Source: Deltaproteobacteria bacterium (lineage in GTDB: Bacteria > Desulfobacterota > Desulfarculia > JACQYL01). Taken from it: a stretch of DNA of 64,000 nt. Both the position numbers and the translations under genes were made by a program. The notes beneath the pieces are model-generated. The model made no database searches. It was given only the letters and a program-made list of their open reading frames with translations, and had not been told where the DNA came from. Below, piece after piece: positions 1 to 64,000 of this stretch. Each line of letters opens with the position of its first letter. The stretch's first letter is position 1. The DNA is taken from contig JACQYL010000054.1 of the NCBI GenBank assembly GCA_016208165.1, positions 1 to 64,000 of the forward strand, given 5' to 3'.

Positions 1-890
<890 letters not shown>

Positions 891-940
891 TTTCTTACTA
901 AACCGTGATTGACCCGCAAGGCATGTACTCACTATTTAGA

Positions 941-952
941 TTTCAAAGAACA
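941..952 (-). promoter_or_regulatory. boxA-like antitermination element of the rRNA leader
   Basis: Minus-strand TGTTCTTTGAAA lies about 50 bases upstream of the mature 16S 5' end and downstream of both rRNA promoters. It resembles the boxA element (TGCTCTTTAACA in Escherichia coli) bound by NusB/S10 to make rRNA transcription resistant to Rho. The assignment rests on position and similarity. Confidence 0.55.
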
Positions 953-977
953 ATTTGTTACGTACTTCTTAATTTTC

Positions 978-1006
978 AGTCTATCTTTTCTTGCTGCGTT
1001 TGTCAA
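978..1006 (-). promoter_or_regulatory. rRNA operon promoter P2 (sigma-70 type)
   Basis: On the minus strand TTGACA (1001-1006) and TAGACT (978-983) are separated by exactly 17 bases. It is the promoter nearer to the 16S gene, with a start point about 80 bases upstream of the mature 5' end. Confidence 0.6.
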
Positions 1007-1035
1007 GATTGTTTGTCGTGCAGCAGAGAAACCAT

Positions 1036-1064
1036 TTTATACTACTTGGCGGCTGACTTGTCAA
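1036..1064 (-). promoter_or_regulatory. rRNA operon promoter P1 (sigma-70 type)
   Basis: On the minus strand TTGACA (1059-1064) and TATAAA (1036-1041) are 17 bases apart, close to the sigma-70 consensus. With the second promoter 58 bases downstream this gives the tandem P1/P2 arrangement common for rRNA operons. Confidence 0.7.
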
Positions 1065-1140
1065 TCTTTATTTTGATGGGCTTCGTAAAACCTGACTTTG
1101 AGCCCCTCAACCGCTGAACCGCCAGCTTACTCATTTCAGC

Positions 1141-1455
1141 GCCACCGTCAAGAAGAATCCTGAAGATTCCGCGCCGCCCAGCCCCTCATCAGGTAACCGG
1201 TACAGCAAGGCGCCATCATATGTATTTCAGCGGGAAAGTCAACAAGAATCTTCAGGGAATTTAGACTCAACCGAATCTCTGATGGGCCTCCGAATCATCA
1301 ACCGATGACAGGGCCATCGTCGCGCACTTCGGCGGGAAAGTCTACAAGAATCTTGCAGGAACTTCGAGCCAGCCGAGCCCTCATTGGGGAATCGGACCAG
1401 CAGCCGATCTAGTAGATTATTATCCATCTCCGCGCGAAAGTCAACCAAAAAAACA
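1141..1455. repeat. Degenerate tandem repeat, period about 100 bp, 3-4 copies
   Basis: A diverged unit recurs between the rRNA promoter and ymdB. The anchor 'aaagtc-aacaagaatctt-cagg' appears as variants starting near 1147, 1238, 1340 and 1440, so spacings are about 91, 102 and 100 bases. Each copy is followed by a variant of 'cccctcat...gaatcgg'. The copies are too diverged to be recent. Short frames through it (for example 1239-1448 minus) repeat a 'SKF..DSC' pattern but have no ribosome binding site and I do not call them genes. The function is unknown. Confidence 0.5.
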
Positions 1456-1460
1456 GCCGA

Positions 1461-2246
1461 CTACTCTTCCACGGGCACACGCAGCCTCTGAATACTTCTG
1501 CACGCGCCCGTCGAGGGATCCAGGTGCAGGAGGGCCCCCATAATCACGGGGTTCTTACGGGCCGGACTAAAACGCTCGGGGAGACCCGTGAGAAAACGAT
1601 GCAGCACCGGGCCCTTCTTCATCCCCAAAATGGAATTCACGGACCCCGTCATGCCCAGATCCGTGATGTAGCCTGTTCCACCCGGAAGCACTTGCTCGTC
1701 GGCGGTTTGAATGTGGGTATGGGTTCCCAATACCGCGGATACGCGCCCATCGAGAAACCAGCCCATGGCCACCTTCTCGGATGTAGCCTCGGCGTGAAAG
1801 TCAATGATTCGCACACGCGGTCCGTCGTTCATTTCGGCCAATGCTCGTTCCGCGGCGAGGAAAGGGCAATCCACGGGCGGCATAAAGACCCTCCCCTGGA
1901 GGTTGATCACCGCCACCTCGGGAATCCCAGCTTTGCGGTAAACATTCAACCCGCGACCAGGTACGCCGTCAGGGTAATTGAGAGGGCGTAACAGGTTGGG
2001 ATTCTCGTCGAGGTAAGGATAAATCTCTCTTTGCTTCCAGATGTGGTTCCCGGACGTGAGAACATGGATACCCATGTCGAACAGCTCATCGGCCACTTCC
2101 GGTGTGACACCCATACCACCGGCCGCGTTTTCGGCATTGGCGAGCACAATATCGATGGAAAATTCGGACTTGAGATCGTTCAGGCGTTTACGAAGCGCCT
2201 GACGGCCCGCGCTTCCACAGATGTCGCCAAAAAAGGCCAGCTTCAA
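1461..2246 (-). CDS. ymdB: YmdB-family metallophosphoesterase (TIGR00282 type)
   Basis: The 261-residue protein has the full set of metal-binding positions of the YmdB family: Asp8 in FFGD, Glu39-Asn40 in NAEN, Asn67-His68 in SGNH, a His in the IIDFHAE motif and paired His in GTHTHIQTAD. Family members are cytoplasmic dinuclear-metal phosphodiesterases, and Bacillus subtilis YmdB hydrolyses 2',3'-cyclic nucleotides and affects RNA turnover and development. The gene begins 8 bases after the stop of rny, so the pair is probably one transcription unit, the same rny-ymdB neighbourhood as in Firmicutes. Length is normal for the family. The physiological substrate here is inferred only. Confidence 0.9.
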   Translation of the reverse strand: MKLAFFGDICGSAGRQALRKRLNDLKSEFSIDIVLANAENAAGGMGVTPEVADELFDMGIHVLTSGNHIWKQREIYPYLDENPNLLRPLNYPDGVPGRGLNVYRKAGIPEVAVINLQGRVFMPPVDCPFLAAERALAEMNDGPRVRIIDFHAEATSEKVAMGWFLDGRVSAVLGTHTHIQTADEQVLPGGTGYITDLGMTGSVNSILGMKKGPVLHRFLTGLPERFSPARKNPVIMGALLHLDPSTGACRSIQRLRVPVEE

Positions 2247-2254
2247 GCTTCATC

Positions 2255-3817
2255 CTACTTCGCGTATTCTACGGATCGCGTTTCTCGAATCACGGTAACT
2301 TTGATCTGGCCGGGATATACCAGCTCGTTTTCGATCTTCTTTGCGATTTCCCGGCTCAGCATGACGGAGTCTTCGTCGTTGATCTTGTCGCTTTCCACAA
2401 TGATCCTCAATTCCCGGCCTGCCTGAATGGCGTAGGATTTTTCGACGCCCCGGCATTCATTAGCGATTCGTTCCAGATCGGCAAGTCGCTTGACGTACGT
2501 CTCCAACATTTCACGGCGAGCGCCCGGTCGCGCTCCGGAAAGCGTATCCGACGCCTGCACCAGGATATCCAGAATGGAGGAAGCAGGGACTTCTTCGTGA
2601 TGAGCGGCCACCGCCTGGACCACTTTTGGAGATTCTCCGTGCTTCTTGAGCAAATCAGCGCCTATGGCGGCGTGGGATCCTTCGATTTCGTGATCCACCG
2701 CCTTGCCGATGTCGTGGAGGAGACCGGCGCGCTTGGCTTGTTTGACATTGAGGTTCAATTCAGAAGCCATGATTCCGCAAAGAAAAGCGACTTCCAGGGA
2801 GTGCTGGAGAACGTTTTGGCCGTAGCTGGAACGGTATTTCAACTTGCCGATCAGACGCTGAAGCTCCGGACTGATGCCATGAACTCCCACATCAAAGGTG
2901 GCCTGTTCCCCGGCTTCTCGTATGGAGGTTTCCAACTCCTGGCTTACTTTCTTCACTACTTCCTCGATGCGAGCCGGATGGATCCTGCCGTCATTGATGA
3001 GCCGTTCGAGCGTTATTTTGGCCACTTCCCTTCGTATGGGGTTGAACCCGCTCAGGATGACCGCCTCGGGCGTGTCATCTATGATGAGATCCACACCGGT
3101 GGCGGCTTCCAGGGCGCGTATATTTCGACCTTCTCGCCCGATGATGCGGCCCTTCATTTCATCGCTGGGGAGGGTGACCACCGAGACGGACTTCTCCATG
3201 ATGTAGTCTCCGGCGTAACGTTTGACCGCCAAGGCAAGGATCTCCTTGGATCGCTTGTCCGACGTTTCCCGGGTCTCGTTTTCGATCTGCTTGATCAGCT
3301 TGGCGCCTTCGTGGCGCGCTTCGTTTTCCATGGCCCGCAGAAGAAAGGTCTTTGCGTCGGTCGAGGTAATGCCGGCGAGGCTCTCTAGGTGGGCCCGTTG
3401 CTCCTCGATGAGCGATTGAACTTCTTTTTCCTTGGCGGCGAGATTGCGGTCTCGATCGCGTAGTGATTGGTCCTTTCGGGACACCTCTTGGTCTTTCTTC
3501 TCCAGAAGGTCGGTTCGTTTATCCAGGGTCTCTTCTTTCTGAACCAGCCTTTTCTCCAGCTTCTGAAGTTCCCCGCGGCGATCTTTGGTCTCTTTTTCAA
3601 AATCAAGCTTCATGCGAAAGAGGGTGTCTTTTGTCTGAAGCATTGCATCCTTTTTTGCCGTTTCGGCTTCTTTCTTTGCCTCCTCGATGATTCGCTGGGA
3701 CAGCTTGTCGATGGACTCGATCTTGGATTCAACCATCTTCTTTCTAAGAAAAAATCCTACGATCAGGCCCGCGCCGAATAAGAGGAAGAATCCGACGATA
3801 ATCAGCGTTGATTCCAT
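2255..3817 (-). CDS. rny: Ribonuclease Y
   Basis: This endoribonuclease starts bulk mRNA decay at the inner face of the membrane. Visible parts, numbered from the upstream ATG at 3826, are one N-terminal membrane helix (about 7-27), a long charged coiled coil (about 35-190), a KH RNA-binding domain with the GxxG loop in [13 protein letters not shown] (about 228-240), and an HD hydrolase domain with the metal motif HDIGK (371-375) followed by AAHHEE. I prefer the second ATG (3817): AGGAG is 9 bases upstream of it and only 1 base from the first, giving 520 residues, the usual length. ymdB follows directly; the RNA-bearing gap behind zapA lies upstream. Confidence 0.97.
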
Positions 3818-3826
3818 ATTTTTCAT

Positions 3827-4087
3827 CTCCTAAGGTGGCCTGCGCGATGGAAAATAATCGCGTCCGGGCCTGTAAGGCCGGAGGGCGACAGGACGCCATA
3901 AAAGGCTACATGTCTTGGCTTCAGAGGCGAACTAGAAATACACGAAGGCGATGTTCGAAAGGAAGGAGATATCGCCGGATAGAGAACAAAGGCGTGATGA
4001 ACGGGACCGAAACTTACTTTTAGTATAAGCGTAGATACGCTGCTCTTGCGATGGTACTCAGCATCCGAAAAGAGTGATCATCTAAGT
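3827..4087. other. Gene-free spacer between candidate 6S RNA and rny
   Basis: There is no plausible coding sequence here. On the minus strand it contains a GC-rich hairpin CCGGCCTTACAGGCCCGG (about 3864-3882) without a following T-run, and an AGCGT-ATCT-ACGCT stem (about 4027-4040). It probably carries the leader and promoter of rny, but I could not single out a convincing -35/-10 pair. Confidence 0.4.
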
Positions 4088-4250
4088 GAACATCTATTTT
4101 TATACTCGGAATCGTTCCGTTAAGTTCTCTTGGTCCAGGCAGTGATTCGTGTACCCGGTGGGGATTGCCCACACATGTCCGGCTCGGGCCCGAGAGTGGA
4201 GAGTGACCCCGACGTCATGGCGAGCTAACGAACCAACCTTAAAGATGTGT
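4088..4250 (-). ncRNA. ssrS: Structured RNA downstream of zapA, candidate 6S RNA
   Basis: Immediately after the zapA stop the minus strand can fold into one long closed rod of about 160 nucleotides. ACATCT (4243-4248) pairs with AGATGT (4090-4095). Inside it GTTCGTTA (4226-4233) pairs with TAACGGAAC (4114-4122, one bulge). Internal elements include the palindrome CTCGGGCCCGAG (about 4189-4200) and a GTGGG-CAATC-CCCAC hairpin (about 4158-4172). Established knowledge: in many proteobacteria ssrS, the RNA that binds RNA polymerase as a mimic of an open promoter, lies directly behind zapA, and its size is near 180 nucleotides. The identification is inferred from position, size and a rod-like fold; primary sequence does not prove it, and exact ends are uncertain. 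Confidence 0.5.
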
Positions 4251-4253
4251 ATC

Positions 4254-4550
4254 TCAATCCTCTTCTTTCGGCAATTCGAGCTGATCGATCTTGCTGATAA
4301 TCCTCTTGGACCTCGCCTCCAAAGCGCGTTGCATGACCTGCGCGGAGTCTCTGACCTCGAAATAGTCGCTTGCTACGTTTAAAGCCGCCAATGCCATCAA
4401 ATTGGCACGAGGGGCGTTTTGGGAAACGGATTTAACTTCGTCGTACTTTCGCTGAAGGTATTCAGCCAGTGCCGATACCTGAGATTCATCCGCCTCAGAT
4501 CTTACGGATATCTCCATGCCGAAAACGACGATGTTATATGCTTTCTTCAC
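4254..4550 (-). CDS. zapA: Cell division protein ZapA
   Basis: This 98-residue cytoplasmic protein has the ZapA pattern: an N-terminal beta segment (YNIVVFGMEISVRSEA), then a long helix with the conserved MALAALNVASDYFEVRD-like region and a coiled-coil tail. ZapA binds FtsZ and bundles its filaments at mid-cell. It starts 18 bases after the ZapB-like gene, so the two are likely co-transcribed, and it is followed by the candidate 6S RNA, matching the zapA-ssrS order known from other proteobacteria. Length is typical. Confidence 0.9.
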   Translation of the reverse strand: MKKAYNIVVFGMEISVRSEADESQVSALAEYLQRKYDEVKSVSQNAPRANLMALAALNVASDYFEVRDSAQVMQRALEARSKRIISKIDQLELPKEED

Positions 4551-4568
4551 CTTTTGGCGTTCAGTATA

Positions 4569-4796
4569 TTAGAACTGTTTGAGCGATTCAAACTTGTTTA
4601 GGAGTTCACCGATCCGACGACCCACGGTCTCCTTTTCCTGAGTCAATTCGGAAATCCTCGTTTCAAGACTGGTGATATTTCCATCCTTCTCGGCAATAAT
4701 TTGAAGCAACTCTTCATTTTTCTTAAGTAGGGATGCAAATGTTGTCAACAAGTGATCTATCTTGGCTTCAAGTCTGTCAAACTCCTGCAATTCCAT
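4569..4796 (-). CDS. zapB: ZapB-like coiled-coil cell division protein
   Basis: The protein is 75 residues from the preferred ATG and is almost wholly an acidic coiled coil with heptads (FDRLEAKIDHLLTTF and so on). ZapB forms a coiled-coil scaffold that links ZapA-FtsZ to the nucleoid terminus. The family is short and low in complexity, so the name rests mostly on the zapB-zapA gene pair. Two in-frame ATG codons exist; GAGAGG lies 8 bases from the second (4796) and 2 from the first (4802), so I chose the second. Confidence 0.65.
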   Translation of the reverse strand: MELQEFDRLEAKIDHLLTTFASLLKKNEELLQIIAEKDGNITSLETRISELTQEKETVGRRIGELLNKFESLKQF

Positions 4797-4822
4797 TACC
4801 ATAACCTCTCATATCGATTCGA

Positions 4823-4851
4823 ATTATTGATAGCACCAGGGTAAAAGTCAA
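4823..4851 (-). promoter_or_regulatory. Promoter for zapB-zapA (sigma-70 type)
   Basis: Minus-strand TTGACT (4846-4851) and AATAAT (4823-4828) have a 17-base spacer and sit just upstream of the zapB start. This is a sequence match only. Confidence 0.5.
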
Positions 4852-5194
4852 GTCTTTTTGTGAAATCAACAGATTGAACAGGGCCGGGCGATCCCTGCCG
4901 GACAACGGAAGGCGTCTGGAGCGATGGAAGGATGGCGGAAACAAGAGTGCTTCCCCAGGCAAAAGAAAGAAAAAGGCGACGCATGCCCGGGAGCATGGGA
5001 AACGTTTCGCAACGAACGGGGGTGTGACTAGAATTCACAAACACGCGCCCCAATAAAAGACCGGACAGTGTAGTCCTGGAAGATGCGCGCAGGAAATATG
5101 CATTTCTGTATGGCTTTCAGCTCACTGTTTTGATGGAAAAGGATACTGTATGTCTTCGGGACCTCATTTTATGGCGAACTCTACCCCTAATAAT
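4852..5194. other. Intergenic stretch between atpC terminator and zapB promoter, no gene seen
   Basis: About 340 bases without a supportable gene. Short open frames exist on both strands (for example 4874-5056 plus and 4796-5053 minus), but they lack ribosome binding sites and protein-like composition. I see no tRNA and no clear repeat. Confidence 0.5.
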
Positions 5195-5198
5195 AAAG

Positions 5199-5221
5199 AA
5201 AGGCAAGCTTATGCTTGCCCT
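5199..5221 (-). terminator. Rho-independent terminator of the atp operon
   Basis: On the minus strand GGGCAAGC-ATA-AGCTTGCC is followed by TTTCTTTATT. It lies about 43 bases after the atpC stop and ends the seven-gene operon. Confidence 0.8.
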
Positions 5222-5263
5222 TCTTGAAAACGCTTGATTGTGCTTTTAGACGGAGATAGGAAA

Positions 5264-5680
5264 CTATGCGCTGAGTCGGCGCTCCGCAACCTTGAGGCGA
5301 ACTATCGCTCGTCTCAACTCTACCTCCGCCTGAAGGAAGTCGAGACCTTCCTGTTTCGCCTTTCGAAGGCGTTCCTCAGCCCTTTCGCGAGCCCGCCTGG
5401 CGCGATCCACATCGATATCCCGGGCCGCCTCGGCCGCTTCGGCCAAGATGGTTACCTTTTCCGATTGGACCTCGACATAACCGCCGCTAATGGCAAAGTA
5501 ATTCGTCTCGCTTCCGTCACGATAGTACATCTCTCCGATGCGCAGGGAGGTCAGGAAAGGAATATGACCAGGCAATACACCGAATTCACCATCATAGCCT
5601 GGTGCAACCACAATGTCGACCTCCCGGCTGGCTACCACTCTATCCGGAGTGACCACCTCAAGTAGAATCTTGTTTGCCAT
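5264..5680 (-). CDS. atpC: F1Fo ATP synthase epsilon subunit
   Basis: The 138-residue epsilon subunit of F1 has an N-terminal beta-sandwich (with GEFGVLPGHIPFLTSLRIG, the family signature) and a C-terminal helical hairpin rich in Arg, Glu and Ala that regulates hydrolysis. It is the last gene of the operon, 10 bases after atpD, with AAGGA 5 bases before the ATG, and is followed by a terminator. Length is normal. Confidence 0.97.
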   Translation of the reverse strand: MANKILLEVVTPDRVVASREVDIVVAPGYDGEFGVLPGHIPFLTSLRIGEMYYRDGSETNYFAISGGYVEVQSEKVTILAEAAEAARDIDVDRARRARERAEERLRKAKQEGLDFLQAEVELRRAIVRLKVAERRLSA

Positions 5681-5690
5681 ACCGTTCCTT

Positions 5691-8002
<2,312 letters not shown>

Positions 8003-8014
8003 GAGCGTTCCCTG

Positions 8015-9529
8015 TTACGCCGCAGGTTGGAAGATTTGGTCAAACTCGCCAATGACCTTTTTGAGCTTGCTATCCAGGTCATCGCTGATGACTTTCTTTT
8101 GAGCAATCTCGGTCAACACATCCGCGTACTTGCTCTCGACGAACTCGAACAGCTGTGTCTCAAATGCCTGCACCGCGTTGAGCGGATATTTGTCCAAGTA
8201 TCCTCGAGTGCCGGCATACAGTATAAGGACCTGCTTTTCCGCCGGCATGGGCTGATATTGAGGCTGTTTAAGCAGTTCCACGAGACGCATTCCTCGGTTC
8301 AGCTGGGATTGGGTCGCCTTGTCGAGCTCGCTTCCGAACTGGGCGAACGCTTCGAGTTCACGGAATTGGGCAAGATCGAGACGGAGAGAACCAGCGACCT
8401 GTTTCATGGCTTTGGTCTGGGCGCTGCCGCCCACCCGGCTGACACTCAGGCCGACGTTGATGGCGGGGCGGACGCCGGAGAAGAAAAGACTCGGCTCCAG
8501 GTATACCTGACCGTCGGTGATCGAGATCACGTTCGTAGGAATGTAAGCCGAAACGTCACCCGCTTGCGTCTCGATGATCGGGAGCGCCGTCAGGGATCCG
8601 CCTCCTAACTCGTCGTTCAATTTGGCCGCACGTTCCAGTAGACGGGAGTGGTTATAAAAGATGTCACCGGGGAAGGCCTCGCGACCGGGCGGGCGCCTGA
8701 GCAGAAGAGAAACCTGCCTGTAAGCCACCGCCTGCTTGCTGAGGTCGTCATAAATGATAAGCGCGTGCTCGCCTCTATCTCTATAGTATTCGCCCATGGC
8801 GCATCCCGCGTAAGGGGCGACGTACTGCATCGTGGCCGGATCGGAAGCGGTCGCGCAAACTACGGTCGTGTATTCCATGGCGCCATTCCGACGAAAAACC
8901 TCCACGACTTGCGCCACGGTGGACTTCTTTTGCCCGACCGCAACGTAGATGCACTTTACGTTCTGTCCTTTCTGGTTCAGGATGGCATCCACACAGATGG
9001 CGGTCTTTCCGATCTGACGGTCGCCGATAATGAGTTCCCGCTGTCCCCGTCCGATGGGCGTCATGGCGTCGATGGCCTTGAGACCGGTGAACATGGGCTC
9101 TCTAACACTTTGACGTGCAATAACGCCCGGGGCCACTTTTTCCACGCGACGATACTCGGTGGCTTCTACGGGACCTTTGCCGTCTATGGGGGCGCCAACG
9201 GCGTCCAGCACCCGTCCAAGTACGGGCTCGCCCACGGGAACCTCGGCGATTCGACCCGTACGTTTGACCATATCTCCTTCTTTGATGTGGGTAACTTCAC
9301 CGAGAATGGCCACACCCACGCTGTCTTCCTCGAGGTTGAGCGCAAGACCCAAGATGCCGCCGGGGAATTCCAAAAGCTCCATGGCCATGCAGTTCTCGAC
9401 GCCGTATACCTTGGCGACGCCGTCCCCGACGCTCAACACAGTGCCCGTCTCGGATACATCTACGGCTTTCGTGTATCGCTCGATCTGCTCTTTAATTACC
9501 TGACTGATTTCATCTGCTTTTATTTCCAT
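8015..9529 (-). CDS. atpA: F1Fo ATP synthase alpha subunit
   Basis: This 504-residue F1 subunit carries the non-catalytic nucleotide sites. It has the P-loop GDRQIGKTA, the [29 protein letters not shown] block and the signature [14 protein letters not shown]. It lies 5 bases after atpH and 12 before atpG. Length is normal and no frameshift is seen. Confidence 0.99.
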
Positions 9530-9534
9530 AGAGC

Positions 9535-10080
9535 CTATTCACCCCTCTTCAAAGATTCTTTGATACTCAGTAACTGAGTTCGAACGCTTCCGTCAAAATT
9601 CAGATCACCCACTCGTGTAACAATTCCGCCGATGAGAGAAGGATCCACTTCCAGTTTCAGCCGAATTTGCTTGTTGGTGATTTTAGCTATGGCGTCCTGA
9701 ACTTGTTTGACAACCTCGCCGGATAGATCCGTTGCGGAGATGATAGTCGCCGTGCTGATCCCCTGGAGTTCATCGGTCAGCTTACGGTAGAATTCGTTGA
9801 TTTCCCCCGTAAAGCGTACGCGGTTCTTTTCCAACAAGAGTTTCAAAAAGTTGCTCGAAATAGGCGTATAGCCCGCTTTTTCGAGAACGAATTCGAGAAC
9901 TTTCTTGCGGTTATGAAGGTTGTAAAGAGGATTGGTCAGGGAATCAACAACCTGCTTGTTCTCCTTCAAGAAGGTGGCGAAGTCGTTGAGTTCTTCCCCG
10001 TACTTGAGATAGTGGCCATCTTCCTTGCCGATGGCCAGCAAGGCCCTGGCATAACGTCTTGCTATAGCTTTGCTGCTCAC
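9535..10080 (-). CDS. atpH: F1Fo ATP synthase delta subunit
   Basis: The 181-residue OSCP/delta subunit joins F1 to the peripheral b stalk. It starts with the typical [15 protein letters not shown] helix and ends with [27 protein letters not shown]. The start is GTG inside the overlap with the end of atpF (GTGA), so translation is probably coupled. Length is typical. Confidence 0.97.
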
Positions 10081-10703
10081 GCCGTTTCCACCACCTTTGC
10101 AATGTATTCGTCGACGAGTCGTTTCTCATCGTCTTTGTTCATGTTTTTCCGGATAATATCTTCAGCCATGGCCGTGGCGAGATCCGCAACTTCGGCTTGA
10201 AGTTCCATTTTAGCCTTCTTGATTTCCTGCTGAATGGCCCAACGCGCTTGTTCTTCAATTCGCCGGCCGGTCAGTTTGGCCTGTTCGATGATCTTTGCTT
10301 TTTCAGCCTCGCCCTCTTTCACGTATTCAGCGATGACGACTTCGCGCTGCTTTTCGATTTCCTGGACCTTTTTCTTGAAATCGACCAGCATGGCCTCGCC
10401 TTCCGTTCTCTTCTTCTCCAACTCATCCAACTCGCGCTTTATGGTCGCACGCCGATCAGAGAGAAACCTGGGAAGCGGTTTCCTGAGGAGGAAAAAAAGG
10501 ACGAAAAAGACGACACCAAAGCATACGGTGCGGTACAGGAGGTCCCATAGCTTCTCAGAGGAAGCGCCGTGCGACGCAGCTTCGCCCACTGCATGCTCAC
10601 CGGCCGGATCGGACGCTAAAACCAGGGTGGCCAGCGAGCACAGAAAAAAGACCGCTAGCAAAGCAGCGGCGTATTTACCAGAGGATCTACTGAATGCATT
10701 CAT
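10077..10703 (-). CDS. atpF: F1Fo ATP synthase b subunit
   Basis: This 208-residue peripheral stalk protein has an N-terminal hydrophobic, signal-like segment (about 10-30), a short polar stretch, the membrane helix of the b subunit (about 56-72) and a long charged helix for dimerisation. The extra N-terminal hydrophobic segment is seen in other deltaproteobacterial b subunits. It overlaps atpF' by 4 bases and atpH by 4 bases. Genes for the a and c subunits are not in this window, so Fo must be encoded elsewhere. Confidence 0.93.
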   Translation of the reverse strand: MNAFSRSSGKYAAALLAVFFLCSLATLVLASDPAGEHAVGEAASHGASSEKLWDLLYRTVCFGVVFFVLFFLLRKPLPRFLSDRRATIKRELDELEKKRTEGEAMLVDFKKKVQEIEKQREVVIAEYVKEGEAEKAKIIEQAKLTGRRIEEQARWAIQQEIKKAKMELQAEVADLATAMAEDIIRKNMNKDDEKRLVDEYIAKVVETA

Positions 10704-11128
10704 CCGATTTGTCTCCCGAGAATCTTGGTGACGAGCTCCCGCGCGAAAAAATGGATCTGGGATTGGAGCGTTTTTCGGGCGGCCGTGATATCGGCGGCAA
10801 TATGAGCTTTGACGTCGGATATTTTGGCTTCCATCTGAGCGTTGATTTCATCCAGGAGACGTTCCTGTTCCTTGTGACCTTCCTGTTTCAGAGCCTCCTT
10901 CTCTTCAAATCCCTTCTTTCGGGCGAGATTGGTCAGATCGGCGATTTCATTCTTCTGCTCTTCGATCTGTTGCCCCAGGCGTTTGATGTCCAGGAGAAAC
11001 CCGTCAACGCGCTGTTTCCTCTCCGCGAGGATACGGCGGATGGGACGATAGAGAATAATGTTCAGAATCCAAAGAAGGAAGAGGAAGTTGACCATCTGGA
11101 GCAACAGCGACTTATCAATATCAACCAT
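10700..11128 (-). CDS. atpF': F1Fo ATP synthase b' subunit
   Basis: This is the first gene of the operon, 142 residues long, with one N-terminal membrane helix (about 8-27) and a coiled-coil helix. Having two different b-type genes in tandem points to a b/b' heterodimeric stalk, as in several deltaproteobacteria and phototrophs. AAAGGAG lies 10 bases before the ATG. Confidence 0.92.
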   Translation of the reverse strand: MVDIDKSLLLQMVNFLFLLWILNIILYRPIRRILAERKQRVDGFLLDIKRLGQQIEEQKNEIADLTNLARKKGFEEKEALKQEGHKEQERLLDEINAQMEAKISDVKAHIAADITAARKTLQSQIHFFARELVTKILGRQIG

Positions 11129-11185
11129 CTAGAGGCCACTCCTTTTGAGAATGTGAAAAGAAGAACGTTCTCAAACAATGTGGAT

Positions 11186-11214
11186 TTCGTAACTCATTTT
11201 GGAGGCATTGTCAA
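11186..11214 (-). promoter_or_regulatory. Probable promoter of the atp operon
   Basis: Minus-strand TTGACA (11209-11214), a 17-base spacer and TACGAA (11186-11191), located in the 141-base gap between rodA and atpF'. The -35 is perfect and the -10 is moderate. Confidence 0.45.
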
Positions 11215-11269
11215 AGATTTTTTTCGCCGGTGCCCCCGCTTTCCAAAAAAGCGAAACAAACACAGCTCA

Positions 11270-12364
11270 TTATTTAAAGAGAAATCGACGCATGCTGATA
11301 TTCATGAGCAGCCCCAACGCGAAGAGGGTGGTGACCGCGTTGGAACCGCCATAGGAGATCAATGGCAGGGGGATTCCGACCACCGGCATTATCCCGGTCA
11401 CCATTCCGATATTGATCACCATGGGCCAAAATATCATGGCAACGATCCCCACGGTGAGTAAGGCTCCAAACGTGTCTTTAGATCGTCTCCCAACCCTCAA
11501 TCCCCAGGCAATCAGGGCCAGGTACAACAGGATCACGAGGACCGATCCCAGAAACCCCCACTCTTCCGCCAATACGGAAAACGCAAAGTCCGTATGATGC
11601 TCAGGGAGGAAGTTCAGATTACTCTGTGTGCTGGAGAGGAATCCCTTGCCCGCCATGCGGCCGGAGCCCACGGCTATTTTAGACTGAGTTACGTGATACC
11701 CAGCCCCGAGCGGGTCCCAGTCCGGGTTGAAAAAGGTCAATATTCTACTCTTCTGGTACTGCTTGAGCATTTTCCATACGAAAGGTAAGGAGGTCAGCAG
11801 AATTCCCGCGAATGCGGCAACCACTTGCCAGCGAACGCGTATGAACAACACGATGGAGCCTCCTACGAAAAAAAACATAATGGCCGTACCCAAATCCGGC
11901 TCCTTCAGAATGAGCAGGGCGGGGGCCCCCATCACACAAACCGGCAAGATAAGATCCCGGAAGCCCAGACTCTCATGCAGGTCCTTTCGGTAGAAGATAC
12001 GAGCCAATACTATGATCAATGTCAGTTTGGCCAGTTCCGAGGGCTGGACTGTCATGGGACCCAGGACCAACCAGCGTTTGGATCCTGATACCGTAGGTCC
12101 GATGACCAGGGTAGCTGCGAGAAGAAGTAAAGTGACCCCGTAAAGCGGCAGTGCAAACTGTTCAAGTGTGTGATAATTGAACAATAAACTTAGAAATACA
12201 ATGGCAAACCCAATAGTAAACCACATAAGTTGTTTATAGAATATGGTCTTTCCCATGGATAAGACTGTTGTACTATACAGGTTGGCAAGGCCTACCACAC
12301 ACAGCACCACCATCATAACAAGCAATACCCAGTCGAAATGTTTGACCAGCCTTCGGTCGAACAT
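11270..12364 (-). CDS. rodA: Peptidoglycan glycosyltransferase RodA
   Basis: The 364-residue SEDS-family polytopic membrane protein polymerises lipid II during side-wall growth together with PBP2. It shows repeated hydrophobic helices, the WLVLGPMTVQPSELAKL region and the GIPLPLISYGGSN motif near the C-terminus, which are SEDS signatures. It is the last gene of the mreBCD-mrdA-rodA series, 10 bases after mrdA, with GAGGGA 6 bases before the ATG. Confidence 0.97.
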   Translation of the reverse strand: MFDRRLVKHFDWVLLVMMVVLCVVGLANLYSTTVLSMGKTIFYKQLMWFTIGFAIVFLSLLFNYHTLEQFALPLYGVTLLLLAATLVIGPTVSGSKRWLVLGPMTVQPSELAKLTLIIVLARIFYRKDLHESLGFRDLILPVCVMGAPALLILKEPDLGTAIMFFFVGGSIVLFIRVRWQVVAAFAGILLTSLPFVWKMLKQYQKSRILTFFNPDWDPLGAGYHVTQSKIAVGSGRMAGKGFLSSTQSNLNFLPEHHTDFAFSVLAEEWGFLGSVLVILLYLALIAWGLRVGRRSKDTFGALLTVGIVAMIFWPMVINIGMVTGIMPVVGIPLPLISYGGSNAVTTLFALGLLMNISMRRFLFK

Positions 12365-12374
12365 AACGTATCCC

Positions 12375-14261
12375 TCACTCTATAAAGCGTGTATCCGCTC
12401 CGGCGAAATGTTCTTGTCTGTCCTCCGGGCCGTATATCCGGAGCCAAGTTTCCAAAATATGCTTTGCGATGGGCGCCGCGACGGCGCCGGCGTGTCCGCC
12501 GTGCTCCACCAGGACGGACAGGGCGATCCTGGGGTTCTCCACGGGCGCAAAGCATACGAACCAGGCGTGATCCCTGAATTCATATGGTACGTCCTCGGTC
12601 TTCATCCGGCGTTTGGGATCTTTGAGAGCGACGATCTGAACAGTCCCGGTCTTACCGGCCACGGACAGATTCTCCACCGATGCTTTCTTCCCCGTACCTG
12701 ATGGATCGCTGACCACTTGCTCCAGGATTTTTCGAAGCAAGTCCATGTGAGCGGCATTGACCGAGGTGACCTTGCGGATTGCGGGCTCGAAAGAACTCAC
12801 CAATCGGCCCTGCGCGGTTTCAATGCGTCGAATCAAGGCAGGGACCGGAACGCTTCCCCCATTGGCCACGGTTGAAATGAGTATGGCCGACTGGAGCGGT
12901 GTCACCAGATTAAAGCTCTGCCCTATGGCTGCGGACAGTGTTTCCCCTTTTTGCCAGGGTATGCCGAATCGTTTCAATTTCCATCCGCTGGTCGGAATCA
13001 ATCCTTCGCGTTCAGGTTCGATGACGATCCCCGTTTTTTCCGAAAGACCGAACTCCTTTGCGTAGCGGGCGATGACGTCGACTCCGAGGCGTTGGCCGAC
13101 TTGGTAGAAAAAGATGTCGCACGATTCGGTGATCGCCCTTTTAAGATCCACACGGCCGTGCCCCCAAGTCTTCCAGCAGTGGTACTCGCGGTTTCCCAGC
13201 TTGTAGGAGCCGTGACAATCCAGCAAGGTGTTGGGTGTAATGACTCCCTCAGACAGGGCTGCCAATGCGGTCACAATCTTATAGATGGATCCGGGTGAAT
13301 ATTGCCCTTGCATCGCGCGGTTCTGGAGCGGATTGAATCTATTGTCCCTGATGGCCTTCCATGTCTCGGTCGAGATACCCTGAACAAATATGTTCTGATC
13401 GAAACCGGGACTGGAAGCCATCCCCAATACCTCTCCCGTCACAGGGTCCATCGCTACGACGGCGCCGACTTTGTCTTGCAGTTGCTCTTCGATGGCGCGA
13501 TGACGATCCATGTCGAGGGACAGGTACACATTGTCGCCCGGTAACGCATCGACTTGAGTGAGTGCAGTCGTCTCCCTGCCCGCTGCGTCCACTTCGATAT
13601 GCCGGCCTCCTTTACGGCCGCGCAAGTAAGTCTCCGCTGCTTTCTCGATGCCGCTCTTACCGATGTACTCGCCCACGAAAGTGCCCGAAAAGCCGTCCTG
13701 ATCCAGTTCGTCTTTGTTGATTTCACCCAGATACCCCAGCACATGTGACGCTAATCCGGGATATACATAGTCGCGTTTGGGCTCCGCCTGAATCACGAGG
13801 CCCGGGATCTCATAACGACGCGTTTCCGCCAAGGAGAGTTCCGCCCAGGAAACGTCGGACTTGAGGAGGATTCTGTTCGAATACGCTTCCCGCTTCCCAA
13901 GTTTCATCTGAGCCATGATTTCTTCTTGAGTAAAACCCAAGATTTCCGCCAACTCGTTGGCCAGTTTTACCTGATCCCTCACATAGTCCATGTCTACATA
14001 CACACTGAACGACGGACGGTTGCTAACCAGTATGCGACCATGGCGATCCAGGATCAGGCCACGTAGCGGCATCAGATATCGCAATCGGATCCGGTTATGT
14101 ATGGACAGGTCGTAATAGGTCTCGCCTTCAAGGATCTGAAGGTAGAACAACCGTAGCACAAGAATGATGACGAGTATGAAGGCCACTACGGCGAGGTTCT
14201 TGAACCGGCCCTCAAAATCCGTAACATCGGGTAAATCCAATGGACCGATAGAACGATTCAT
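12375..14261 (-). CDS. mrdA: Penicillin-binding protein 2 (transpeptidase)
   Basis: This 628-residue class B PBP crosslinks peptidoglycan in the elongasome with RodA. It has one N-terminal membrane helix (about 22-42), a dimerisation domain (RGLILDRHGRILV...), the active-site SxxK at Ser325 in YSPGSIYKI, a second motif of the form S-C-D in ITESCDIFFYQ and the third motif KTGT in VAGKTGTVQI. It overlaps the mreD stop by ATGA, suggesting coupled translation. Length is normal. Confidence 0.97.
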   Translation of the reverse strand: MNRSIGPLDLPDVTDFEGRFKNLAVVAFILVIILVLRLFYLQILEGETYYDLSIHNRIRLRYLMPLRGLILDRHGRILVSNRPSFSVYVDMDYVRDQVKLANELAEILGFTQEEIMAQMKLGKREAYSNRILLKSDVSWAELSLAETRRYEIPGLVIQAEPKRDYVYPGLASHVLGYLGEINKDELDQDGFSGTFVGEYIGKSGIEKAAETYLRGRKGGRHIEVDAAGRETTALTQVDALPGDNVYLSLDMDRHRAIEEQLQDKVGAVVAMDPVTGEVLGMASSPGFDQNIFVQGISTETWKAIRDNRFNPLQNRAMQGQYSPGSIYKIVTALAALSEGVITPNTLLDCHGSYKLGNREYHCWKTWGHGRVDLKRAITESCDIFFYQVGQRLGVDVIARYAKEFGLSEKTGIVIEPEREGLIPTSGWKLKRFGIPWQKGETLSAAIGQSFNLVTPLQSAILISTVANGGSVPVPALIRRIETAQGRLVSSFEPAIRKVTSVNAAHMDLLRKILEQVVSDPSGTGKKASVENLSVAGKTGTVQIVALKDPKRRMKTEDVPYEFRDHAWFVCFAPVENPRIALSVLVEHGGHAGAVAAPIAKHILETWLRIYGPEDRQEHFAGADTRFIE

Positions 14262-14767
14262 CCTTGACCACGCTGATCACTGATAAGCGATTCCACCCAG
14301 GTCTCGGAACGGTCAAAAAGCAAGAAAAGTAAAGGGCTTGCGGCGGCCGTCAAGACACTGTTCCTGAACGTGCGCGCTTCAGGAACGAAAACGGGATCGT
14401 AGGGAAACGAGACCAATCCGGGAATAAGCACCCTGAAGGAAATATCCAGAATAAAAACAGCTACTATGCGGTACAACCAAAATCGGAGGTCCATTTTTTT
14501 CCCTCCGAAATAGGCCAATGCGAAAAGAGCGCAATAAAGTAATAGAAAAGCACCAGGGGCCGCTCCGGAGAACGAATCCATTAACATCGCCGAGAATAGA
14601 ACCGTTGGCGCCGCTACCAGCAGGGAATGGCACAACCCGAGGTATATTAAAAGGATGACGCCGGCGTCGCACGTTCTGAAAGCCGTCGAGATTCCCAGAC
14701 CGGAAGACTGGATTACGAAAAGAACGACCGCCCAGACAAGAAAAAGAATGGCATTAGCTGTCCGCAT
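14258..14767 (-). CDS. mreD: Rod shape-determining protein MreD
   Basis: The 169-residue small polytopic membrane protein (five or so hydrophobic stretches) is identified mainly by position between mreC and mrdA, with which it overlaps by 14 and 4 bases, and by the typical size. It is a partner of MreC in the elongasome. Confidence 0.88.
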   Translation of the reverse strand: MRTANAILFLVWAVVLFVIQSSGLGISTAFRTCDAGVILLIYLGLCHSLLVAAPTVLFSAMLMDSFSGAAPGAFLLLYCALFALAYFGGKKMDLRFWLYRIVAVFILDISFRVLIPGLVSFPYDPVFVPEARTFRNSVLTAAASPLLFLLFDRSETWVESLISDQRGQG

Positions 14768-15611
14768 CTTGATCTTCTTCCGGTCCCTCCGGAACCAAAG
14801 GCTGATTCCGTTGCAGTATTACCATCACCTGTTCGAGTGTGGAAAAGTTCACGGCAGGCTTTACCGTAATGCGCTGAAACAGGTCTCCGGGTCTGTGTTC
14901 CACACTCACTACGGTTCCGAGCAGCAGGCCCTTGGGAAAGACACCGCTCAAACCGGAAGCTATCACGGATTCTCCTTTTCCGGTTTGAATGGATGGCGAA
15001 ACGTATCTCAAGCTGCAGAGCTCGTCGCCTCTTCCCGACAGAATTCCTCTGGCGCGGCTGTTCTGTAGAATAGCGCTCACTGCACTATTTCGATCCAAAA
15101 TCAGCAGCACTTTTGAGTAGTGAGCCGAGGCGCCTGTAATCCGGCCCACGACCCCGCTGGACGCAACGACCGCCATGTCTTTCCTTACTCCCTGATTGGA
15201 GCCTTTGTCGATGATGACGGTTTCAAACCATTCGGACGGGTCTCGGGCCACGACTTGCGCCGGGATCATCGGCGTGGGCACGTCCGTCTTGAATTCCAGG
15301 AGACTTCGCAGCCTCTGATTTTCCAGGCGCTCTTCCTTGTACTGGTTCAGTTCCCAGCGAAGTTCCTCCAATTGTTTCCTCAAAATCCCGCTCTGGTGTT
15401 TGGTGTGCACTAGATCAACATAAGATTCCCAGATGGACATCAAAAAGGCGGTGGCGGCGTCAAATCCTTTCGCCAAGGGTGCGATCGCTTCCAGGGTCGC
15501 GGACTGGACGAAGCCGAAGTTGGCTCCTCCTCTCTCGGACGAGATGAAGCTTCCCAAGACAATCATGACCAGGAACAAAATGGATGTAATTAACAGCGCG
15601 CGTTTCACCAT
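14754..15611 (-). CDS. mreC: Rod shape-determining protein MreC
   Basis: This 285-residue protein has one N-terminal membrane helix (about 6-24), a periplasmic coiled coil (about 70-105) and the beta-barrel pair typical of MreC (VVARDPSEWFETVIIDKGSNQGVRKDMAVV, then SSGVVGRITG). It links cytoplasmic MreB to PBP2 and RodA. No strong Shine-Dalgarno sequence precedes the ATG, and the gap to mreB upstream is unusually long (287 bases), so it may have its own promoter. Confidence 0.95.
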   Translation of the reverse strand: MVKRALLITSILFLVMIVLGSFISSERGGANFGFVQSATLEAIAPLAKGFDAATAFLMSIWESYVDLVHTKHQSGILRKQLEELRWELNQYKEERLENQRLRSLLEFKTDVPTPMIPAQVVARDPSEWFETVIIDKGSNQGVRKDMAVVASSGVVGRITGASAHYSKVLLILDRNSAVSAILQNSRARGILSGRGDELCSLRYVSPSIQTGKGESVIASGLSGVFPKGLLLGTVVSVEHRPGDLFQRITVKPAVNFSTLEQVMVILQRNQPLVPEGPEEDQDADS

Positions 15612-15898
15612 CCAGCTCGGGGCTGTAAGTGGATAACAAAGAGAGGCCGGTTTTTTTAACAGGCTTCACGCTTGAAATGATGGCATGCAAAACGAGATAA
15701 TTCAAGTAAATCACTACCGAATCGTTCAGTGTCGCGCCGAACATCATGAGGTCCGCGAAACGGCGCCACTCTAACCCTCGGCCGGCCATCACCAGGGCGA
15801 TCGAAGAGTATTCCGGAGGGAACGGCTGTTAGGGGTATGCTGCTAGAAAAAAACAGCTTGGTGAAGAATCCTTCATTTAAATAAATCTGAGCGGTCTG
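15612..15898. other. Gap between mreB and mreC
   Basis: There are 287 bases without a supportable gene. A minus-strand open frame runs through it into mreC in another frame (15460-15792) but has no ribosome binding site. A weak TTGAAT/CATCAT pair with a 17-base spacer could serve as an mreC promoter; I do not call it. Confidence 0.4.
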
Positions 15899-17057
<1,159 letters not shown>

Positions 17058-17327
17058 CCCAAAAATCTTTGTCTTTCATTCTCTTCCGGCTTTTGTCTTC
17101 TCGGAGTTTGAACCGGGCGCCCGTTTTAAAATGTTCCAAACGGACCAAGTCCCCATGGAAGCACTTACAGAAAATGATTGACGCAGCAGTGGCTCTCGTA
17201 AGAAAATACAGTACTTAGTGAAGGTCATAACGTAAGAACAGAAGCCTGAAACTTTCATCATCCAGGTGATACTCTCCTCTATCTTCTGGACTCGAACGTT
17301 CTGCCCTGCCGAGAGGAGGACTTTGCC

Positions 17328-18776
17328 GTGAATTGGGCTGCTCCTGTGAAATACGTTCTTATTGTGTTTCTGACGTTGGGGCCGTTTCAGTGTGGTTTCT
17401 TCGATGCCATCGTTGGCGCCGAGAATGACGAGACAAAGGAGGTTCTGAACCTGGCGGAAATCGAGGCGCTGGCCTTGAAACGATGTTCCGATCTGGCCAA
17501 GGCCCGGCTGCTGATCGAAGCGGCCGAACAAGATCTTGCCAAGTCCCAGGCGGCTTTCTTTCCTCAAGTCGATCTGCTGATGCTCACAGGTCCCGCATCC
17601 GATGCCGAGAAGCCCTTTGTGCAAGACGGAGAGATTGTCTCACGTACGTCGCGTACCGACTACTCATCCATAAACGTGTTCGCACGCATAGAACTCGCCG
17701 TAACGCAACCATTGTACACATTTGGAAAACTTTCTAATAGCAGAAAAGCGGCCGAGCAGTCTGTACGTGCGGAGGAGCTGCATTTAGAACAGCTCAGGAG
17801 AGAGATCCTTCGGGATGTCCGGATACGTTACTACGGACTGGCGTTGGCCCTCATGGGGCAAGCGGCCGTCGAGGAGGGAGATCGGTACCTGAGAGACCTT
17901 CGCGAGAAGGTCGATAGACTGATCGAACTCGGCGCCGCCAACGTGGAGTTGACGGACCGCTATCGCGTGGAATCCCAGTGGGGAGCCTTGGAGCAAAGCA
18001 AAGCGCGGGTGAGATCGGCTAGAAACAAAGCGCACCGTGCGCTTAAATCTTTAATGGAATACCCGGACGATCAGGATTTCGAGATCGAGGACCGCCAATT
18101 ACCGGACTTGGAGACTGATCTGAAGCAAGAGTCGTTCTATAGCGAAACGGCGGTGGTCTCCCGGCCGGAAATCCTCCGGCTGGAAAAGGCCATTTTGGCA
18201 AAAGAGTATCAGTACGAGGCTCTCCAGTCGGATCGGTATCCGGACTTCTTTGCTGCGCTTCGGGGTGCGGTCGCCAGGGCTCCCGGGCGTGAAAGATTCA
18301 ACGACGCCTATATCAGCGACGAGTTTAACGAGGAATACATTGGATTGGTGCTCGGAGGTGAATGGCACTTGGACTTCGGGCTGAGCCAGGCTGACATCGA
18401 CCGCGCCAAAATCGAACAGTTGGCTCTCGAGCGCGAGAGGGATGTGGCTGAAAACGGAGTCGCCCTCCAGGCTGCTAACTACTACCAGGATGTGATTCGA
18501 GCAAGGGATGCGGCGTCCGCGTATCAGAGGTCGGCCAGGGTTTCCCGAAAGTGGGTCGTTACCGCTATTGCAGACTTTGATATGGGAGTAGGAGATCTTC
18601 GAGATGCCCTGGAAGCGCTCGATCAGTATGGAAAGAATCGTGGAGACTATTTATTGAATCTGTACGATTTCCATGTGGCCAAAGTGAATCTGTTGTATGC
18701 TTCCGGGATCTTGGAGGCAGATCAGGACTCGGCGAGCATCGGGAGAGGTAAGCCGATCGAACTCAACGGGAACTAG
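17328..18776 (+). CDS. TolC-family outer membrane efflux protein
   Basis: The 482-residue protein has an N-terminal signal sequence (hydrophobic to about residue 26) and then two similar halves rich in long amphipathic helices, as in outer membrane factors: LNLAEIEALALKRCSDLAKARLLIEAAEQDL..., VTQPLYTFGKLSNSRKAAE, and in the second half LAKEYQYEALQSDRYPDFF. Such proteins form the trimeric outer membrane channel of tripartite pumps. The start is GTG with GAGGAGG about 7 bases upstream. No pump or adaptor gene is adjacent; the next gene is of MlaC/HpnM type and the hopanoid genes follow, so a link with hopanoid or lipid export is possible but only inferred. Confidence 0.85.
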   Translation: MNWAAPVKYVLIVFLTLGPFQCGFFDAIVGAENDETKEVLNLAEIEALALKRCSDLAKARLLIEAAEQDLAKSQAAFFPQVDLLMLTGPASDAEKPFVQDGEIVSRTSRTDYSSINVFARIELAVTQPLYTFGKLSNSRKAAEQSVRAEELHLEQLRREILRDVRIRYYGLALALMGQAAVEEGDRYLRDLREKVDRLIELGAANVELTDRYRVESQWGALEQSKARVRSARNKAHRALKSLMEYPDDQDFEIEDRQLPDLETDLKQESFYSETAVVSRPEILRLEKAILAKEYQYEALQSDRYPDFFAALRGAVARAPGRERFNDAYISDEFNEEYIGLVLGGEWHLDFGLSQADIDRAKIEQLALERERDVAENGVALQAANYYQDVIRARDAASAYQRSARVSRKWVVTAIADFDMGVGDLRDALEALDQYGKNRGDYLLNLYDFHVAKVNLLYASGILEADQDSASIGRGKPIELNGN

Positions 18777-18843
18777 ACAAGTATTCTTGTCGAATTTTGT
18801 TGCCAAGCAGCGGCCGGGACGGAAATAATTATACAGGAACGCA

Positions 18844-19554
18844 TTGAAGTTTATGTTCTCATTCTACGAACGTTACCGCAACACACGATTGATACGAGCG
18901 CGTGGTGGAATGCGTGAAGTACTTCGCAAAAATAGGCATCTTCTGTTACAGGCTATCTGCCTTTGTTCGCTCGGGTCCTTGGCGGTCATGGCATACCCTG
19001 TTGAGAAGGGACCGACGGACCATGTGAGGAATCTCCTGGAAAGCATTTCGGACGTTCTCGAAGACCGGGTGGATCCTAAGGAAGAGGGCCAGAGCGGAAA
19101 GGCCGGAGCCATAAAGAATCTCATAGTGGCGAATTTTGACCAGGTCGAGATGGCTCGGGGCGCGCTGGGGGCGAAGTGGGATGAGCTTACGGATCAGAAA
19201 CGTGACGAGTTCCTGAGTTTGTTCAAAGCGTTATTTCTTGAATCCTACACAAAATTGGTTTTGAATTTCCTAAGGCGTGAGGAACTGGAAATCACAGGCG
19301 AATCCGAGGTCGACGGCCGTAAGATGGTTCTCACCAGGATTCGCAGAAGGGACGATGTCATTCCGGTTTCTTACTACCTTCAAAAAGAAGACGAACGATG
19401 GCTGATCGTAGAAGTCGACATTGACGGTGTGGGAATTGTTCGCAACTATAACAGGTCCTTTGGCAACGTAATTCGCAAAGCGTCGTTCGACGATCTTATT
19501 GAGAGAATGCGAATTCAAGAACGCGCCCTGAAAAAGGGCTCTGAGTCGGACTGA
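18844..19554 (+). CDS. hpnM: MlaC/Ttg2D-type protein, probably HpnM (hopanoid-associated)
   Basis: This is a predicted secreted lipid-carrier-like protein. The stretch with VANFDQVEMARGALGAKWDELTDQKRDEFLSLFKALFLESYTKLVL and the later VSYYLQKEDERWLIVEVDIDGVGIVRNYNRSF are characteristic of the MlaC fold, which binds lipids in the periplasm. Its place directly upstream of squalene-hopene cyclase favours the HpnM subgroup. The start is uncertain: TTG at 18844 has AGGA 5 bases upstream, while the ATG at 18910 gives a cleaner signal peptide (MREVLRKNRHLLLQ then a hydrophobic stretch). Confidence 0.8.
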   Translation: MKFMFSFYERYRNTRLIRARGGMREVLRKNRHLLLQAICLCSLGSLAVMAYPVEKGPTDHVRNLLESISDVLEDRVDPKEEGQSGKAGAIKNLIVANFDQVEMARGALGAKWDELTDQKRDEFLSLFKALFLESYTKLVLNFLRREELEITGESEVDGRKMVLTRIRRRDDVIPVSYYLQKEDERWLIVEVDIDGVGIVRNYNRSFGNVIRKASFDDLIERMRIQERALKKGSESD

Positions 19555-19738
19555 TCGAAAACGGCGCCGAGGACAGGCCTGTTCGAGAGAATGACTGGTT
19601 GTTTTCGATCCCTATAACAGAGTGGTACTTTGCCCGGCGGCGGGTCTTTACCCGAGGAGTACATAAGGGATCGAGCCTGCCGTGTCATGTGAACCGGTGC
19701 GTCAAGTCTATTTCAGGATTTATCGCTGGGAGAAGAGA

Positions 19739-20398
19739 ATGCCAATCACGCAACATGAGCCGGAACTTCGGTTGCACGAACGGATAGAGAATGCCGTCGC
19801 CCGGACTCAGGATCATTTCTTCCGCGACCAGGACTCCGAAGGGTACTGGTGGTATCCTCTCGAATCCAATGAGACCATAACCGCCGAGTACTTGATGTTG
19901 TTGGCTTTTTTGGGTTTGAACGAACCCGAAAAAACGAGGCTGATCAGAAATCATATACTTGAAACCCAGAGGGCGGACGGAACTTGGAGCATTTATCATG
20001 GAGGGCCTGGAGATATCAGCACGACGATAGAAGCGTATTTCGCGCTCAAGTTGGCGGCCGTTCCCACTGACATGCCCGAAATGCGGCGGGCGAAGGAATT
20101 TATCCTGGACGAAGGGGGGATTTACCAGGCTAGGATATTCACCAAGATCTTCCTGGCCCTGTTCGGTTGTTTTCCGTGGAAAGACGTCCCTTCACTGCCC
20201 GTTGAGATTATGTTGCTCCCGCCGAACTTCATTCTTTCCGTATACCGATTTTCCAGTTGGGCACGGGCTACCCTGATTCCGCTCACAATCCTGCTCCCCA
20301 CAAAGCCCGTGAACGAGTTGGGACGGGTGACTGGGCGGGAATCCAGCCCCCAATGGTCAACTCGCTTCTTGCCCTCCACACACTGGGTTACCCGGTAG
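19739..20398 (+). pseudogene. shc: Squalene-hopene cyclase, 5' fragment
   Basis: N-terminal part of squalene-hopene cyclase: the QW-type repeats and the conserved sequence FPWKDVPSLPVEIMLLP...SSWARATLIPLTIL are clear. Homology stops near 20330 (NELG); the last about 22 codons to the stop are read out of frame. In intact cyclases the KPV position is followed by about 65 more residues before the GDWAGIQPP motif; here that motif follows almost at once and in another frame. ATG at 19739 is preceded by GGGAGAAGAG. The fragment cannot make an active enzyme because the catalytic DxDD motif is in the 3' part. Confidence 0.85.
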
Positions 20399-21471
20399 AT
20401 CATCCGATAATCCAGAAGGGTTTGGAAGCCCTGGAACGATTCTGCATTCGACGTGAGCATTCACTCGAGCTGCAGGCGTGTGTGTCCCCGGTGTGGGACA
20501 CCGGCCTTACCTGCCTGGCCCTGCTGGCGTCGGGGGTGCCGCCGGAGCATCCTTCGGTTCAGAAAGGCGCCCAGTGGTTACTGAATAAGCAGATTTTTTC
20601 GGGTGGCGACTGGCAAGTCCGGGTTCCTTCCGGAAAGGCCGGGGGATGGGCGTTCGAATTTTCTAACAGCCACTACCCGGACGTGGACGACTCGGCTGTT
20701 GTACTCATGGTTCTGAAGAGGGTTCTGAACGGTGGAAATGGCGACGTCCCGGATCGTCTGAAGGCCGGAATGGAATGGGTGCTGGCGATGAGAAGCCGTG
20801 ATGGCGGCTGGGGAGCCTTTGACAAAGACAACAGCAATCAATATTTGAATAAGATACCGTTCGGCGATTTGAAAGCCATGATCGATCCCAGCACGGCGGA
20901 CCTGACAGGTCGAGTGCTGGAAATGATGGGGTGCTTTGGGTATAAAGGGGATCATCCTCTTGCGAAAGCCGCCATCCGGTTCGTTCGTGAAAAGCAGGAA
21001 GAGAGCGGTGCATGGTGGGGCAGATGGGGTGTGAATTACATCTATGGCACGTGGTCCGTACTGAGCGGTTTGAAGGGTATCGGGGAAAACATGAGTCGAC
21101 CGTATGTCAGGCGTGCGGTGGCTTGGCTCAAGGAGCGACAAAATGAAGACGGCGGATGGGGGGAAACGTGCGATAGTTACCATAAGTGCTCTTACAGCGA
21201 GTGCTCCAGCACGCCTTCCCAGACAGCCTGGGCTCTTCTGGCTCTGATGGCGGCGGGAGAGGCGGAGTCGCCGGAAGTGAGCAGAGGGATCCGATTCTTA
21301 CTGGATCGCCAGAAAGAAGACGGATCATGGGAAGAAAAAGCGTTTACCGGAACGGGCTTTCCCAAATATTTCATGATTCGTTACCAAAATTACCGGAATT
21401 GCTTCCCTTTATTGGCTCTGGGCAGGTACAGTCAGTTTCTGAAAAACGGACATATTGGGAGCGGGGACTGA
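20257..21471 (+). pseudogene. shc: Squalene-hopene cyclase, 3' fragment
   Basis: C-terminal two thirds of the cyclase. From about 20322 the frame reads GTGDWAGIQPPMVNSLLAL and continues with VSPVWDTGLTCLALLA, the catalytic acid motif YPDVDDSAVV, GGWGAFDKDN, RWGVNYIYGTWSVL, and the terminal GTGFPKYFMIRYQNYRNCFPLLALGRY. The residues before about 20320 in this frame are not homologous. Intact protein converts squalene to hopene at the membrane. The missing length must be 1 more than a multiple of 3, about 200 bases, so this is a deletion with frameshift and not a point error. All C-terminal catalytic motifs are intact. Confidence 0.88.
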
Positions 21472-21475
21472 GCGA

Positions 21476-22504
21476 TTGAAAGTCCTGGTTACGGGCGCCA
21501 CCGGGTTCATCGGAGGCCATCTAACCCGCTTGCTGGTTGAACGGGGAGACCACGTCCGGGCCTTGGTGCGGCCGGCGTCCGATAGAGAGATGCTCTCATC
21601 TCTTGAGGCGGAAACCGTTTTCGGTGATGTGCGGGATTGCGAGTCCGTTGTGAGGGCCGCCAAAGGCTGCGACACGGTGTTTCATGTTGCTGCGGATTAC
21701 CGGCTCTGGGTTCCCAATCCTTCGGATATGTACGAAACCAACGTGCAAGGTACGGTGAACGTGCTCGAGGCGGCCTTGGCCGTGAATGTCCATCGAGTCG
21801 TGTACACAAGCACGGTCGGCGCTTTGGGAATTCCGAAAAACGGGTCGCCGGGAGACGAGACCACCCCTGTGAAAGAGCGAGACCTCTGCGGACCGTACAA
21901 GCGCTCCAAATACCTTGCCGAACAGAAAGCCCTGGCTTATAACGGAAAAGGACTTCCTGTAGTAATAGTAAATCCGAGTACGCCGGTGGGTCCCGGAGAT
22001 AGAAAGCCTACGCCCACGGGTAAGATGATCGTGGATTTTCTGAACGGGAAGATACCCGCTTTTTTGGACACTGGATTGAATCTCGTCCACGTTGAAGACG
22101 TTGCCGAAGGTCATATTTTAGCGCATCAGAGGGGCAAACCGGGCGAGAAATACATTTTAGGTTGTCGAAATCTCACATTGGCTGAGATTTTTCGATTACT
22201 GGCTGAGGCCTCGGGATTGCCCGCGCCGAAAATCCGACTGCCCTATGCCCCGGTGCTCGCGGCAGCGTATGTGACTGAGGCCGTATCGAGAAGTATCACC
22301 CACCGGGAACCTCTGATTTGTCTTAATGCGGTGAGGATGGCCAAACGAAAAATGTTTTTCGATAATACCAAGGCGGTCCGGGAACTGGGTATTTCCCAAA
22401 CGCCGGTTGAGCGGGCCCTGGAAGAGGCTGTCACCTGGTTCAGGAATCATGACTATGTTCATCGGACGACTTTGCCGGAAGGTTTGAAGCATGCCGGTTG
22501 TTAG
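21476..22504 (+). CDS. hpnA: Hopanoid-associated NAD-dependent sugar epimerase/dehydratase HpnA
   Basis: This extended short-chain dehydrogenase (342 residues from the preferred start) has the NAD-binding motif VTGATGFIGGHL at its N-terminus and a YKRSKYLAE sequence with the catalytic Tyr-x-x-x-Lys. It matches the HpnA family found in hopanoid loci, which is thought to act on hopanoid head-group sugars; its reaction is not well established. I chose TTG at 21476 (sequence LKVLVTGATG) because it begins at the Rossmann strand; the open frame extends 7 codons further to another TTG. It begins 4 bases after the cyclase stop and overlaps the next gene by 14 bases. Confidence 0.88.
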   Translation: MKVLVTGATGFIGGHLTRLLVERGDHVRALVRPASDREMLSSLEAETVFGDVRDCESVVRAAKGCDTVFHVAADYRLWVPNPSDMYETNVQGTVNVLEAALAVNVHRVVYTSTVGALGIPKNGSPGDETTPVKERDLCGPYKRSKYLAEQKALAYNGKGLPVVIVNPSTPVGPGDRKPTPTGKMIVDFLNGKIPAFLDTGLNLVHVEDVAEGHILAHQRGKPGEKYILGCRNLTLAEIFRLLAEASGLPAPKIRLPYAPVLAAAYVTEAVSRSITHREPLICLNAVRMAKRKMFFDNTKAVRELGISQTPVERALEEAVTWFRNHDYVHRTTLPEGLKHAGC

Positions 22505-23324
22505 CCAAGATCAGACGGAAACAGAGAGCACGATCGGCGTCAATTCGCGGAAGCAGGACCGTAAGCTGGGCGATGAATGGTCCGACTGGAGCGGTGATCT
22601 TGACGCCTTGGAGCCGGCCATTACGGAATCCAAGCTCAAATTCATGGCCCTCGGCCTCGTGACAGTACTGCTGATGACGGCCGGATGCCTCTTATTGTGG
22701 TATCTTGCGGAGCCGCGCCTTCAACAACTGGCGCCGGCTTGGCGATGGGCGGTTCACAGCTTGCTGGTGTTCGGTTTGGTTTTTCCGGGTTTGATGTACG
22801 TGTTGCTGTTCATTCAAGTTGTGTTCGACATTCGGATCCTTCCATACCGTTTCAGTGAACGCTTCCTGTTTTTTCTTCTTCCCAAGGCGGTCTGGCTGGG
22901 AAGACGGCTCGGCCAATCCCGGGACAAGGTGGGGCATTCGTTCATCAAGGTCAACAATGCAGTGACTCGGCTCCAAGGGTCTCAGGTCGGAGAGCCGACG
23001 TTGCTGATCTTGCTGCCCCGTTGCCTTCAGGTTTCGGTGCGCAAAGAGATCAAACAGATGGCGCAAGAATACCCGTGTCGGATGACCACGGTTAGGGGAG
23101 GGGAGGAGGCTCGAAAAGAAATCCAAAAACAGCGTCCCGACTTCATCATTGCCATGGCGTGCGAACGGGATTTGATTACGGGCATAAAAGACGTGGCGCT
23201 TTCCGTTCCAGTAATCGGTATACCGAACCAACGACCGGAAGGACCCTGCAAAAACACTCTGATCCCTGTCGAAGAGTTCAGAGCAGCCCTCGACTGTATT
23301 TTCTCCAAAAACAATCGAAAGTAG
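22491..23324 (+). CDS. DUF116 family membrane protein
   Basis: This 277-residue protein has two membrane helices (about 50-73 and 86-110) and then a cytoplasmic domain with the DUF116 signature: LLILLPRCLQ, later IIAMACERDLITGIKDV and VIGIPNQRPEGPCKNT. Three cysteines in these motifs could bind metal or a cluster. Its function is unknown. It overlaps hpnA by 14 bases, has GGAAGG 8 bases before the ATG, and lies between hpnA and hpnH, so a role beside hopanoid modification is inferred from context only. Confidence 0.8.
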   Translation: MPVVSQDQTETESTIGVNSRKQDRKLGDEWSDWSGDLDALEPAITESKLKFMALGLVTVLLMTAGCLLLWYLAEPRLQQLAPAWRWAVHSLLVFGLVFPGLMYVLLFIQVVFDIRILPYRFSERFLFFLLPKAVWLGRRLGQSRDKVGHSFIKVNNAVTRLQGSQVGEPTLLILLPRCLQVSVRKEIKQMAQEYPCRMTTVRGGEEARKEIQKQRPDFIIAMACERDLITGIKDVALSVPVIGIPNQRPEGPCKNTLIPVEEFRAALDCIFSKNNRK

Positions 23325-23332
23325 ACTTCAGC

Positions 23333-24334
23333 GTGCGATTTCCTATTCAGCTTCATCTGTCCATGATGAGGTATTTGCTGTCCAATGGGTTACACGGAGT
23401 CAAGCGATTCCCGTTGGTCCTTATGTTGGAGCCGACGCATCAATGCAACCTGAACTGTTCAGGTTGCGGGCGCATTCGAGAGTATGCCGACTCGTTGCAC
23501 CGCTCCCTTTCACTAGAAGAATGCCTGGCCTCCGTGGACGAAGCGGGGGCGCCGGTGGTCACCGTCACCGGGGGCGAGCCCCTCATATTATCCAACATAG
23601 GCCGCATCATTCGAGGAATCGTGGATCGTGGAAAGCACGTCTTCCTGTGCACCAACGGTACGTTGCTGAAAGAGAAGTTGGCTGAGTTCACGCCCGACGT
23701 GCGTCTGACGTTTAACATTCATCTGGATGGATTCGGAGAGGCGCACGACCGGATCCTCGGCCGGCGCGGCGTGTTCGAGTCCGCAGTGGAGGCCATTCGA
23801 TCGGCCAAAGAAAAAGGGTTTAGGGTCAGCACCAATACAACGGTATACAAAGACAGCGACCCGTCCAATCTGGCGCGCCTGCTGGACATGTTGCACCGAC
23901 TGGACGTGGACGGCATGCTCGTTTCGCCTGCGTTTGACTACGAAAGTGTGCACGAGGACCTGTTTCTCGACCGGGAGGAAATCGTCCGTAAGTTCAATTC
24001 GCTGTCCCATGTGTTCGATGGCCGCCGCATGATCAGCTCCCCCATATACCTCGAGTTTCTTTCCGGCAAACGTGATCTTCGCTGCACTCCCTGGGGTAAT
24101 CCGACTCGAAATCCAAAGGGTTGGAAATCCCCCTGCTATCTCATTACGGATACCCATTACGCGAGCTTCGAAGAATTGATGGAGAAGACGGACTGGGATC
24201 GGTACGAATCGGGAATGGACCTTCGCTGTCGTAACTGTATGGTCCACTGCGGCTTTGAACCGTCCGTCGTCCGCACCGTCGGTTCCCACCCCGGCGATCT
24301 GATAAAGATGATCCGTTGGAACCTGGATGCCTGA
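23333..24334 (+). CDS. hpnH: Radical SAM adenosylhopane synthase HpnH
   Basis: HpnH joins the 5'-deoxyadenosyl radical to diploptene to give adenosylhopane, the first step to extended C35 hopanoids. The 4Fe-4S motif is CNLNCSGC (Cys38, Cys42, Cys45), followed by TGGEPL (79-84), the HLDG strand, CTPWGNPTRNPKGWKSPCYL and the C-terminal DLRCRNCMVHCGFE. I chose GTG at 23333 because the sequence from there (RFPIQLHLSMMRYLL) matches the short N-terminal helix usual in the family, giving 333 residues. It overlaps the next gene by 8 bases. Confidence 0.92.
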   Translation: MRFPIQLHLSMMRYLLSNGLHGVKRFPLVLMLEPTHQCNLNCSGCGRIREYADSLHRSLSLEECLASVDEAGAPVVTVTGGEPLILSNIGRIIRGIVDRGKHVFLCTNGTLLKEKLAEFTPDVRLTFNIHLDGFGEAHDRILGRRGVFESAVEAIRSAKEKGFRVSTNTTVYKDSDPSNLARLLDMLHRLDVDGMLVSPAFDYESVHEDLFLDREEIVRKFNSLSHVFDGRRMISSPIYLEFLSGKRDLRCTPWGNPTRNPKGWKSPCYLITDTHYASFEELMEKTDWDRYESGMDLRCRNCMVHCGFEPSVVRTVGSHPGDLIKMIRWNLDA

Positions 24335-25133
24335 AATCCCCCAACTTCTCCTGGGAACCTTCCTTTTTCGCCCCTACGTGTTCGTATTTCTGGGCATCTA
24401 CGTCTTAAGCTGTGCGACCGCGTACGGCCTGCGCACATCGCTGTCATTTCTTGTGCTGGGCTACCTGATTGCTTTTGCATCCGAGTTTTCGTCCATACAC
24501 AACGGTTTTCCCTACGGTCATTATTATTATATTCCCACTACTACGCACCGGGAGCTGTGGATCGCCGGCGTTCCTTTCATGGACTCCATATCGTATGTGT
24601 TCATGTCCTACGCCGGCTATGGCATGGCTCTCTTTTTACGGACTCCATCGGGCGACGTTGAGAATCAGGAGTACTGGTCCTGCGTCCGTAAGGTGGAAAC
24701 TTCATGGCGCACACTGGTCCTCGGGGCGGTTCTTTTCGTCTTTCTAGACGTCATCATAGATCCTGTCGCGTTTCGCGGCGACCGCTGGTTTTTGGGAAAA
24801 ATCTATGGCTACCGGGAGGAAGGGTTCTATTTCGGAATTCCGTTATCCAATTTCTTGGGCTGGTTATTCGTGGGATTCGCGCTCATAAAGACGTTTCAGT
24901 TGCTGTTGGGAAGCGATCTGTTTCGCGCTGCCCGAGGACTCGAGCCGGGGCGGGCGAAATGGAGCCGGCTTTTGGGCCCCGTCCTATATGGTCTGATTGT
25001 GCTGGGAAACCTGAGTGTGACTTTCTGGATCGGTGAAGCGATGCTCGGGCTCGCAGGATCCGGGATGTCCGCGATCTTATTGTTTTTCGTGATTCGGAAA
25101 GTCCGACGTCGCAAACAGCACCTGCCCGGCTGA
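24327..25133 (+). CDS. CruF-like (DUF422/COG2324) polytopic membrane protein
   Basis: The 268-residue protein has about seven membrane helices. FASEFSSIHNGFPYGHYYYI, the GVPFMDSISYVFMSYAGY block, DVIIDPVAFRGDRWFLG and FYFGIPLSNFLGWLFVG are typical of the COG2324 family that includes carotenoid 1',2'-hydratase CruF and bisanhydrobacterioruberin hydratase. These enzymes hydrate terminal isoprenoid double bonds. There are no carotenoid synthesis genes here; it overlaps hpnH by 8 bases, so its substrate may be a hopanoid or another polyprenoid. That is inference. Confidence 0.8.
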   Translation: MPEIPQLLLGTFLFRPYVFVFLGIYVLSCATAYGLRTSLSFLVLGYLIAFASEFSSIHNGFPYGHYYYIPTTTHRELWIAGVPFMDSISYVFMSYAGYGMALFLRTPSGDVENQEYWSCVRKVETSWRTLVLGAVLFVFLDVIIDPVAFRGDRWFLGKIYGYREEGFYFGIPLSNFLGWLFVGFALIKTFQLLLGSDLFRAARGLEPGRAKWSRLLGPVLYGLIVLGNLSVTFWIGEAMLGLAGSGMSAILLFFVIRKVRRRKQHLPG

Positions 25134-25185
25134 ATTGTATAGAATCGGTTTTTCGCGGAAATGACCGTAAATGAATCTCCGCGAT

Positions 25186-26028
25186 TCAGCCTTTGGCAAC
25201 GTCAGGCTTGCCGGAGTCAGCCTCGGCGTGCGCCGTGGGAGCGAGGCCCGAAGCCGCCGGAAAACCCGGCAGATAGTCTTTCAGAATGGCCGTCACCGTG
25301 CGTTCGAGCGCCCTGGCTGCAGCGCGGGATCGGCGGGCCAGGCGAGCCATCCGGATGATAATGGCCGGCTCGGACAAGGCGTAACGAAATACCTTCTGAA
25401 GTCGTACCCGGCCCCTTTCATCCGTCAGTTTTTCGAGGTTCAAGTTGGGTTCCATGCCGAGTTCATCGCAAACGGACCGGACCGCGATAAAGGGCGTTGC
25501 CGATGCTTTGGCGACCGACGCCAGATGTGCGGTTTCCATGTCCACCACGGCCGGATTCCACTCGTTGGGCAGGATCTGCATAAGCTTGCGTTTGCCGGCG
25601 GGAGTGCTCGATGTGATGATGGTTCCGGGATGAAGCCATGACGGCGGAGAACTTCCCAGGGACCCGGCGGTCAAGTCGCAAACACGGCCCAAGGAGTTTG
25701 AACCCACGTCATAAGGCACCGATCTGATCCCGTAAATGGTGTCGCCGGGCTCGAGGTTTTCCGTCAGCCCCCCCGAGAAACCCATGGAGATTAGCAAACC
25801 CGGTTCGAAGTGCTTTAGAAGCCACCTGACGCCCGCCACTGCTCTCTCGGCGCCCATACCGGTTTCCACCAGCAGAAGGGCGCCTTTGTGCGCGGTCACG
25901 CACCGATACAACGAGAATCCGTGTTCCTTATTAATTACCCGGCGGCAGGATAGCGACCGGAGCAATGGCGCCAATTCCGCTCGGAGAGCCGCGACCAGTC
26001 CGACAGAATGCACGTTCGAGCGGGTCAC
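25186..26028 (-). CDS. hpnG: Hopanoid-associated nucleoside phosphorylase HpnG
   Basis: This 280-residue PNP/UDP-family phosphorylase removes adenine from adenosylhopane (the step after HpnH). Family signs: GLVAALRAELAPLL at the start, LLVETGMGAERAVAGVRWLL, SMGFSGGLTENLEPGD and PAVVDMETAHLASVAKASATPFIAVRSVCDE with the nucleoside-binding Met-Glu. The open frame is longer, but the extra 118 residues look like noise, and GTG at 26028 has AGGGA 6 bases upstream. It converges with the CruF-like gene, 52 bases apart. The C-terminal tail beyond about residue 225 is longer than I expect for the family. Confidence 0.88.
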   Translation of the reverse strand: MTRSNVHSVGLVAALRAELAPLLRSLSCRRVINKEHGFSLYRCVTAHKGALLLVETGMGAERAVAGVRWLLKHFEPGLLISMGFSGGLTENLEPGDTIYGIRSVPYDVGSNSLGRVCDLTAGSLGSSPPSWLHPGTIITSSTPAGKRKLMQILPNEWNPAVVDMETAHLASVAKASATPFIAVRSVCDELGMEPNLNLEKLTDERGRVRLQKVFRYALSEPAIIIRMARLARRSRAAARALERTVTAILKDYLPGFPAASGLAPTAHAEADSGKPDVAKG

Positions 26029-26042
26029 GATTCGTCCCTGAT

Positions 26043-26420
26043 TCAGTGGGGTACTATGATGCCGATGTCCGAAAACAGATGCAGGGCGTTGGATGATCCT
26101 TCGGGCTGGAAGTAGATGTTGTGTCCTCGCAAGATGACCTGCCCGTCTTGCACTTCGGTTTCCGGCACAATGGTGATCTCTCTGATGATGTACCAGGTGT
26201 TCGCCACCTCGATTTCCCGAACCAGGCCTGTCTCCGGCGTCACCCGGTACGGGATACGGTATGCCTGCAGCACTTGCACCAAAAAACGGTTTCGAGCCAT
26301 TTGAAGGTCTGCGGCGCGCTGTTCCATGGCGCGGATCTGTCCGGCGGTGCTCGCATGAGCCAAGGGACTGCAAAACAGGCAAGCAGCCATCATCACCACG
26401 CCTATGCGTATCCTGTTCAT
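26043..26420 (-). CDS. Small secreted protein of unknown function
   Basis: 125 residues from the ATG at 26420, which has GGAGG 8 bases upstream; the open frame extends further but without support. A clear signal peptide (RIGVVMMAACLFCSPLAHA) ends near residue 24. The mature part has a short helix (QIRAMEQRAADLQMARNRFLVQVLQAY) and a beta-rich half (VANTWYIIREITIVPETEVQDGQVILRGHNIYF). I recognise no family. It lies 14 bases upstream of hpnG on the same strand and may be co-transcribed with it, which is the only hint to a role. Confidence 0.7.
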   Translation of the reverse strand: MNRIRIGVVMMAACLFCSPLAHASTAGQIRAMEQRAADLQMARNRFLVQVLQAYRIPYRVTPETGLVREIEVANTWYIIREITIVPETEVQDGQVILRGHNIYFQPEGSSNALHLFSDIGIIVPH

Positions 26421-26835
26421 TTTACGGACCTCCTTGCATATCGTCGCGGCGCACTGCCGCAATTCGCGGGGCGGCTCTTTTAGAACAACGGACGCCCGCC
26501 CATCTTCCGGAGAATACAAGCATATCCTGAGCGTGATGCAAAAGCAACCCAACCGGCCGGCGCAACTGCTCGGGCATGAGCGGACGAAGATTTGTAAAGG
26601 CAACGACGGCAACCGCTCCGGAACAAGCACGTGGGACGCCGAAAACATCCATTCGGACTTCTCGAGGCGGCGGCATAACCGGACGGAAGGGCGGTCTCAT
26701 ACCGGGTCTCAAGCGGGATGTTTAGTTTCGTTTCGGCAAACATCTTGATCATTGCGGGTGATTTCTTTATGTTACGTGCAACCGCCCGATAAAGGTCCTG
26801 GAGTCGCTGCAACTTTTTAAGAGGTTCTGAGAAGA
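26421..26835. other. Divergent intergenic region, no gene seen
   Basis: 415 bases between the secreted-protein gene (minus) and the nucleotidyltransferase gene (plus). Several overlapping open frames exist but none has a ribosome binding site or recognisable motif. It presumably holds two divergent promoters, none of which I can define with confidence. Confidence 0.4.
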
Positions 26836-27663
26836 ATGAACGTGTCACCCAACGGAGTGCGGGCCGCCGCCGTCATCTTCGCCGCCGGTCGGGGAAGCCG
26901 AATGACCGGATATGAAGGGAATAAAACGCTCTTACCTCTGAAAGCGGAGGCTTCATCCTACGTGGGCAGCCGTCCGTTTTTGCACGAGATTCTGGATAAC
27001 TTGCCTGAAGGGTCCAAGGCGGTCGTGGTGAACTACAGGAAGGAAGACGTGGTGTCCGCCACCCGGAGCTATGATCCGGCGTACGTCGAGCAGCCGGTCA
27101 CCGATGGAACCGGAGGGGCTTTGCTGGCCGCAAGATGGTTTCTGAGGCAGGTTCCGGAAGACAAGGTGATTGTGACCATGGGAGACGTTCCGCTGATTCG
27201 GAGAGAGACGTTTCGTTCTCTGTTGGAATGCGCAAACCGGCAGGCCTTTGCGGTGCTTGGCTTCAAACCGCGGGACAAGGCTCAATACGGGGTTCTCGAG
27301 ATGGAGTCGGACCGCGTGGTCAGGATCACCGAATGGAGATATTGGAAGGAGTATGCGCCGGAACGCAGAGCACAGTTACGTGTTTTCAACGCGGGGATAT
27401 ATGCCGGAGATCGAGCCGCCATTCTGAGATTTCTGGAAGACTTGGAGGCGCGTCCCCATCTCGTTGAAAAACGTCGAGGCGGAAGAACGGTGTCGGTGAA
27501 GGAATATTTCATCACGGATCTGGTGGAATTGATGACCAGCGCGGGCGTGGCCGTTGGTTGTCATATCTGTGAGGATGAAACGGAAGTCATGGGGGTCGAC
27601 GATCCGGACGCATTGGAGATGGTCCAGCGTGAGTATTCCAGGCGCCGGTTGCAGGGGAACTGA
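26836..27663 (+). CDS. Nucleotidyltransferase resembling the N-terminal domain of GlmU
   Basis: A 275-residue protein with the nucleotide-binding loop FAAGRGSRMTG, the later QPVTDGTGGALLAARWFL (as in GlmU EQ..GTGHA), the metal-binding aspartate in VTMGDVPLIRRE and the NAGIY motif before FITDLVELM. It therefore resembles UDP-sugar pyrophosphorylases that use hexosamine 1-phosphate, but there is no left-handed beta-helix acyltransferase domain. The true sugar is unknown. It stands alone between the divergent region and the sigma-54 regulator. Confidence 0.8.
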   Translation: MNVSPNGVRAAAVIFAAGRGSRMTGYEGNKTLLPLKAEASSYVGSRPFLHEILDNLPEGSKAVVVNYRKEDVVSATRSYDPAYVEQPVTDGTGGALLAARWFLRQVPEDKVIVTMGDVPLIRRETFRSLLECANRQAFAVLGFKPRDKAQYGVLEMESDRVVRITEWRYWKEYAPERRAQLRVFNAGIYAGDRAAILRFLEDLEARPHLVEKRRGGRTVSVKEYFITDLVELMTSAGVAVGCHICEDETEVMGVDDPDALEMVQREYSRRRLQGN

Positions 27664-27788
27664 GAGTTTTGCTCAGGGCCCGGCGCATGGGCTTTGTCGA
27701 TGCCGGAACGTGCCGGTATCCTGGTTCAGGGCAAGCCGGTTCCCCATCGAACAGTAATGGGTCATGACGAACGTGAGTGTGAAACCGC

Positions 27789-29636
27789 ATGGCTAAGGAA
27801 CACCCCGTGGATTCGAAGTCTGTAGGGCTTCTGAACGAAATACGTCTCGAATACGTAAAGCATCTGTCCGTCAAGTTTCTAGACCTGCTGGCGCCCACTG
27901 AATTGCCTGCGTTTGAAGCCCATTTTTCGGAATGGTTGGAAGGGATGGGCAGCCCGGAATCCGGCGAGGATGATGGGATCCCCCGATACTTTCGCCCAAG
28001 GGAGTCGGGATCGTTTCAGAGCGCCGAGTTGGCCGCCGCATACGACGCCGTTCCTGCGGTCCGAGGAAAACTGTATCAGTTCATTGTGTCGGGCATGTTT
28101 CTGGATTATCTGAAGACGCTGCGCAACGGTGATTTCGAAACCATAAAGAAAGAATTCTCGGAGAAATTGGATCAGCTCGTTAAAGCCTATTACCTCCCCA
28201 CATCGGAGATCAGAAAGGAAGATCTGAATCTCCTCCAGGATGAATTGACTCGGATCACTCTTAATTATTATCACATATCCGGACACATCATGTCCGGCGA
28301 TGTCCGGATTGCCTCCGATTTGTCCGGAAAGGAAGACTTGGCCCTCATCTGGGGCAACCTAGATGACCTGGATCGAAAACTGGATGAACTCGAACGGTTG
28401 GCCAGGTCCGAGATCCCGATCCTTGTTACCGGCGAAACCGGAACCGGGAAGACCTTCTTGGCCCGCCATATTCACCAATTGAGTCGCCGGTCGCGATACC
28501 GCTGCCTGATCGTCAATTGCGCTTCCATACCGTCTCTTTTGTTTCAAAGCGAGCTGTTCGGATACAGAAAGGGGGCTTTCACCGGCGCGGTCCAGGACAA
28601 AATGGGATTGTTCAAAGCGGCCGATCGCGGTACCATCTTTTTGGACGAAATAGGAGAACTGGCGCCGGAAGACCAGGTAAAGCTATTGCAGGTGTTGGAA
28701 ACACAATCGTTTTTTCCTCTGGGGAGCCTTCAGGAAGTTTCCATCGACGTTCGGTTCATGTCCGGCACGAATCGTCCCCTGGAGAAAGCGGTACAAGAAG
28801 GCTGTTTCCGACAGGACTTGTATTACCGCATTAAAGGAGCTGAGATCGGTTTACCGCCCTTGAGGGATCGCATCGAGGTTCTGCCTCGACTGGCCCAACG
28901 GATCATGGAGAGGATCAGCGAACGGGAGGGCGTGAAACCGGCCGGCATCAGCAGCGCCACCATGGAACTGTTGAAAAGGTATGCCTGGCCGGGCAACGTG
29001 CGCGAGTTGGAGAACGTGCTGCAACGGGCCATGGCGCTGTCCCGTCCGGGAGACATTGAACCCAGGCATCTTCCGGACGAGATCGCGGGCTTGGGGCCGA
29101 AGACGAGGAAGCCCTCGGATGCCGGCGGGTATCTGCTGCGAGCGCGTCTGCGGAGTCAGGGGGTTGAAGACCGCTTTTTGGAAGAATTCCTGGTCCTTTC
29201 ACGTGGAACCAGCTTCAGCACGGCGGATCTGGCGTCCAAACATCCGCTGCCGGCCGGGCGCGGGAACGTCGCGGACGAAAGCCGCATGCGCATGGCCCGG
29301 CGTATGCTCGAGCCGATCAAGGATGAGATCATCGAGGACAATGGATCGAGGGCGCGAGCCGTGCGGTATCGGGTGCGCAGCTCCCTCCTGGATCAACCGT
29401 TCAGAGGGGCGGCCGATGAAATCAACCGGGCCGCCGACGAATTTCATTTGACCAGGCGCAAGGCGTTTCAGCTCTATGACGTACTGATGGAGTGCCGGGA
29501 GGCCGGTTTGACGGCGGAAACACTGGCGGATCTCGCGAGGATTTCCATCCGACAGGCCCACGCCCTCCTGTACCGGTTGCAGCATCGGGGAGTGGCGCCT
29601 CAACTGTATAAAAAGCCGGCCGACCGGGTGCAATAG
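27789..29636 (+). CDS. Sigma-54 activator with unusual N- and C-terminal domains
   Basis: 615 residues. The centre (about 185-430) is a complete sigma-54 AAA+ domain: GETGTGKT (215-222), SELFGYRKGAFTGA with the sigma-54 contact loop (about 254-267), GTIFLDEIGEL and WPGNVRELENVLQRA. The first about 180 residues are helical and are not a receiver, GAF or PAS domain that I recognise. The C-terminal 170 residues lack a Fis-type helix-turn-helix; instead there is a stretch ending in two possible HTH segments (EFHLTRRKAFQLYDVL and LADLARISIRQAHALLYRL). It is 4 bases upstream of the solute-binding protein gene and so likely co-transcribed with it, and may control the peptide locus behind it. Confidence 0.82.
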   Translation: MAKEHPVDSKSVGLLNEIRLEYVKHLSVKFLDLLAPTELPAFEAHFSEWLEGMGSPESGEDDGIPRYFRPRESGSFQSAELAAAYDAVPAVRGKLYQFIVSGMFLDYLKTLRNGDFETIKKEFSEKLDQLVKAYYLPTSEIRKEDLNLLQDELTRITLNYYHISGHIMSGDVRIASDLSGKEDLALIWGNLDDLDRKLDELERLARSEIPILVTGETGTGKTFLARHIHQLSRRSRYRCLIVNCASIPSLLFQSELFGYRKGAFTGAVQDKMGLFKAADRGTIFLDEIGELAPEDQVKLLQVLETQSFFPLGSLQEVSIDVRFMSGTNRPLEKAVQEGCFRQDLYYRIKGAEIGLPPLRDRIEVLPRLAQRIMERISEREGVKPAGISSATMELLKRYAWPGNVRELENVLQRAMALSRPGDIEPRHLPDEIAGLGPKTRKPSDAGGYLLRARLRSQGVEDRFLEEFLVLSRGTSFSTADLASKHPLPAGRGNVADESRMRMARRMLEPIKDEIIEDNGSRARAVRYRVRSSLLDQPFRGAADEINRAADEFHLTRRKAFQLYDVLMECREAGLTAETLADLARISIRQAHALLYRLQHRGVAPQLYKKPADRVQ

Positions 29637-29640
29637 GCCG

Positions 29641-31365
29641 ATGGACAAGGGAAGGCTCAAATTCCTGCTGGTGGAGGCGGGCTTCTGGTTCTATTCTGTT
29701 TTCGCCCTGGCGGTGATGTTCGTAATGCTGATTCCGGCCCTTTTCCCGCCCGAAAAGCCGCCTTACCCCATCGAGGAAAGTCCCGTGTACGGAGGAACGC
29801 TGCGGATCGACGTGGGCGCTCCCCTGGGAGATCTGAATCCTTACGGCGGAGGACATCACGGGGCCACGTACGCCATGCAGGCCATGTACAATTTCCTGTG
29901 CGCCAAGGCTGGGGAAGGGAAGTTGTCGCCCGATCTGGCCGACTCGTGGACCTCGGACGAGACGTCGAGGATCTGGCGCTTCCATCTTCGCCAAGGCGTT
30001 TCCTTTCACAACGGCCGGAAAGTGACTGCCGCGGACGTGAAATATTCCATTCAGGAAGCGTTTCGACAATGGTTTCCTTCAATGAAGGAGAGCGTCCATG
30101 GGATTGAGATCTTGAATGAAGCACACGTTGGCATCCGGCTGTCGGTTTCCTTTCCGGATTTCCTGGAGTATGTTTCCCAGATACCGATCATTCCGAAGGA
30201 CTCACTGCAAAACGGAACCGACTGGTACGAATCTCCCGTGGGCACGGGCCCGTTCCGGTTCGGATCCCGGGACGGCGACAGGAGCATCGTGCTCGACGCC
30301 TTCCCGGGCTACTACGAAGGACGGCCGCGCCTGGACCACCTGGAGTTCACGTTTCCGGATCCTGAAGAGAGCGTCTTGTGGCGGTTTCTCAAGGAGAGAT
30401 CGGATGCGGTGCTGGAAGCGGAACCGCGATATCTGCTGTTTTTGAACGGCGTCCCATACTTCCAGCGGGCCTATTTGACCACCATTCCGTACTACTACGT
30501 CATCATGATCAACCACCGGCGCCCCCCTTTTGACGATTCCCGGGCTAGGGCCGCTGTTGCGTACGCCATCGACGCGTCCCGGTTGAGCGAGAATTTTGTC
30601 GGAGGAGGGGAAGCCCCTGTTCATGCAGGGCAGCCTTGGGAAGAAGCGGCGCCGTTTGCAAAACCGCTCCCGTTCGATTTTCGGAAAGCCGAGGACCTCC
30701 TGGCGTCCGCCGGCTGGAAACTGGGGGATGACGGGCTGTACGTTAACAAAGATTCCGAGCCTTTCGAGGTGAATCTTCTCGTGCCGGCCGAGTTCACCTG
30801 GGAGATCGACGCGGCCGAACGCTTGCAGGGCCAGCTCCTGCGATTCGGCATCGACCTGCACGTCGAAATCATGGAGTACCGCGCCATGGAGGAAGGCCGC
30901 CTGAAACCGGGTCGATTCGACGCCGCATTGAACATCGTAAGGCTGCACATCGATCAGCCGGAACACATGCACAATCTCTTTCACAGCACAGGGGGTTGGA
31001 ACTTCGGCGGATACGGCAATCCCGATGCGGATGCGCTGCTGGCAGGAGTGCTTCACGAACCGGACCGGGATCGGAGGATGGAGCTGTACCGCGAGCTGGG
31101 AAGACGGTTTTCGGACGATCTCCCCGTCATATTTCTTGCCCAAAAACGCATCGTGTCCACCATGTCCGATTACTTCGGAGGACTCGAGAGCGTAACTGTC
31201 AGGCCCTCCGCCCGCAAGGAGTATCAGCTTGTCTACCTGAAGCAGGGCGCCGAACCGGGAGGGTTTCAGCTCCTCAACCATCAGCGTGCTCCGGAACTGG
31301 GCCTGTTCTGGGGCAAACCGACGTTTCTGGAGGCCGTGGACGCCTATCGCAAGGATTCCCAGTAG
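29641..31365 (+). CDS. Membrane-anchored solute-binding protein, family 5 (peptide type)
   Basis: 574 residues. A hydrophobic N-terminal helix (about 12-34) without an evident cleavage site or lipobox suggests the protein stays anchored outside. The rest is a family-5 extracellular binding protein: YGGTLRIDVGAPLGDLNPY, LADSWTSDETSRIWRFHLRQGVSFHNGRKVTAADVKYSIQEA, PVGTGPFRFGS, ARAAVAYAIDASRL, and a C-terminal FGGYGNPDADALL. Such proteins normally bind oligopeptides for an ABC importer, but no permease or ATPase gene is near. It is flanked by a sigma-54 activator and a small peptide gene, so it might sense or capture a peptide. Confidence 0.85.
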   Translation: MDKGRLKFLLVEAGFWFYSVFALAVMFVMLIPALFPPEKPPYPIEESPVYGGTLRIDVGAPLGDLNPYGGGHHGATYAMQAMYNFLCAKAGEGKLSPDLADSWTSDETSRIWRFHLRQGVSFHNGRKVTAADVKYSIQEAFRQWFPSMKESVHGIEILNEAHVGIRLSVSFPDFLEYVSQIPIIPKDSLQNGTDWYESPVGTGPFRFGSRDGDRSIVLDAFPGYYEGRPRLDHLEFTFPDPEESVLWRFLKERSDAVLEAEPRYLLFLNGVPYFQRAYLTTIPYYYVIMINHRRPPFDDSRARAAVAYAIDASRLSENFVGGGEAPVHAGQPWEEAAPFAKPLPFDFRKAEDLLASAGWKLGDDGLYVNKDSEPFEVNLLVPAEFTWEIDAAERLQGQLLRFGIDLHVEIMEYRAMEEGRLKPGRFDAALNIVRLHIDQPEHMHNLFHSTGGWNFGGYGNPDADALLAGVLHEPDRDRRMELYRELGRRFSDDLPVIFLAQKRIVSTMSDYFGGLESVTVRPSARKEYQLVYLKQGAEPGGFQLLNHQRAPELGLFWGKPTFLEAVDAYRKDSQ

Positions 31366-31412
31366 GCCCGACAGACCAACTCACCGATATTTCATTGCTA
31401 TTCCTCTTATTT

Positions 31413-31441
31413 GCCCGGAAAACCCGGGCGCCCCTCTTTTT
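31413..31441 (+). terminator. Possible Rho-independent terminator after the binding-protein gene
   Basis: GCCCGG-AAAAC-CCGGGC (31413-31429) is followed by GCCCCTCTTTTT. The 6-bp GC stem is good, but the T-run begins 6 bases after it. It would separate the upstream genes from the peptide gene. Confidence 0.45.
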
Positions 31442-31454
31442 GGCACGCCTTGCA
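31441..31454 (+). promoter_or_regulatory. Sigma-54-like element with a spacer 2 bases too short
   Basis: TGGCACG-CC-TTGCA shows both half-sites of a sigma-54 promoter (TGGCACG-N4-TTGCW) but with 2 bases between them in place of 4, so GG and GC are 8 and not 10 bases apart. It sits about 50 bases upstream of the peptide gene. As written it should not be functional; see findings. Confidence 0.25.
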
Positions 31455-31503
31455 ACCCCTTCTGAATTGACGCGCGCAATTTCAGGAAAGGAGGCGGACA
31501 CCT

Positions 31504-31593
31504 ATGATGTGCATGACCATTACGGAAGCCGGGTACCATTTCGAGTCGGCTCGTCCCTATTGCTGTTGGGTTGGGCCCATGGCGGCAATGTAA
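31504..31593 (+). CDS. 29-residue peptide, candidate precursor for the radical SAM enzyme
   Basis: A tiny gene with an excellent ribosome binding site (AAAGGAGG, 9 bases before the ATG at 31504; a second ATG follows directly). Key residues: Cys3, Tyr11, His12, Arg17, and PYCCWVGP at 18-25 with adjacent Cys20-Cys21 and Trp22; the end is MAAM. It has no membrane helix and no similarity that I recognise. It is followed, 97 bases later, by a radical SAM/SPASM enzyme and then an MFS transporter on the same strand, the order typical of ribosomally made peptides that are modified and exported. That it is the substrate is inference. Confidence 0.55.
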   Translation: MMCMTITEAGYHFESARPYCCWVGPMAAM

Positions 31594-31651
31594 ATCCGAT
31601 TTTACCCGAGGAGAGTATACGTCGACGACGTGCCGTATGATCCGGTAGGCG

Positions 31652-31669
31652 GGGGGCCGTGAGGCCCCC
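31652..31669 (+). promoter_or_regulatory. GC hairpin with GTGA loop between peptide and maturase genes
   Basis: GGGGGCC-GTGA-GGCCCCC forms a perfect 7-bp stem closed by a GNRA-type tetraloop. There is no T-run, so it is not a plain terminator; it could partly stop or stabilise transcripts so that more peptide than enzyme is made. It ends 21 bases before the radical SAM start codon. Confidence 0.5.
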
Positions 31670-31690
31670 ACGCTGCCCAAAGGGGAAGGT

Positions 31691-33052
31691 ATGACAAGCC
31701 CGAACCACCGTCCATCCCGTTTTCTGGTCGAACACGGGATTTCATGGGAAGGCAACCAATGGTGCGTGCTCCTGCACACCGTCAACCGGAGCTTGAAGCT
31801 CCTGGAACAGGAGCCGTGGAACGCGATCAAGACAGGCCGGATAACGAAAGCGTACGGTCCTCTGTTCGAGGACCTGTGCCGGTCGGATATTCTGGCGCCC
31901 GAAGGCGTCGACGAGGTCAAGGTGCTGAAAAACTGGCGTAACAGCCAATACTACGCCAACAAAGAGCTGGCCGTGAAGGTGAAAGTCACGGAAGACTGCA
32001 ATCTCGCTTGTGATTTTTGCATACAGGAGGGCATGAAACGTCCGGTCAGCATGTCCAGAGAAATTGCCGAACAGTGCGTGACCTTCCTTCGGGATCGCAT
32101 CGCAAAAGAAAAGCCGGAAGCGGTTCGTGTGATGTTAACGGGGGGAGAGCCCCTGATGAACCAGACGGCCATCCGGAGCTTCGGGATGCTGCTCCAGTTC
32201 TGCAACGGAAAGGGTATACCCTGCGATCTGTCGCTTACGACCAATGGGACCCTGCTTACCAGGAAGATGGTCCGCGAGCTGCACTGGCTGGGCGTTCGAA
32301 CGGTTCGAGTGTCCATTTTCGGGACGCGGGAAACCCATGATCGGAGACGCACTTTCAAAAACGGCAGCGGTTCTTACCGGTTGATCGAACAAAACCTGCT
32401 TGAGGCCGCCCCGTTCGTCCGGTTTCGAATACTCATGCAATACGACGAACAGAATGAGGACTATCTCAAATATCCCAAGCTGTTTCAGCGGCTGAAGGAG
32501 TTGGGACTCGATGAGGCGGTGGAAGATGTGGAGATGGGCCCTTTGCTTCCCCGAGAGTATGATTTCGGCCGGTTGGGATCCACGCTTTGCAGCAACGTTT
32601 CCAAACCGGAGATATACGCCTATTTAGAGGATGAAGCCAGGAAGTACGGTCTCAAACCGCCGGTCGAGCTGCCGTCCAGCGGGTGCATGGCCAACTACCG
32701 GAGTTGCCTGGTAATAGACGTGGATGGCAACTTGGTCAGTTGTCCCACGATCTCCCACTCGCAGCACCCCGGACTGACCTATGGGAACGTGTGCCGGGGC
32801 ATCGATTTCGTGAAAGAATCCCAGGTCATAGCGAGACCTTTGGCGGATTCCTGTTTCGAGTGCAACGTGGCCGGATTGTGCGACGGCGGATGCCGCCAGC
32901 AGAGCCTGGTGAAAAACGGCGATTTCGACGGTCTTCACTGCACCCGGGAATATCTCGAGGCGTTGGTCCGTAAGTACATGGAAGACAAGGTAAAAGGGTA
33001 TCTTTCGAGTCTTCGGGGAACGGAGGCCGGGAGGAAGGCCAGAGCCGCATGA
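31691..33052 (+). CDS. Radical SAM/SPASM enzyme, probable peptide maturase
   Basis: 453 residues. The N-terminal 95 residues (VLLHTVNRSLKLLEQEPWNAI...) resemble the leader region of peptide maturases. The 4Fe-4S site of the radical SAM core is CNLACDFC (Cys103, Cys107, Cys110), followed by MLTGGEPLM (148-156) and LSLTTNGTLL. The C-terminal SPASM domain offers Cys332, Cys339, Cys351, Cys388, Cys391, Cys397, Cys401 and Cys417 (FECNVAGLCDGGCRQQ), enough for two more clusters. Enzymes of this build install thioether, carbon-carbon or related links in small peptides. It overlaps the MFS gene by 4 bases. The real product is unknown. Confidence 0.87.
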   Translation: MTSPNHRPSRFLVEHGISWEGNQWCVLLHTVNRSLKLLEQEPWNAIKTGRITKAYGPLFEDLCRSDILAPEGVDEVKVLKNWRNSQYYANKELAVKVKVTEDCNLACDFCIQEGMKRPVSMSREIAEQCVTFLRDRIAKEKPEAVRVMLTGGEPLMNQTAIRSFGMLLQFCNGKGIPCDLSLTTNGTLLTRKMVRELHWLGVRTVRVSIFGTRETHDRRRTFKNGSGSYRLIEQNLLEAAPFVRFRILMQYDEQNEDYLKYPKLFQRLKELGLDEAVEDVEMGPLLPREYDFGRLGSTLCSNVSKPEIYAYLEDEARKYGLKPPVELPSSGCMANYRSCLVIDVDGNLVSCPTISHSQHPGLTYGNVCRGIDFVKESQVIARPLADSCFECNVAGLCDGGCRQQSLVKNGDFDGLHCTREYLEALVRKYMEDKVKGYLSSLRGTEAGRKARAA

Positions 33053-34251
33053 ACCGCGGACTGTGGCTGCTCGTTTCGCTCGAGTTTATGGCTGTCTTGG
33101 GTAACCAGCTGCTCAGCCTGGCCATTTACTGCATGCTGGTATTGGGCGTCGAAACAAGCGCCCAGAACCTGCTCGCGCTATTCGTCAGTGTGCAAGTGAC
33201 CGCGCTCTTGATGGTTCCGATAGCAGGGCCTCTCCTGGAACGAGTGGGGCCGGTGAACGTCCTCGTGTATAGCGGGATCGGCAAAGCCGCGCTGCTGGGA
33301 ATTCTTTCGGTGGCTTCGGAGAACGGTTCGTCCGTCTACCCCCTATACGCCTTAGCGATGGGCCTGGACCTGTTTCAAATCTCCGGAAGATCCTCCGCTT
33401 TGCCGCTGCTGGTGCGCCGGATCGATCTGGTGAAAGCCAATGCCGTTCGGCAGAAAATGTCGGTTTGCGCCAACATCCTGGGACCGGCCGTCATGGGCTT
33501 GGTGATTACTGAATTCGGGTCCCGACCGGGCATAGCAGCGAGCGCACTGCTCTTCGGCGTGGCCGCGTTGGGCGCCGGATGGCTGCCTCTGGAAAGTATG
33601 AAGCATCGACAGAACGTCCGGCTCAGGGAAGGAACGCTTCACAGGTTCAGGGAATTCTTTCGATCTTCTCCTCAGATCAAAGAGCTACTCCGGATCATGT
33701 TGTTCTGGATGGCGGCCTCCGGTCTCTTTCAATACGGGTTTCCGCTGTGGTTCAATGAAAAGCCCTCGGCGAACGCGTTTGGGATGGGAGTCGCATTCTC
33801 CATGTTCAATCTGGGCGCCTTCGGAGGCGCCGTGGTCGTATTCAGACTCGGGAACGATCGATTCAAAAGTGTGCTGCGTCAAAGTCTACTGGTCGAGGCA
33901 TCGTGCATTTTGAGTTTGGCGCTGATCTCCCAAGGGGTCGCGTTTGAAGGCGGTCTTCTCCTGCTGATCGGGGCCGCTTCGGCTATCCAGCAGGTCATGT
34001 TGGAAAGCGGCCTTCAGGCCGGTTGTCCTCCTCATCTCCTGGCAAGACTCATGTCTCTGGGCGCGGGACTTCGTTGCTTTGGGGCACTGATCGGAGCAAT
34101 GCTGGGGGCTCTCGTGGTTCACCAGTTCGGCATGACTTCTTCGCTCTTGCTTGCCGCGGCGGCGTTTGCACTGATATCGTTCAGGATCGGTACTGGGGCC
34201 ACTGATCTTCCATACGCCGGCGAATCCGCATCCAACGCTCCTTCACCATAA
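33049..34251 (+). CDS. MFS transporter, probable exporter of the peptide locus
   Basis: A 400-residue protein with about 12 hydrophobic helices and the organisation of a major facilitator (SLEFMAVLGNQLLSLAIYCMLV at the start, short loops, YPLYALAMGLDLFQISGRSSALPLLVRR in the first half). It overlaps the radical SAM stop by ATGA, which suggests translational coupling and therefore a joint function. Export of the modified peptide is the simplest guess; drug or sugar transport cannot be excluded. Confidence 0.8.
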   Translation: MNRGLWLLVSLEFMAVLGNQLLSLAIYCMLVLGVETSAQNLLALFVSVQVTALLMVPIAGPLLERVGPVNVLVYSGIGKAALLGILSVASENGSSVYPLYALAMGLDLFQISGRSSALPLLVRRIDLVKANAVRQKMSVCANILGPAVMGLVITEFGSRPGIAASALLFGVAALGAGWLPLESMKHRQNVRLREGTLHRFREFFRSSPQIKELLRIMLFWMAASGLFQYGFPLWFNEKPSANAFGMGVAFSMFNLGAFGGAVVVFRLGNDRFKSVLRQSLLVEASCILSLALISQGVAFEGGLLLLIGAASAIQQVMLESGLQAGCPPHLLARLMSLGAGLRCFGALIGAMLGALVVHQFGMTSSLLLAAAAFALISFRIGTGATDLPYAGESASNAPSP

Positions 34252-34293
34252 CCACTTCGGGAGGAGGAAGTCCCGCTGCCTCGTTGCAGGGCC

Positions 34294-34400
34294 GAACCTC
34301 CTTGTTTGAATCGGATTCGCGAATGGCCGGGTGTTGGGCCGAGCTGGGGCTCGGCGTTCCCGGCGGAACCCCCTTGTTTGAATCGGATTCGCGAATGGCC
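34294..34400. repeat. Two direct 35-bp repeats, period 72 bp
   Basis: Copies at 34294-34328 and 34366-34400 differ at one base. Each contains the near palindrome GAATC-G-GATTC followed by GCGAATGGCC. They lie in the 155-base gap between the MFS gene and the convergent secreted-protein gene. In one plus frame both copies read LFESDSRMA, but that frame has no well-placed ribosome binding site. Confidence 0.7.
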
Positions 34401-34406
34401 TGCGAG

Positions 34407-35075
34407 CTACATTTTCTTATCCATCCTATATTCCCAAAACACTCTCTCTATAATGGTGCTCAATTCGTTTCCTTTAATAAGGAGCACCCCTGAGAGGATG
34501 TTTTTTAGCCGGGTGTCGATGGTTTTTTCGTACAGCTTCTCGGATGCGACATCAATTAGATAGGCAGACATCTGATCGTTCTCTGAACCGGGAATGCTTA
34601 CGGAAACCATCAGAACAACGTCAACGCCCAAGCGCTTACCGGCCTTTGCCACTTCCTCGACATTGGGTTTGAAAAGCTCCCACCGGCTTTTTCGGGTCCA
34701 CACTTGATCCTGCCGGATGTCAGTGGGTAACGGTTTCGCGCCGAATCGCTGTTCCATGGGGTATGTGGAATACACCGGAATAAACGATCCCGTGTTCTCG
34801 AACGTTCGTTTCAGAGCAGAAACCACGACGTCTTCGTAATTGATGCCCTCGCCGGCGAGGCTGGAAGGGAATACGGCCACTTGAAACCGTCCGGGAAGCG
34901 TCTTCTTTAGATTGTCCACGTCTTGTTTCAAAGACTCCACCTCTTGCTTAAGAGCTTCGATCTCATGTCTGATGGTGGAGAGTTCGCTCTGGGTATCGCC
35001 GGACGGGAATCCTGCCTGCGCAAATGCCAAGCACAAGGCAGCGACCAAAACGGAACTTACGATCGTTTTCTTCAT
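34407..35075 (-). CDS. Secreted coiled-coil protein of unknown function
   Basis: 222 residues with a signal peptide (KKTIVSSVLVAALCLAFAQA, cleavage near 21), a short coiled coil (about 30-60, LSTIRHEIEALKQEVESLKQDVDNLKK) and an alpha/beta domain beginning RFQVAVFPSSLAGEGINYEDVVVSALKRTFENTG. The strand-helix start recalls periplasmic LpoB/CsgG/TolB-N folds, but I cannot assign it to one. AAAGGAGG lies 7 bases before the ATG. It stands alone and is probably monocistronic. Confidence 0.75.
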   Translation of the reverse strand: MKKTIVSSVLVAALCLAFAQAGFPSGDTQSELSTIRHEIEALKQEVESLKQDVDNLKKTLPGRFQVAVFPSSLAGEGINYEDVVVSALKRTFENTGSFIPVYSTYPMEQRFGAKPLPTDIRQDQVWTRKSRWELFKPNVEEVAKAGKRLGVDVVLMVSVSIPGSENDQMSAYLIDVASEKLYEKTIDTRLKNILSGVLLIKGNELSTIIERVFWEYRMDKKM

Positions 35076-35320
35076 GTTAAACCCTCCTTTGAGGCCGAGA
35101 CTTAAGGCCGCACCGCGAGCTTATCAACTTATACTATAAAGACAGGGGGGTGGAACAAAGGTTTAGGGGTTCGCGGCAAGCCGTTCCTCCGCCGAAGAGC
35201 CAAGGCGCCTTTGACGATCCGTTTCTGATGCCTGCGTGTTGTTTGGTCGCTCGAAATGACCTCAAACGAGCCGGCGCCACTCCATTCGAGTCCCAGGGCG
35301 CCCGAAAATCCCCCTGCCTC

Positions 35321-37009
35321 CTATGGCTTAGGTTCGGGAGGGGCGCTTTCGGCCGATTCCGGGCCCGGTTGAAGGACGGGTTTCAGCGAGCCGATTTTGC
35401 CGGTAATCTTTATGGGAAGTGTCCCGTCTTTTCCAAGGAAAGGTCCGAAATCCCGGCCGAGTATTCGTCCGTCGAGTCTGAGCCGCGCCTCCACCGTCCT
35501 GTCCGCCAGTTGGGTGGAGCCCACCAGGTGCGCAACCGGCGATTTCTCTTTGGTCGAAAAACTCATGTCGTACTGGATGGCTCCGTTTTCTATCCGGTAG
35601 GTTCCGTCCAGGCTGGAGAAATGAAACGCCGTATACTTCTTGGGCATTAACCGTTTCAGGATATCGCCGTATGCGGAAAGGTCCTGAAGAAAGCCGAAAG
35701 TCACGTCTATGCCATCACGAGCTCCCAGTGTGCCCGAGCCGGTCAGGTTTGTTTGAATGGCCTCGAAATCGGAGCCGCGTGACGTCAAGTCCGATGCGAA
35801 GTCCAGCGTGCCCTCGAGTCCGGTCAGCGGCAGCGCGAATAGGGGTGCTTCATCTTTAAGCCAGACAAAATCGGCGGGCGCCACTTTGATGTGCCGCCCT
35901 GCTGCGGTCAATTGGACAGCCGGCTCGGGATCCGTCATGTCCAACCCGCCCTGTGCGGAGAAGGCGCCTTCGGGAGGATTGAAGGAAAGGTTCTCGATCC
36001 GAAGGCGGCTGTCGTGCAGCAAAGCCTTCAGTAGGAAATCCTCCACGCTGAACGTCTTATACATTAATCGCTCCGATCGCACATCCAAACTAGCCCGGAG
36101 ATTCTTCCATACATCCCCGTGTCCTTTACGGCCCGAAGGCTCCGGCTCTTCCGGTGACGTGGGCGCCTCGGCTCCTCCGGAGCCTGAAGGTTCTTTCTTT
36201 GGCTGACCCTCCCCGGTGGGAACAAGCGACAGAAGCATATTCAGGTCGAGCAGTTCGGCATCGACCCGAAGCCTCGCATTTGAGGCCGGCCAATCCCGGT
36301 ATGCGTTCAACTCTCCTTCAAGGCTAATTGTGTGACGATCCACTTCAAGAGACATTCCCTGTAATCGAATTTGTTCAGGGTCTGCGACGATGGAACCGGT
36401 GAGCACCGGCCGTACTTGGGGAGTTTCCGGCATTGGAGCCAGGCTGACTTTCTCAAAGTTGACTTCTCCGGAAATTTCCGGAAATCGGCGTGACTCATGG
36501 GGTTGAGCTTCATTCCTGTTTCGTTTTCCCGAAAGCTTGAAACTGAATTTCCCGTGAGGTCCCCGTTCAGCCAGTTCGGGAGAAAGTTCAGCCAACCTGG
36601 CCAAGTCCAGGGGGGCCAACTCCGCGAGCAAATCCGTGTTGCCGGATGGCTGTTCCGCCTTCCCTTCTGCGCGCAGATGCACCGGCCCAAACAGAATCTC
36701 AAGATTATCCAACTGGAGGACTTCATCGATCTTCTTTCCGGCCAACCGTATCTCAGCGGGTACGCCTCTCGGTTTTCTTATTGTCCTGCCCACAAGGATA
36801 CCCGCGTCCGCCAGCGCGATTTTCGCGTCTATACGGGGCGAGTGCAAGGTACCCTCGATGCGTCCGGTGAGAACCCCCACGCCCGTCATTTGAACGCTTT
36901 TCGGTATGGCGCCGAGTCCCTCCAGGATGCTGTCAACATAATCGAAACGTGTCTTGGCATTTATTCCTAGAGAAGCATCGTTGCGGGACAAATATCCCCT
37001 TGCGCTCAA
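35321..37009 (-). pseudogene. AsmA-family protein, 3' part (frameshifted gene)
   Basis: 562 residues of the C-terminal part of an AsmA-family protein: repeated beta-strand modules of the kind LTGRIEGTLHSPRIDAKIALADAGI and, at the end, GTLGARDGIDVTFGFLQDLSAYGDILKRLMP...HFSSLDGTYRIENGAIQYD. AsmA-like proteins span the periplasm and are thought to move lipids or restrain envelope assembly. The frame stays open upstream of the listed TTG start and continues as GSVRIRDLKISRPDSTQP back to about 37165, where it meets the 5' part, so both belong to one gene of about 970 codons. Confidence 0.82.
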
Positions 37010-37085
37010 GTCGAGCGGTAGGGAGGAGACTTCGATGGCGGAAACTTCGATCTTGTCCTCTTGGGGATTGATGAGCGCCTCGAAA

Positions 37086-38261
37086 TCAAGGTTTACGTCG
37101 GGATCGCTGTAGGGCTGGGTCGAATCCGGACGACTTATTTTCAGATCTCGAATCCGGACGGACCCGGACGCCGCCGCTCAGTTTGTCCAATTCAATGGTA
37201 GAGGAAGCCTCAAAAACGATACGGTCCAAACGGGCGGGCCACTGCACGTCGCCGTTAAACGATGCGTCTATACCGGCGGAGCGGGAGAAGAGGTGGAAGC
37301 GATGGACCGTTGCAGTGGAGGATATGACATTAGCTGTCGCGCCAAATTGCCAGAGGAGATCGTCCAAGGAAATGGGTCTGCCCCCGAAGGGTTTTGCATT
37401 CAGAGAACAATTCTCGATTCGCAGGGAAGCGTCCGCTCGGAGGGCGTTGGGAGGCCCCGAGGCGCTTGCATTGAATTCGATGACTCCTTTGGTTTCCAGA
37501 CCCTCGACAAAAGGGCTGAATTTCTGTCCCACTTGGGCCGCGTCCAAACGAAAAGCCAGCATTACGTTCTGCAGGGTAACCTCGTTGAACGGGTTCTCTG
37601 CAGAGCCTTTCGCTTCCATGGAAAAACCCGGCATTGTGGCGCTGCATGAAAGCTCGACCCTGCTTCTTTGTGCGTCGCCGGACATTCGGAGCAGTTCAAT
37701 AGGAAGCTCCGAGGTTAACCCGGTTTTCTGATTTTCGAAATGGAGAATCACATTCTTAAAAGAGGCGCTGCGGACAATGAGTTTGGCTTTTGGATCAGTC
37801 CAGAAGGACGGAGGGTCGTTTGACTCCAGGCTCTCCCGTACTTCCGAGTATCCTGTGTTATTGATTCGGGAAAGGGATCGAAGGGACCGAAGATTGAGAA
37901 GCCCCTCGTGACTCTGCACAACGGAGAGTTCTACGCCGTCGACTTCGATTTCATCGACCACCAGGGCGGAAGCCAACATGGGAAGCAACGAAACGCGTGC
38001 CCGAAGCGAGCTTGCTTTGATGAGTGGCCGTTCGCCGAATTCCGGGAGATCCAGCACTTTCAGGTCGGTAACGGAAAGGCTGAAGCCGCCCAAAAAACCG
38101 AACGAAGCTTCCCCTATGGTAACGGGTCGGTTCAGGCGGGCTTCGATATTCTCAGCCAGGATGGATTTTATGGGCACTAATTTTGGCGCGAGCAGCGCGG
38201 CGCACAAGAGCAGTGCAATGCATACGGCCAATATGATGCCAACGATCTTGAGCCACTTCAT
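37086..38261 (-). pseudogene. AsmA-family protein, 5' part (frameshifted gene)
   Basis: N-terminal part with one membrane helix just after the start (KWLKIVGIILAVCIALLLCAALL) and the typical AsmA entry IEARLNRPVTIGEASFGFLGGFSLSVTDLKV. Homologous-looking sequence ends near 37170 at LDKLSGG; after that the reading frame gives noise (RSENKSSGFDPALQRSRRKP) until the stop. A one-base gain or two-base loss near 37165-37178 would join it to the 3' part. I use the ATG at 38261, which has GGTGAT upstream, and not the more upstream ATG at 38321. Confidence 0.82.
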
Positions 38262-38434
38262 AAGATCACCCGAGAGTTGCTTTTTGAACTGTCGCGTCCC
38301 GCCGCCGGCGGTACTATGCAAGAGATTCCGTTTTCGGCCCGATCCTATCAGTTTCTCTGAACAACGAAAAGCCCCGTAATTTGAAATAAAGGTTTAAAAC
38401 CCGATGTCCGGCAGCGAACACAACAGGTTCGCCG

Positions 38435-38475
38435 AAAAAGCGAGGACGCCGATCTTCTCGGCGTCCTCGCTTTTT
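38435..38475. terminator. Bidirectional Rho-independent terminator
   Basis: A perfect 18-bp inverted repeat: AAAAAGCGAGGACGCCGA (38435-38452), loop TCTTC, and its complement ending in TTTTT (38458-38475). It works on either strand; here it ends the gene at 38526-39476 (minus). Confidence 0.9.
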
Positions 38476-38525
38476 GGGACTTGAAATGTTTTCGATCCCG
38501 GACCCGTTCGATGCAGAGCCCGATT

Positions 38526-39476
38526 TTACTCTGCGGCGGGAGATTCAGAAGATGCAATAAGAGCTTCCACTCTCTTCTGATCGTCTCTGGATATATTCAT
38601 GAACTGAAGTCCGGCGGCCAACGAGCCATTTGACTGGAGTCGGAGTACCTTACAGTCCGCACTCCACTCTTTGAGTGGCTGGCCTTCGAAGCGCAAGACC
38701 ATACGAAAAGGCTCGGCCGGTATCATGCCTTCTTCCAGCTTTATTTTGTCCAGATATGCCCCGCCTTGGCTCAGGTTCCTGACAACCGCCGTTCCCAATT
38801 GACGGGTTTCGCGCCTATTTACCAGATAGGTTTCGATTTCGGCGGGTATGTTCACAAAGATCCTTGGCCAAAGCCGACGTTCGAATTCCGGCGCTCGCTC
38901 CGGGATTTCCGGATGATGGGTCAGTTCCAAGGCAGCCAGAATTTGCTCTTTAAGAAGCGATTTGTTGAGCTTCTTGCCTACGTGAACTACATACACTTCA
39001 GAGTCCGAGAGCGTCACTGCTTCTGAATCGAAGGTGCAGTAAACGATCTTCACCTCGCCATGTTCCTTAGTTCTGCGAACGGCCTTGATGACTTCCTCAC
39101 CCGAAATATCAGGCAGCCTGTCGTCGATTACCAACAGGTCTGCTCGCCGCTTCGAGCAGTGTAGCAGAGCATCCGTGCCGAAAAGGACGTGATCGAACTC
39201 GATGGAATCGATACCCTTGAGAGATTGTTGGATGGCGTTCTGGAGCTGCTCATCGGAAGTGCCGACAACGACAATTTTCTTGCCCCCCGTCAGCGCGTGG
39301 AGAGGAAGATCATACTGCTTCATGAAGGCCTCGACGCTCTTGCGGCTGACCAATCGTTCCCCCGTAATCGGGTTTTTCTTTCCTTTCAATATGCCCTGGT
39401 CAAATTTCCGTGAAATCGTGGATCTGGAAATCCCCAGGAGCACCGCCGCTTCCCCTGTTGTTAGATAAGGCTTCAT
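38526..39476 (-). CDS. Helix-turn-helix / receiver-like / PilZ domain protein
   Basis: 316 residues with three parts: an excisionase-type helix-turn-helix (about 5-52; YLTTGEAAVLLGISRSTISRKF), a CheY-like domain (about 66-185; ADLLVIDDRLPDISGEEVIKAVRR with the aspartate pair), and a PilZ domain (about 203-306) with RRLWPRIFVNIPAEI and RNLSQGGAYLDKI, the arginine and N-x-S-x-x-G motifs that bind cyclic di-GMP. It probably couples cyclic di-GMP to DNA binding, a plausible switch beside flagellar genes. It has its own promoter and terminator, so it is a single-gene unit. Confidence 0.85.
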   Translation of the reverse strand: MKPYLTTGEAAVLLGISRSTISRKFDQGILKGKKNPITGERLVSRKSVEAFMKQYDLPLHALTGGKKIVVVGTSDEQLQNAIQQSLKGIDSIEFDHVLFGTDALLHCSKRRADLLVIDDRLPDISGEEVIKAVRRTKEHGEVKIVYCTFDSEAVTLSDSEVYVVHVGKKLNKSLLKEQILAALELTHHPEIPERAPEFERRLWPRIFVNIPAEIETYLVNRRETRQLGTAVVRNLSQGGAYLDKIKLEEGMIPAEPFRMVLRFEGQPLKEWSADCKVLRLQSNGSLAAGLQFMNISRDDQKRVEALIASSESPAAE

Positions 39477-39646
39477 GCTTTTGTATCCTCATTTTCATTT
39501 CTAATCATCCCCAGGAAAACTCCTGTCCCCTTTGAAAAAGGCTTCTACGACACTCATCCGATTATACCTGCCTGCCAGCTTTCCTTGGATGTCCGCCCAA
39601 CTGGTGTATCCGAAAGACAAAGCCCACCCTTCTTTACTTAGAAAGT

Positions 39647-39675
39647 AGCATAACTCCAATTAAGCAAATTGTCAA
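39647..39675 (-). promoter_or_regulatory. Promoter of the HTH-receiver-PilZ gene
   Basis: Minus-strand TTGACA (39670-39675), a 17-base spacer and TATGCT (39647-39652). It gives a leader of about 165 bases before the ATG. Confidence 0.55.
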
Positions 39676-40529
39676 CCAATCTTTATCTTGCGTCGGAATC
39701 GTGAAGCTGAGGTAACGAATTCGTCCCTTTTTGCCGATTTACCTCAGGGCTTGGGGGGACTTATTTAAGAGGCGGACGGAAGAGCATTAGTCGTTCCCGG
39801 CTGATCTCGAGTGAGATTCCCCATCGACTGTTCGAAAGGGGTTGAACTCTCCCTCAGAGTAGTCTTTTGTTGTGTCTTAGCCATGACAAACGGGGTAACC
39901 GTGTGAATGCATACCTCCATCGCCTGGCGGCTGATCATATGGAGTCTGTACGCTTTGTGCATTCACTGGTCGAATGTCCGACTCCTTTCCAAGGATGAAG
40001 GGCGCTCACGGCGAATTTGGGATCGTGGGGGCAAAAGAACCGGGATTCATCGATAATCGATGTTGCCTTAATCCTCCAAATCGTCAAGTAAACATTCTGG
40101 CGGGGCACGGTTCCGTCTCAAAAGCAATCTTACTATTTCACAATAGCCTCCCGTCATTAATGCATTTCCGTCGGAGCCTCTCCATATATTTCGAATTGAT
40201 CCTTGAATGATTGAATTGCCAAGTCTAAACTGAGAAAATCCGGTTTTTCTATTGATGCATTAAAAGCCGGCCGGACTGTCCGGAACGTGGAGTCGGTCAA
40301 CATCAAGTGGAATCGCTGTAAGCATGAGGAAGCGAATATGAGGCTGTGATAATGACCCGAACATGAGATCGCAAATGAAGCGTTTTCCCAAACAAGCCCA
40401 GTTCGTTGCGTCCTTCTTTGTCAGGCGGCCGCCGTTGCGCAAGCTCGAGGTGGGTATCCTTCCCTGGGAAAAGGCGATTTTTGAAACGTTCCTTTAATAT
40501 ATGGTAAATTTCAGTGCAAAGGAGAGCGC
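39676..40529. other. Long gene-poor region before the flagellar cluster
   Basis: About 850 bases without a gene I can support. The best minus-strand frame (39765-39962, 65 residues) has AAGGAG 18 bases away, too far to be a ribosome binding site. A small inverted repeat CCGGA-CTG-TCCGG is near 40270. Immediately before 40530 there is a usable ribosome binding site (AAAGGAG) and a weak TTGAAA/TAAATT pair. Composition is less GC-rich than neighbouring genes by eye. Confidence 0.4.
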
Positions 40530-41168
40530 ATGGAACTGTGGGTGAATGGGAGGCAGGTGGATACCGGACCCTTGCAAACGACGGCGGATCTCAGGTCGGT
40601 TCTGGATATGGTTGCGACTCGATTCACTCCAGCGGGCCAGACGGTGACTGAAATCGTTCTGGACGGCAGACCACTCACCTGGGAGGAAGATCGAACGTTA
40701 GCGGAGACCAAGGTTGGGGGTTTGAACAAGATTGAGATACGTACTCATAATCCGGTCGAACTGGCTTTCGATGGGATCAAGGAAGGCCTTTCTTATCTCG
40801 AGAACCTGATAATCGGACTGCGAACCATTGCCCATCTATATCGTGAGAATGAGCTGGAAGAAGGATCCCGGCTGCTCAATCTGGCTTTGGAAGGCATCCA
40901 ATGGTTCAGCTCCATGATCGAAAACGTAGAGACCTTTGTACCTGTGGATTTCGGCGCCGAACGGTTTGGCGAGGGCACGATTTCAGAACATTATAAAGAT
41001 CTTCAGCCGTTGCTGGAAACGCTCGCGGGATTGCAGGAAAATCGGCGTTGGGGTGAAATGGCGGCGCTACTCGAGAACGACTTCGTGCCTTACTTCGAGC
41101 GTTGGCGGGAGCTTATGGAACGTATACTCCAAATTTCGGGACAGCGGACCGTATCCCATGAAGGGTAG
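40530..41168 (+). CDS. Uncharacterised protein beside FlgN-like gene, possible beta-grasp N-terminus
   Basis: 212 residues. The first about 70 residues (ELWVNGRQVDTG...TEIVLDGRPLTWEEDRTLAETKVGGLNKIEIRT) have the strand and helix spacing of a small ubiquitin-like beta-grasp fold; the rest is helical, acidic and rich in Leu and Glu. There is no signal peptide. AAAGGAG lies 7 bases before the ATG, and it overlaps the FlgN-like gene by 11 bases, so both are probably made together. The name of the family is unknown to me; a flagellar role is inferred from context. Confidence 0.75.
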   Translation: MELWVNGRQVDTGPLQTTADLRSVLDMVATRFTPAGQTVTEIVLDGRPLTWEEDRTLAETKVGGLNKIEIRTHNPVELAFDGIKEGLSYLENLIIGLRTIAHLYRENELEEGSRLLNLALEGIQWFSSMIENVETFVPVDFGAERFGEGTISEHYKDLQPLLETLAGLQENRRWGEMAALLENDFVPYFERWRELMERILQISGQRTVSHEG

Positions 41169-41610
41169 GAACGAGGGCGCCATTCAGGAAACCCTGGAAC
41201 TGGCCGGCAAGATGAACGGTCTTGTGAGGGAGCTTCTGTCGCTCACGGAGCGTTTGAAGGCCGCCCTGTCAGCCCAGGACCTCAACGCTTCGGCGGAGGC
41301 TCTGGATCTGCGTCAGGGAATACTGGACAGTGCGGCCAACCTGCGGGAACTCATATCCGGGAAACTGGACTCGTCTTATGATGGCGTCCCACTGCCCGAG
41401 GAAATCGCCGCTGTATTGGAAGACAATCGGAGGACGCTCCAAAACGTTCACGAAATGGAGGCCGAATGCATGGCTTTGGCGAGCGGCTACAGGGATGAAA
41501 TCAAGGATCGGTTGGGTCAAGTCCGTGCCGTGCGGAAGATGAAAGTTTACAACAAAGGAGGCGGCCAAGGGCGAACCGCGGCGGCCAAGCTGTTTAAGAA
41601 AAAGGTGTAA
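41158..41610 (+). CDS. FlgN-like flagellar chaperone
   Basis: 150 residues from the ATG at 41158 that overlaps the preceding gene. It is nearly all helical with Leu-rich heptads (LELAGKMNGLVRELLSLTERLKAAL) and a basic, glycine-rich end (KVYNKGGGQGR...LFKKKV), similar to FlgN, the chaperone of hook-filament junction proteins FlgK and FlgL. These proteins vary greatly in sequence, so the name rests on size, helical design, C-terminal tail and the flagellar neighbourhood. Confidence 0.6.
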   Translation: MKGRNEGAIQETLELAGKMNGLVRELLSLTERLKAALSAQDLNASAEALDLRQGILDSAANLRELISGKLDSSYDGVPLPEEIAAVLEDNRRTLQNVHEMEAECMALASGYRDEIKDRLGQVRAVRKMKVYNKGGGQGRTAAAKLFKKKV

Positions 41611-41667
41611 TCCCTCGAATGGTTACCATCTGGAATGGCTTCTACCCGGTCGAACCATGTGACGCGC

Positions 41668-41880
41668 TTAAGCCACTACATTTACGCGGCTTCCTTTGCC
41701 CGTCGCCTTGGCGGCGTAGGCAGGGTCGGGCCGTGAAAATTCCAACAGGGAAATCACGGCTTGCCCGGTCTGTTCCTGGGTCGACAACGCCTTGGATGCG
41801 ACCGAGGCGCTCATTTGCGCCGCCATAGCCCTTGAAGTCATCTGAGAGGACATGCTCATCAAGAGGGTATTAATATCCAT
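41668..41880 (-). CDS. YjfB-type putative motility protein
   Basis: 70 residues. The N-terminus (DINTLLMSMSSQMTSRAMAAQMSASVASKAL) matches the small putative motility protein family of YjfB (Pfam PF14070), often found beside flagellar genes. Its function is unknown. AGGGA lies 6 bases before the ATG. It is the last gene of the minus-strand fliD-fliS group. Confidence 0.72.
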   Translation of the reverse strand: MDINTLLMSMSSQMTSRAMAAQMSASVASKALSTQEQTGQAVISLLEFSRPDPAYAAKATGKGSRVNVVA

Positions 41881-41889
41881 ATGAAGTCC

Positions 41890-42195
41890 CTATATGACCG
41901 TCGTGTCTATGGGTTTTGCAGAGTGCGCCGAAAGAACGGACTCGTCTCCATCCATAATCGTTTTTCTGAGATGGCTCATGACCCTCATGGCTTCCCGGAT
42001 GTCCTGGATAGACGGCGATGAAGCCAACCTGTTTTGCTCTTCCACTGCGGCGGCTCGGGCGCGTGCTTTTTCGAGTTGCTGTTCAGAGTCTTTTCCTTGT
42101 TCCGATCCTTTTCGTTCCACAGGTTTCTTGTTGGCGGACCCGGATTGTACAAAGTCTTTTAGATAGATGATGTTGCCGAGTTCACTAACTCCCAT
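41890..42195 (-). CDS. Small hydrophilic protein in the fliD-fliS operon
   Basis: 101 residues, charged, with a Lys/Glu/Gln-rich middle and a helical C-terminal half (IQDIREAMRVMSHLRKTIMDGDESV). No family is recognised. GAGGAG lies 8 bases before the ATG. It is placed between fliS and the YjfB-type gene on the same strand, 29 bases after fliS, so a flagellar role is likely but not shown. Confidence 0.65.
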   Translation of the reverse strand: MGVSELGNIIYLKDFVQSGSANKKPVERKGSEQGKDSEQQLEKARARAAAVEEQNRLASSPSIQDIREAMRVMSHLRKTIMDGDESVLSAHSAKPIDTTVI

Positions 42196-42224
42196 TGAAT
42201 GTTCTCCTCTCAGCTGTCTTTCGA

Positions 42225-42698
42225 TCAGCCGCGTATACTGATGCTCTTGGCCGAAGGTTCCTGTTTTTCTCCCGCCTGAACCGGCGCGGAATGTTTTCCA
42301 TTCTTTACTCCATTGCCGTTTGCCTGGTGCATCCTCACCGCTTTACTCCAGGTTTCTCTCAATTGGGTCATCAGAACAAGCGCCTCATCGATGCCCGTAG
42401 CGTCTTTCTTTGCGTTGGCTTCCACGATCCTTCGGTTAATGAAAGCGTAAAGGCTTAACAAGTTTTTTGCGATTTCCCCTCCTTTTTCCGTGTTCAGACT
42501 GGCTGTCAATTCTCGAACTACATTTACAGCCTTTACCAGAGCATTGTGCGCGCCCTCAATGTCGTTTTCTCCGATCTTAAGCTTGCCCGTATTCAAGAAG
42601 GTGATGCCCGCATCGTACAGAAGGACGATCAGATCACCCTGGCCGACTCCTTCGATGCTCTGTTTGAGGTACTGCTGAACATGCTGTTTTGGCTGCAT
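42225..42698 (-). CDS. fliS: Flagellar export chaperone FliS
   Basis: 157 residues. It has the FliS core: the QQYLKQSIEG start, DLIVLLYDAGITFL, AHNALVKAVNVVRELTASLN and LLSLYAFINRRIVEANAKKD. FliS binds the flagellin C-terminus and prevents polymerisation in the cytoplasm. The open frame begins further upstream (42776), but GAGG lies 6 bases before the ATG at 42698. It follows fliD closely, the usual order. The C-terminal tail is longer and low in complexity. Confidence 0.93.
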   Translation of the reverse strand: MQPKQHVQQYLKQSIEGVGQGDLIVLLYDAGITFLNTGKLKIGENDIEGAHNALVKAVNVVRELTASLNTEKGGEIAKNLLSLYAFINRRIVEANAKKDATGIDEALVLMTQLRETWSKAVRMHQANGNGVKNGKHSAPVQAGEKQEPSAKSISIRG

Positions 42699-42756
42699 AG
42701 GAAACCTCGCTCTTTTTCTGATAATGATGAACGTTATTTCGTGGGCGCCGGCACGC

Positions 42757-45150
42757 TTATTGAGTGCCGGAACCACCGCCCCCTGAGTTGCTTAAGAGCG
42801 CAGTGATGCTGCTCGTCTGTTGGTTCAACCTCGCGATCTGTTCCTCCATCGCGGTGAACTGGGCCCATAGCCTCTGCTCGAGGCGATCAAGCCGGGTTTG
42901 CTCGGTTTCGATCTGTTCGCTCAATCGTAGAAGGCTTTGATCCAAACTCCCCTGAATTTTTGTTTGTTCGTCCAGTATGCCTTCGCCGTCCACATAGCTG
43001 CCCACCAACTCGTCCATTTGACGCGCCAAGCCACTGTCGTTGCTCGTATCCGTGGAACCTTCCGCCGCGAACAGCTCGTAGACCTTGTCGGCGTCGTTCG
43101 TCAATGCGTCCAGGAGATCCGAATTCAGGGAGAGATATTCACGTACAGTGTCCTCATAATTGTCCTCGCCCGTGGGTTTGAGCAGCAAATACCCCTCCTT
43201 GGCGTCATTGAAACCGCCGATGCTTCCGGGTGTGATTCCGATCTCCGCGAGATCGTTCAAAACGGGGTTCAAACCCTCGACGCCGCTGGTCGCCTGACGC
43301 CTGAGCGACTGATACAGCAATCGGAGCGAGCCGTCTTTTCGTATGAATTGGTATTCATTGTAAAGTTGGTAGTAGGCTTGATACTCTTCATATTCGTAAA
43401 TGGTCATCTCATTTTTTTCATCGTCACTTAAGGGATTCAGGTACTCTCTTTGCTCACGGTCGAGTTGAGGAGGATTCAGTCTCTCGATCATTTCGTTGTA
43501 TTGGACGATGAAAGTAGTGATGCTATCCAGCGCGCGGTCCGTATCATTCGCTATACTGATCGTAACGGACGATGTGGTGGGTGAGTGCAGGTTGAGGGTG
43601 ACTCCGCCCAGCACATCGCTCACCGAATTAGTGGAGCGGGTATAGCCGATTCCGTCCAGGGTAAAGACGGCATCCTGCCCGCGAATCCCGCTTTCTATGT
43701 TTTCCTCCACGGCCACGCTTACGGAGGAAGAACCGAAATAATCAGAGACGGTGTTGACGGATTGGGAAGATTCATCGGAAATGGTAAATCCTCCGCTATA
43801 TCCTTGCTGGGTCGAGTAGAGCGTAATGCCTCCCGCTCCATCCGTCATGGCGCGGGCAACCGTCCCCCCTCTGTTGAGCGCGTAGGCGAATGTAAGGGCA
43901 TTGTATTCGGCTTCCACGGAACTGCCGCTGTTCGTTACGGATTGTGACCATGAACCGGTTCCGGTGGCCGCGCGTTCGGTGTCGGAGATTCTCAGCTCAT
44001 CCAGCAGTCCTCCGAAGAAAGAACCTGTTCCGGAGTCGCTGCCCACATAGAGATCGTCTCCACTGTCCACGATAACTCCCGTGCCCCACCCGGCTCCACT
44101 GTAACTGCCGGTGCTGGTGCTTCCGGAAGCCGTGGTTCCCACCACCAGACCCATGGTGGATGTGTCGCCGTTGTAGGTGGCCGTCACTTTGTACCAGTTG
44201 TCGTCGGAAAGGGCGGCGTCGGAAGTGAAGGTGCGTTTGCCGTCCGTCGTCCAGATCGAGAACTCGAGATGTCCCGAAGCGTCTACGGCCAGTTCGAACC
44301 CGTCGCCGCCTTTGTTGACAATGGTTGAAGCGGTTCCAACCGTACTGGGATTGACCCAGAGTTCCAAGGTCATCTGAGCGTTGCCGTCAACGTAAAGGGA
44401 AGTACTGCCGCTGGCGGACATGGATACATAGTCATCGGCTCCATCAAAGCTGAGACCGTTATACATGAAGCTTCCGGACTCCCATGACGCTCCGTGTCGG
44501 GTGGCCGTGCTCCCGTTGCCCAAGGCGTCTTCGGAGGTCGTTCCATCCCCTTCGTTAAAGCGCCAGAGCCCGATGGTGTCGCTGTCCGCCTCGAATTCCG
44601 ACGGTGGAGCGGAATCCGAGAGGCCTAATTCAAACAGGTCGAAGGCGCTCGGGGCCGTTATGGTGAAGCCGGCTCCACTGCCTCCTCCGCCGTCTGAACG
44701 GTTAAAAAATCGCAAGCTGTCCGGTCCCTCTTTAACCACTCCCACTTCAACGAATCCGGTGCTCCAGTTGCCGGACGTGTTCCAATGAGTAACGAAGGTG
44801 TCGATATTCGTGATGGAGCCGCTCAGGGGGTTGGTCCAGGTGGCGGCGGTCGAACCCGCGTCACCGGCCAGAATCTGAAAGACCGCATTACCGGCGATCC
44901 CATCCACCCAGTTTACGGCTCCGGCTGCTTCCTGATACGCGCCCGTACTTTGCGTTTCCGGTATGTATATGTTGGTGGTAACGGAGGAACCTGTGGGGGT
45001 AATGGTAACGGTGTCCAGGGCGCGTGCGCCGCTCACCGCGGATGAGCCGGCGCTCTCGGCGTAAAGGTCATCCACCAGATTCAACGCCTTCAAAATATTG
45101 CTGGTGTCTCCCTGCGCTCCTAATTGGATCTTGTCTCCATTCGTGAGCAC
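42757..45150 (-). pseudogene. fliD: Flagellar cap protein FliD, 3' part with inserted LamG-like domain
   Basis: 797 residues in the same frame as the 5' part, separated from it by a TGA and four codons. It contains a LamG/concanavalin-like jellyroll (about 190-400; IGLWRFNEGDG, LSFDGADDYVSM, MTLELWVNPS, WYKVTATYNGD, GLLDELRISDTERA), then the usual FliD C-terminal half (VSDVLGGVTLNLHSPTTSSVTISIANDTD, FIVQYNEMIERL, EIGITPGS) and the terminal coiled coil (LRLSEQIETEQTRLDRLEQRLWAQFTAMEEQIARLN). FliD caps the growing filament. The apparent GTG start at 45150 has no ribosome binding site, so this part is hardly made alone. Confidence 0.88.
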
Positions 45151-45162
45151 CGTCCCCGTTTT

Positions 45163-46815
45163 TCAACTGATGGTGAATTTGTCGGTAGCGGAATCGTAGG
45201 CCGCGGTGACCTTTGCGCTCGAGTTATTAATGATTCGGATCAGATCTTCCAGGGTGTGGGCGCCGGCATTCACGTAGAGTGACACGCCGTTGATGGTGAA
45301 CGTGCCGCTGGTGGGTTTGAGTGAAAATCCGGCGTCGCTCAGAGTGGAGCCCGTGCTGATTCCGCCGCCGTAACTACCGGGGTTGTTGGATGCCCCCTCG
45401 TTTGCCGTCAAGTTGGCGATGGTCAGAAAATTACTGGTGTCGGTGGCGGAGCCCAGGGAAATGGCAATCCCGTTGTTTTCGTTGCCGGTCAGCAAGAAGC
45501 GATCATTCTCCGCATCATACGCAGCCGTGACCCCGGCGTCACTGCCGTTAATCAATCCGATCACGTCGTTTACGCTGAGGGATTGATAGTTACTGATCGT
45601 GATCTGAACACCATTGATCGTAAAGGCGCCGTTGGTGAGGCTGCTCGGTTCGTCGGCGAATCCGGCGCTGTTCAGTCCGGAAACGGAGGTGTTCAACGGC
45701 GCCGAAGTCGACACGCCAGAGCCTCCGTAAATGACCGATGGAACAGGGCCGGTGGTGTTCAAGTCCGCGTTCGTGTGAACGACGGCTTCTCCGACACTCA
45801 GGCCGTCATCGGAAGCGAATGATACGCCCCGGACCAAGCCGGTCGAGTTCTCGTCGATTTCGATCTGCAGAAGTTCCAGGCTGGAGGCCACCACGTCCGT
45901 GACCACTTTGGTGGATGTTGCAGAGACACCGGTCGGCGAGGCTAAGGTTCCGAACCCCAGCGCCTCGTTGGCGGAGTCGGTGGTCGACTGTACGGCCGGC
46001 GAGCTGGAGGCGCCGGACAAATCATATAAGGTCAGCTTGTCCGTATTCGCACCGGCGTCTCTGGACGTTCGCACGGCGACATAGGTGACATCCCGAGTGT
46101 CCTTGGCCGTATTCAATGCCTCGTTGATCTTGTCCTCGATGTCGGCGGCCACTCGCGAGGTGGCCGTTACATCGGCGGCGGCGTCCTCGAGAGTGACCTC
46201 GATGGTCTCGCCGGCGATAACCAGGCTCAGCTTATTGTTGGAACTCGAGATGGAGGTTCCGATGGTCCCTTCGATCGTTCCGCTCTCGAATTCCGCGGTG
46301 CTCGTCAGGGTTCGAATTTGGCCGCCGCCATTGGGTCTGAATTCGGACCGGGCGCGGAAATAATCCCCCTCATCCGTAATACTGATGTCGTGCGTGCCTT
46401 CCAGGTTGTCGGTGGGACGTCCGCTTACGGAGGTGAAGCCAAGCGTATTGGGAGGTGTTGCCACCAAAGACGCGCGTGTGTAAAGGCTTCGCGCCACGGC
46501 AGGGGTTGCGACCTGGGATATCTCGAGAACGTGTGTTCCGGGCTGCGCCTCGACACTGGCTGTGGCGGAGACATGGCTTTCATCGGAGGAGGAGACGATC
46601 TTGGATTTGAAGGTCGACTCGAGACGCAGTTCGAGAAGCGAACGACGGAACTCGAGAAGTTTGTCTTCCACACCCTGGAGTACGGTTTTCTTGAGCGAGA
46701 CCGTCTCTTGCTTCTGTTCCAGCCGGGTCAACGGTTGTCGGGCGGCCTTCATCAGGGTATCGATGATGCTTTGAGTATCCAGCCCCGAAGCCAAGCCTCC
46801 CAGTTTGATCGCCAT
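45163..46815 (-). pseudogene. fliD: Flagellar cap protein FliD, 5' part ending in an in-frame TGA
   Basis: 550 residues starting with the typical KLGGLASGLDTQSIIDTLMKAARQPLTRLEQKQ segment and the N-terminal coiled coil, preceded by AAGGAGG 5 bases before the ATG. The middle has at least two flagellin IN-type repeats (GAFTINGVQITISNYQSLSVNDVIGLIN and GTFTINGVSLYVNAGAHTLEDLIRIIN). It stops at TGA (45163-45165) within DKFTIS-*-KTGTVLTNGDKIQLG; homologs usually have Ser or Thr here, so a TCA to TGA change would explain it. With the 3' part the gene spans 1,352 codons, much more than usual. Confidence 0.9.
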
Positions 46816-46866
46816 GTGTCCCTCCTTGGACCCGATAGAACTAAACCATCCCAGCCGCTATTCTAT

Positions 46867-46893
46867 CTATCGGATTGGGAGTTGAAAACTTTA
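46867..46893 (-). promoter_or_regulatory. Sigma-28 (FliA) promoter of fliD
   Basis: Minus-strand TAAAGTTT (46886-46893), an 11-base spacer and TCCGATAG (46867-46874); the consensus is TAAAGTTT-N11-GCCGATAA. It lies about 50 bases before the fliD ATG and would make fliD-fliS a late, FliA-dependent operon. Confidence 0.8.
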
Positions 46894-47121
46894 CAATCTA
46901 TGCTAAAGAAATTGAATGGAAGACCGATTGTATAGTACGAGCCGTGCACGGGGCGCAGGTCTGCCCTTGGGACAGGCGGAAAAGACTCGCCTGTTGAAAT
47001 TGAAGCCGGTCGGCGCCCTACAAACTACATTTTCAAGGTGGATGTTTTGCAAGAAGCGGACCTTTCCGTCTTCAAAGGGACGGAAGATATTAATTTCAGC
47101 GATTTCAAGTGGATACGCTCT

Positions 47122-47775
47122 ATGAGCTCTGAAATAAAAGCGTTGTTGGCCGAGGATGACGAACTCCACCGGGAAATAATTGCCGAACTCATGCAGAACG
47201 CAGGGATGAACGTTGATGTAGCAGGCGACGGCGCCAAAACCATAGAAATGATCCAGGAGAACGATTACGACGTGGTGATTTCGGATCTGGTCATGCCCAA
47301 CAAGAACGGGATGGATGTCCTGCGGGCGGCCAAGTCCAAAAGCGGGGACATTCTCGTGGTCATCGTCACGGGGTTCGGAAGCATGGAGACCCTTATAGAA
47401 GCGATCAGGGAAGGTGCTTACGATTATCTTACAAAACCTTTTAAATTGGACGAACTCAGGCTGCTGCTTCGCAACGTGATGGAAAAGATCAAAATAGAGA
47501 GAGCCAACCGAAAGCTTGCCGTTGAACTCGATCGATCAAGAGAGCAAGTGGACACGCTGAGCCGCGAAAAAGAACGATTGCGGGTCGAGTTGGAGGAGAC
47601 ACGGGCGAAGATGCTCGAGCACGAAGGCAACTTGGGTTCTTTGCTCAGCCAATTCCCTTTTCTGGTGGGCGCGACCACTCCCCGGGAGCTGAGATCGCCC
47701 GGAGAGGAGGAATCGAAGACCGGGAGCGGATCGACCGCCACCAAGGGCGAGAAGAAATTGATCACAAAAGTCTGA
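47122..47775 (+). CDS. Response regulator with C-terminal coiled coil, no output domain
   Basis: 217 residues from the preferred ATG. The receiver (about 3-120) has the acidic pair AEDDE, phosphoacceptor in VVISDLVMPN, the Thr in VIVTGFGS and Lys in DYLTKPFKLDE. It is followed by a coiled coil (about 125-180, LDRSREQVDTLSREKERLRVELEETRAKML) and a charged tail with no DNA-binding or catalytic domain. The frame is open from a GTG at 47038; I prefer the ATG at 47122 because the receiver starts there. It is divergent from fliD; the partner kinase is not in the window. Confidence 0.82.
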   Translation: MSSEIKALLAEDDELHREIIAELMQNAGMNVDVAGDGAKTIEMIQENDYDVVISDLVMPNKNGMDVLRAAKSKSGDILVVIVTGFGSMETLIEAIREGAYDYLTKPFKLDELRLLLRNVMEKIKIERANRKLAVELDRSREQVDTLSREKERLRVELEETRAKMLEHEGNLGSLLSQFPFLVGATTPRELRSPGEEESKTGSGSTATKGEKKLITKV

Positions 47776-48187
47776 TTCATCTACTTTCCACTGCCGAACC
47801 GGCTTCCTGCACCCCATCTTCCCGTCCTTTCAGGTAGTTTTCCAGTTCGCGGACCGGCCGTTTCCGTCGAAACCGTTCCCGAGGCGGCCAATCATGGCGC
47901 GATCCGTTGCTGCTCCGAATCGCCCCTGACGGACCGGCAGAGGAGGCGTTCGGAGCCGTCGCCCCGTCCCTCGCGACGACGCGCCAAATAATAGCGCTTG
48001 AAGCGATCCTTTTCCTCTCTTATAATCCTGCCATCAGGCTATTCCTGTATTTTTTTCTTGCGCCGTCTTGTTCTGCCGGCAAATGAGCGGGAGAGCCGGA
48101 GCCTCGGAGTCCATGTGGCTGAAGGGGGAGGCTCGGCTTCTTTCCGATGACAATGAGTTGCAGGCTCAGACTTGGGTAGAGTTTCGT
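47776..48187. other. Intergenic region before the FlrA-like gene
   Basis: About 410 bases. The FlrA-like open frame extends into it from 48068. On the minus strand there is an open, arginine-rich frame from about 48031 to 47786 without a start codon, which may be chance. I see no promoter of the sigma-54 or sigma-28 kind, and no terminator. Confidence 0.35.
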
Positions 48188-49600
48188 ATGCCTCAAATAG
48201 CCCGTCTCTTGATAGCCGAACAGGATGAGAAGCTGGCGGAGGAGATCGCCCGGAATCTCAATGGGAGCGAGTACAATGTCAGGCATGTTCGCAGTGGCGA
48301 GGAACTGTTCAACGCGCTCGCGCAGAATGCCTGCGACGTGGTGCTCTGCAACTTGAATGTCCCCCCGACAGGGGGGCTAGATGTTTTGCGATTTGTCCGT
48401 CGGCTGGATTCCCGGCCCCCTGTAATTGTTTTTTCAGAGGATCCTTCGATCCGTACCGCTGTGGAGGTGGTGCGACAGGGAGCGCTCGACTTTATCGAAA
48501 GCCCCATCAATTACGATTTGCTGCGATCGATCCTGGCCCATGCGGTGCAGAAGAAGCATCAGGAAACAGAGGCCGGGCCGGACAATGCGCCGATTCCGAA
48601 ATTCGATGCGGGATACATCGTGGGCGATTCGGAGCCGATGCAACGCGTCTTCAAGATGATCGAGCGCGTGGCTCCAACGGACAGTACCGTGTTGATTTTA
48701 GGTGAAAGCGGAACAGGCAAGGAACTGATCGCCAAGGCGATTCATTCCAACAGCCATCGTTCCGATCAGAACCTGGTTACGATCAACTGTGGCGCTATTC
48801 CCCAGGAGCTCCTGGAAAGCGAGCTTTTCGGTTTTGAGAAGGGGGCTTTCACCGGTGCGCACCGGACACGTATCGGACGCTTCGAAATGGCCCATAAGGG
48901 TACGATCTTTCTGGACGAGATAGGCGACATGCCTCTGGCCCTCCAGGTTAAGATGCTGAGGGTATTGCAGGAAAAGAAATTTGAACGCATCGGCGCATCG
49001 GAATCCGTTAGCGTGGATGTTCGGATCATAGCGGCCACCCATCGAGATCTGAATGCGGCCATTCGTGAGAAGACTTTTCGCGAAGACCTGTATTACCGGT
49101 TGAACGTGTTTCCCATTGTCCTTCCGCCACTCCGGAGACGAAAGTCGGACATTCCTTTGCTGACGGAGGCCATTTTGGAGCGCTTTCGCAGAATCCGGAA
49201 CCATAAGATTTCAGGCGTCTCCGAAGAAACCATGATGGCCATTGTGGATTACAACTGGCCCGGCAACGTTCGAGAGCTCGAAAACGTGATCGAAAGAGCC
49301 ATCATCTTGAAGGACGAAGGTCTGATCGAGTTGGAAGACCTGCCCGACAATGTATGCGAAGCGGTAGTGGCCGAGGATCGGATTCAAACCGATGTCAGCT
49401 CCGACTTCCGAAATTTCTTTCAGGAAGGGGAGGTGAATTTCAGTACGGCAGTGACCGATTTCGAGCGTCAACTGATTCTGGAGGCCCTGGATCGGAGCAA
49501 CTGGGTGAAAAACAGGGCCGCCAAAATGCTCAACATGAAGCGCACCACCCTGGTGGAAAAGATGAAACGCATCAACCTCGAGAAAGAAAGGCTCCGTTAG
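48188..49600 (+). CDS. flrA: FlrA/FleQ-like sigma-54 flagellar master activator
   Basis: 470 residues from the ATG at 48188 (the frame is open to 48068). A degenerate receiver domain (about 3-120) is followed by a complete AAA+ domain with GESGTGKE, ESELFGFEKGAFTGAHRT, GTIFLDEIGDM and WPGNVRELENVIERA, and a Fis-type helix-turn-helix (FERQLILEALDRSNWVKNRAAKMLNMKRTTLVEKMKR). In the receiver the phosphoacceptor position is Asn (VVLCNLNVPP), so it is unlikely to be activated by phosphorylation, as in FleQ/FlrA. It should turn on sigma-54 flagellar promoters nearby. The start is uncertain because no good Shine-Dalgarno sequence is seen. Confidence 0.85.
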   Translation: MPQIARLLIAEQDEKLAEEIARNLNGSEYNVRHVRSGEELFNALAQNACDVVLCNLNVPPTGGLDVLRFVRRLDSRPPVIVFSEDPSIRTAVEVVRQGALDFIESPINYDLLRSILAHAVQKKHQETEAGPDNAPIPKFDAGYIVGDSEPMQRVFKMIERVAPTDSTVLILGESGTGKELIAKAIHSNSHRSDQNLVTINCGAIPQELLESELFGFEKGAFTGAHRTRIGRFEMAHKGTIFLDEIGDMPLALQVKMLRVLQEKKFERIGASESVSVDVRIIAATHRDLNAAIREKTFREDLYYRLNVFPIVLPPLRRRKSDIPLLTEAILERFRRIRNHKISGVSEETMMAIVDYNWPGNVRELENVIERAIILKDEGLIELEDLPDNVCEAVVAEDRIQTDVSSDFRNFFQEGEVNFSTAVTDFERQLILEALDRSNWVKNRAAKMLNMKRTTLVEKMKRINLEKERLR

Positions 49601-49775
49601 ACCACATGTCAAACTCTTGACGGATAAACGTTCGGGGTATTGGATCGATGGGACTGAGATCCCATGAAATGGTAAACCTCGCCGAAGCGATTCGTAGCCT
49701 GTTGAGTGCATGCCCTTCTCTTTCGCCTCTCCCTGTTCCGTTCGACAAAAAGGTTGAACACGCATTCCCGACTTC

Positions 49776-49791
49776 TGGCACAGGTTTTGCT
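49776..49791 (+). promoter_or_regulatory. Sigma-54 promoter of the AMIN-TPR/flrC operon
   Basis: TGGCACA-GGTT-TTGCT matches the consensus TGGCACG-N4-TTGCW with the exact GG-N10-GC spacing. It is about 70-90 bases before the candidate start codons of the AMIN-TPR gene, within the gap after the FlrA-like gene. Confidence 0.8.
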
Positions 49792-49843
49792 CCCCATGCT
49801 GTAATCTCGCTGTATCAAGCCGTTTTGAATTCACGTAAGGCTA

Positions 49844-50776
49844 ATGAAGCTAGGGGACTCTGAAATGGAAATAACTGGGTTCCGGAGTGTGCTGAGAGCG
49901 GGCCCGTTCCATATGAGTGAAAGGAAAAAGCGAATTACAGGCTTTTTGCCGACACTGGTGGCGGCTATTTGTTTGCTCGTGGCCACGTACACGGCTTATG
50001 CTCTGGAGGAGGTCCCGGCGGTTCTGAACGACATCCGGTTTGGCGAGCACGGCAACTCTGTCAGAACCGTTTTAGATTTCACGGGGAAACCGGATTACTT
50101 TCTGGCCCTCGACGGATCGCAGGTTGTTCGGGTGGATCTGTACCACGTTTCGTCCGATGTGAAGAAAAAGGAATGGGATCTTCCTGCGGGAATCGAGACC
50201 GTCGAACTCAAGGACAAAGGAGAGGGGACCTTCGTATTCCGGATAACAGCCAAGGCCGGATTATTTCTAGAGAAACAGGGGCTGCTTTCGGATCCTTATC
50301 GTCTCTACATCGATCTCGGGACGCCCAAAGATACGACTTCCAGCCCCCAAGAATTGACCGGTAAGGAAACACCCAAAGATACGGAAAAACCCGAGAAGCC
50401 GCCCGAGAAGCCGTCCAAAGCGGAAGCGCCCAAAAGGGAGCAGAAGGAAATAGCAAAACAAGCTCTCGAAGCCACGGCCAAGGAGACGCCCGTCGTTGTA
50501 CCCGTGCCTCTGAAAAAAACCAAGAAATCGGCTGAATCCGTTCCCATGGAAGACCGTCCGTCAGAACCTCGGGACATGTCGAGTAAGGCCGGGCAGTTGG
50601 AAACGACCGATGCGTTGAGCAAGAACGAGATATCGGGCTTGACGCAGTTCGGGAAGCCGAGCCCCAATCGTCGGATCCGAACGTTGCTTGCCAAGCCGAT
50701 GAGACTAGTGTTGCGTCGGATGAAGGGGCCGCCCTCATTCCGCCCCAGGAACCGGGGAGCAAGTTCTGGTCTCTGA
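49844..50776 (+). pseudogene. AMIN-TPR protein, 5' part (frameshifted gene)
   Basis: N-terminal part with a signal peptide (best start ATG at 49913: SERKKRITGFLPTLVAAICLLVATYTAYA) and an AMIN-type domain (AVLNDIRFGEHGNSVRTVLDFTGKPDYFLAL...FRITAKAGLFLEKQGLLSDPYRLYIDL) that binds peptidoglycan or envelope glycans in related proteins. A Pro/Lys/Glu-rich linker follows. Near 50640 the sensible frame changes; the last part of this frame (RRIRTLLAKPMRLVLRR...) is noise. The true gene continues in the next frame to 52848. Confidence 0.75.
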
Positions 50777-50889
50777 AAGAAGCACTCGCGCAAGAGGGAA
50801 AGCCGAAAGCGAAGCCGGAAAGTTCGGAGGAAACGAATGTCCTCCGAAGGAGGATTTCAATCGAGACGGAGCCTCCTGCGGCGGACGGA

Positions 50890-52848
50890 GTGAGGAATGC
50901 AGGAGACGTCAAGGAGTTTTTCGGAAAAGAGAAGCTCCTGATGAAGATCGGCAAGGTCCCGGCGGCGCTGTCGTCTTTGGATAAATTCATAGCCGATCAG
51001 CCGGAGGACATACATCTTGATGAAGCGTATTACTTGAGGGCTCAATGTTTCGGAATGCTCGCGGCGGAGGGAAAAGCATCCTATGATGAAGTCGTCGGCG
51101 CCAACGAAGAGGTTTTCTCTCTGTTCCCAAATTCCAAGTGGGCGCCCGAGGCGATTCTGGCTTCGGGCATCGGGTACTACAAGCTCGGTTTGTATTATGA
51201 GGCGTTGGGCCAGTTTCAACTCTTGTTCGAGAAATTCCCGAAAAGCGAGCAACGGGAAGCCGGCCTTTATTGGACTGCGGAATCCGATTTCCAGATAAGA
51301 AGATACCAGGAAGCCGAGAAGGGCTATCGGAAGTATATCGAAACCTACCCTGACAGCGACCGATATCGCAACGCGCTGGTGCGACTGGGAGAGTGTTTAT
51401 CCTTGCAGGAGCGGCACGAGGAGGCGGAACAGGTCTTCGATAGAGTCATAAGGGAGTGGCCGGAGCTTCTGACGTTCCTACCTCCAAAAACGCTGCTCAC
51501 CATGGGGGAAAGTTTCCGAAATAAAGGCCGCATAAAGACTGCGGCCGAGCTTTTTTTACTGGCCGTAAACGTATATCCGGACAGCGAAGTGGCGGACCGG
51601 ACCCTATGGGAACTGGCCAGGTCTTACGACGAGACGGGAGAGACAGACAAGGCGGCCACCACGTATGCTCTTACGGCGCAGCTTTTCCCCGGTGAAAACG
51701 TTGCGTATCAGTCCAGGCTGCGACTTGCCAAAATGGGTATCGACGACACACCGCTAAGGGTGGAATTACCGGCGGATCAAGCGACCGCCTATAAGCGTCC
51801 CATTGAGACCATGAGGCTGATGCTGCAGGAGGCGCCGGACGAGATTCGGGACCGGATTTATTACGAGTTGGCGAACGGGGAAGCCCGGAAAGGCTTATAC
51901 AGGGAAGCCGTGATGAGTTACCATGGTCTCGTTACGGAGTACCCGGACAGCGCCTTGGCCGGCCGGGCCAAGGAAGAGACCTTACCCACGTTTAAGCGCC
52001 TGATCATGATTCTGAAACGAGACGGGGACGACTATCAGATTGTGAAAGATTATGAGCGGTTGTTTCTGCCCATGGATGCAACATTGAAGGATGCTTTGGT
52101 ACTGTATACCATTGGTGAAAGCTATGCCACGCTGGACTTGCTCGATGAGGCGGCGGCACGCGCTCGGGAGGCGCTGAGCGTGTGCGAGAATGACGATTTG
52201 GAGCAAACCATTTATTCCAGCAGCTATAAGTGGGATGTGCTGAGGGGAAATACCACGGGCCTCAGAGAGCTGCTGGAACAGTACCTGAAACGACATCCCA
52301 ACGGAAAACTTCGGGACGAATTTCAACTGGCTCTGGCTCAAATCTTCCTGAAGGAGCTCAAGTATACACAGGCTGCGTCCTTGCTGTTGGATTTACTGCC
52401 CACGAAGGACGACGCCGTTGATCGGATCGCCGCGGAAGCGGCGTTGACTTTAGGAAAGCTGTACTTGCAGACGGACCTTCCCTCAAGCGCCGTGCACTAT
52501 GTGAGCAGGGCCAAAAAACTGCTGCCCGAGGGAGTGGACACGGAATTCACAACGACGTTTCTATCCCAGTGCAATCTCATTCTGGCGGATGAACTTTACA
52601 CTCAGAAATCATTCGAGACGGCTCGTTCTTTTTATGAAGAAGTGATAGAATCCAAAGTTGGCAACGAAGACAGAGCCTGGGCTGCGTATCGTTTGGCTTT
52701 GCTCCAGAAAAGGGCGGGCGACGAAAAAGGGTTCAACATGTCGTCTCAATTGCTCGAAAGCTTCACGGATGTTGAACCGTGGCCCCAAGTGGGTAGAACC
52801 ATGAGGCAGATCTCGGAGTTGAAAGAGAACTTGAAGAGGATTCTGTAG
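50890..52848 (+). pseudogene. AMIN-TPR protein, 3' part with tetratricopeptide repeats (frameshifted gene)
   Basis: 652 residues of TPR-type repeats (for example FGMLAAEGKASYDEVV..., IGYYKLGLYYEALGQFQLLFEKFPKS, YQEAEKGYRKYIETYPDSDRYRNAL, LQERHEEAEQVFDRVI). The frame is open and linker-like upstream to about 50640 (ETSVASDEGAALIPPQEPGS KFWSLKEALAQEG), joining to the AMIN part if one or two bases are added or removed there. The intact protein would be a periplasmic AMIN-TPR scaffold of about 980 residues. Location between two flagellar activators and behind a sigma-54 site suggests a role in placing or anchoring the flagellum. Confidence 0.78.
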
Positions 52849-52862
52849 AAGAAAAGGGCGCC

Positions 52863-54026
52863 ATGTCCACGCAAGCTCGTATTCTCGTCGTCGATGATGA
52901 TCCGGAACTGTGCGAAATTCTATCCGAGGTGCTCACTAGACTCGATTTCGACGTAAAAACCGCCCTGGATGGCCAAGAAGCGCTCGATCTACTAAAGAAG
53001 GATGGATTTGATCTTGTTATCACAGACCTTGACATGCCGGTGGTAGGGGGACTGACTTTCCTTCGAAAAGTCCGGAGAGCCGGAGGAGATATCCCTTTTA
53101 TCTTCATGACCGGGCATGGCACCGTGGAAGCGGCTGTGGAGGCCATGAAGTGCGGCGCTTCGGATTTCGTTCAAAAGCCGTTCCCGCTGAATGAGATGAA
53201 GGCCCTGGTCTCCGGTGTGCTCAAGCGCGAGCAGGAGAAAAGCGGGTATAAAGAGCCTTCGGAAAAGCACGGCTCCGCTCCTGAAATCATCACACGAAAC
53301 GCAACCATGAAGCACCTGATCGTCGGAAAGTTCGAGCTGGCCGACACCGGGACGCTGCTCTTGGATGAGATCAGTGAAATGGCGCCTACGCTACAAGCCA
53401 AACTGCTAAGAGTACTCCAGGAATACGAAATTACCCGTTTAGGTGGAAAAAACCCCATCAAATTGAATGTGCGAGTCGTAGCTACCACCAATCGCGATCT
53501 CGACAAGGATGTTCAGGAAGGTCGATTCAGAGAAGACCTGTTTTATCGGCTGAACGTAATCCCTTTAAGGATTCCTCCGCTGAGGGAGCGGAGGGAAGAC
53601 ATTCCTTTCCTGGTCTCGCATTTTGTGAAAAAAGCCTGCCAACGGGACGGCAAACCGGTCAAGGATTTGACTGTGAGCGCCATGGAGACGTTACAAAACC
53701 ATGATTGGAAAGGTAATGTGCGCGAATTGGAGAACACCATCGAACGCGCCGTGCTTATTTCCATGAATGACCCCATTGATCGTGAGCATCTCCTCCTGCC
53801 CGGCGAAGCTCAGCTACCGTCGCCGTTACCCTCTCAGCCGGACGAAACCCTGACGTTCCACGCCGGACACACCATTCGTGAAGTGGAGAAAAACATGATT
53901 CTCCATACGTTGGGCAAGGTAGACGGAAATCGCACCCATGCGGCCAAAATGCTGGGTATCAGCATCCGCACCCTCCGAAACAAGATCAATGAATACAGAG
54001 AGCGGGGAGAAATCTCGGACGTCTAG
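52863..54026 (+). CDS. flrC: FlrC/NtrC-like response regulator lacking the Walker A and GAFTGA block
   Basis: 387 residues. The receiver is normal (VVDDD at 9-13, Asp55 in LVITDLDMP, Thr83, Lys105). The AAA+ domain starts with ITRNATMKHLI (143-153) and jumps directly to VGKFELADTGTLLLDEISEM (from 154), so about 65-70 residues that should hold Walker A (GESGTGKE) and the sigma-54 contact loop GAFTGA are absent, in frame. The rest is intact: ATTNRDLDKDVQEGRFREDLFYRLNVIPLRIPPLRER, WKGNVRELENTIERA, and a Fis-type HTH (HAAKMLGISIRTLRNKINEY). As written it could bind DNA and be phosphorylated but not activate sigma-54. It is 14 bases after the TPR gene. Confidence 0.88.
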   Translation: MSTQARILVVDDDPELCEILSEVLTRLDFDVKTALDGQEALDLLKKDGFDLVITDLDMPVVGGLTFLRKVRRAGGDIPFIFMTGHGTVEAAVEAMKCGASDFVQKPFPLNEMKALVSGVLKREQEKSGYKEPSEKHGSAPEIITRNATMKHLIVGKFELADTGTLLLDEISEMAPTLQAKLLRVLQEYEITRLGGKNPIKLNVRVVATTNRDLDKDVQEGRFREDLFYRLNVIPLRIPPLRERREDIPFLVSHFVKKACQRDGKPVKDLTVSAMETLQNHDWKGNVRELENTIERAVLISMNDPIDREHLLLPGEAQLPSPLPSQPDETLTFHAGHTIREVEKNMILHTLGKVDGNRTHAAKMLGISIRTLRNKINEYRERGEISDV

Positions 54027-54130
54027 CCCCTGTTCAGGATGTCCCTGAAACCCCAGGCGCCTCAAAAGCATTCGGATTCCAAGTTCCCCGCGGCTTCCAG
54101 CGGATGTGTTCGCTCCCTTCGAATAGTTGC

Positions 54131-54146
54131 GGGCATGATTATTGCC
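54131..54146 (+). promoter_or_regulatory. Sigma-54 promoter of the flgB operon
   Basis: GGGCATG-ATTA-TTGCC has the exact GG-N10-GC spacing. The predicted start point (about 54157) is only a few bases before the ribosome binding site of flgB, so the leader is short. The flgBC-fliEFGHIJ-motE series follows. Confidence 0.75.
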
Positions 54147-54173
54147 TAGAAAGGTATTCAGGAGGTGAGTGAT

Positions 54174-54581
54174 ATGGAGATATCCGACGCCCGTATTACG
54201 GCGCTCATGGAAAAGGCTATGGATCTTCGATTGCAGAGACAAAATCTTTTGGCAAGCAATCTCGCCAACGTGAATACGCCCGGCTATCGCAGAAATGACA
54301 TTACTTTTGAGGATAAGCTCCGATCCGCTATGGACATGAACGCCATGAGCGTGTCGAGAACGAGCGAAAGTCATCTTGGGGCCGGCCGGAACCTCGTTGC
54401 CGTTGCTCCCGACCTCGTTGTGCCTGCGAGAACGGCAATCAACAACGATCTCAACTCGGTGGACATGGAGTCGGAATTGTCTCAAATGAGCAGGAACCGG
54501 TTGCTTTACGAGGTGCTGATTCAGGCCATGACCAAAAAAATGCAGCTGCTGGAATACACCATCAGAGAAGCGGGGAGTTAA
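54174..54581 (+). CDS. flgB: Flagellar basal-body rod protein FlgB
   Basis: 135 residues. The rod-protein signature LRLQRQNLLASNLANVNTPGYRRNDITFED is present, and the C-terminal helix (LSQMSRNRLLYEVLIQAMTKKMQLLEYTIREAG) is normal. AGGAGG lies 8 bases before the ATG at 54174; a GTG 9 bases earlier is less likely. FlgB forms the proximal rod after export. It is the first gene of the operon. Confidence 0.95.
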   Translation: MEISDARITALMEKAMDLRLQRQNLLASNLANVNTPGYRRNDITFEDKLRSAMDMNAMSVSRTSESHLGAGRNLVAVAPDLVVPARTAINNDLNSVDMESELSQMSRNRLLYEVLIQAMTKKMQLLEYTIREAGS

Positions 54582-54582
54582 T

Positions 54583-55020
54583 ATGGATTTTTTTACGGCC
54601 ATGGACCTGAGCGCCTCCGCTCTGGGCGCTCAGAGAATGCGGATGAATGTCATTTCGTCAAACCTGGCGAACATTCATTCGACCAAGACTCCCGAGGGGG
54701 GTCCTTATCAGAAGCGGGAAGTGGTATTCTCCGCCGTTCCGGTAAAGAAGTCGTTCGGAGACGAACTTCAGGATGCCATGAACGGAAGCATCCGGCAGTG
54801 CGAAGTTACCGACGTCGTAAAAAGTCAGGCTCCTTTCCGAAAAGTATTCAACCCTCATCACCCTCACGCGGATGCGGAAGGATACGTATCCATGCCCAAC
54901 GTGGAGCTTGTTACCGAAATGGCGAACATGATGGATGCGTCGAGAGCGTACGAGGCCAACCTGGCAGCCATAGACACGGCTAAGAACATGGCGATGAAAG
55001 CCCTCGAGATCGGACGATAA
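54583..55020 (+). CDS. flgC: Flagellar basal-body rod protein FlgC
   Basis: 145 residues with the rod motif LSASALGAQRMRMNVISSNLANIHSTKTPEGGPYQKREV and the C-terminal YEANLAAIDTAKNMAMKALEIGR. It follows flgB by one base and is part of the proximal rod. Length and both ends are normal. Confidence 0.96.
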   Translation: MDFFTAMDLSASALGAQRMRMNVISSNLANIHSTKTPEGGPYQKREVVFSAVPVKKSFGDELQDAMNGSIRQCEVTDVVKSQAPFRKVFNPHHPHADAEGYVSMPNVELVTEMANMMDASRAYEANLAAIDTAKNMAMKALEIGR

Positions 55021-55071
55021 CCGGAAGGTTCCGGATTACGGAAGCTGTTGAGACGAGGTAAGAGAGGGAAT

Positions 55072-55386
55072 ATGATGAAAATAGACAATCCGGTCGTTGG
55101 ACAGATTGAACGCGGCCTTGCGGAAACGACGAAACCGAAGACGCCGTCAGAAAGCCGGACAGGAGGTCCTTCCTTTTCCGATATGGTGGAAGACGCGTTC
55201 AACAAAGTCAACAAGCTGCAATTCGAGGCCAACCGATCCGTAGCCGAGATCAGCACGGGAGGGAACGCGAGTATTCATCAGACGATGATCGCCCTGGAAA
55301 AAGCAACTTTGTCCTTTCAACTCATGATGCAGGTGAGGAACAAAGTCGTGGAAGCCTATCGTGAAGTCATGCGTATGCAAGTGTAG
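55072..55386 (+). CDS. fliE: Flagellar hook-basal body complex protein FliE
   Basis: 104 residues. SFSDMVEDAFNKVNKLQFEANRSVAEISTGGNASIHQTMIALEKATLSFQLMMQVRNKVVEAYREVMRMQV contains the conserved FliE C-terminal part. FliE joins the MS ring to the rod. Two neighbouring ATG codons (55072, 55075) share one Shine-Dalgarno sequence; the choice does not affect the protein much. Confidence 0.95.
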   Translation: MMKIDNPVVGQIERGLAETTKPKTPSESRTGGPSFSDMVEDAFNKVNKLQFEANRSVAEISTGGNASIHQTMIALEKATLSFQLMMQVRNKVVEAYREVMRMQV

Positions 55387-55466
55387 GAGATATTTGTCCG
55401 ACGGGTTGATGAATCCCGTCCTTCCGGGTGGTCTATTCGGATGCCGGGAACGCAGAGGAGGTTTTC

Positions 55467-57062
55467 TTGCCGAGGTTCTTGCAAGTCATTAAAGAGTTCT
55501 TTGACGGCCTGTCACCCGCGAGGAAATTCAGCTTTTTTCTGATCCTGGCCCTCGTGGTGGCTGGATTGATCGCGATTATCCTCTGGGGAAACAAAATCGA
55601 CTATCGGCCTCTGTACGCGGATTTGAATCCCCAGGACGCCAATGCTATCGTTGAAGCTCTGAAAAGCAAAAAGATCCCGTATCGCCTCGACGCCAACGGG
55701 ACGGCGATTTCCGTACCTGTCGAGCAGTATGGTGACGCCCGGCTTTTCCTGGCGGGAGAGGGCATGCCGTCCGGAGGAAGTCTTGGGTACGAGTTGTTTG
55801 ACAAAGCCAAGCTGGGAATGAGCGAGTTCCTTCAAAAAGTTAATCTTCGGCGGGCCCTCGAAGGGGAGCTGGCGAAAACGATCAGCCACATCGAGGAGAT
55901 CCGGTTGGCCAGGGTTCATCTGGTGATCCCTGAACGAGCCCTGTTCGCGGACGAGCAACAGCCCGCGACGGCCTCCGTGGTCTTGACAATGGCCAAGAAC
56001 GCAGTGCTTACTCAAGGCCAGATAAAAGGAATCGTGAATCTGGTATCCAGAAGCATAGAGGGGCTCTCCCCTCAGAATGTGTCCATTGTGGACAATTCCG
56101 GAAATACGCTCTATGGCGGCGTGGAAATCGACGGCGCCGGGATGCTTTCCCAGACGCAGCATGAGCTAAAATCCAGGATCGAGAGCGCGCTGCAGAGGAA
56201 AGTCACAAAGATACTCGAGCAGACCATAGGTAAGAATAAAGTGGTTGTGCAAGTGGATGCCGATGTAAACTTCACCGAGACGAAACAGACCAAAGAGATC
56301 TATGATCCGGAGCAGTCCGCGGTTAGAAGCGAACAACGACAGAATGAAGAATCGATGGGCGGAGGGATGAGCCCTGCCGGTGTTCCCGGAGTCAAGCCCA
56401 ATGTGGAAGGTCAGGTGAATGAGTCGGGTGCGGTCGGGCAGAACGTGCATCGAAAGAGCGGTGAGACCATCAACTACGAAATTACGAAAGTCGTGCAGGA
56501 TAGCTTTGAACCGGGAGGAGACATACAGAAGTTGAGCCTGGCTGTGTTGGTCGACGGAGCTTATACGAAGGAAACGGACCAAACAGGAGCTGAAAAACCA
56601 ACGTACGTTCCCAGGTCTCCGGAAGAAATGGCCAAGTACAAAACGATCGTACAAAACGCCATCGGGTACGACGAAGTTCGCGGTGACAGCGTGGAAGTCG
56701 TTAATCTTCCATTCGAACGAGTAGAAGTGGACAAAGATTTCGAACGTATGTACGTCGAGGCGGAGCGACGTCTGTTCTGGGCGCCATATGTGAAGTATGG
56801 AATCATGTTGGCGTTGGCCATGGTGGTGATCTTCTTCGTCGTAAGACCGGTTCTCAAATCGATTCTGACCGCCAGACCTGAAAAAGCTCCGCCGGCGGAG
56901 CGGTTACTGACGGAAGAGGATCGGGTGAGACTGGAAATGACGAAAGAGCTGTCGAAGGCGGAGGAAGCTGAGAAAAAACCGGCTGTCGAACGTGTGCGCG
57001 AGCTTGCTGCGGAAGACCCGGAGCACATGGCTCGGCTGATGCGAAGTTGGATGAAAGAATGA
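55467..57062 (+). CDS. fliF: Flagellar MS-ring protein FliF
   Basis: 531 residues from TTG at 55467, which has AGAGGAGG 5 bases upstream; the open frame begins earlier (55428) without support. Two membrane helices (near the N-terminus, FSFFLILALVVAGLIAIILWG, and near the C-terminus, YGIMLALAMVVIFFVV) enclose the ring-building motif region (YRPLYADLNPQDANAIVEAL, GSLGYELFDKAKLGMSEFLQKVNLRRALEGELAKTI, ARVHLVIPERALF). FliF forms the MS ring in the inner membrane. No lesion is seen. Confidence 0.97.
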   Translation: MPRFLQVIKEFFDGLSPARKFSFFLILALVVAGLIAIILWGNKIDYRPLYADLNPQDANAIVEALKSKKIPYRLDANGTAISVPVEQYGDARLFLAGEGMPSGGSLGYELFDKAKLGMSEFLQKVNLRRALEGELAKTISHIEEIRLARVHLVIPERALFADEQQPATASVVLTMAKNAVLTQGQIKGIVNLVSRSIEGLSPQNVSIVDNSGNTLYGGVEIDGAGMLSQTQHELKSRIESALQRKVTKILEQTIGKNKVVVQVDADVNFTETKQTKEIYDPEQSAVRSEQRQNEESMGGGMSPAGVPGVKPNVEGQVNESGAVGQNVHRKSGETINYEITKVVQDSFEPGGDIQKLSLAVLVDGAYTKETDQTGAEKPTYVPRSPEEMAKYKTIVQNAIGYDEVRGDSVEVVNLPFERVEVDKDFERMYVEAERRLFWAPYVKYGIMLALAMVVIFFVVRPVLKSILTARPEKAPPAERLLTEEDRVRLEMTKELSKAEEAEKKPAVERVRELAAEDPEHMARLMRSWMKE

Positions 57063-58102
57063 TGACGGACGCAAAACCGGATCAGAAGGAAGGAGGGGGC
57101 GGCTTGTCCGGAATGGAGAAGGCCGCGATCCTCCTGCTCAGCCTCGAACCGGAGGTGGCCGCTCGTGTTTTGAGGAATCTGGGCCCCCGGGAAGTGCACC
57201 TCATTTCCTACCGGATGAGCCAAATGGAGGGCGTTTCAGCGGCAACGTTGAGCCGGGTCGCCAAGGAGTTCCTCGATTTGGCGGAATCCCAAGGCGGTAT
57301 TGTGGCCGGAGGATTGGAATACGCCAAAAGCCTGATTCTTCAGGCCATGGACAAGGAACAGGCGGAATACATTATAGAAAACCTGTCGTCGGACGATCCC
57401 TCCATGGAACTGACGATCATGGACGCTCTGCGAAACGTGGATCCCGACATCTTGGCGGACTTTATCAAAGGCGAACATCCCCAGACCATCGCCATCATCG
57501 TGGCGTATATGCAACCGGAGAAAGCGGCGGTAGTTCTTGGTCATCTGGGCCAGGAAATGAAAAACGAGATCATCATGCGCGTGGCGGAACTGGACCAGGT
57601 CCCGTCCGACGTGCTTTCCGAAGTGGCTCATGTCATAACGAATGAGCTGCATATTTCGGCAGGTCTCGGGAAAAAGATGGGCGGTGCCGCACCCGTGGCC
57701 GAGATTTTGAATCAGCTGGATTCGCAATCCGAAAAAGACATCCTTTCCCACATGGAGGAGATCAACCCCAACCTGGTGGATGAAATACGCAAACTCATGT
57801 TCGTCTTTGACGACCTGGCATCCATTGATGACCGCGGCATGCAGCAACTGCTGAGGGAGGTCGATTCCAAGACGTTGGCGGTTGCCCTTCGCGGCGCCAG
57901 CGACGAGGTGAAGGGAAAGTTCCTGAGGAATATGAGCGCCCGCGCTTCCGAAATGCTGCAGGAAGACATGGAAGCCATGGGGCCCACCCGGTTGTCCGAC
58001 GTGGAAACTTCCCAGCAGGAGATCATCCGGGCCGCCAGACGGCTCGAGGACGAAGGTAAGATAGTCGTGGCCGGAAAGGGAAGCGATGAAGTCTTCGTCT
58101 AA
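57047..58102 (+). CDS. fliG: Flagellar motor switch protein FliG
   Basis: 351 residues if the first ATG is used; a TTG at 57104, preceded by GGAGGGGG, would give 332 residues starting LSGMEKAAILLLSL, nearer to the family norm, so the start is uncertain. Conserved parts: EKAAILLLSLEPEVAARVLR, FIKGEHPQTIAIIVAYMQPEKAA, and the C-terminal torque-generating helix region with FVFDDLASIDDRGMQQLLREVDSKTLAVALRGA. It overlaps fliF by 16 bases. It is the rotor component that touches the stator. Confidence 0.96.
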   Translation: MDERMMTDAKPDQKEGGGGLSGMEKAAILLLSLEPEVAARVLRNLGPREVHLISYRMSQMEGVSAATLSRVAKEFLDLAESQGGIVAGGLEYAKSLILQAMDKEQAEYIIENLSSDDPSMELTIMDALRNVDPDILADFIKGEHPQTIAIIVAYMQPEKAAVVLGHLGQEMKNEIIMRVAELDQVPSDVLSEVAHVITNELHISAGLGKKMGGAAPVAEILNQLDSQSEKDILSHMEEINPNLVDEIRKLMFVFDDLASIDDRGMQQLLREVDSKTLAVALRGASDEVKGKFLRNMSARASEMLQEDMEAMGPTRLSDVETSQQEIIRAARRLEDEGKIVVAGKGSDEVFV

Positions 58103-58913
58103 GATCGTGCTGAAATCCGAGGACGTGCAGAAGGCCGGAGAAGGGGTGACCCCCGCGGATTTTCCGGACATGGCCGGAGCGAGGGCGCCCAAACGGAAAG
58201 CTCCGCCAAAAGTCGAGGGCTTTCAATCTCTGACCTTTTCAGCAGTATCCGCCTCCGGATCGCGGAACAGGAATATCGAAGGTTCCCGGCCGGCCGGAGG
58301 GATGCGGGCTGAAGCCTTCGATACGGCTCGTAATGAAGCGGATGCTCTCGTCAAGGGAGCCCAGGAGAAGGCTGCGCTGATCGAACGAGAAGCGTACGAA
58401 AGCGGATACAAACAGGGAGAGAAGACTGGAATCGAGATAGGCGAGAAACGGTTCGATTCCGCCGTCAAGAGTCTCGGGAAGGCGTTGGCTGATTTTAGAG
58501 TGGAAGCGGCAAAAGGACTGGCGGATATGGAATCCGAAGTCATTCGACTTTCTTTGGCCGTGGCGCGAAAGGTCATTCATGCCGAGGTTCTCCAGAATTC
58601 CGACGTGATCATCCAGAATCTCAAACACGTTCTGAAAATGGTGACCGAGAAGGATACCATACTGGTGCGGCTACATCCCGCGGATGCGGAGCGGGCAAAA
58701 GCCAAACAAGCTGATTTGACGACCGCGATGCCTGATATCAAGAGCCTTACGTTTCAAGCGGACGAATCGATCCCGAGGGGCGGGGCTATTGTTGAAACCA
58801 GTCTTGGCGACTTGGACGCGCGTCTCGATGAACAGTTTGGAAATGTCGAGAAAAGCATCTTAAAGGCGCTGGAGGAACGCCGACAGGAGACGGAACCGGA
58901 TGGCAAGAGTTGA
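58086..58913 (+). CDS. fliH: Flagellar assembly protein FliH
   Basis: 275 residues. A variable, Pro/Ala-rich N-terminus is followed by the helical FliH core (YESGYKQGEKTGIEIGEKRFDSAVKSLGKALADFRVEAAKGLADMESEVIRLSLAVARKVIHAEV) and a beta-rich end (FQADESIPRGGAIVETSLGDLDARLDEQ). It regulates the FliI ATPase at the export gate. It overlaps fliG by 17 bases and fliI by 14. Confidence 0.92.
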   Translation: MKSSSKIVLKSEDVQKAGEGVTPADFPDMAGARAPKRKAPPKVEGFQSLTFSAVSASGSRNRNIEGSRPAGGMRAEAFDTARNEADALVKGAQEKAALIEREAYESGYKQGEKTGIEIGEKRFDSAVKSLGKALADFRVEAAKGLADMESEVIRLSLAVARKVIHAEVLQNSDVIIQNLKHVLKMVTEKDTILVRLHPADAERAKAKQADLTTAMPDIKSLTFQADESIPRGGAIVETSLGDLDARLDEQFGNVEKSILKALEERRQETEPDGKS

Positions 58914-60246
58914 TCTGACTGCCTATTTTGACGCTCTGGAGCGAATAAATCCGGTTACCGTTAACGGCAAGGTCACCCGATTGGTAGGATTGATAATAGA
59001 AGGACATGGTCCGGGCTCCCACGTGGGGAGCGTATGCGAAGTATTTCCTAAAGATGAGCACAAAAAGCCCTTTACAGCGGAAGTCGTGGGATTTCGGGAC
59101 AATCGGATCCTTCTCATGCCACTGGGAGATATCCGAGGCGTCGGACCCGGTAGCCGCATTGTAGCCTCAGGAGAATCCGCCACCGTAATGGTCGGTAACC
59201 AGATGACAGGGCGAGTGTTGGACGGTCAAGGAATGCCCATGGACGATGGGGCTCCTCTTTTTTCGAAGACCTTTTATCCCCTTTATGCGGAACCCATAAA
59301 CCCTTTACGGCGCGCCAGGATTTCCGAGCCTATAGACGTCGGTGTTCGAACGATTAATGCACTGTTTACTCTGGGCAAGGGACAACGTATCGGCATTTTT
59401 TCCGGAAGCGGCGTGGGGAAAAGCACTCTCCTGGGCATGATTGCCCGATATACCTCAGCCGACGTGAGCGTCATCTGTCTCATCGGAGAACGCGGACGCG
59501 AGGTTCGCGAATTTATGGAAAAAGATTTGGGAGAGGAAGGGCTCAAGCGTTCGGTGGTCGTGGTCGCCACATCGGACCAACCGCCACTCATCCGAATGCG
59601 CGCGGCCTACGTGGCAACCGCCATCTCGGAATATTTTCGCGACCAGGGCCGAGATGTCATTCTTATGATGGATTCGTTGACCCGGTTCGCCATGGCCCAG
59701 CGTGAAGTCGGCCTATCCGTAGGCGAACCTCCGACAACGAAGGGCTATACTCCGAGTGTGTTCGCTCTACTGCCGAAGCTCCTGGAACGGGCGGGCTCGA
59801 AGGAAGGCGCCGGGAGCATAACCGGGATCTACACGGTGCTGGTCGAGGCGGATGACTTCAATGAGCCCATTTCGGATTCGGCTCGAGCCATACTGGACGG
59901 TCACATCTTATTAACGCGCGAGTTGGCGGCTCAAAACCATTATCCCAGCATCGACGTTCTGGGCAGCGTCAGCCGATGTATGAACGATGTAGTGGCCCCT
60001 GAACACGTGCGGAGCGCACGCATGCTGGTCAGTACGGTCGCCACGTATCGACGTTCTGAGGATCTGATAAATATCGGCGCCTATTCAAGAGGGAGCAATC
60101 CCGATATAGATAAGGCCATCGAGATGATAGGTCCTACAAATTCTTTCTTGCGGCAAGATATCCAAGAGCGGTGTGGGTTTTCGGACGCCGTCTCCGGATT
60201 GCTGAAGTTGTATCCTGTCCCCGGATCCCAGGCGAGGAAGAGGTAG
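58900..60246 (+). CDS. fliI: Flagellum-specific ATPase FliI
   Basis: 448 residues. Walker A is GIFSGSGVGKST, Walker B DVILMMDSLTRFAMAQREVGL, followed by VGEPPTTKGYTPSVFALLPKLLERAG and the GSITGIYTVLVEADDFNEPISD arginine-finger region. It drives flagellar protein export from the cytoplasmic side with FliH and FliJ. Normal length. Confidence 0.98.
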   Translation: MARVDLTAYFDALERINPVTVNGKVTRLVGLIIEGHGPGSHVGSVCEVFPKDEHKKPFTAEVVGFRDNRILLMPLGDIRGVGPGSRIVASGESATVMVGNQMTGRVLDGQGMPMDDGAPLFSKTFYPLYAEPINPLRRARISEPIDVGVRTINALFTLGKGQRIGIFSGSGVGKSTLLGMIARYTSADVSVICLIGERGREVREFMEKDLGEEGLKRSVVVVATSDQPPLIRMRAAYVATAISEYFRDQGRDVILMMDSLTRFAMAQREVGLSVGEPPTTKGYTPSVFALLPKLLERAGSKEGAGSITGIYTVLVEADDFNEPISDSARAILDGHILLTRELAAQNHYPSIDVLGSVSRCMNDVVAPEHVRSARMLVSTVATYRRSEDLINIGAYSRGSNPDIDKAIEMIGPTNSFLRQDIQERCGFSDAVSGLLKLYPVPGSQARKR

Positions 60247-60330
60247 AGACGCTGTCTACGGTTGAGGGAACAGGCTTCGCGTACGTGTACGATTTCTTCC
60301 GGTCCGGCAATAGGTGAACGAGAGGATTCA

Positions 60331-60771
60331 ATGTTTCGATTCAAGCTTCAACGAGTCCTAGATGTGCGACGGCAAGTGCGCGAACGAGTTGAAGCCGAAC
60401 TGACTTCCATCCAGAAAAGGTTGGAACAAGCCAAAGGCGCCCTGCAATCACTGATTGATCGGCGGCGCGCTTCGGTGGAAGCATTTCGGGAGCGCAAGAC
60501 GTTTGCCGTGGAGGAGTTGAAGCTTTTCAGCCATTACGTCGATGGATTGGCCCTTCGTATCCAACACGGGAAAGGAACAGTGTCCGCCATCGAAGTCGAA
60601 CTCGAGGACAAGATCTCGGAGCTTCTCGAAGCCCGCCGGAACGAGCAAGTCATGGAACGGTTGCGCGAAAAGGAATTTGGACGATACCAAAAAGAAATGG
60701 CCGGAAAAGAGACGGCTTTTCTTGACGAAGTGGCGCTGAGGAGATTTTCGAATGTCCCGCCGTCCGAATAA
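60331..60771 (+). CDS. fliJ: Flagellar export protein FliJ
   Basis: 146 residues from the ATG with GAGAGG 5 bases upstream. The start (FRFKLQRVLDVRRQVRERVEAEL) and the continuous charged coiled coil are typical of FliJ, the central stalk of the export ATPase. It is 84 bases after fliI and overlaps the next gene by 20 bases. Confidence 0.9.
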   Translation: MFRFKLQRVLDVRRQVRERVEAELTSIQKRLEQAKGALQSLIDRRRASVEAFRERKTFAVEELKLFSHYVDGLALRIQHGKGTVSAIEVELEDKISELLEARRNEQVMERLREKEFGRYQKEMAGKETAFLDEVALRRFSNVPPSE

Positions 60772-61360
60772 AGGAATGTTGACGGTTCGATTGATAGTAG
60801 GGCTCCTGTGCGCAAAGGTTCTCCTGCTCGTCTGGATCGGTCTGGGGCACTGGCGGCAGCCGTGGCGATCATGGGTGGGCTCGCCGGCCGTTGCGGAGGC
60901 GCAAGAAGCGGATCGACCGACGGAATCGGATCAGACCCGCCGGCTTGCCAGAGATGAGTTCCTGATTTCTGTTCAGGAACGTCGATTCCAGCAGATCCGG
61001 GAGAGGGAGAAAGCGGCGGAAGTTGCAGCCGGTAAAGCAAAAGAAGAGCAGGATCGTCTGGAGCAGGTAAAAGGCGATCTGGGCGGCCTCCTGGAACAGA
61101 TCAAAGAGTTGCAGGCAAAGGTGGATAAAGCGCTCAAAGAAAAGGAAGAGGAAAACCAGGCCAAGATTAAGCGCTTGGCGAAAGTATACGAGGAAACCCC
61201 CGCGGAAAAAGCCGGCCCCATGCTCTCCAGGCTTTCCCCCAAGATGGCTGCGGAAATACTGGTGCTGATGAATCCCCGTAAAGCCGGGAAGATTTGGGGC
61301 CAGGTTGATCCGGCGAAAGGAGAGTTGATCAGCAAGGAACTGATTAAACTCAAAGAGTAA
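60752..61360 (+). CDS. motE: MotE-type flagellar protein (MgtE N-terminal-like)
   Basis: 202 residues: one N-terminal membrane helix (about 8-28), a coiled coil (about 85-145), and a C-terminal helical module (VYEETPAEKAGPMLSRLSPKMAAEILVLMNPRKAGKIWGQVDP) like the MgtE N-terminal domain. In other bacteria this build is the MotC chaperone MotE, and the gene lies beside fliJ. The role here is inferred from architecture and position. Confidence 0.78.
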   Translation: MSRRPNKGMLTVRLIVGLLCAKVLLLVWIGLGHWRQPWRSWVGSPAVAEAQEADRPTESDQTRRLARDEFLISVQERRFQQIREREKAAEVAAGKAKEEQDRLEQVKGDLGGLLEQIKELQAKVDKALKEKEEENQAKIKRLAKVYEETPAEKAGPMLSRLSPKMAAEILVLMNPRKAGKIWGQVDPAKGELISKELIKLKE

Positions 61361-61579
61361 GGAATGAAGAGGCCTTTCCCTCCAGCCTCCCATGATCCGA
61401 CTATCCGAAGCTCAATTCTGAATCGGATCTCTCAGCCATTCAGCGGACAGCCCAAAAAGGAAAAAAATTCACTGCAAAAAGATACGGTGGTAAATCCTGC
61501 CCATCACTTTTCCTCCCTCAAAAAAACAATCGAATCTGTAACTATTTGAATATAGACCGTTTTAGGACTTAGACCCTGT

Positions 61580-61595
61580 TGGCACGAGCCTTGCT
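61580..61595 (+). promoter_or_regulatory. Sigma-54 promoter of the fliK-flgD operon
   Basis: TGGCACG-AGCC-TTGCT is a perfect match to the sigma-54 consensus with the exact spacing. The gap between motE and fliK is 257 bases, and this site lies at its right end, about 22 bases before the first ATG of fliK. No terminator is obvious between motE and this site. Confidence 0.88.
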
Positions 61596-61617
61596 CAGTT
61601 GATTGTCAACGCAAAGC

Positions 61618-63486
61618 ATGAGGAGAAGCGCCATTAAAGGATCACTCGCCATATTGACCCAGGTCTTGACCGGCAAAGCTGCGTCCGGCGGAAAAGCCGT
61701 GAAACCTCAGGGAACAGCCGGCGGGTCGGGGGAATTCGCCGAACTGCTGGGGTTGTTCCAGGCTTCCGTGACATCGGGCGGGAAGGGTCTCAACGTGTTC
61801 CGCGGAAAAAGCAGCCGGACTCTTTCCTCCGGTACGATCCCGGAACAGCTCAGCGTTTCGCAACAGGGACGCTTCTTGCAGTTGCCGGGCGAGACGAAAA
61901 ACGCTCAAGTGGCTGGTGCAAAGTTGAGTGGAGTACCCAAAGCAAGCGTTCCCGGCAACCTGTTTTCTTCTCAAAACGAGTCGATTCCTCTAAAATCCGC
62001 CTCCGGCAAGAAAGAGCTTCTCTCTGAGCTGAAAGAACAAGCGAATGCTTCGGGAGGCAATGAAAAGCCGAATCAGCTCCAGTCGAAAAAGACTGTTACC
62101 GAGGACTTGATAGGAAAAACCGGCCTGCGGGCTCAGGCGAACGCGGGGAACGATGCCGGAAAAGCGGGTCCTGTATCCCAAATGCTTAAAGGTGGAGGTG
62201 CTGCGGAGACGGTCCGAGCCGCGGGGAACCGTTTGGGACAACCCGGAAAAGCAACTACACGGGCAGAGAAACCGAGTTCGTTCGATGCTGATACTACCAA
62301 GGAATCCAAGAGCGATGTTTCGTCGACAAACAAGGGGAAAGAGGGATCCCGTTTCAACCCTGTTCCGGAATCTCAAGCAGGCGAAAAAGGAACCCGAGGC
62401 TCCGGCCGGCAGCCGTTGACTCGAACCGCTGCAGGCCGAGAAGCATCTGTCTCCGGCGCCCCGGAAACTAAGGCGGAAGCGATACGTTCCGAGAAGGGTG
62501 TACAGTCAAAAGACAGCGTAAGAGACAACCGCGTGGAAAAACCGACCCGCCTTCGAGCCCCGGAATCCGAGAACCCCGTCGAGAAAGAGTCCAACCAGAA
62601 GAACGTGGAGAAACCGTCTTCGGCGGAACAATTGTTGTCAACAAGGAAGCAGGCCGCCGGCCAGGCAAAAACTACCCGTACTGATTTCTCGGGCAGCAAA
62701 CCCGTCGAAAATGTTGGCGCCGGGGAACGGGCGGTAAAGACCGGGGAAACGTGGAAGGCTTCGGACGCGAAGCCCGTCGAGGCTGGTATCGGCAGTACGA
62801 CGGTGGACGATTCAGCGGATGCAAAGAACGTGAAACCGCTTTCTGCAACAAGCGGGCAGGACACGCAAAAAGAAGACGAAGGACAGTCCGCCGCCAAACC
62901 GCATTCGGACGCATCGGCGGTTTTGAAAGACGATACCCACGTGGAAAGGGAAAGCCAGAGCATTCGAGCGGACCTTCAAAATCAGACCACAGTGAACAAA
63001 ACCAGTGAGACCGGGTTCGTCAAATCCGTTCTTTCGGGCAGCCAAATAACCGGGGCCGAGGTTCTCCGCCAGGTACAGGACCAAGTGGAAGAAATGCTGG
63101 CCAAGTTTAGCTGGCCTGCGACGCATCGGGCCCGCCTGAGCCTGAATCCGCCTTCTCTCGGCGCTCTGGACATTGAAGTGGAAGTAAGAGGGGACCATGT
63201 CAAAACTACGTTCCTGACTGCGTCTTCGGCGGTCAAAGAGATTTTGGATTCCGGGATGGATACCCTCCGTCAGTCCTTGAGTCAGGCGGGTATGAATCAG
63301 AGCGAGACGAATGTGTTCCTGCAGCAGGGCAACGCCGAAGGCAGGGATTCCAGCAAACAGAGTTTCGGAAACAAAAAGAAAAGCGGTTCCGTTGAGATGG
63401 GGCGAAAGGTGGATCCGGGGGGAAGCAATTCCAGGGTCAACTCGCTGCAAGCGGACGGCGACCGGCTGATCAATGTGAGGGCATGA
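61618..63486 (+). CDS. fliK: Flagellar hook-length control protein FliK
   Basis: 622 residues. Most of it (to about residue 470) is a hydrophilic, low-complexity ruler region rich in Lys, Glu, Ser, Gly and Asn. The conserved domain is at the end: AEVLRQVQDQVEEMLAKFSWPATHRARLSLNPPSLGALDIEVEVRGDHVKTTFLTASSAVKEILDSGMDTLRQSLSQAGM. FliK measures hook length and switches export specificity. The start is uncertain: the ATG at 61618 would leave a leader of only about 10 bases without a Shine-Dalgarno sequence, and a TTG (61603) lies at about the predicted transcript start. Confidence 0.85.
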   Translation: MRRSAIKGSLAILTQVLTGKAASGGKAVKPQGTAGGSGEFAELLGLFQASVTSGGKGLNVFRGKSSRTLSSGTIPEQLSVSQQGRFLQLPGETKNAQVAGAKLSGVPKASVPGNLFSSQNESIPLKSASGKKELLSELKEQANASGGNEKPNQLQSKKTVTEDLIGKTGLRAQANAGNDAGKAGPVSQMLKGGGAAETVRAAGNRLGQPGKATTRAEKPSSFDADTTKESKSDVSSTNKGKEGSRFNPVPESQAGEKGTRGSGRQPLTRTAAGREASVSGAPETKAEAIRSEKGVQSKDSVRDNRVEKPTRLRAPESENPVEKESNQKNVEKPSSAEQLLSTRKQAAGQAKTTRTDFSGSKPVENVGAGERAVKTGETWKASDAKPVEAGIGSTTVDDSADAKNVKPLSATSGQDTQKEDEGQSAAKPHSDASAVLKDDTHVERESQSIRADLQNQTTVNKTSETGFVKSVLSGSQITGAEVLRQVQDQVEEMLAKFSWPATHRARLSLNPPSLGALDIEVEVRGDHVKTTFLTASSAVKEILDSGMDTLRQSLSQAGMNQSETNVFLQQGNAEGRDSSKQSFGNKKKSGSVEMGRKVDPGGSNSRVNSLQADGDRLINVRA

Positions 63487-63497
63487 AGGGAGAGGCT

Positions 63498-64000
63498 ATG
63501 GATGTACAACAAATGATGGGGAAAGAAGATTTCCTGAAATTGTTCATCGCCCAAATACAAAATCAGAACCCCCTGGAGCCCATGAAGAACGAGGATTTTT
63601 CAGCTCAGCTCGCCATGTTTACGCAGGTTGAAGAACTGGAGAATCTGAACGACTCCGTCGATGACATGATCAACTTTCAGGCTTCCACGATCAGCGCGCT
63701 GGCAGTAGGGCTTATCGGGAAAGACGTCACCTACCAGGGTGACGGGATTCAACTGCAGGAAGGTGATTCGGGCGCCGACCTGACCTTCGAGCTTCAGGAC
63801 GACGCGGCCACCGTGGCCATCACCGTCACGGACGAAGAAGGAAAAGCCGTGCGAACCTGGGAAGTGAATAATCTCGAAGCGGGCAGGCAGACCGTTCATT
63901 GGGACGGCATGAATTACGAGGGAGAGGCCGCTGACCCGGGCGCGTATACGTATGTTGTTCGGGCCAAGAACCTTGACGGTGATTCGGTTTCGGCCAGCAC
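63498..64000 (+). CDS. flgD: Flagellar hook assembly protein FlgD (cut by right edge)
   Basis: About the first 167 residues are visible. The start has GAGAGG 2 bases before the ATG, and the sequence KEDFLKLFIAQIQNQNPLEPMKNEDFSAQLAMFTQVEELENLN is the FlgD signature; the FlgD Ig-like and TUDOR-like regions follow (VTDEEGKAVRTWEVNNLEAGRQTVHWDGMNYEG). It caps the growing hook. The gene runs off the window. Confidence 0.95.
   Translation, partial: MDVQQMMGKEDFLKLFIAQIQNQNPLEPMKNEDFSAQLAMFTQVEELENLNDSVDDMINFQASTISALAVGLIGKDVTYQGDGIQLQEGDSGADLTFELQDDAATVAITVTDEEGKAVRTWEVNNLEAGRQTVHWDGMNYEGEAADPGAYTYVVRAKNLDGDSVSAS

Follow-up and report, generated by a model that had tools for sequence, protein, structure and literature searches.

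Does a reading frame of 29 codons lying directly ahead of a radical SAM gene encode the substrate of that enzyme, and what would the finished product then do? The question is raised by a locus in a stretch of 64,000 nucleotides, hereafter the window, which the initial annotation had presented as an undescribed RiPP-type system of peptide, maturase and exporter. The Shine-Dalgarno (SD)-led 29-residue frame, the radical SAM/SPASM enzyme and the MFS frame were all recovered where that annotation had placed them. The features of the locus, including the two genes upstream, are the following.

27789–29636, + strand: sigma-54 activator, AAA+ without receiver domain, with an orphan N-terminal domain; ends 4 nt before the next gene
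29641–31365, + strand: family-5 periplasmic solute-binding protein (SBP_bac_5, OppA/AppA/NikA-like), by Pfam, with matches to AppA and NikA
31487–31494, + strand: Shine-Dalgarno AAAGGAGG, read directly, 9 nt ahead of the ATG
31504–31593, + strand: putative precursor peptide gene, product MMCMTITEAGYHFESARPYCCWVGPMAAM, 29 aa; the stop ends at 31593
31652–31669, + strand: hairpin GGGGGCC-GTGA-GGCCCCC between the precursor and maturase genes
31691–33052, + strand: radical SAM/SPASM maturase, geopeptide-maturase-like, 453 aa; residues 1–95 predicted to be RRE-like
33049–34251, + strand: MFS transporter (TIGR00900/MFS_3, EntS-like), 400 aa; ATGA overlap with the maturase gene

The reading frame and the adjoining maturase

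By direct reading of the sequence, CCW falls at residues 20–22 of the peptide, and eight residues remain after the Cys pair. When the 325-nt intergenic region from the upstream gene to the maturase gene was subjected to 4000 dinucleotide shuffles, SD-led frames of 20–60 aa of any kind were found 146 times. Two of the shuffled frames carried CxW, and CC within the last 18 residues was seen in 0 of the 4000 shuffles.

The maturase matches Radical_SAM (PF04055) in Pfam, and its best NCBIfam family is TIGR04280, the geopeptide radical SAM maturase, for which it scores 224.1 bits and the curated threshold is 400. The CX3CX2C motif is formed by C103, C107 and C110, and all seven Cys of the SPASM pattern are present (C332-X13-G346-X4-C351 ... 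C388-X2-C391-X5-C397-X3-C401-X15-C417), so that the enzyme carries the complete arrangement used to recognise SPASM proteins (CX3CX2C plus CX9-15GX4C ... CX2CX5CX3CXnC). The closest PDB structures to its full-length AlphaFold model (pLDDT 75.9) are CteB and TigE. The N-terminal domain has no match in Pfam. Modelled alone, the first 97 residues adopt a three-strand, three-helix order (bbb-aaa; pLDDT 86.5), and its seven top-ranking PDB matches are confined to TbiB1 (with leader) and CteB, at E 0.015 or worse and TM <0.4, below Foldseek significance. The initial annotation had proposed that leader binding by residues 1–95 be predicted; the RRE-like bbb-aaa model agrees with such a role, but no PDB match had an E of 0.001 or better. 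The domain is described here as predicted to be RRE-like.

Relatives of the enzyme at E <= 1e-20 were found in three of the 62 other genomes of the window's class that were searched, a class that is sparsely sampled. Neither a scan of the genome collection with the window enzyme as the single query nor a viral scan returned a relative. In a tree of 68 enzymes, in which long branches leave the exact placement unsure, the window enzyme groups with those of two loci of its own class, L033 and L058, in a separate clade (SH-aLRT 99) that lies apart from the core geopeptide enzymes. The L058 homologue (L058:278-1594) has kept all SPASM Cys and lost CX3CX2C (EDRGWAAPGYRP), and it is possibly a pseudo-radical-SAM protein. 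The maturases of L039, L040 and L048 are extended at the C-terminus by some 280 residues, which in L039 match nothing in Pfam.

Precursors across the maturase family

The comparison covered 64 maturase genes from 62 loci, picked solely by enzyme homology; two of the loci (L066, L076) repeat others exactly or nearly so. By a fixed rule (an SD, 18–100 codons, two close Cys near the end, and <=450 nt upstream of the maturase), a mini-ORF was found upstream of 46 of the 64 genes. After removal of duplicates, Cys-Cys was present in all 44 precursors, the window's included, at 7–12 residues from the C-terminus (8 in the window). CCW, which the initial annotation had proposed to look for upstream of homologous enzymes, occurs in the window peptide and in the precursors of four relatives (L035, L039, L042, L046). 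Outside the rule, inspection by eye added three CC peptides (L036, L052, L195), as well as four loci (L034, L037, L053, L197) where a mini-ORF with an SD and a CxW ending comes after the maturase gene, between it and the SBP gene. The Nitrospirota precursor upstream of the L069 maturase has 79 residues in total, with a leader very rich in Lys and Thr before AACCMGKPYVLK.

The recurrence of the CC mini-ORF directly upstream of homologous maturase genes, together with the RRE-like N-terminal domain, gives good support to the claim of the initial annotation that the peptide is modified by its neighbour. Judged from sequence, the 29-residue peptide is very probably the substrate of the adjoining maturase, and the RiPP reading of the locus is well supported. 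The annotation had also named, as an observation that would count against it, homologous enzymes without such a frame beside them. This was found in part, since the two enzymes nearest to the window's, those of L033 and L058, have no visible CC mini-ORF, the sequence upstream of the latter amounting to 277 nt before the contig end. No close homologue was found that could show coding constraint on the window mini-ORF.

How far the peptide belongs to the geopeptides was assessed with two models. The curated precursor model TIGR04229 (cut-off 30 bits) did not match the window peptide at any E up to 10, and the precursors of eight relatives scored under 30 bits or not at all. Against a profile built from the CC precursors, the window peptide scored 9.1 bits, a value reached by 17 of 5000 shuffles of the peptide. 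When only the leader was shuffled, 2890 of 5000 scored as well; because leader shuffling does not lower the score, the link between the window peptide and the geopeptides rests on the CC tail and not on the leader. A leader of the LDEG or EIxVLDEG type was accordingly rejected, as ITEAG can be aligned with it by eye but does no better than these leader shuffles.

The peptide has the features of a geopeptide-type precursor, namely a short SD-led frame adjoining the maturase with Cys-Cys 7–12 residues from its end. Orthodox membership of the geopeptides is ruled out by the scores of enzyme and precursor, both under the curated cut-offs. The word "undescribed" in the initial annotation is correct only in part: enzyme and peptide fall below TIGR04280 and TIGR04229, but the best enzyme family already has a name, and the CC tail is common to geopeptide-type precursors. 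The locus is a diverged relative of the geopeptides, a kind already named and uncharacterised, and it has an exporter and a regulator of its own.

Gene neighbourhood and transcription signals

Geopeptide maturases were newly seen to adjoin genes for a TonB-dependent receptor (TBDT), a periplasmic binding protein and a histidine kinase. As a control, 16 random 17-kb regions were taken from the genomes searched. The receptor was present in 53 of 62 maturase loci (0/16 random regions), a PF04392 periplasmic binding protein in 49 (0/16), a histidine kinase in 49 (3/16) and a sigma-54 response regulator in 29 (1/16). A family-5 SBP was found in six loci, the window and five others, and never alongside PF04392 (Fisher 2.8e-5, with kinship ignored). 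For 40 of 51 PF04392 SBPs and 4 of 6 family-5 SBPs, the next gene after that of the SBP encodes the kinase. From this gene order we read the receptor/SBP/kinase neighbourhood as a putative sensing relay.

Within 8 kb, the window has no TonB-dependent receptor, PF04392 SBP or histidine kinase, and has instead the family-5 SBP and the sigma-54 activator. Both genes, which the initial annotation had left unconnected with the peptide, likely belong to its system, the activator likely as regulator. The SBP has an N-terminal hydrophobic segment with no lipobox Cys within it. Special shared ancestry with the maturase-linked SBPs is unsupported, as it scores 99–155 bits against these and 142 bits against a generic SBP of the class. 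The N-terminal domain of the activator had no match when 394 further genomes from the phylum were searched, and hence no function is drawn from it. On another contig (C98) of the same genome (L200:2945-8620), a tight operon encodes a PF04392 SBP, a histidine kinase, a sigma-54 response regulator and a TonB-dependent receptor, with no maturase; to judge by its gene content, it may be a geopeptide partner set acting in trans.

The MFS protein matches MFS_1/MFS_3 in Pfam and, weakly, the siderophore exporter EntS. An MFS gene was found in the window alone among the 62 loci, and no exporter family recurs among the neighbours of geopeptide-type maturases. The protein is likely the exporter of the peptide product. 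Just 3' of its gene, at about 34301–34402, the direct repeat CTTGTTTGAATCGGATTCGCGAATGGCC is present in two copies. Elsewhere in the window, at 19682–21471, a squalene-hopene cyclase-like gene is seemingly split into two overlapping frames, which appears to be a frameshift or an assembly error; one product of the probable hopanoid gene group around it is an HpnH-like radical SAM protein that carries DUF3463 (23159–24334).

A terminator-like hairpin at 31412–31430, between the SBP and peptide genes, means that the two may be separate transcripts. The 97-nt spacer between the precursor and maturase genes folds with z = -2.74, a value that 0 of 200 shuffles equalled, and by a simple stem score the window hairpin at 31652–31669 is unexceptional (p = 0.1). 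In the family, a strong hairpin (p <= 0.05 against shuffles) stands directly 3' of 34 of 44 precursor genes, compared with 12 of 61 maturase genes, 3 of 57 receptor genes and 6 of 49 PF04392 genes. Such hairpins would be expected if the precursor transcript exceeds that of the maturase. Sigma-54 promoters upstream of the family's precursors were in no excess over shuffles, and none with proper spacing was found at the window. A sequence resembling one, TGGCAC-GCC-TTGCA at 31441–31454, 50 nt before the peptide ATG, was rejected because its GG-GC spacing is two bases short.

Proposed pathway, alternatives and closest known systems

Taken as a whole, the locus is best explained as an outlying geopeptide-type RiPP that is cross-linked, exported and then sensed or recaptured, a reading to which we assign a probability of about 0.5. 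The SPASM enzyme would bind the 29-residue precursor with its RRE-like N-terminal domain, and a 5'-deoxyadenosyl radical would then drive the formation of a cross-link, or of several, within Cys20-Cys21-Trp22. Thioether is the likeliest link, by comparison with CteB, PapB and other SPASM relatives. After trimming by a protease, the product would be exported by the co-translated MFS pump and act outside the cell as a ligand, be it for signalling or for metal chelation. The family's conserved receptor/SBP/kinase neighbourhood suggests the last step, in which the family-5 SBP would catch the ligand in the periplasm and the adjacent sigma-54 activator would control expression. Against this explanation stand the two nearest enzymes without a CC mini-ORF, the missing TonB receptor and the unique MFS gene of the window, and a leader that resembles those of geopeptides no better than shuffles do. 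So do the want of a close homologue showing coding constraint on the frame, of a properly spaced sigma-54 promoter ahead of the peptide, and of any special closeness of the SBP to the maturase-linked ones.

Part of this evidence would also fit a mini-ORF that is not the substrate, the maturase acting on a peptide or protein encoded elsewhere in the genome and the frame being a chance occurrence or encoding a leader peptide that controls translation. The enzymes of L033 and L058, the want of a close homologue showing coding constraint and the insignificant leader resemblance all agree with this. It is made improbable, however, by the strong SD, by the result of 0/4000 shuffles and by a Cys pair exactly eight residues from the end of a frame directly upstream of the maturase, as in the relatives. 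If the peptide is the substrate, its product could be a metallophore, with a Cys-rich peptide exported by the MFS pump, its Cys pair binding metal, and recapture by a TonB-dependent receptor and an SBP, as methanobactin is taken up via MbnM/MbnT/MbnE. The receptor at most loci is consistent with this, as are the weak EntS match and the matches of the window SBP to AppA and NikA, the same broad class as MbnE, which is related to OppA/AppA (PMC7558416); methanobactin operons are likewise accompanied by TBDTs and exporters (PMC3621798). Yet Pfam revealed no metal-handling genes among the cluster proteins, the window itself has no TBDT, and the kinase gene that mostly follows the family's SBP genes points to sensing, so that we regard a metallophore as possible and rather doubtful.

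Antimicrobial activity is common among SPASM-modified peptides that have a transporter of their own, and by this general precedent the product might be bacteriocin-like, the MFS pump serving for export or self-protection. We consider this unlikely, as it is receptors, binding proteins and sensors that recur beside the maturases, and no exporter family does. PqqA and PqqE likewise pair a very short precursor with a maturase, which would suit a peptide-derived redox cofactor like PQQ or mycofactocin; such a pathway would hardly be expected to have an exporter and sensors, and by Pfam the cluster proteins include neither dehydrogenase partners nor further cofactor-maturation genes, making it highly improbable.

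From the outlying geopeptide-type RiPP that we prefer, a wider proposal can be made tentatively: geopeptides may be a class of radical-SAM-modified Cys-Cys peptides of delta-proteobacterial and Nitrospirota lineages that a dedicated envelope relay reads (TonB-dependent receptor, free SBP, histidine kinase and sigma-54 regulator), and the window may hold a diverged, reduced version with MFS export and with reading by a family-5 SBP and a non-receiver sigma-54 activator. The word "geopeptide" is absent from the 5.39 million open full texts searched, and no report of a product or role was found. The comparison makes a nameless peptide testable, through its conserved Cys-Cys(-Trp) tail, its receptor/SBP/kinase neighbourhood and an outlying version that bears an exporter. 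If the product is a signal or a metallophore, it would be a new route by which anaerobic, metal-cycling bacteria communicate or scavenge.

Among known systems, the locus most resembles the geopeptide system (TIGR04229/TIGR04280), with which it shares the best enzyme family, a short precursor directly upstream, the position of the Cys pair, a hairpin between the precursor and maturase genes, and a periplasmic binding protein and sigma-54 regulator nearby. It differs in its enzyme score (224 bits against 400), in a precursor that matches no model, in its own deep clade, and in having an MFS pump and no TonB receptor, PF04392 protein or histidine kinase. The L034, L037, L053 and L197 loci also have a family-5 SBP in place of PF04392, and a Trp two residues after Cys (CxW; CCW in the window). 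In those loci, unlike the window, the mini-ORF is downstream of a maturase from a separate clade, and there is a dCache histidine kinase and, in most, a response regulator and a TBDT.

With the ranthipeptide and sactipeptide maturases (CteB, PapB, SkfB), the enzyme shares the SPASM radical SAM fold and the predicted N-terminal leader-binding domain. Those classes are defined by a thioether from Cys-S to a side-chain carbon or to the alpha-carbon. CteB is its best structural match, although the two are only about 18–19% identical in structural alignments, and the window peptide has one Cys pair near the C-terminus instead of many Cys. The methanobactin operons (MbnABCMTE) likewise combine a short Cys-containing RiPP with an exporter and an OppA-like periplasmic protein, and with a TBDT as in the family. 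They differ in that no MbnB/MbnC (DUF692-type) domain is present in the six cluster proteins, which have a radical SAM enzyme instead, and in that the window has no TBDT. By analogy, the methanobactin system, with its exporter, TBDT and OppA-like MbnE, offers a working parallel for the arrangement proposed here.

What the first reader, a model, noticed from the sequence alone, without database searches (positions are those of the whole stretch)
43951..44583. LamG-like jellyroll domain built into the flagellar filament cap FliD
The fliD product carries, in its variable middle region, about 210 residues with LamG/concanavalin-type motifs (LSFDGADDYVSM, MTLELWVNPS, WYKVTATYNGD, GLLDELRISD). Together with flagellin IN-type repeats this makes a cap of about 1,350 residues. 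A carbohydrate- or protein-binding fold at the filament tip would suit adhesion to surfaces or partner cells. The domain is seen; the adhesion role is inference.
Basis: partly seen in the sequence, partly recalled or inferred. Interest (0 to 1): 0.68.

Follow-up and report, generated by a model that had tools for sequence, protein, structure and literature searches.

The report
Flagellar cap protein carrying a LamG domain
The gene for the protein that caps the tip of this bacterium's flagellum holds an extra, lectin-like (LamG) domain that three distant relatives also carry at the same place, so the flagellum tip may double as a binding tool; in this assembly the gene is interrupted by a stop codon, and no binding has been tested.

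Summary
The LamG domain is real. Residues 745-955 of the fliD frame (43951-44583, minus strand) match Pfam Laminin_G_3 (E 6.7e-19) and are predicted as a concanavalin-type jellyroll (pTM 0.81; Z up to 18.7 to solved structures). It is the only Laminin_G_3 in the 5.7-Mb genome. Against Deferribacterota FliDs it lies inside a ~460-residue block (582-1041) that those lack, so the insertion is LamG plus two conserved arms in the cap's head. Three other genomes of the phylum have the same architecture at the same place without an internal stop; on FliD_C the four form one clade (97/91), sister to Deferribacterota and apart from FliDs of the window's own class, which suggests exchange of fliD between lineages. 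One correction: here fliD is not one open frame; an in-frame TGA (45163-45165) splits it into 550 and 797 codons. A second conserved gene in the window is frameshifted, so this may be sequence error or a recent nonsense mutation. Tip adhesion is plausible (FliD adhesins are known) but untested. New variant of a known kind: extra domains in FliD heads and flagellins are known; I found no report of LamG in FliD.

The parts
42757..46815 (-). fliD reading frame, 1,352 codons plus stop, interrupted by one in-frame TGA
   Evidence: FliD_N and FliD_C profiles; only FliD_C in the genome
45163..46815 (-). 5' part of fliD: 550-aa ORF with FliD_N (joined residues 10-105)
45163..45165 (-). in-frame TGA at codon 551; the three relatives have a sense codon here
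42757..45150 (-). 3' part of fliD: 797-aa ORF (GTG start, no convincing ribosome-binding site) with LamG and FliD_C
43693..45072 (-). inserted block, joined residues ~582-1041, absent from Deferribacterota FliDs
   Evidence: gaps against L012, L013, L014
44584..45072 (-). arm 1 of the insertion (residues ~582-744), 38-47% identical between this FliD and the three relatives
   Evidence: no Pfam match, low-confidence model
43951..44583 (-). LamG (Laminin_G_3) jellyroll domain, residues 745-955; Pfam match 43972-44445
43693..43950 (-). arm 2 of the insertion (residues ~956-1041)
42820..43680 (-). FliD_C domain (joined residues 1046-1332) with C-terminal coiled coil
42225..42776 (-). fliS directly downstream (overlaps the end of fliD)
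   Evidence: PF02561 E 2.9e-34

Best explanation
This is the primary flagellar filament cap gene (fliD). Its head region has gained, by one ancestral insertion, a ~460-residue module: two arms that together carry a LamG jellyroll. FliD_N and FliD_C would form the leg domains that sit on the growing filament, as in other caps; the arms would lift several LamG copies (one per subunit of the cap oligomer) outward at the filament tip, where the jellyroll binds an extracellular glycan or protein, so that the flagellum tip can hold on to a surface, matrix or cell. Shown here: domain, fold, place, recurrence in three distant genomes, and a single FliD clade. Inferred from known FliD biology: export, oligomer and tip position. 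Inferred only: binding and adhesion. In the sequenced copy an in-frame TGA would abolish the full protein unless it is a sequence error; this is unresolved.
For: Profiles: FliD_N, Laminin_G_3 and FliD_C in order. Fold: AF2 of the domain pTM 0.81, mostly strands; Foldseek/VIA hits are concanavalin-like domains, including arabinanase AbnA domain 4 solved with an arabino-oligosaccharide (5hon, Z 18.4), the jellyroll subdomains of clostridial receptor-binding fragments and their non-toxic NTNH partners, and a cyanophage tailspike. Recurrence: same architecture without an internal stop in G067, G120 and G083, aligned across the insertion. Insertion limits from LamG-less Deferribacterota FliDs. One clade on FliD_C, 97/91. 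Sole FliD and sole Laminin_G_3 of the genome; fliS adjacent, fliF to fliK nearby. LamG diverges faster (27-33% identity) than the cap core (41-53%) in comparisons with this FliD, as expected of an exposed part. Known FliD adhesins: PMC8306008.
Against: No ligand, calcium site or binding residue was shown; fast divergence is also what a loosely constrained spacer would show. A shared fold shows no function. The gene is interrupted in this assembly. The whole-ORF2 structure is low confidence outside LamG and the helical C terminus (pLDDT 57), so the geometry of the arms is not known.
Confidence: 0.5

Rival explanations
1. The LamG module is structural: a bulky cap head matched to an unusually large filament, with no binding role. 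The same genome has flagellins of 935 and 937 aa and a FlgL-like flagellin-family protein of 1,425 aa.
For: Large flagellin-family proteins in the genome; FliDs of about 1,000-1,170 aa without LamG occur repeatedly in the phylum, so large heads do not need a lectin-like domain; the low LamG identity fits weak constraint.
Against: A complete LamG domain with its family motifs kept in four distant genomes argues for more than bulk; arms alone would do for bulk.
Confidence: 0.27
2. In this organism fliD is a pseudogene: a real nonsense mutation removes the cap, and the LamG domain is a relic.
For: In-frame TGA at 45163-45165; TGA is an ordinary stop here (16 of 44 large ORFs); no second FliD in the genome.
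Against: Both sides of the stop are about equally conserved against G067, so any break is very recent; the flagellar gene set is otherwise present; squalene-hopene cyclase in the same window is also broken, by a frameshift, which points to sequence error.
Confidence: 0.2
3. The two ORFs are made as two proteins that assemble together, or the TGA is read through (for example as selenocysteine).
For: ORF2 has a GTG five codons after the stop.
Against: No convincing ribosome-binding site before that GTG; the aligned residue in the relatives is not Cys or Trp; three relatives have one continuous frame; TGA is a common stop in the window.
Confidence: 0.03
4. The LamG similarity is spurious, or the domain belongs to a neighbouring gene rather than to fliD.
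For: None found beyond the Ser/Thr/Gly-rich composition of the region.
Against: Pfam E 6.7e-19 and fold match; LamG and FliD_C lie in one stop-free ORF here and in one continuous frame with FliD_N in three other genomes.
Confidence: 0.01

Closest known systems
FliD (HAP2) filament cap, e.g. Salmonella, E. coli, P. aeruginosa; Helicobacter pylori FliD with extra head domains D4/D5 (PMC8306008)
   Same: FliD_N and FliD_C framing a variable head; enlargement by extra head domains
   Different: The extra domain here is a LamG jellyroll within ~460 residues of new sequence; H. pylori D4/D5 are described as having folds similar to D2/D3
Deferribacterota FliDs (Denitrovibrio L013, Seleniivibrio L014, Deferribacterales L012), 887-926 aa
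   Same: Closest FliD_C clade (100/99 with the four LamG FliDs); 35-39% identity over ~850 aligned residues
   Different: Lack the 582-1041 block including LamG
Flagellins with domains inserted in the hypervariable region, e.g. flagellinolysin (PMC5595980, 61 domain families reported in flagellins)
   Same: Foreign domain inserted in the exposed middle of a flagellar axial protein
   Different: Here in the cap, not the filament subunit; LamG, not a peptidase; no HExxH in ORF2 by inspection
Pfam Laminin_G_3 (PF13385) / concanavalin-like domains; nearest solved by sequence 4qvs (S-layer domain protein), by fold e.g. AbnA domain 4 (5hon)
   Same: Profile, motifs and jellyroll fold
   Different: Host protein is a flagellar cap; ligand unknown

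Membership tests
FliD (flagellar filament cap) | FliD_N and FliD_C domains at the two ends | tested here: met
   PF02465 E 1.2e-24 and PF07195 E 1.4e-39
FliD (flagellar filament cap) | One continuous reading frame | tested here: not met
   in-frame TGA at 45163-45165 in this assembly; relatives have one continuous frame. This bears on whether this copy works, not on homology
FliD (flagellar filament cap) | Flagellar gene neighbourhood, sole copy | tested here: met
   fliS overlapping its end; fliF, fliG, fliH, fliI, fliJ, fliK at 55-63.5 kb; one FliD_C hit in the genome
FliD (flagellar filament cap) | Oligomeric cap at the filament tip | not testable with these tools
   needs microscopy or biochemistry
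Laminin_G_3 / concanavalin-like jellyroll | Score above the curated family cut-off | tested here: met
   69.0 bits against 27.6; also over the cut-off in G067, G120, G083
Laminin_G_3 / concanavalin-like jellyroll | Two-sheet jellyroll fold | tested here: met
   AF2 pTM 0.81 with about 15 strands; Z 17-18.7 to solved concanavalin-like domains
Laminin_G_3 / concanavalin-like jellyroll | Ligand (glycan/protein, often with Ca2+) binding | not testable with these tools
   no assay; no binding-site analysis made
Flagellar adhesin (FliD type) | Demonstrated attachment through the cap | not testable with these tools
   only precedent in other FliDs (PMC8306008)
Flagellinolysin-type enzymatic flagellar protein | HExxH zinc peptidase motif in the inserted region | tested here: not met
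   no HExxH in the ORF2 translation, by inspection; no peptidase family match

The most novel reading that the evidence does not exclude
A distinct family of flagellar caps that are lectin-tipped adhesins: one ancestral LamG insertion, kept in deep lineages of one phylum and moved between them by exchange of fliD, giving otherwise different flagella a binding tip.
Probability: 0.3. Interest if true: 0.65.

Novelty: new variant of a known kind. Interest (0 to 1): 0.47.

Why it matters
Domain insertions that give flagella new jobs are known for the filament subunit flagellin. A defined binding domain on the cap would place a few copies of a lectin-like module at the leading end of the flagellum, with no need to alter thousands of flagellins, and would explain how a cap can be specialised for attachment. 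The intact relatives make it testable with an isolated domain. The fliD tree also suggests that caps can be swapped between lineages separately from the rest of the flagellum.

Tried and rejected
Whole ORF2 fold (797 aa, 18 sequences): low confidence (pLDDT 57, pTM 0.40), so nothing is claimed about the arms' fold; only the model of LamG alone is used. Two mixed FliD/LamG alignments (A6, A7) misplaced rows and were discarded. Selenocysteine/read-through rejected (see rivals). Phage collection: no LamG match; plasmids: four partial FliD-like matches, none covering most of the query, so no sign of a mobile carrier. Foreign contig in the assembly (4.4% estimated contamination) considered: MreB and FliF encoded in this window are most similar to a genome of the own class, but MreB is 83% identical to G067 too and the FliF tree leaves the window's place open, so this is only weak support that the contig belongs. 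The fold matches to clostridial neurotoxin binding fragments are read as the shared jellyroll, not as kinship with a toxin. Papers with FliD and Laminin_G_3, or FliD and concanavalin A-like: none; two with FliD and LamG are chance matches, author initials in one and no LamG in the main text of the other.

Full report
What is there. On the minus strand, 46815 down to 42757, lies a fliD reading frame of 1,352 codons plus stop. Pfam finds FliD_N at joined residues 10-105, Laminin_G_3 at 791-948 (E 6.7e-19 when the 797-aa ORF is scanned) and FliD_C at 1046-1332. The finder's 43951-44583 equals residues 745-955. fliS overlaps its end, and fliF, fliG, fliH, fliI, fliJ and fliK lie at 55-63.5 kb. It is the only FliD_C match in the genome, and the LamG is the only Laminin_G_3 match in 5.7 Mb.

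A correction. The frame is not open throughout. A TGA at 45163-45165 (codon 551) divides it into a 550-codon ORF and a 797-codon ORF in the same frame. TGA ends 16 of 44 large ORFs in the window, so it is an ordinary stop here. The two sides of the stop are about equally like the intact relative G067 (102 of 219 aligned residues identical in the stretch before it, 133 of 304 in FliD_C), so any real break must be recent. The three relatives have a sense codon at this place, in the alignment neither Cys nor Trp. Squalene-hopene cyclase in the same window is also broken, by a frameshift: N-terminal profile 1-177 in ORF 19682-20398, the rest in another frame in ORF 20257-21471. Sequence error is therefore a fair explanation, but only reads can decide.

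Fold. The domain with short flanks (241 aa, 34 sequences: the window and viral-contig relatives) gives an AlphaFold2 model with pTM 0.81 and mean pLDDT 79, about 15 strands. Foldseek and VIA-align place it with concanavalin-like jellyrolls: clostridial receptor-binding fragments and NTNH (Z 17-18.7), AbnA domain 4, solved in complex with an arabino-oligosaccharide (5hon, Z 18.4, rmsd 2.8 over 184), and a cyanophage tailspike. By sequence the nearest solved structure is 4qvs, an S-layer domain protein (E 2.5e-8). A shared fold shows no function.

Not alone. A profile of the head block (A2) run over 395 genomes of the phylum gave full-length matches only in G000, G067, G120 and G083. All carry Laminin_G_3 at the same place: G067 1,378 aa, G120 1,343 aa, G083 1,252 aa cut by a contig end. 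None has an internal stop. In the window's own class, 40 of 63 genomes have FliD_C; the A2 profile found nothing at E <= 1e-8 in the class members that fell in the phylum sample, while the other class members were searched only with ORF2 as a single query. Twenty large FliDs from the phylum, mostly about 900-1,380 aa, and four from Deferribacterota were fetched and scanned: apart from the window only G067 has Laminin_G_3 among them.

Insertion. Aligned with the LamG-less Deferribacterota FliDs (887-926 aa, 35-39% identity over about 850 residues), the window's protein has one extra block, residues about 582-1041. LamG sits inside this block between two arms that have no Pfam match. In comparisons of this FliD with the three relatives, the arms keep 33-47% identity, the cap core 41-53% and LamG 27-33%. 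So the gain was arms plus LamG, and LamG has since diverged fastest.

History. A tree of FliD_C (44 sequences, IQ-TREE) puts the four LamG FliDs in one clade (97/91), sister to Deferribacterota (100/99), while 18 FliDs of the window's class form another clade (100/100). For FliF the LamG hosts do not group together: G067 (a partial sequence) falls with two other genomes of the phylum (96/91), G083/G120 stand apart, and the window's place is unresolved. MreB encoded in the window is most similar to a genome of the own class, 84%, with G067 at 83%. This fits exchange of fliD between lineages, but the FliD alignment is short (291 columns) and old paralogy with loss is not excluded.

Function. FliD caps are adhesins in some bacteria (P. 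aeruginosa PAK FliD and mucin) and some have extra head domains (H. pylori D4, D5) (PMC8306008). Flagellins take up foreign domains in their exposed middle, some enzymatic (PMC5595980). A LamG on the head of the cap would be displayed in several copies at the filament tip; binding to glycan or protein, hence attachment, is the most likely use, but that step is inference. The main alternative is a bulky head on an unusually large filament: this genome's flagellins are 935 and 937 aa and its FlgL-like protein 1,425 aa.

Known or new. No paper in the searched library holds FliD with Laminin_G_3 or with concanavalin A-like; the two that hold FliD and LamG are chance matches. Most subscription papers are not held, and no survey of UniProt architectures could be run. 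I call it a new variant of a known kind.

Noticed in passing
window 19682-20398 (+) and 20257-21471 (+): Squalene-hopene cyclase appears frameshifted: N-terminal profile in one frame, C-terminal part in another. A second broken conserved gene in the window.
   Followed up: partly
window 52863-54026 (+): NtrC-type response regulator whose sigma-54 domain matches only profile positions 86-167 of 168; the first half, which would hold the Walker A motif, is missing.
   Followed up: no
L188 (G000:C117:4500-8500), L189 (G000:C123:51300-55300), L190 (G000:C117:32500-38000): Flagellins of 935 and 937 aa and a FlgL-like flagellin-family protein of 1,425 aa: the genome's flagellin-family proteins are unusually large.
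   Followed up: partly
L073, L105, L106 (G067, G120, G083): Three genomes of the phylum with the same FliD-LamG architecture and no internal stop (the G083 copy is cut by a contig end); G083 and G120 are the only two held genomes of their class.
   Followed up: yes
window 42820-43680 (FliD_C) and relatives: FliD of the window groups with Deferribacterota FliDs rather than with those of its own class, unlike its closest MreB and FliF matches.
   Followed up: partly
window 38526-39476 (-): One protein with a helix-turn-helix (HTH_17), a response-regulator receiver and a PilZ domain.
   Followed up: no
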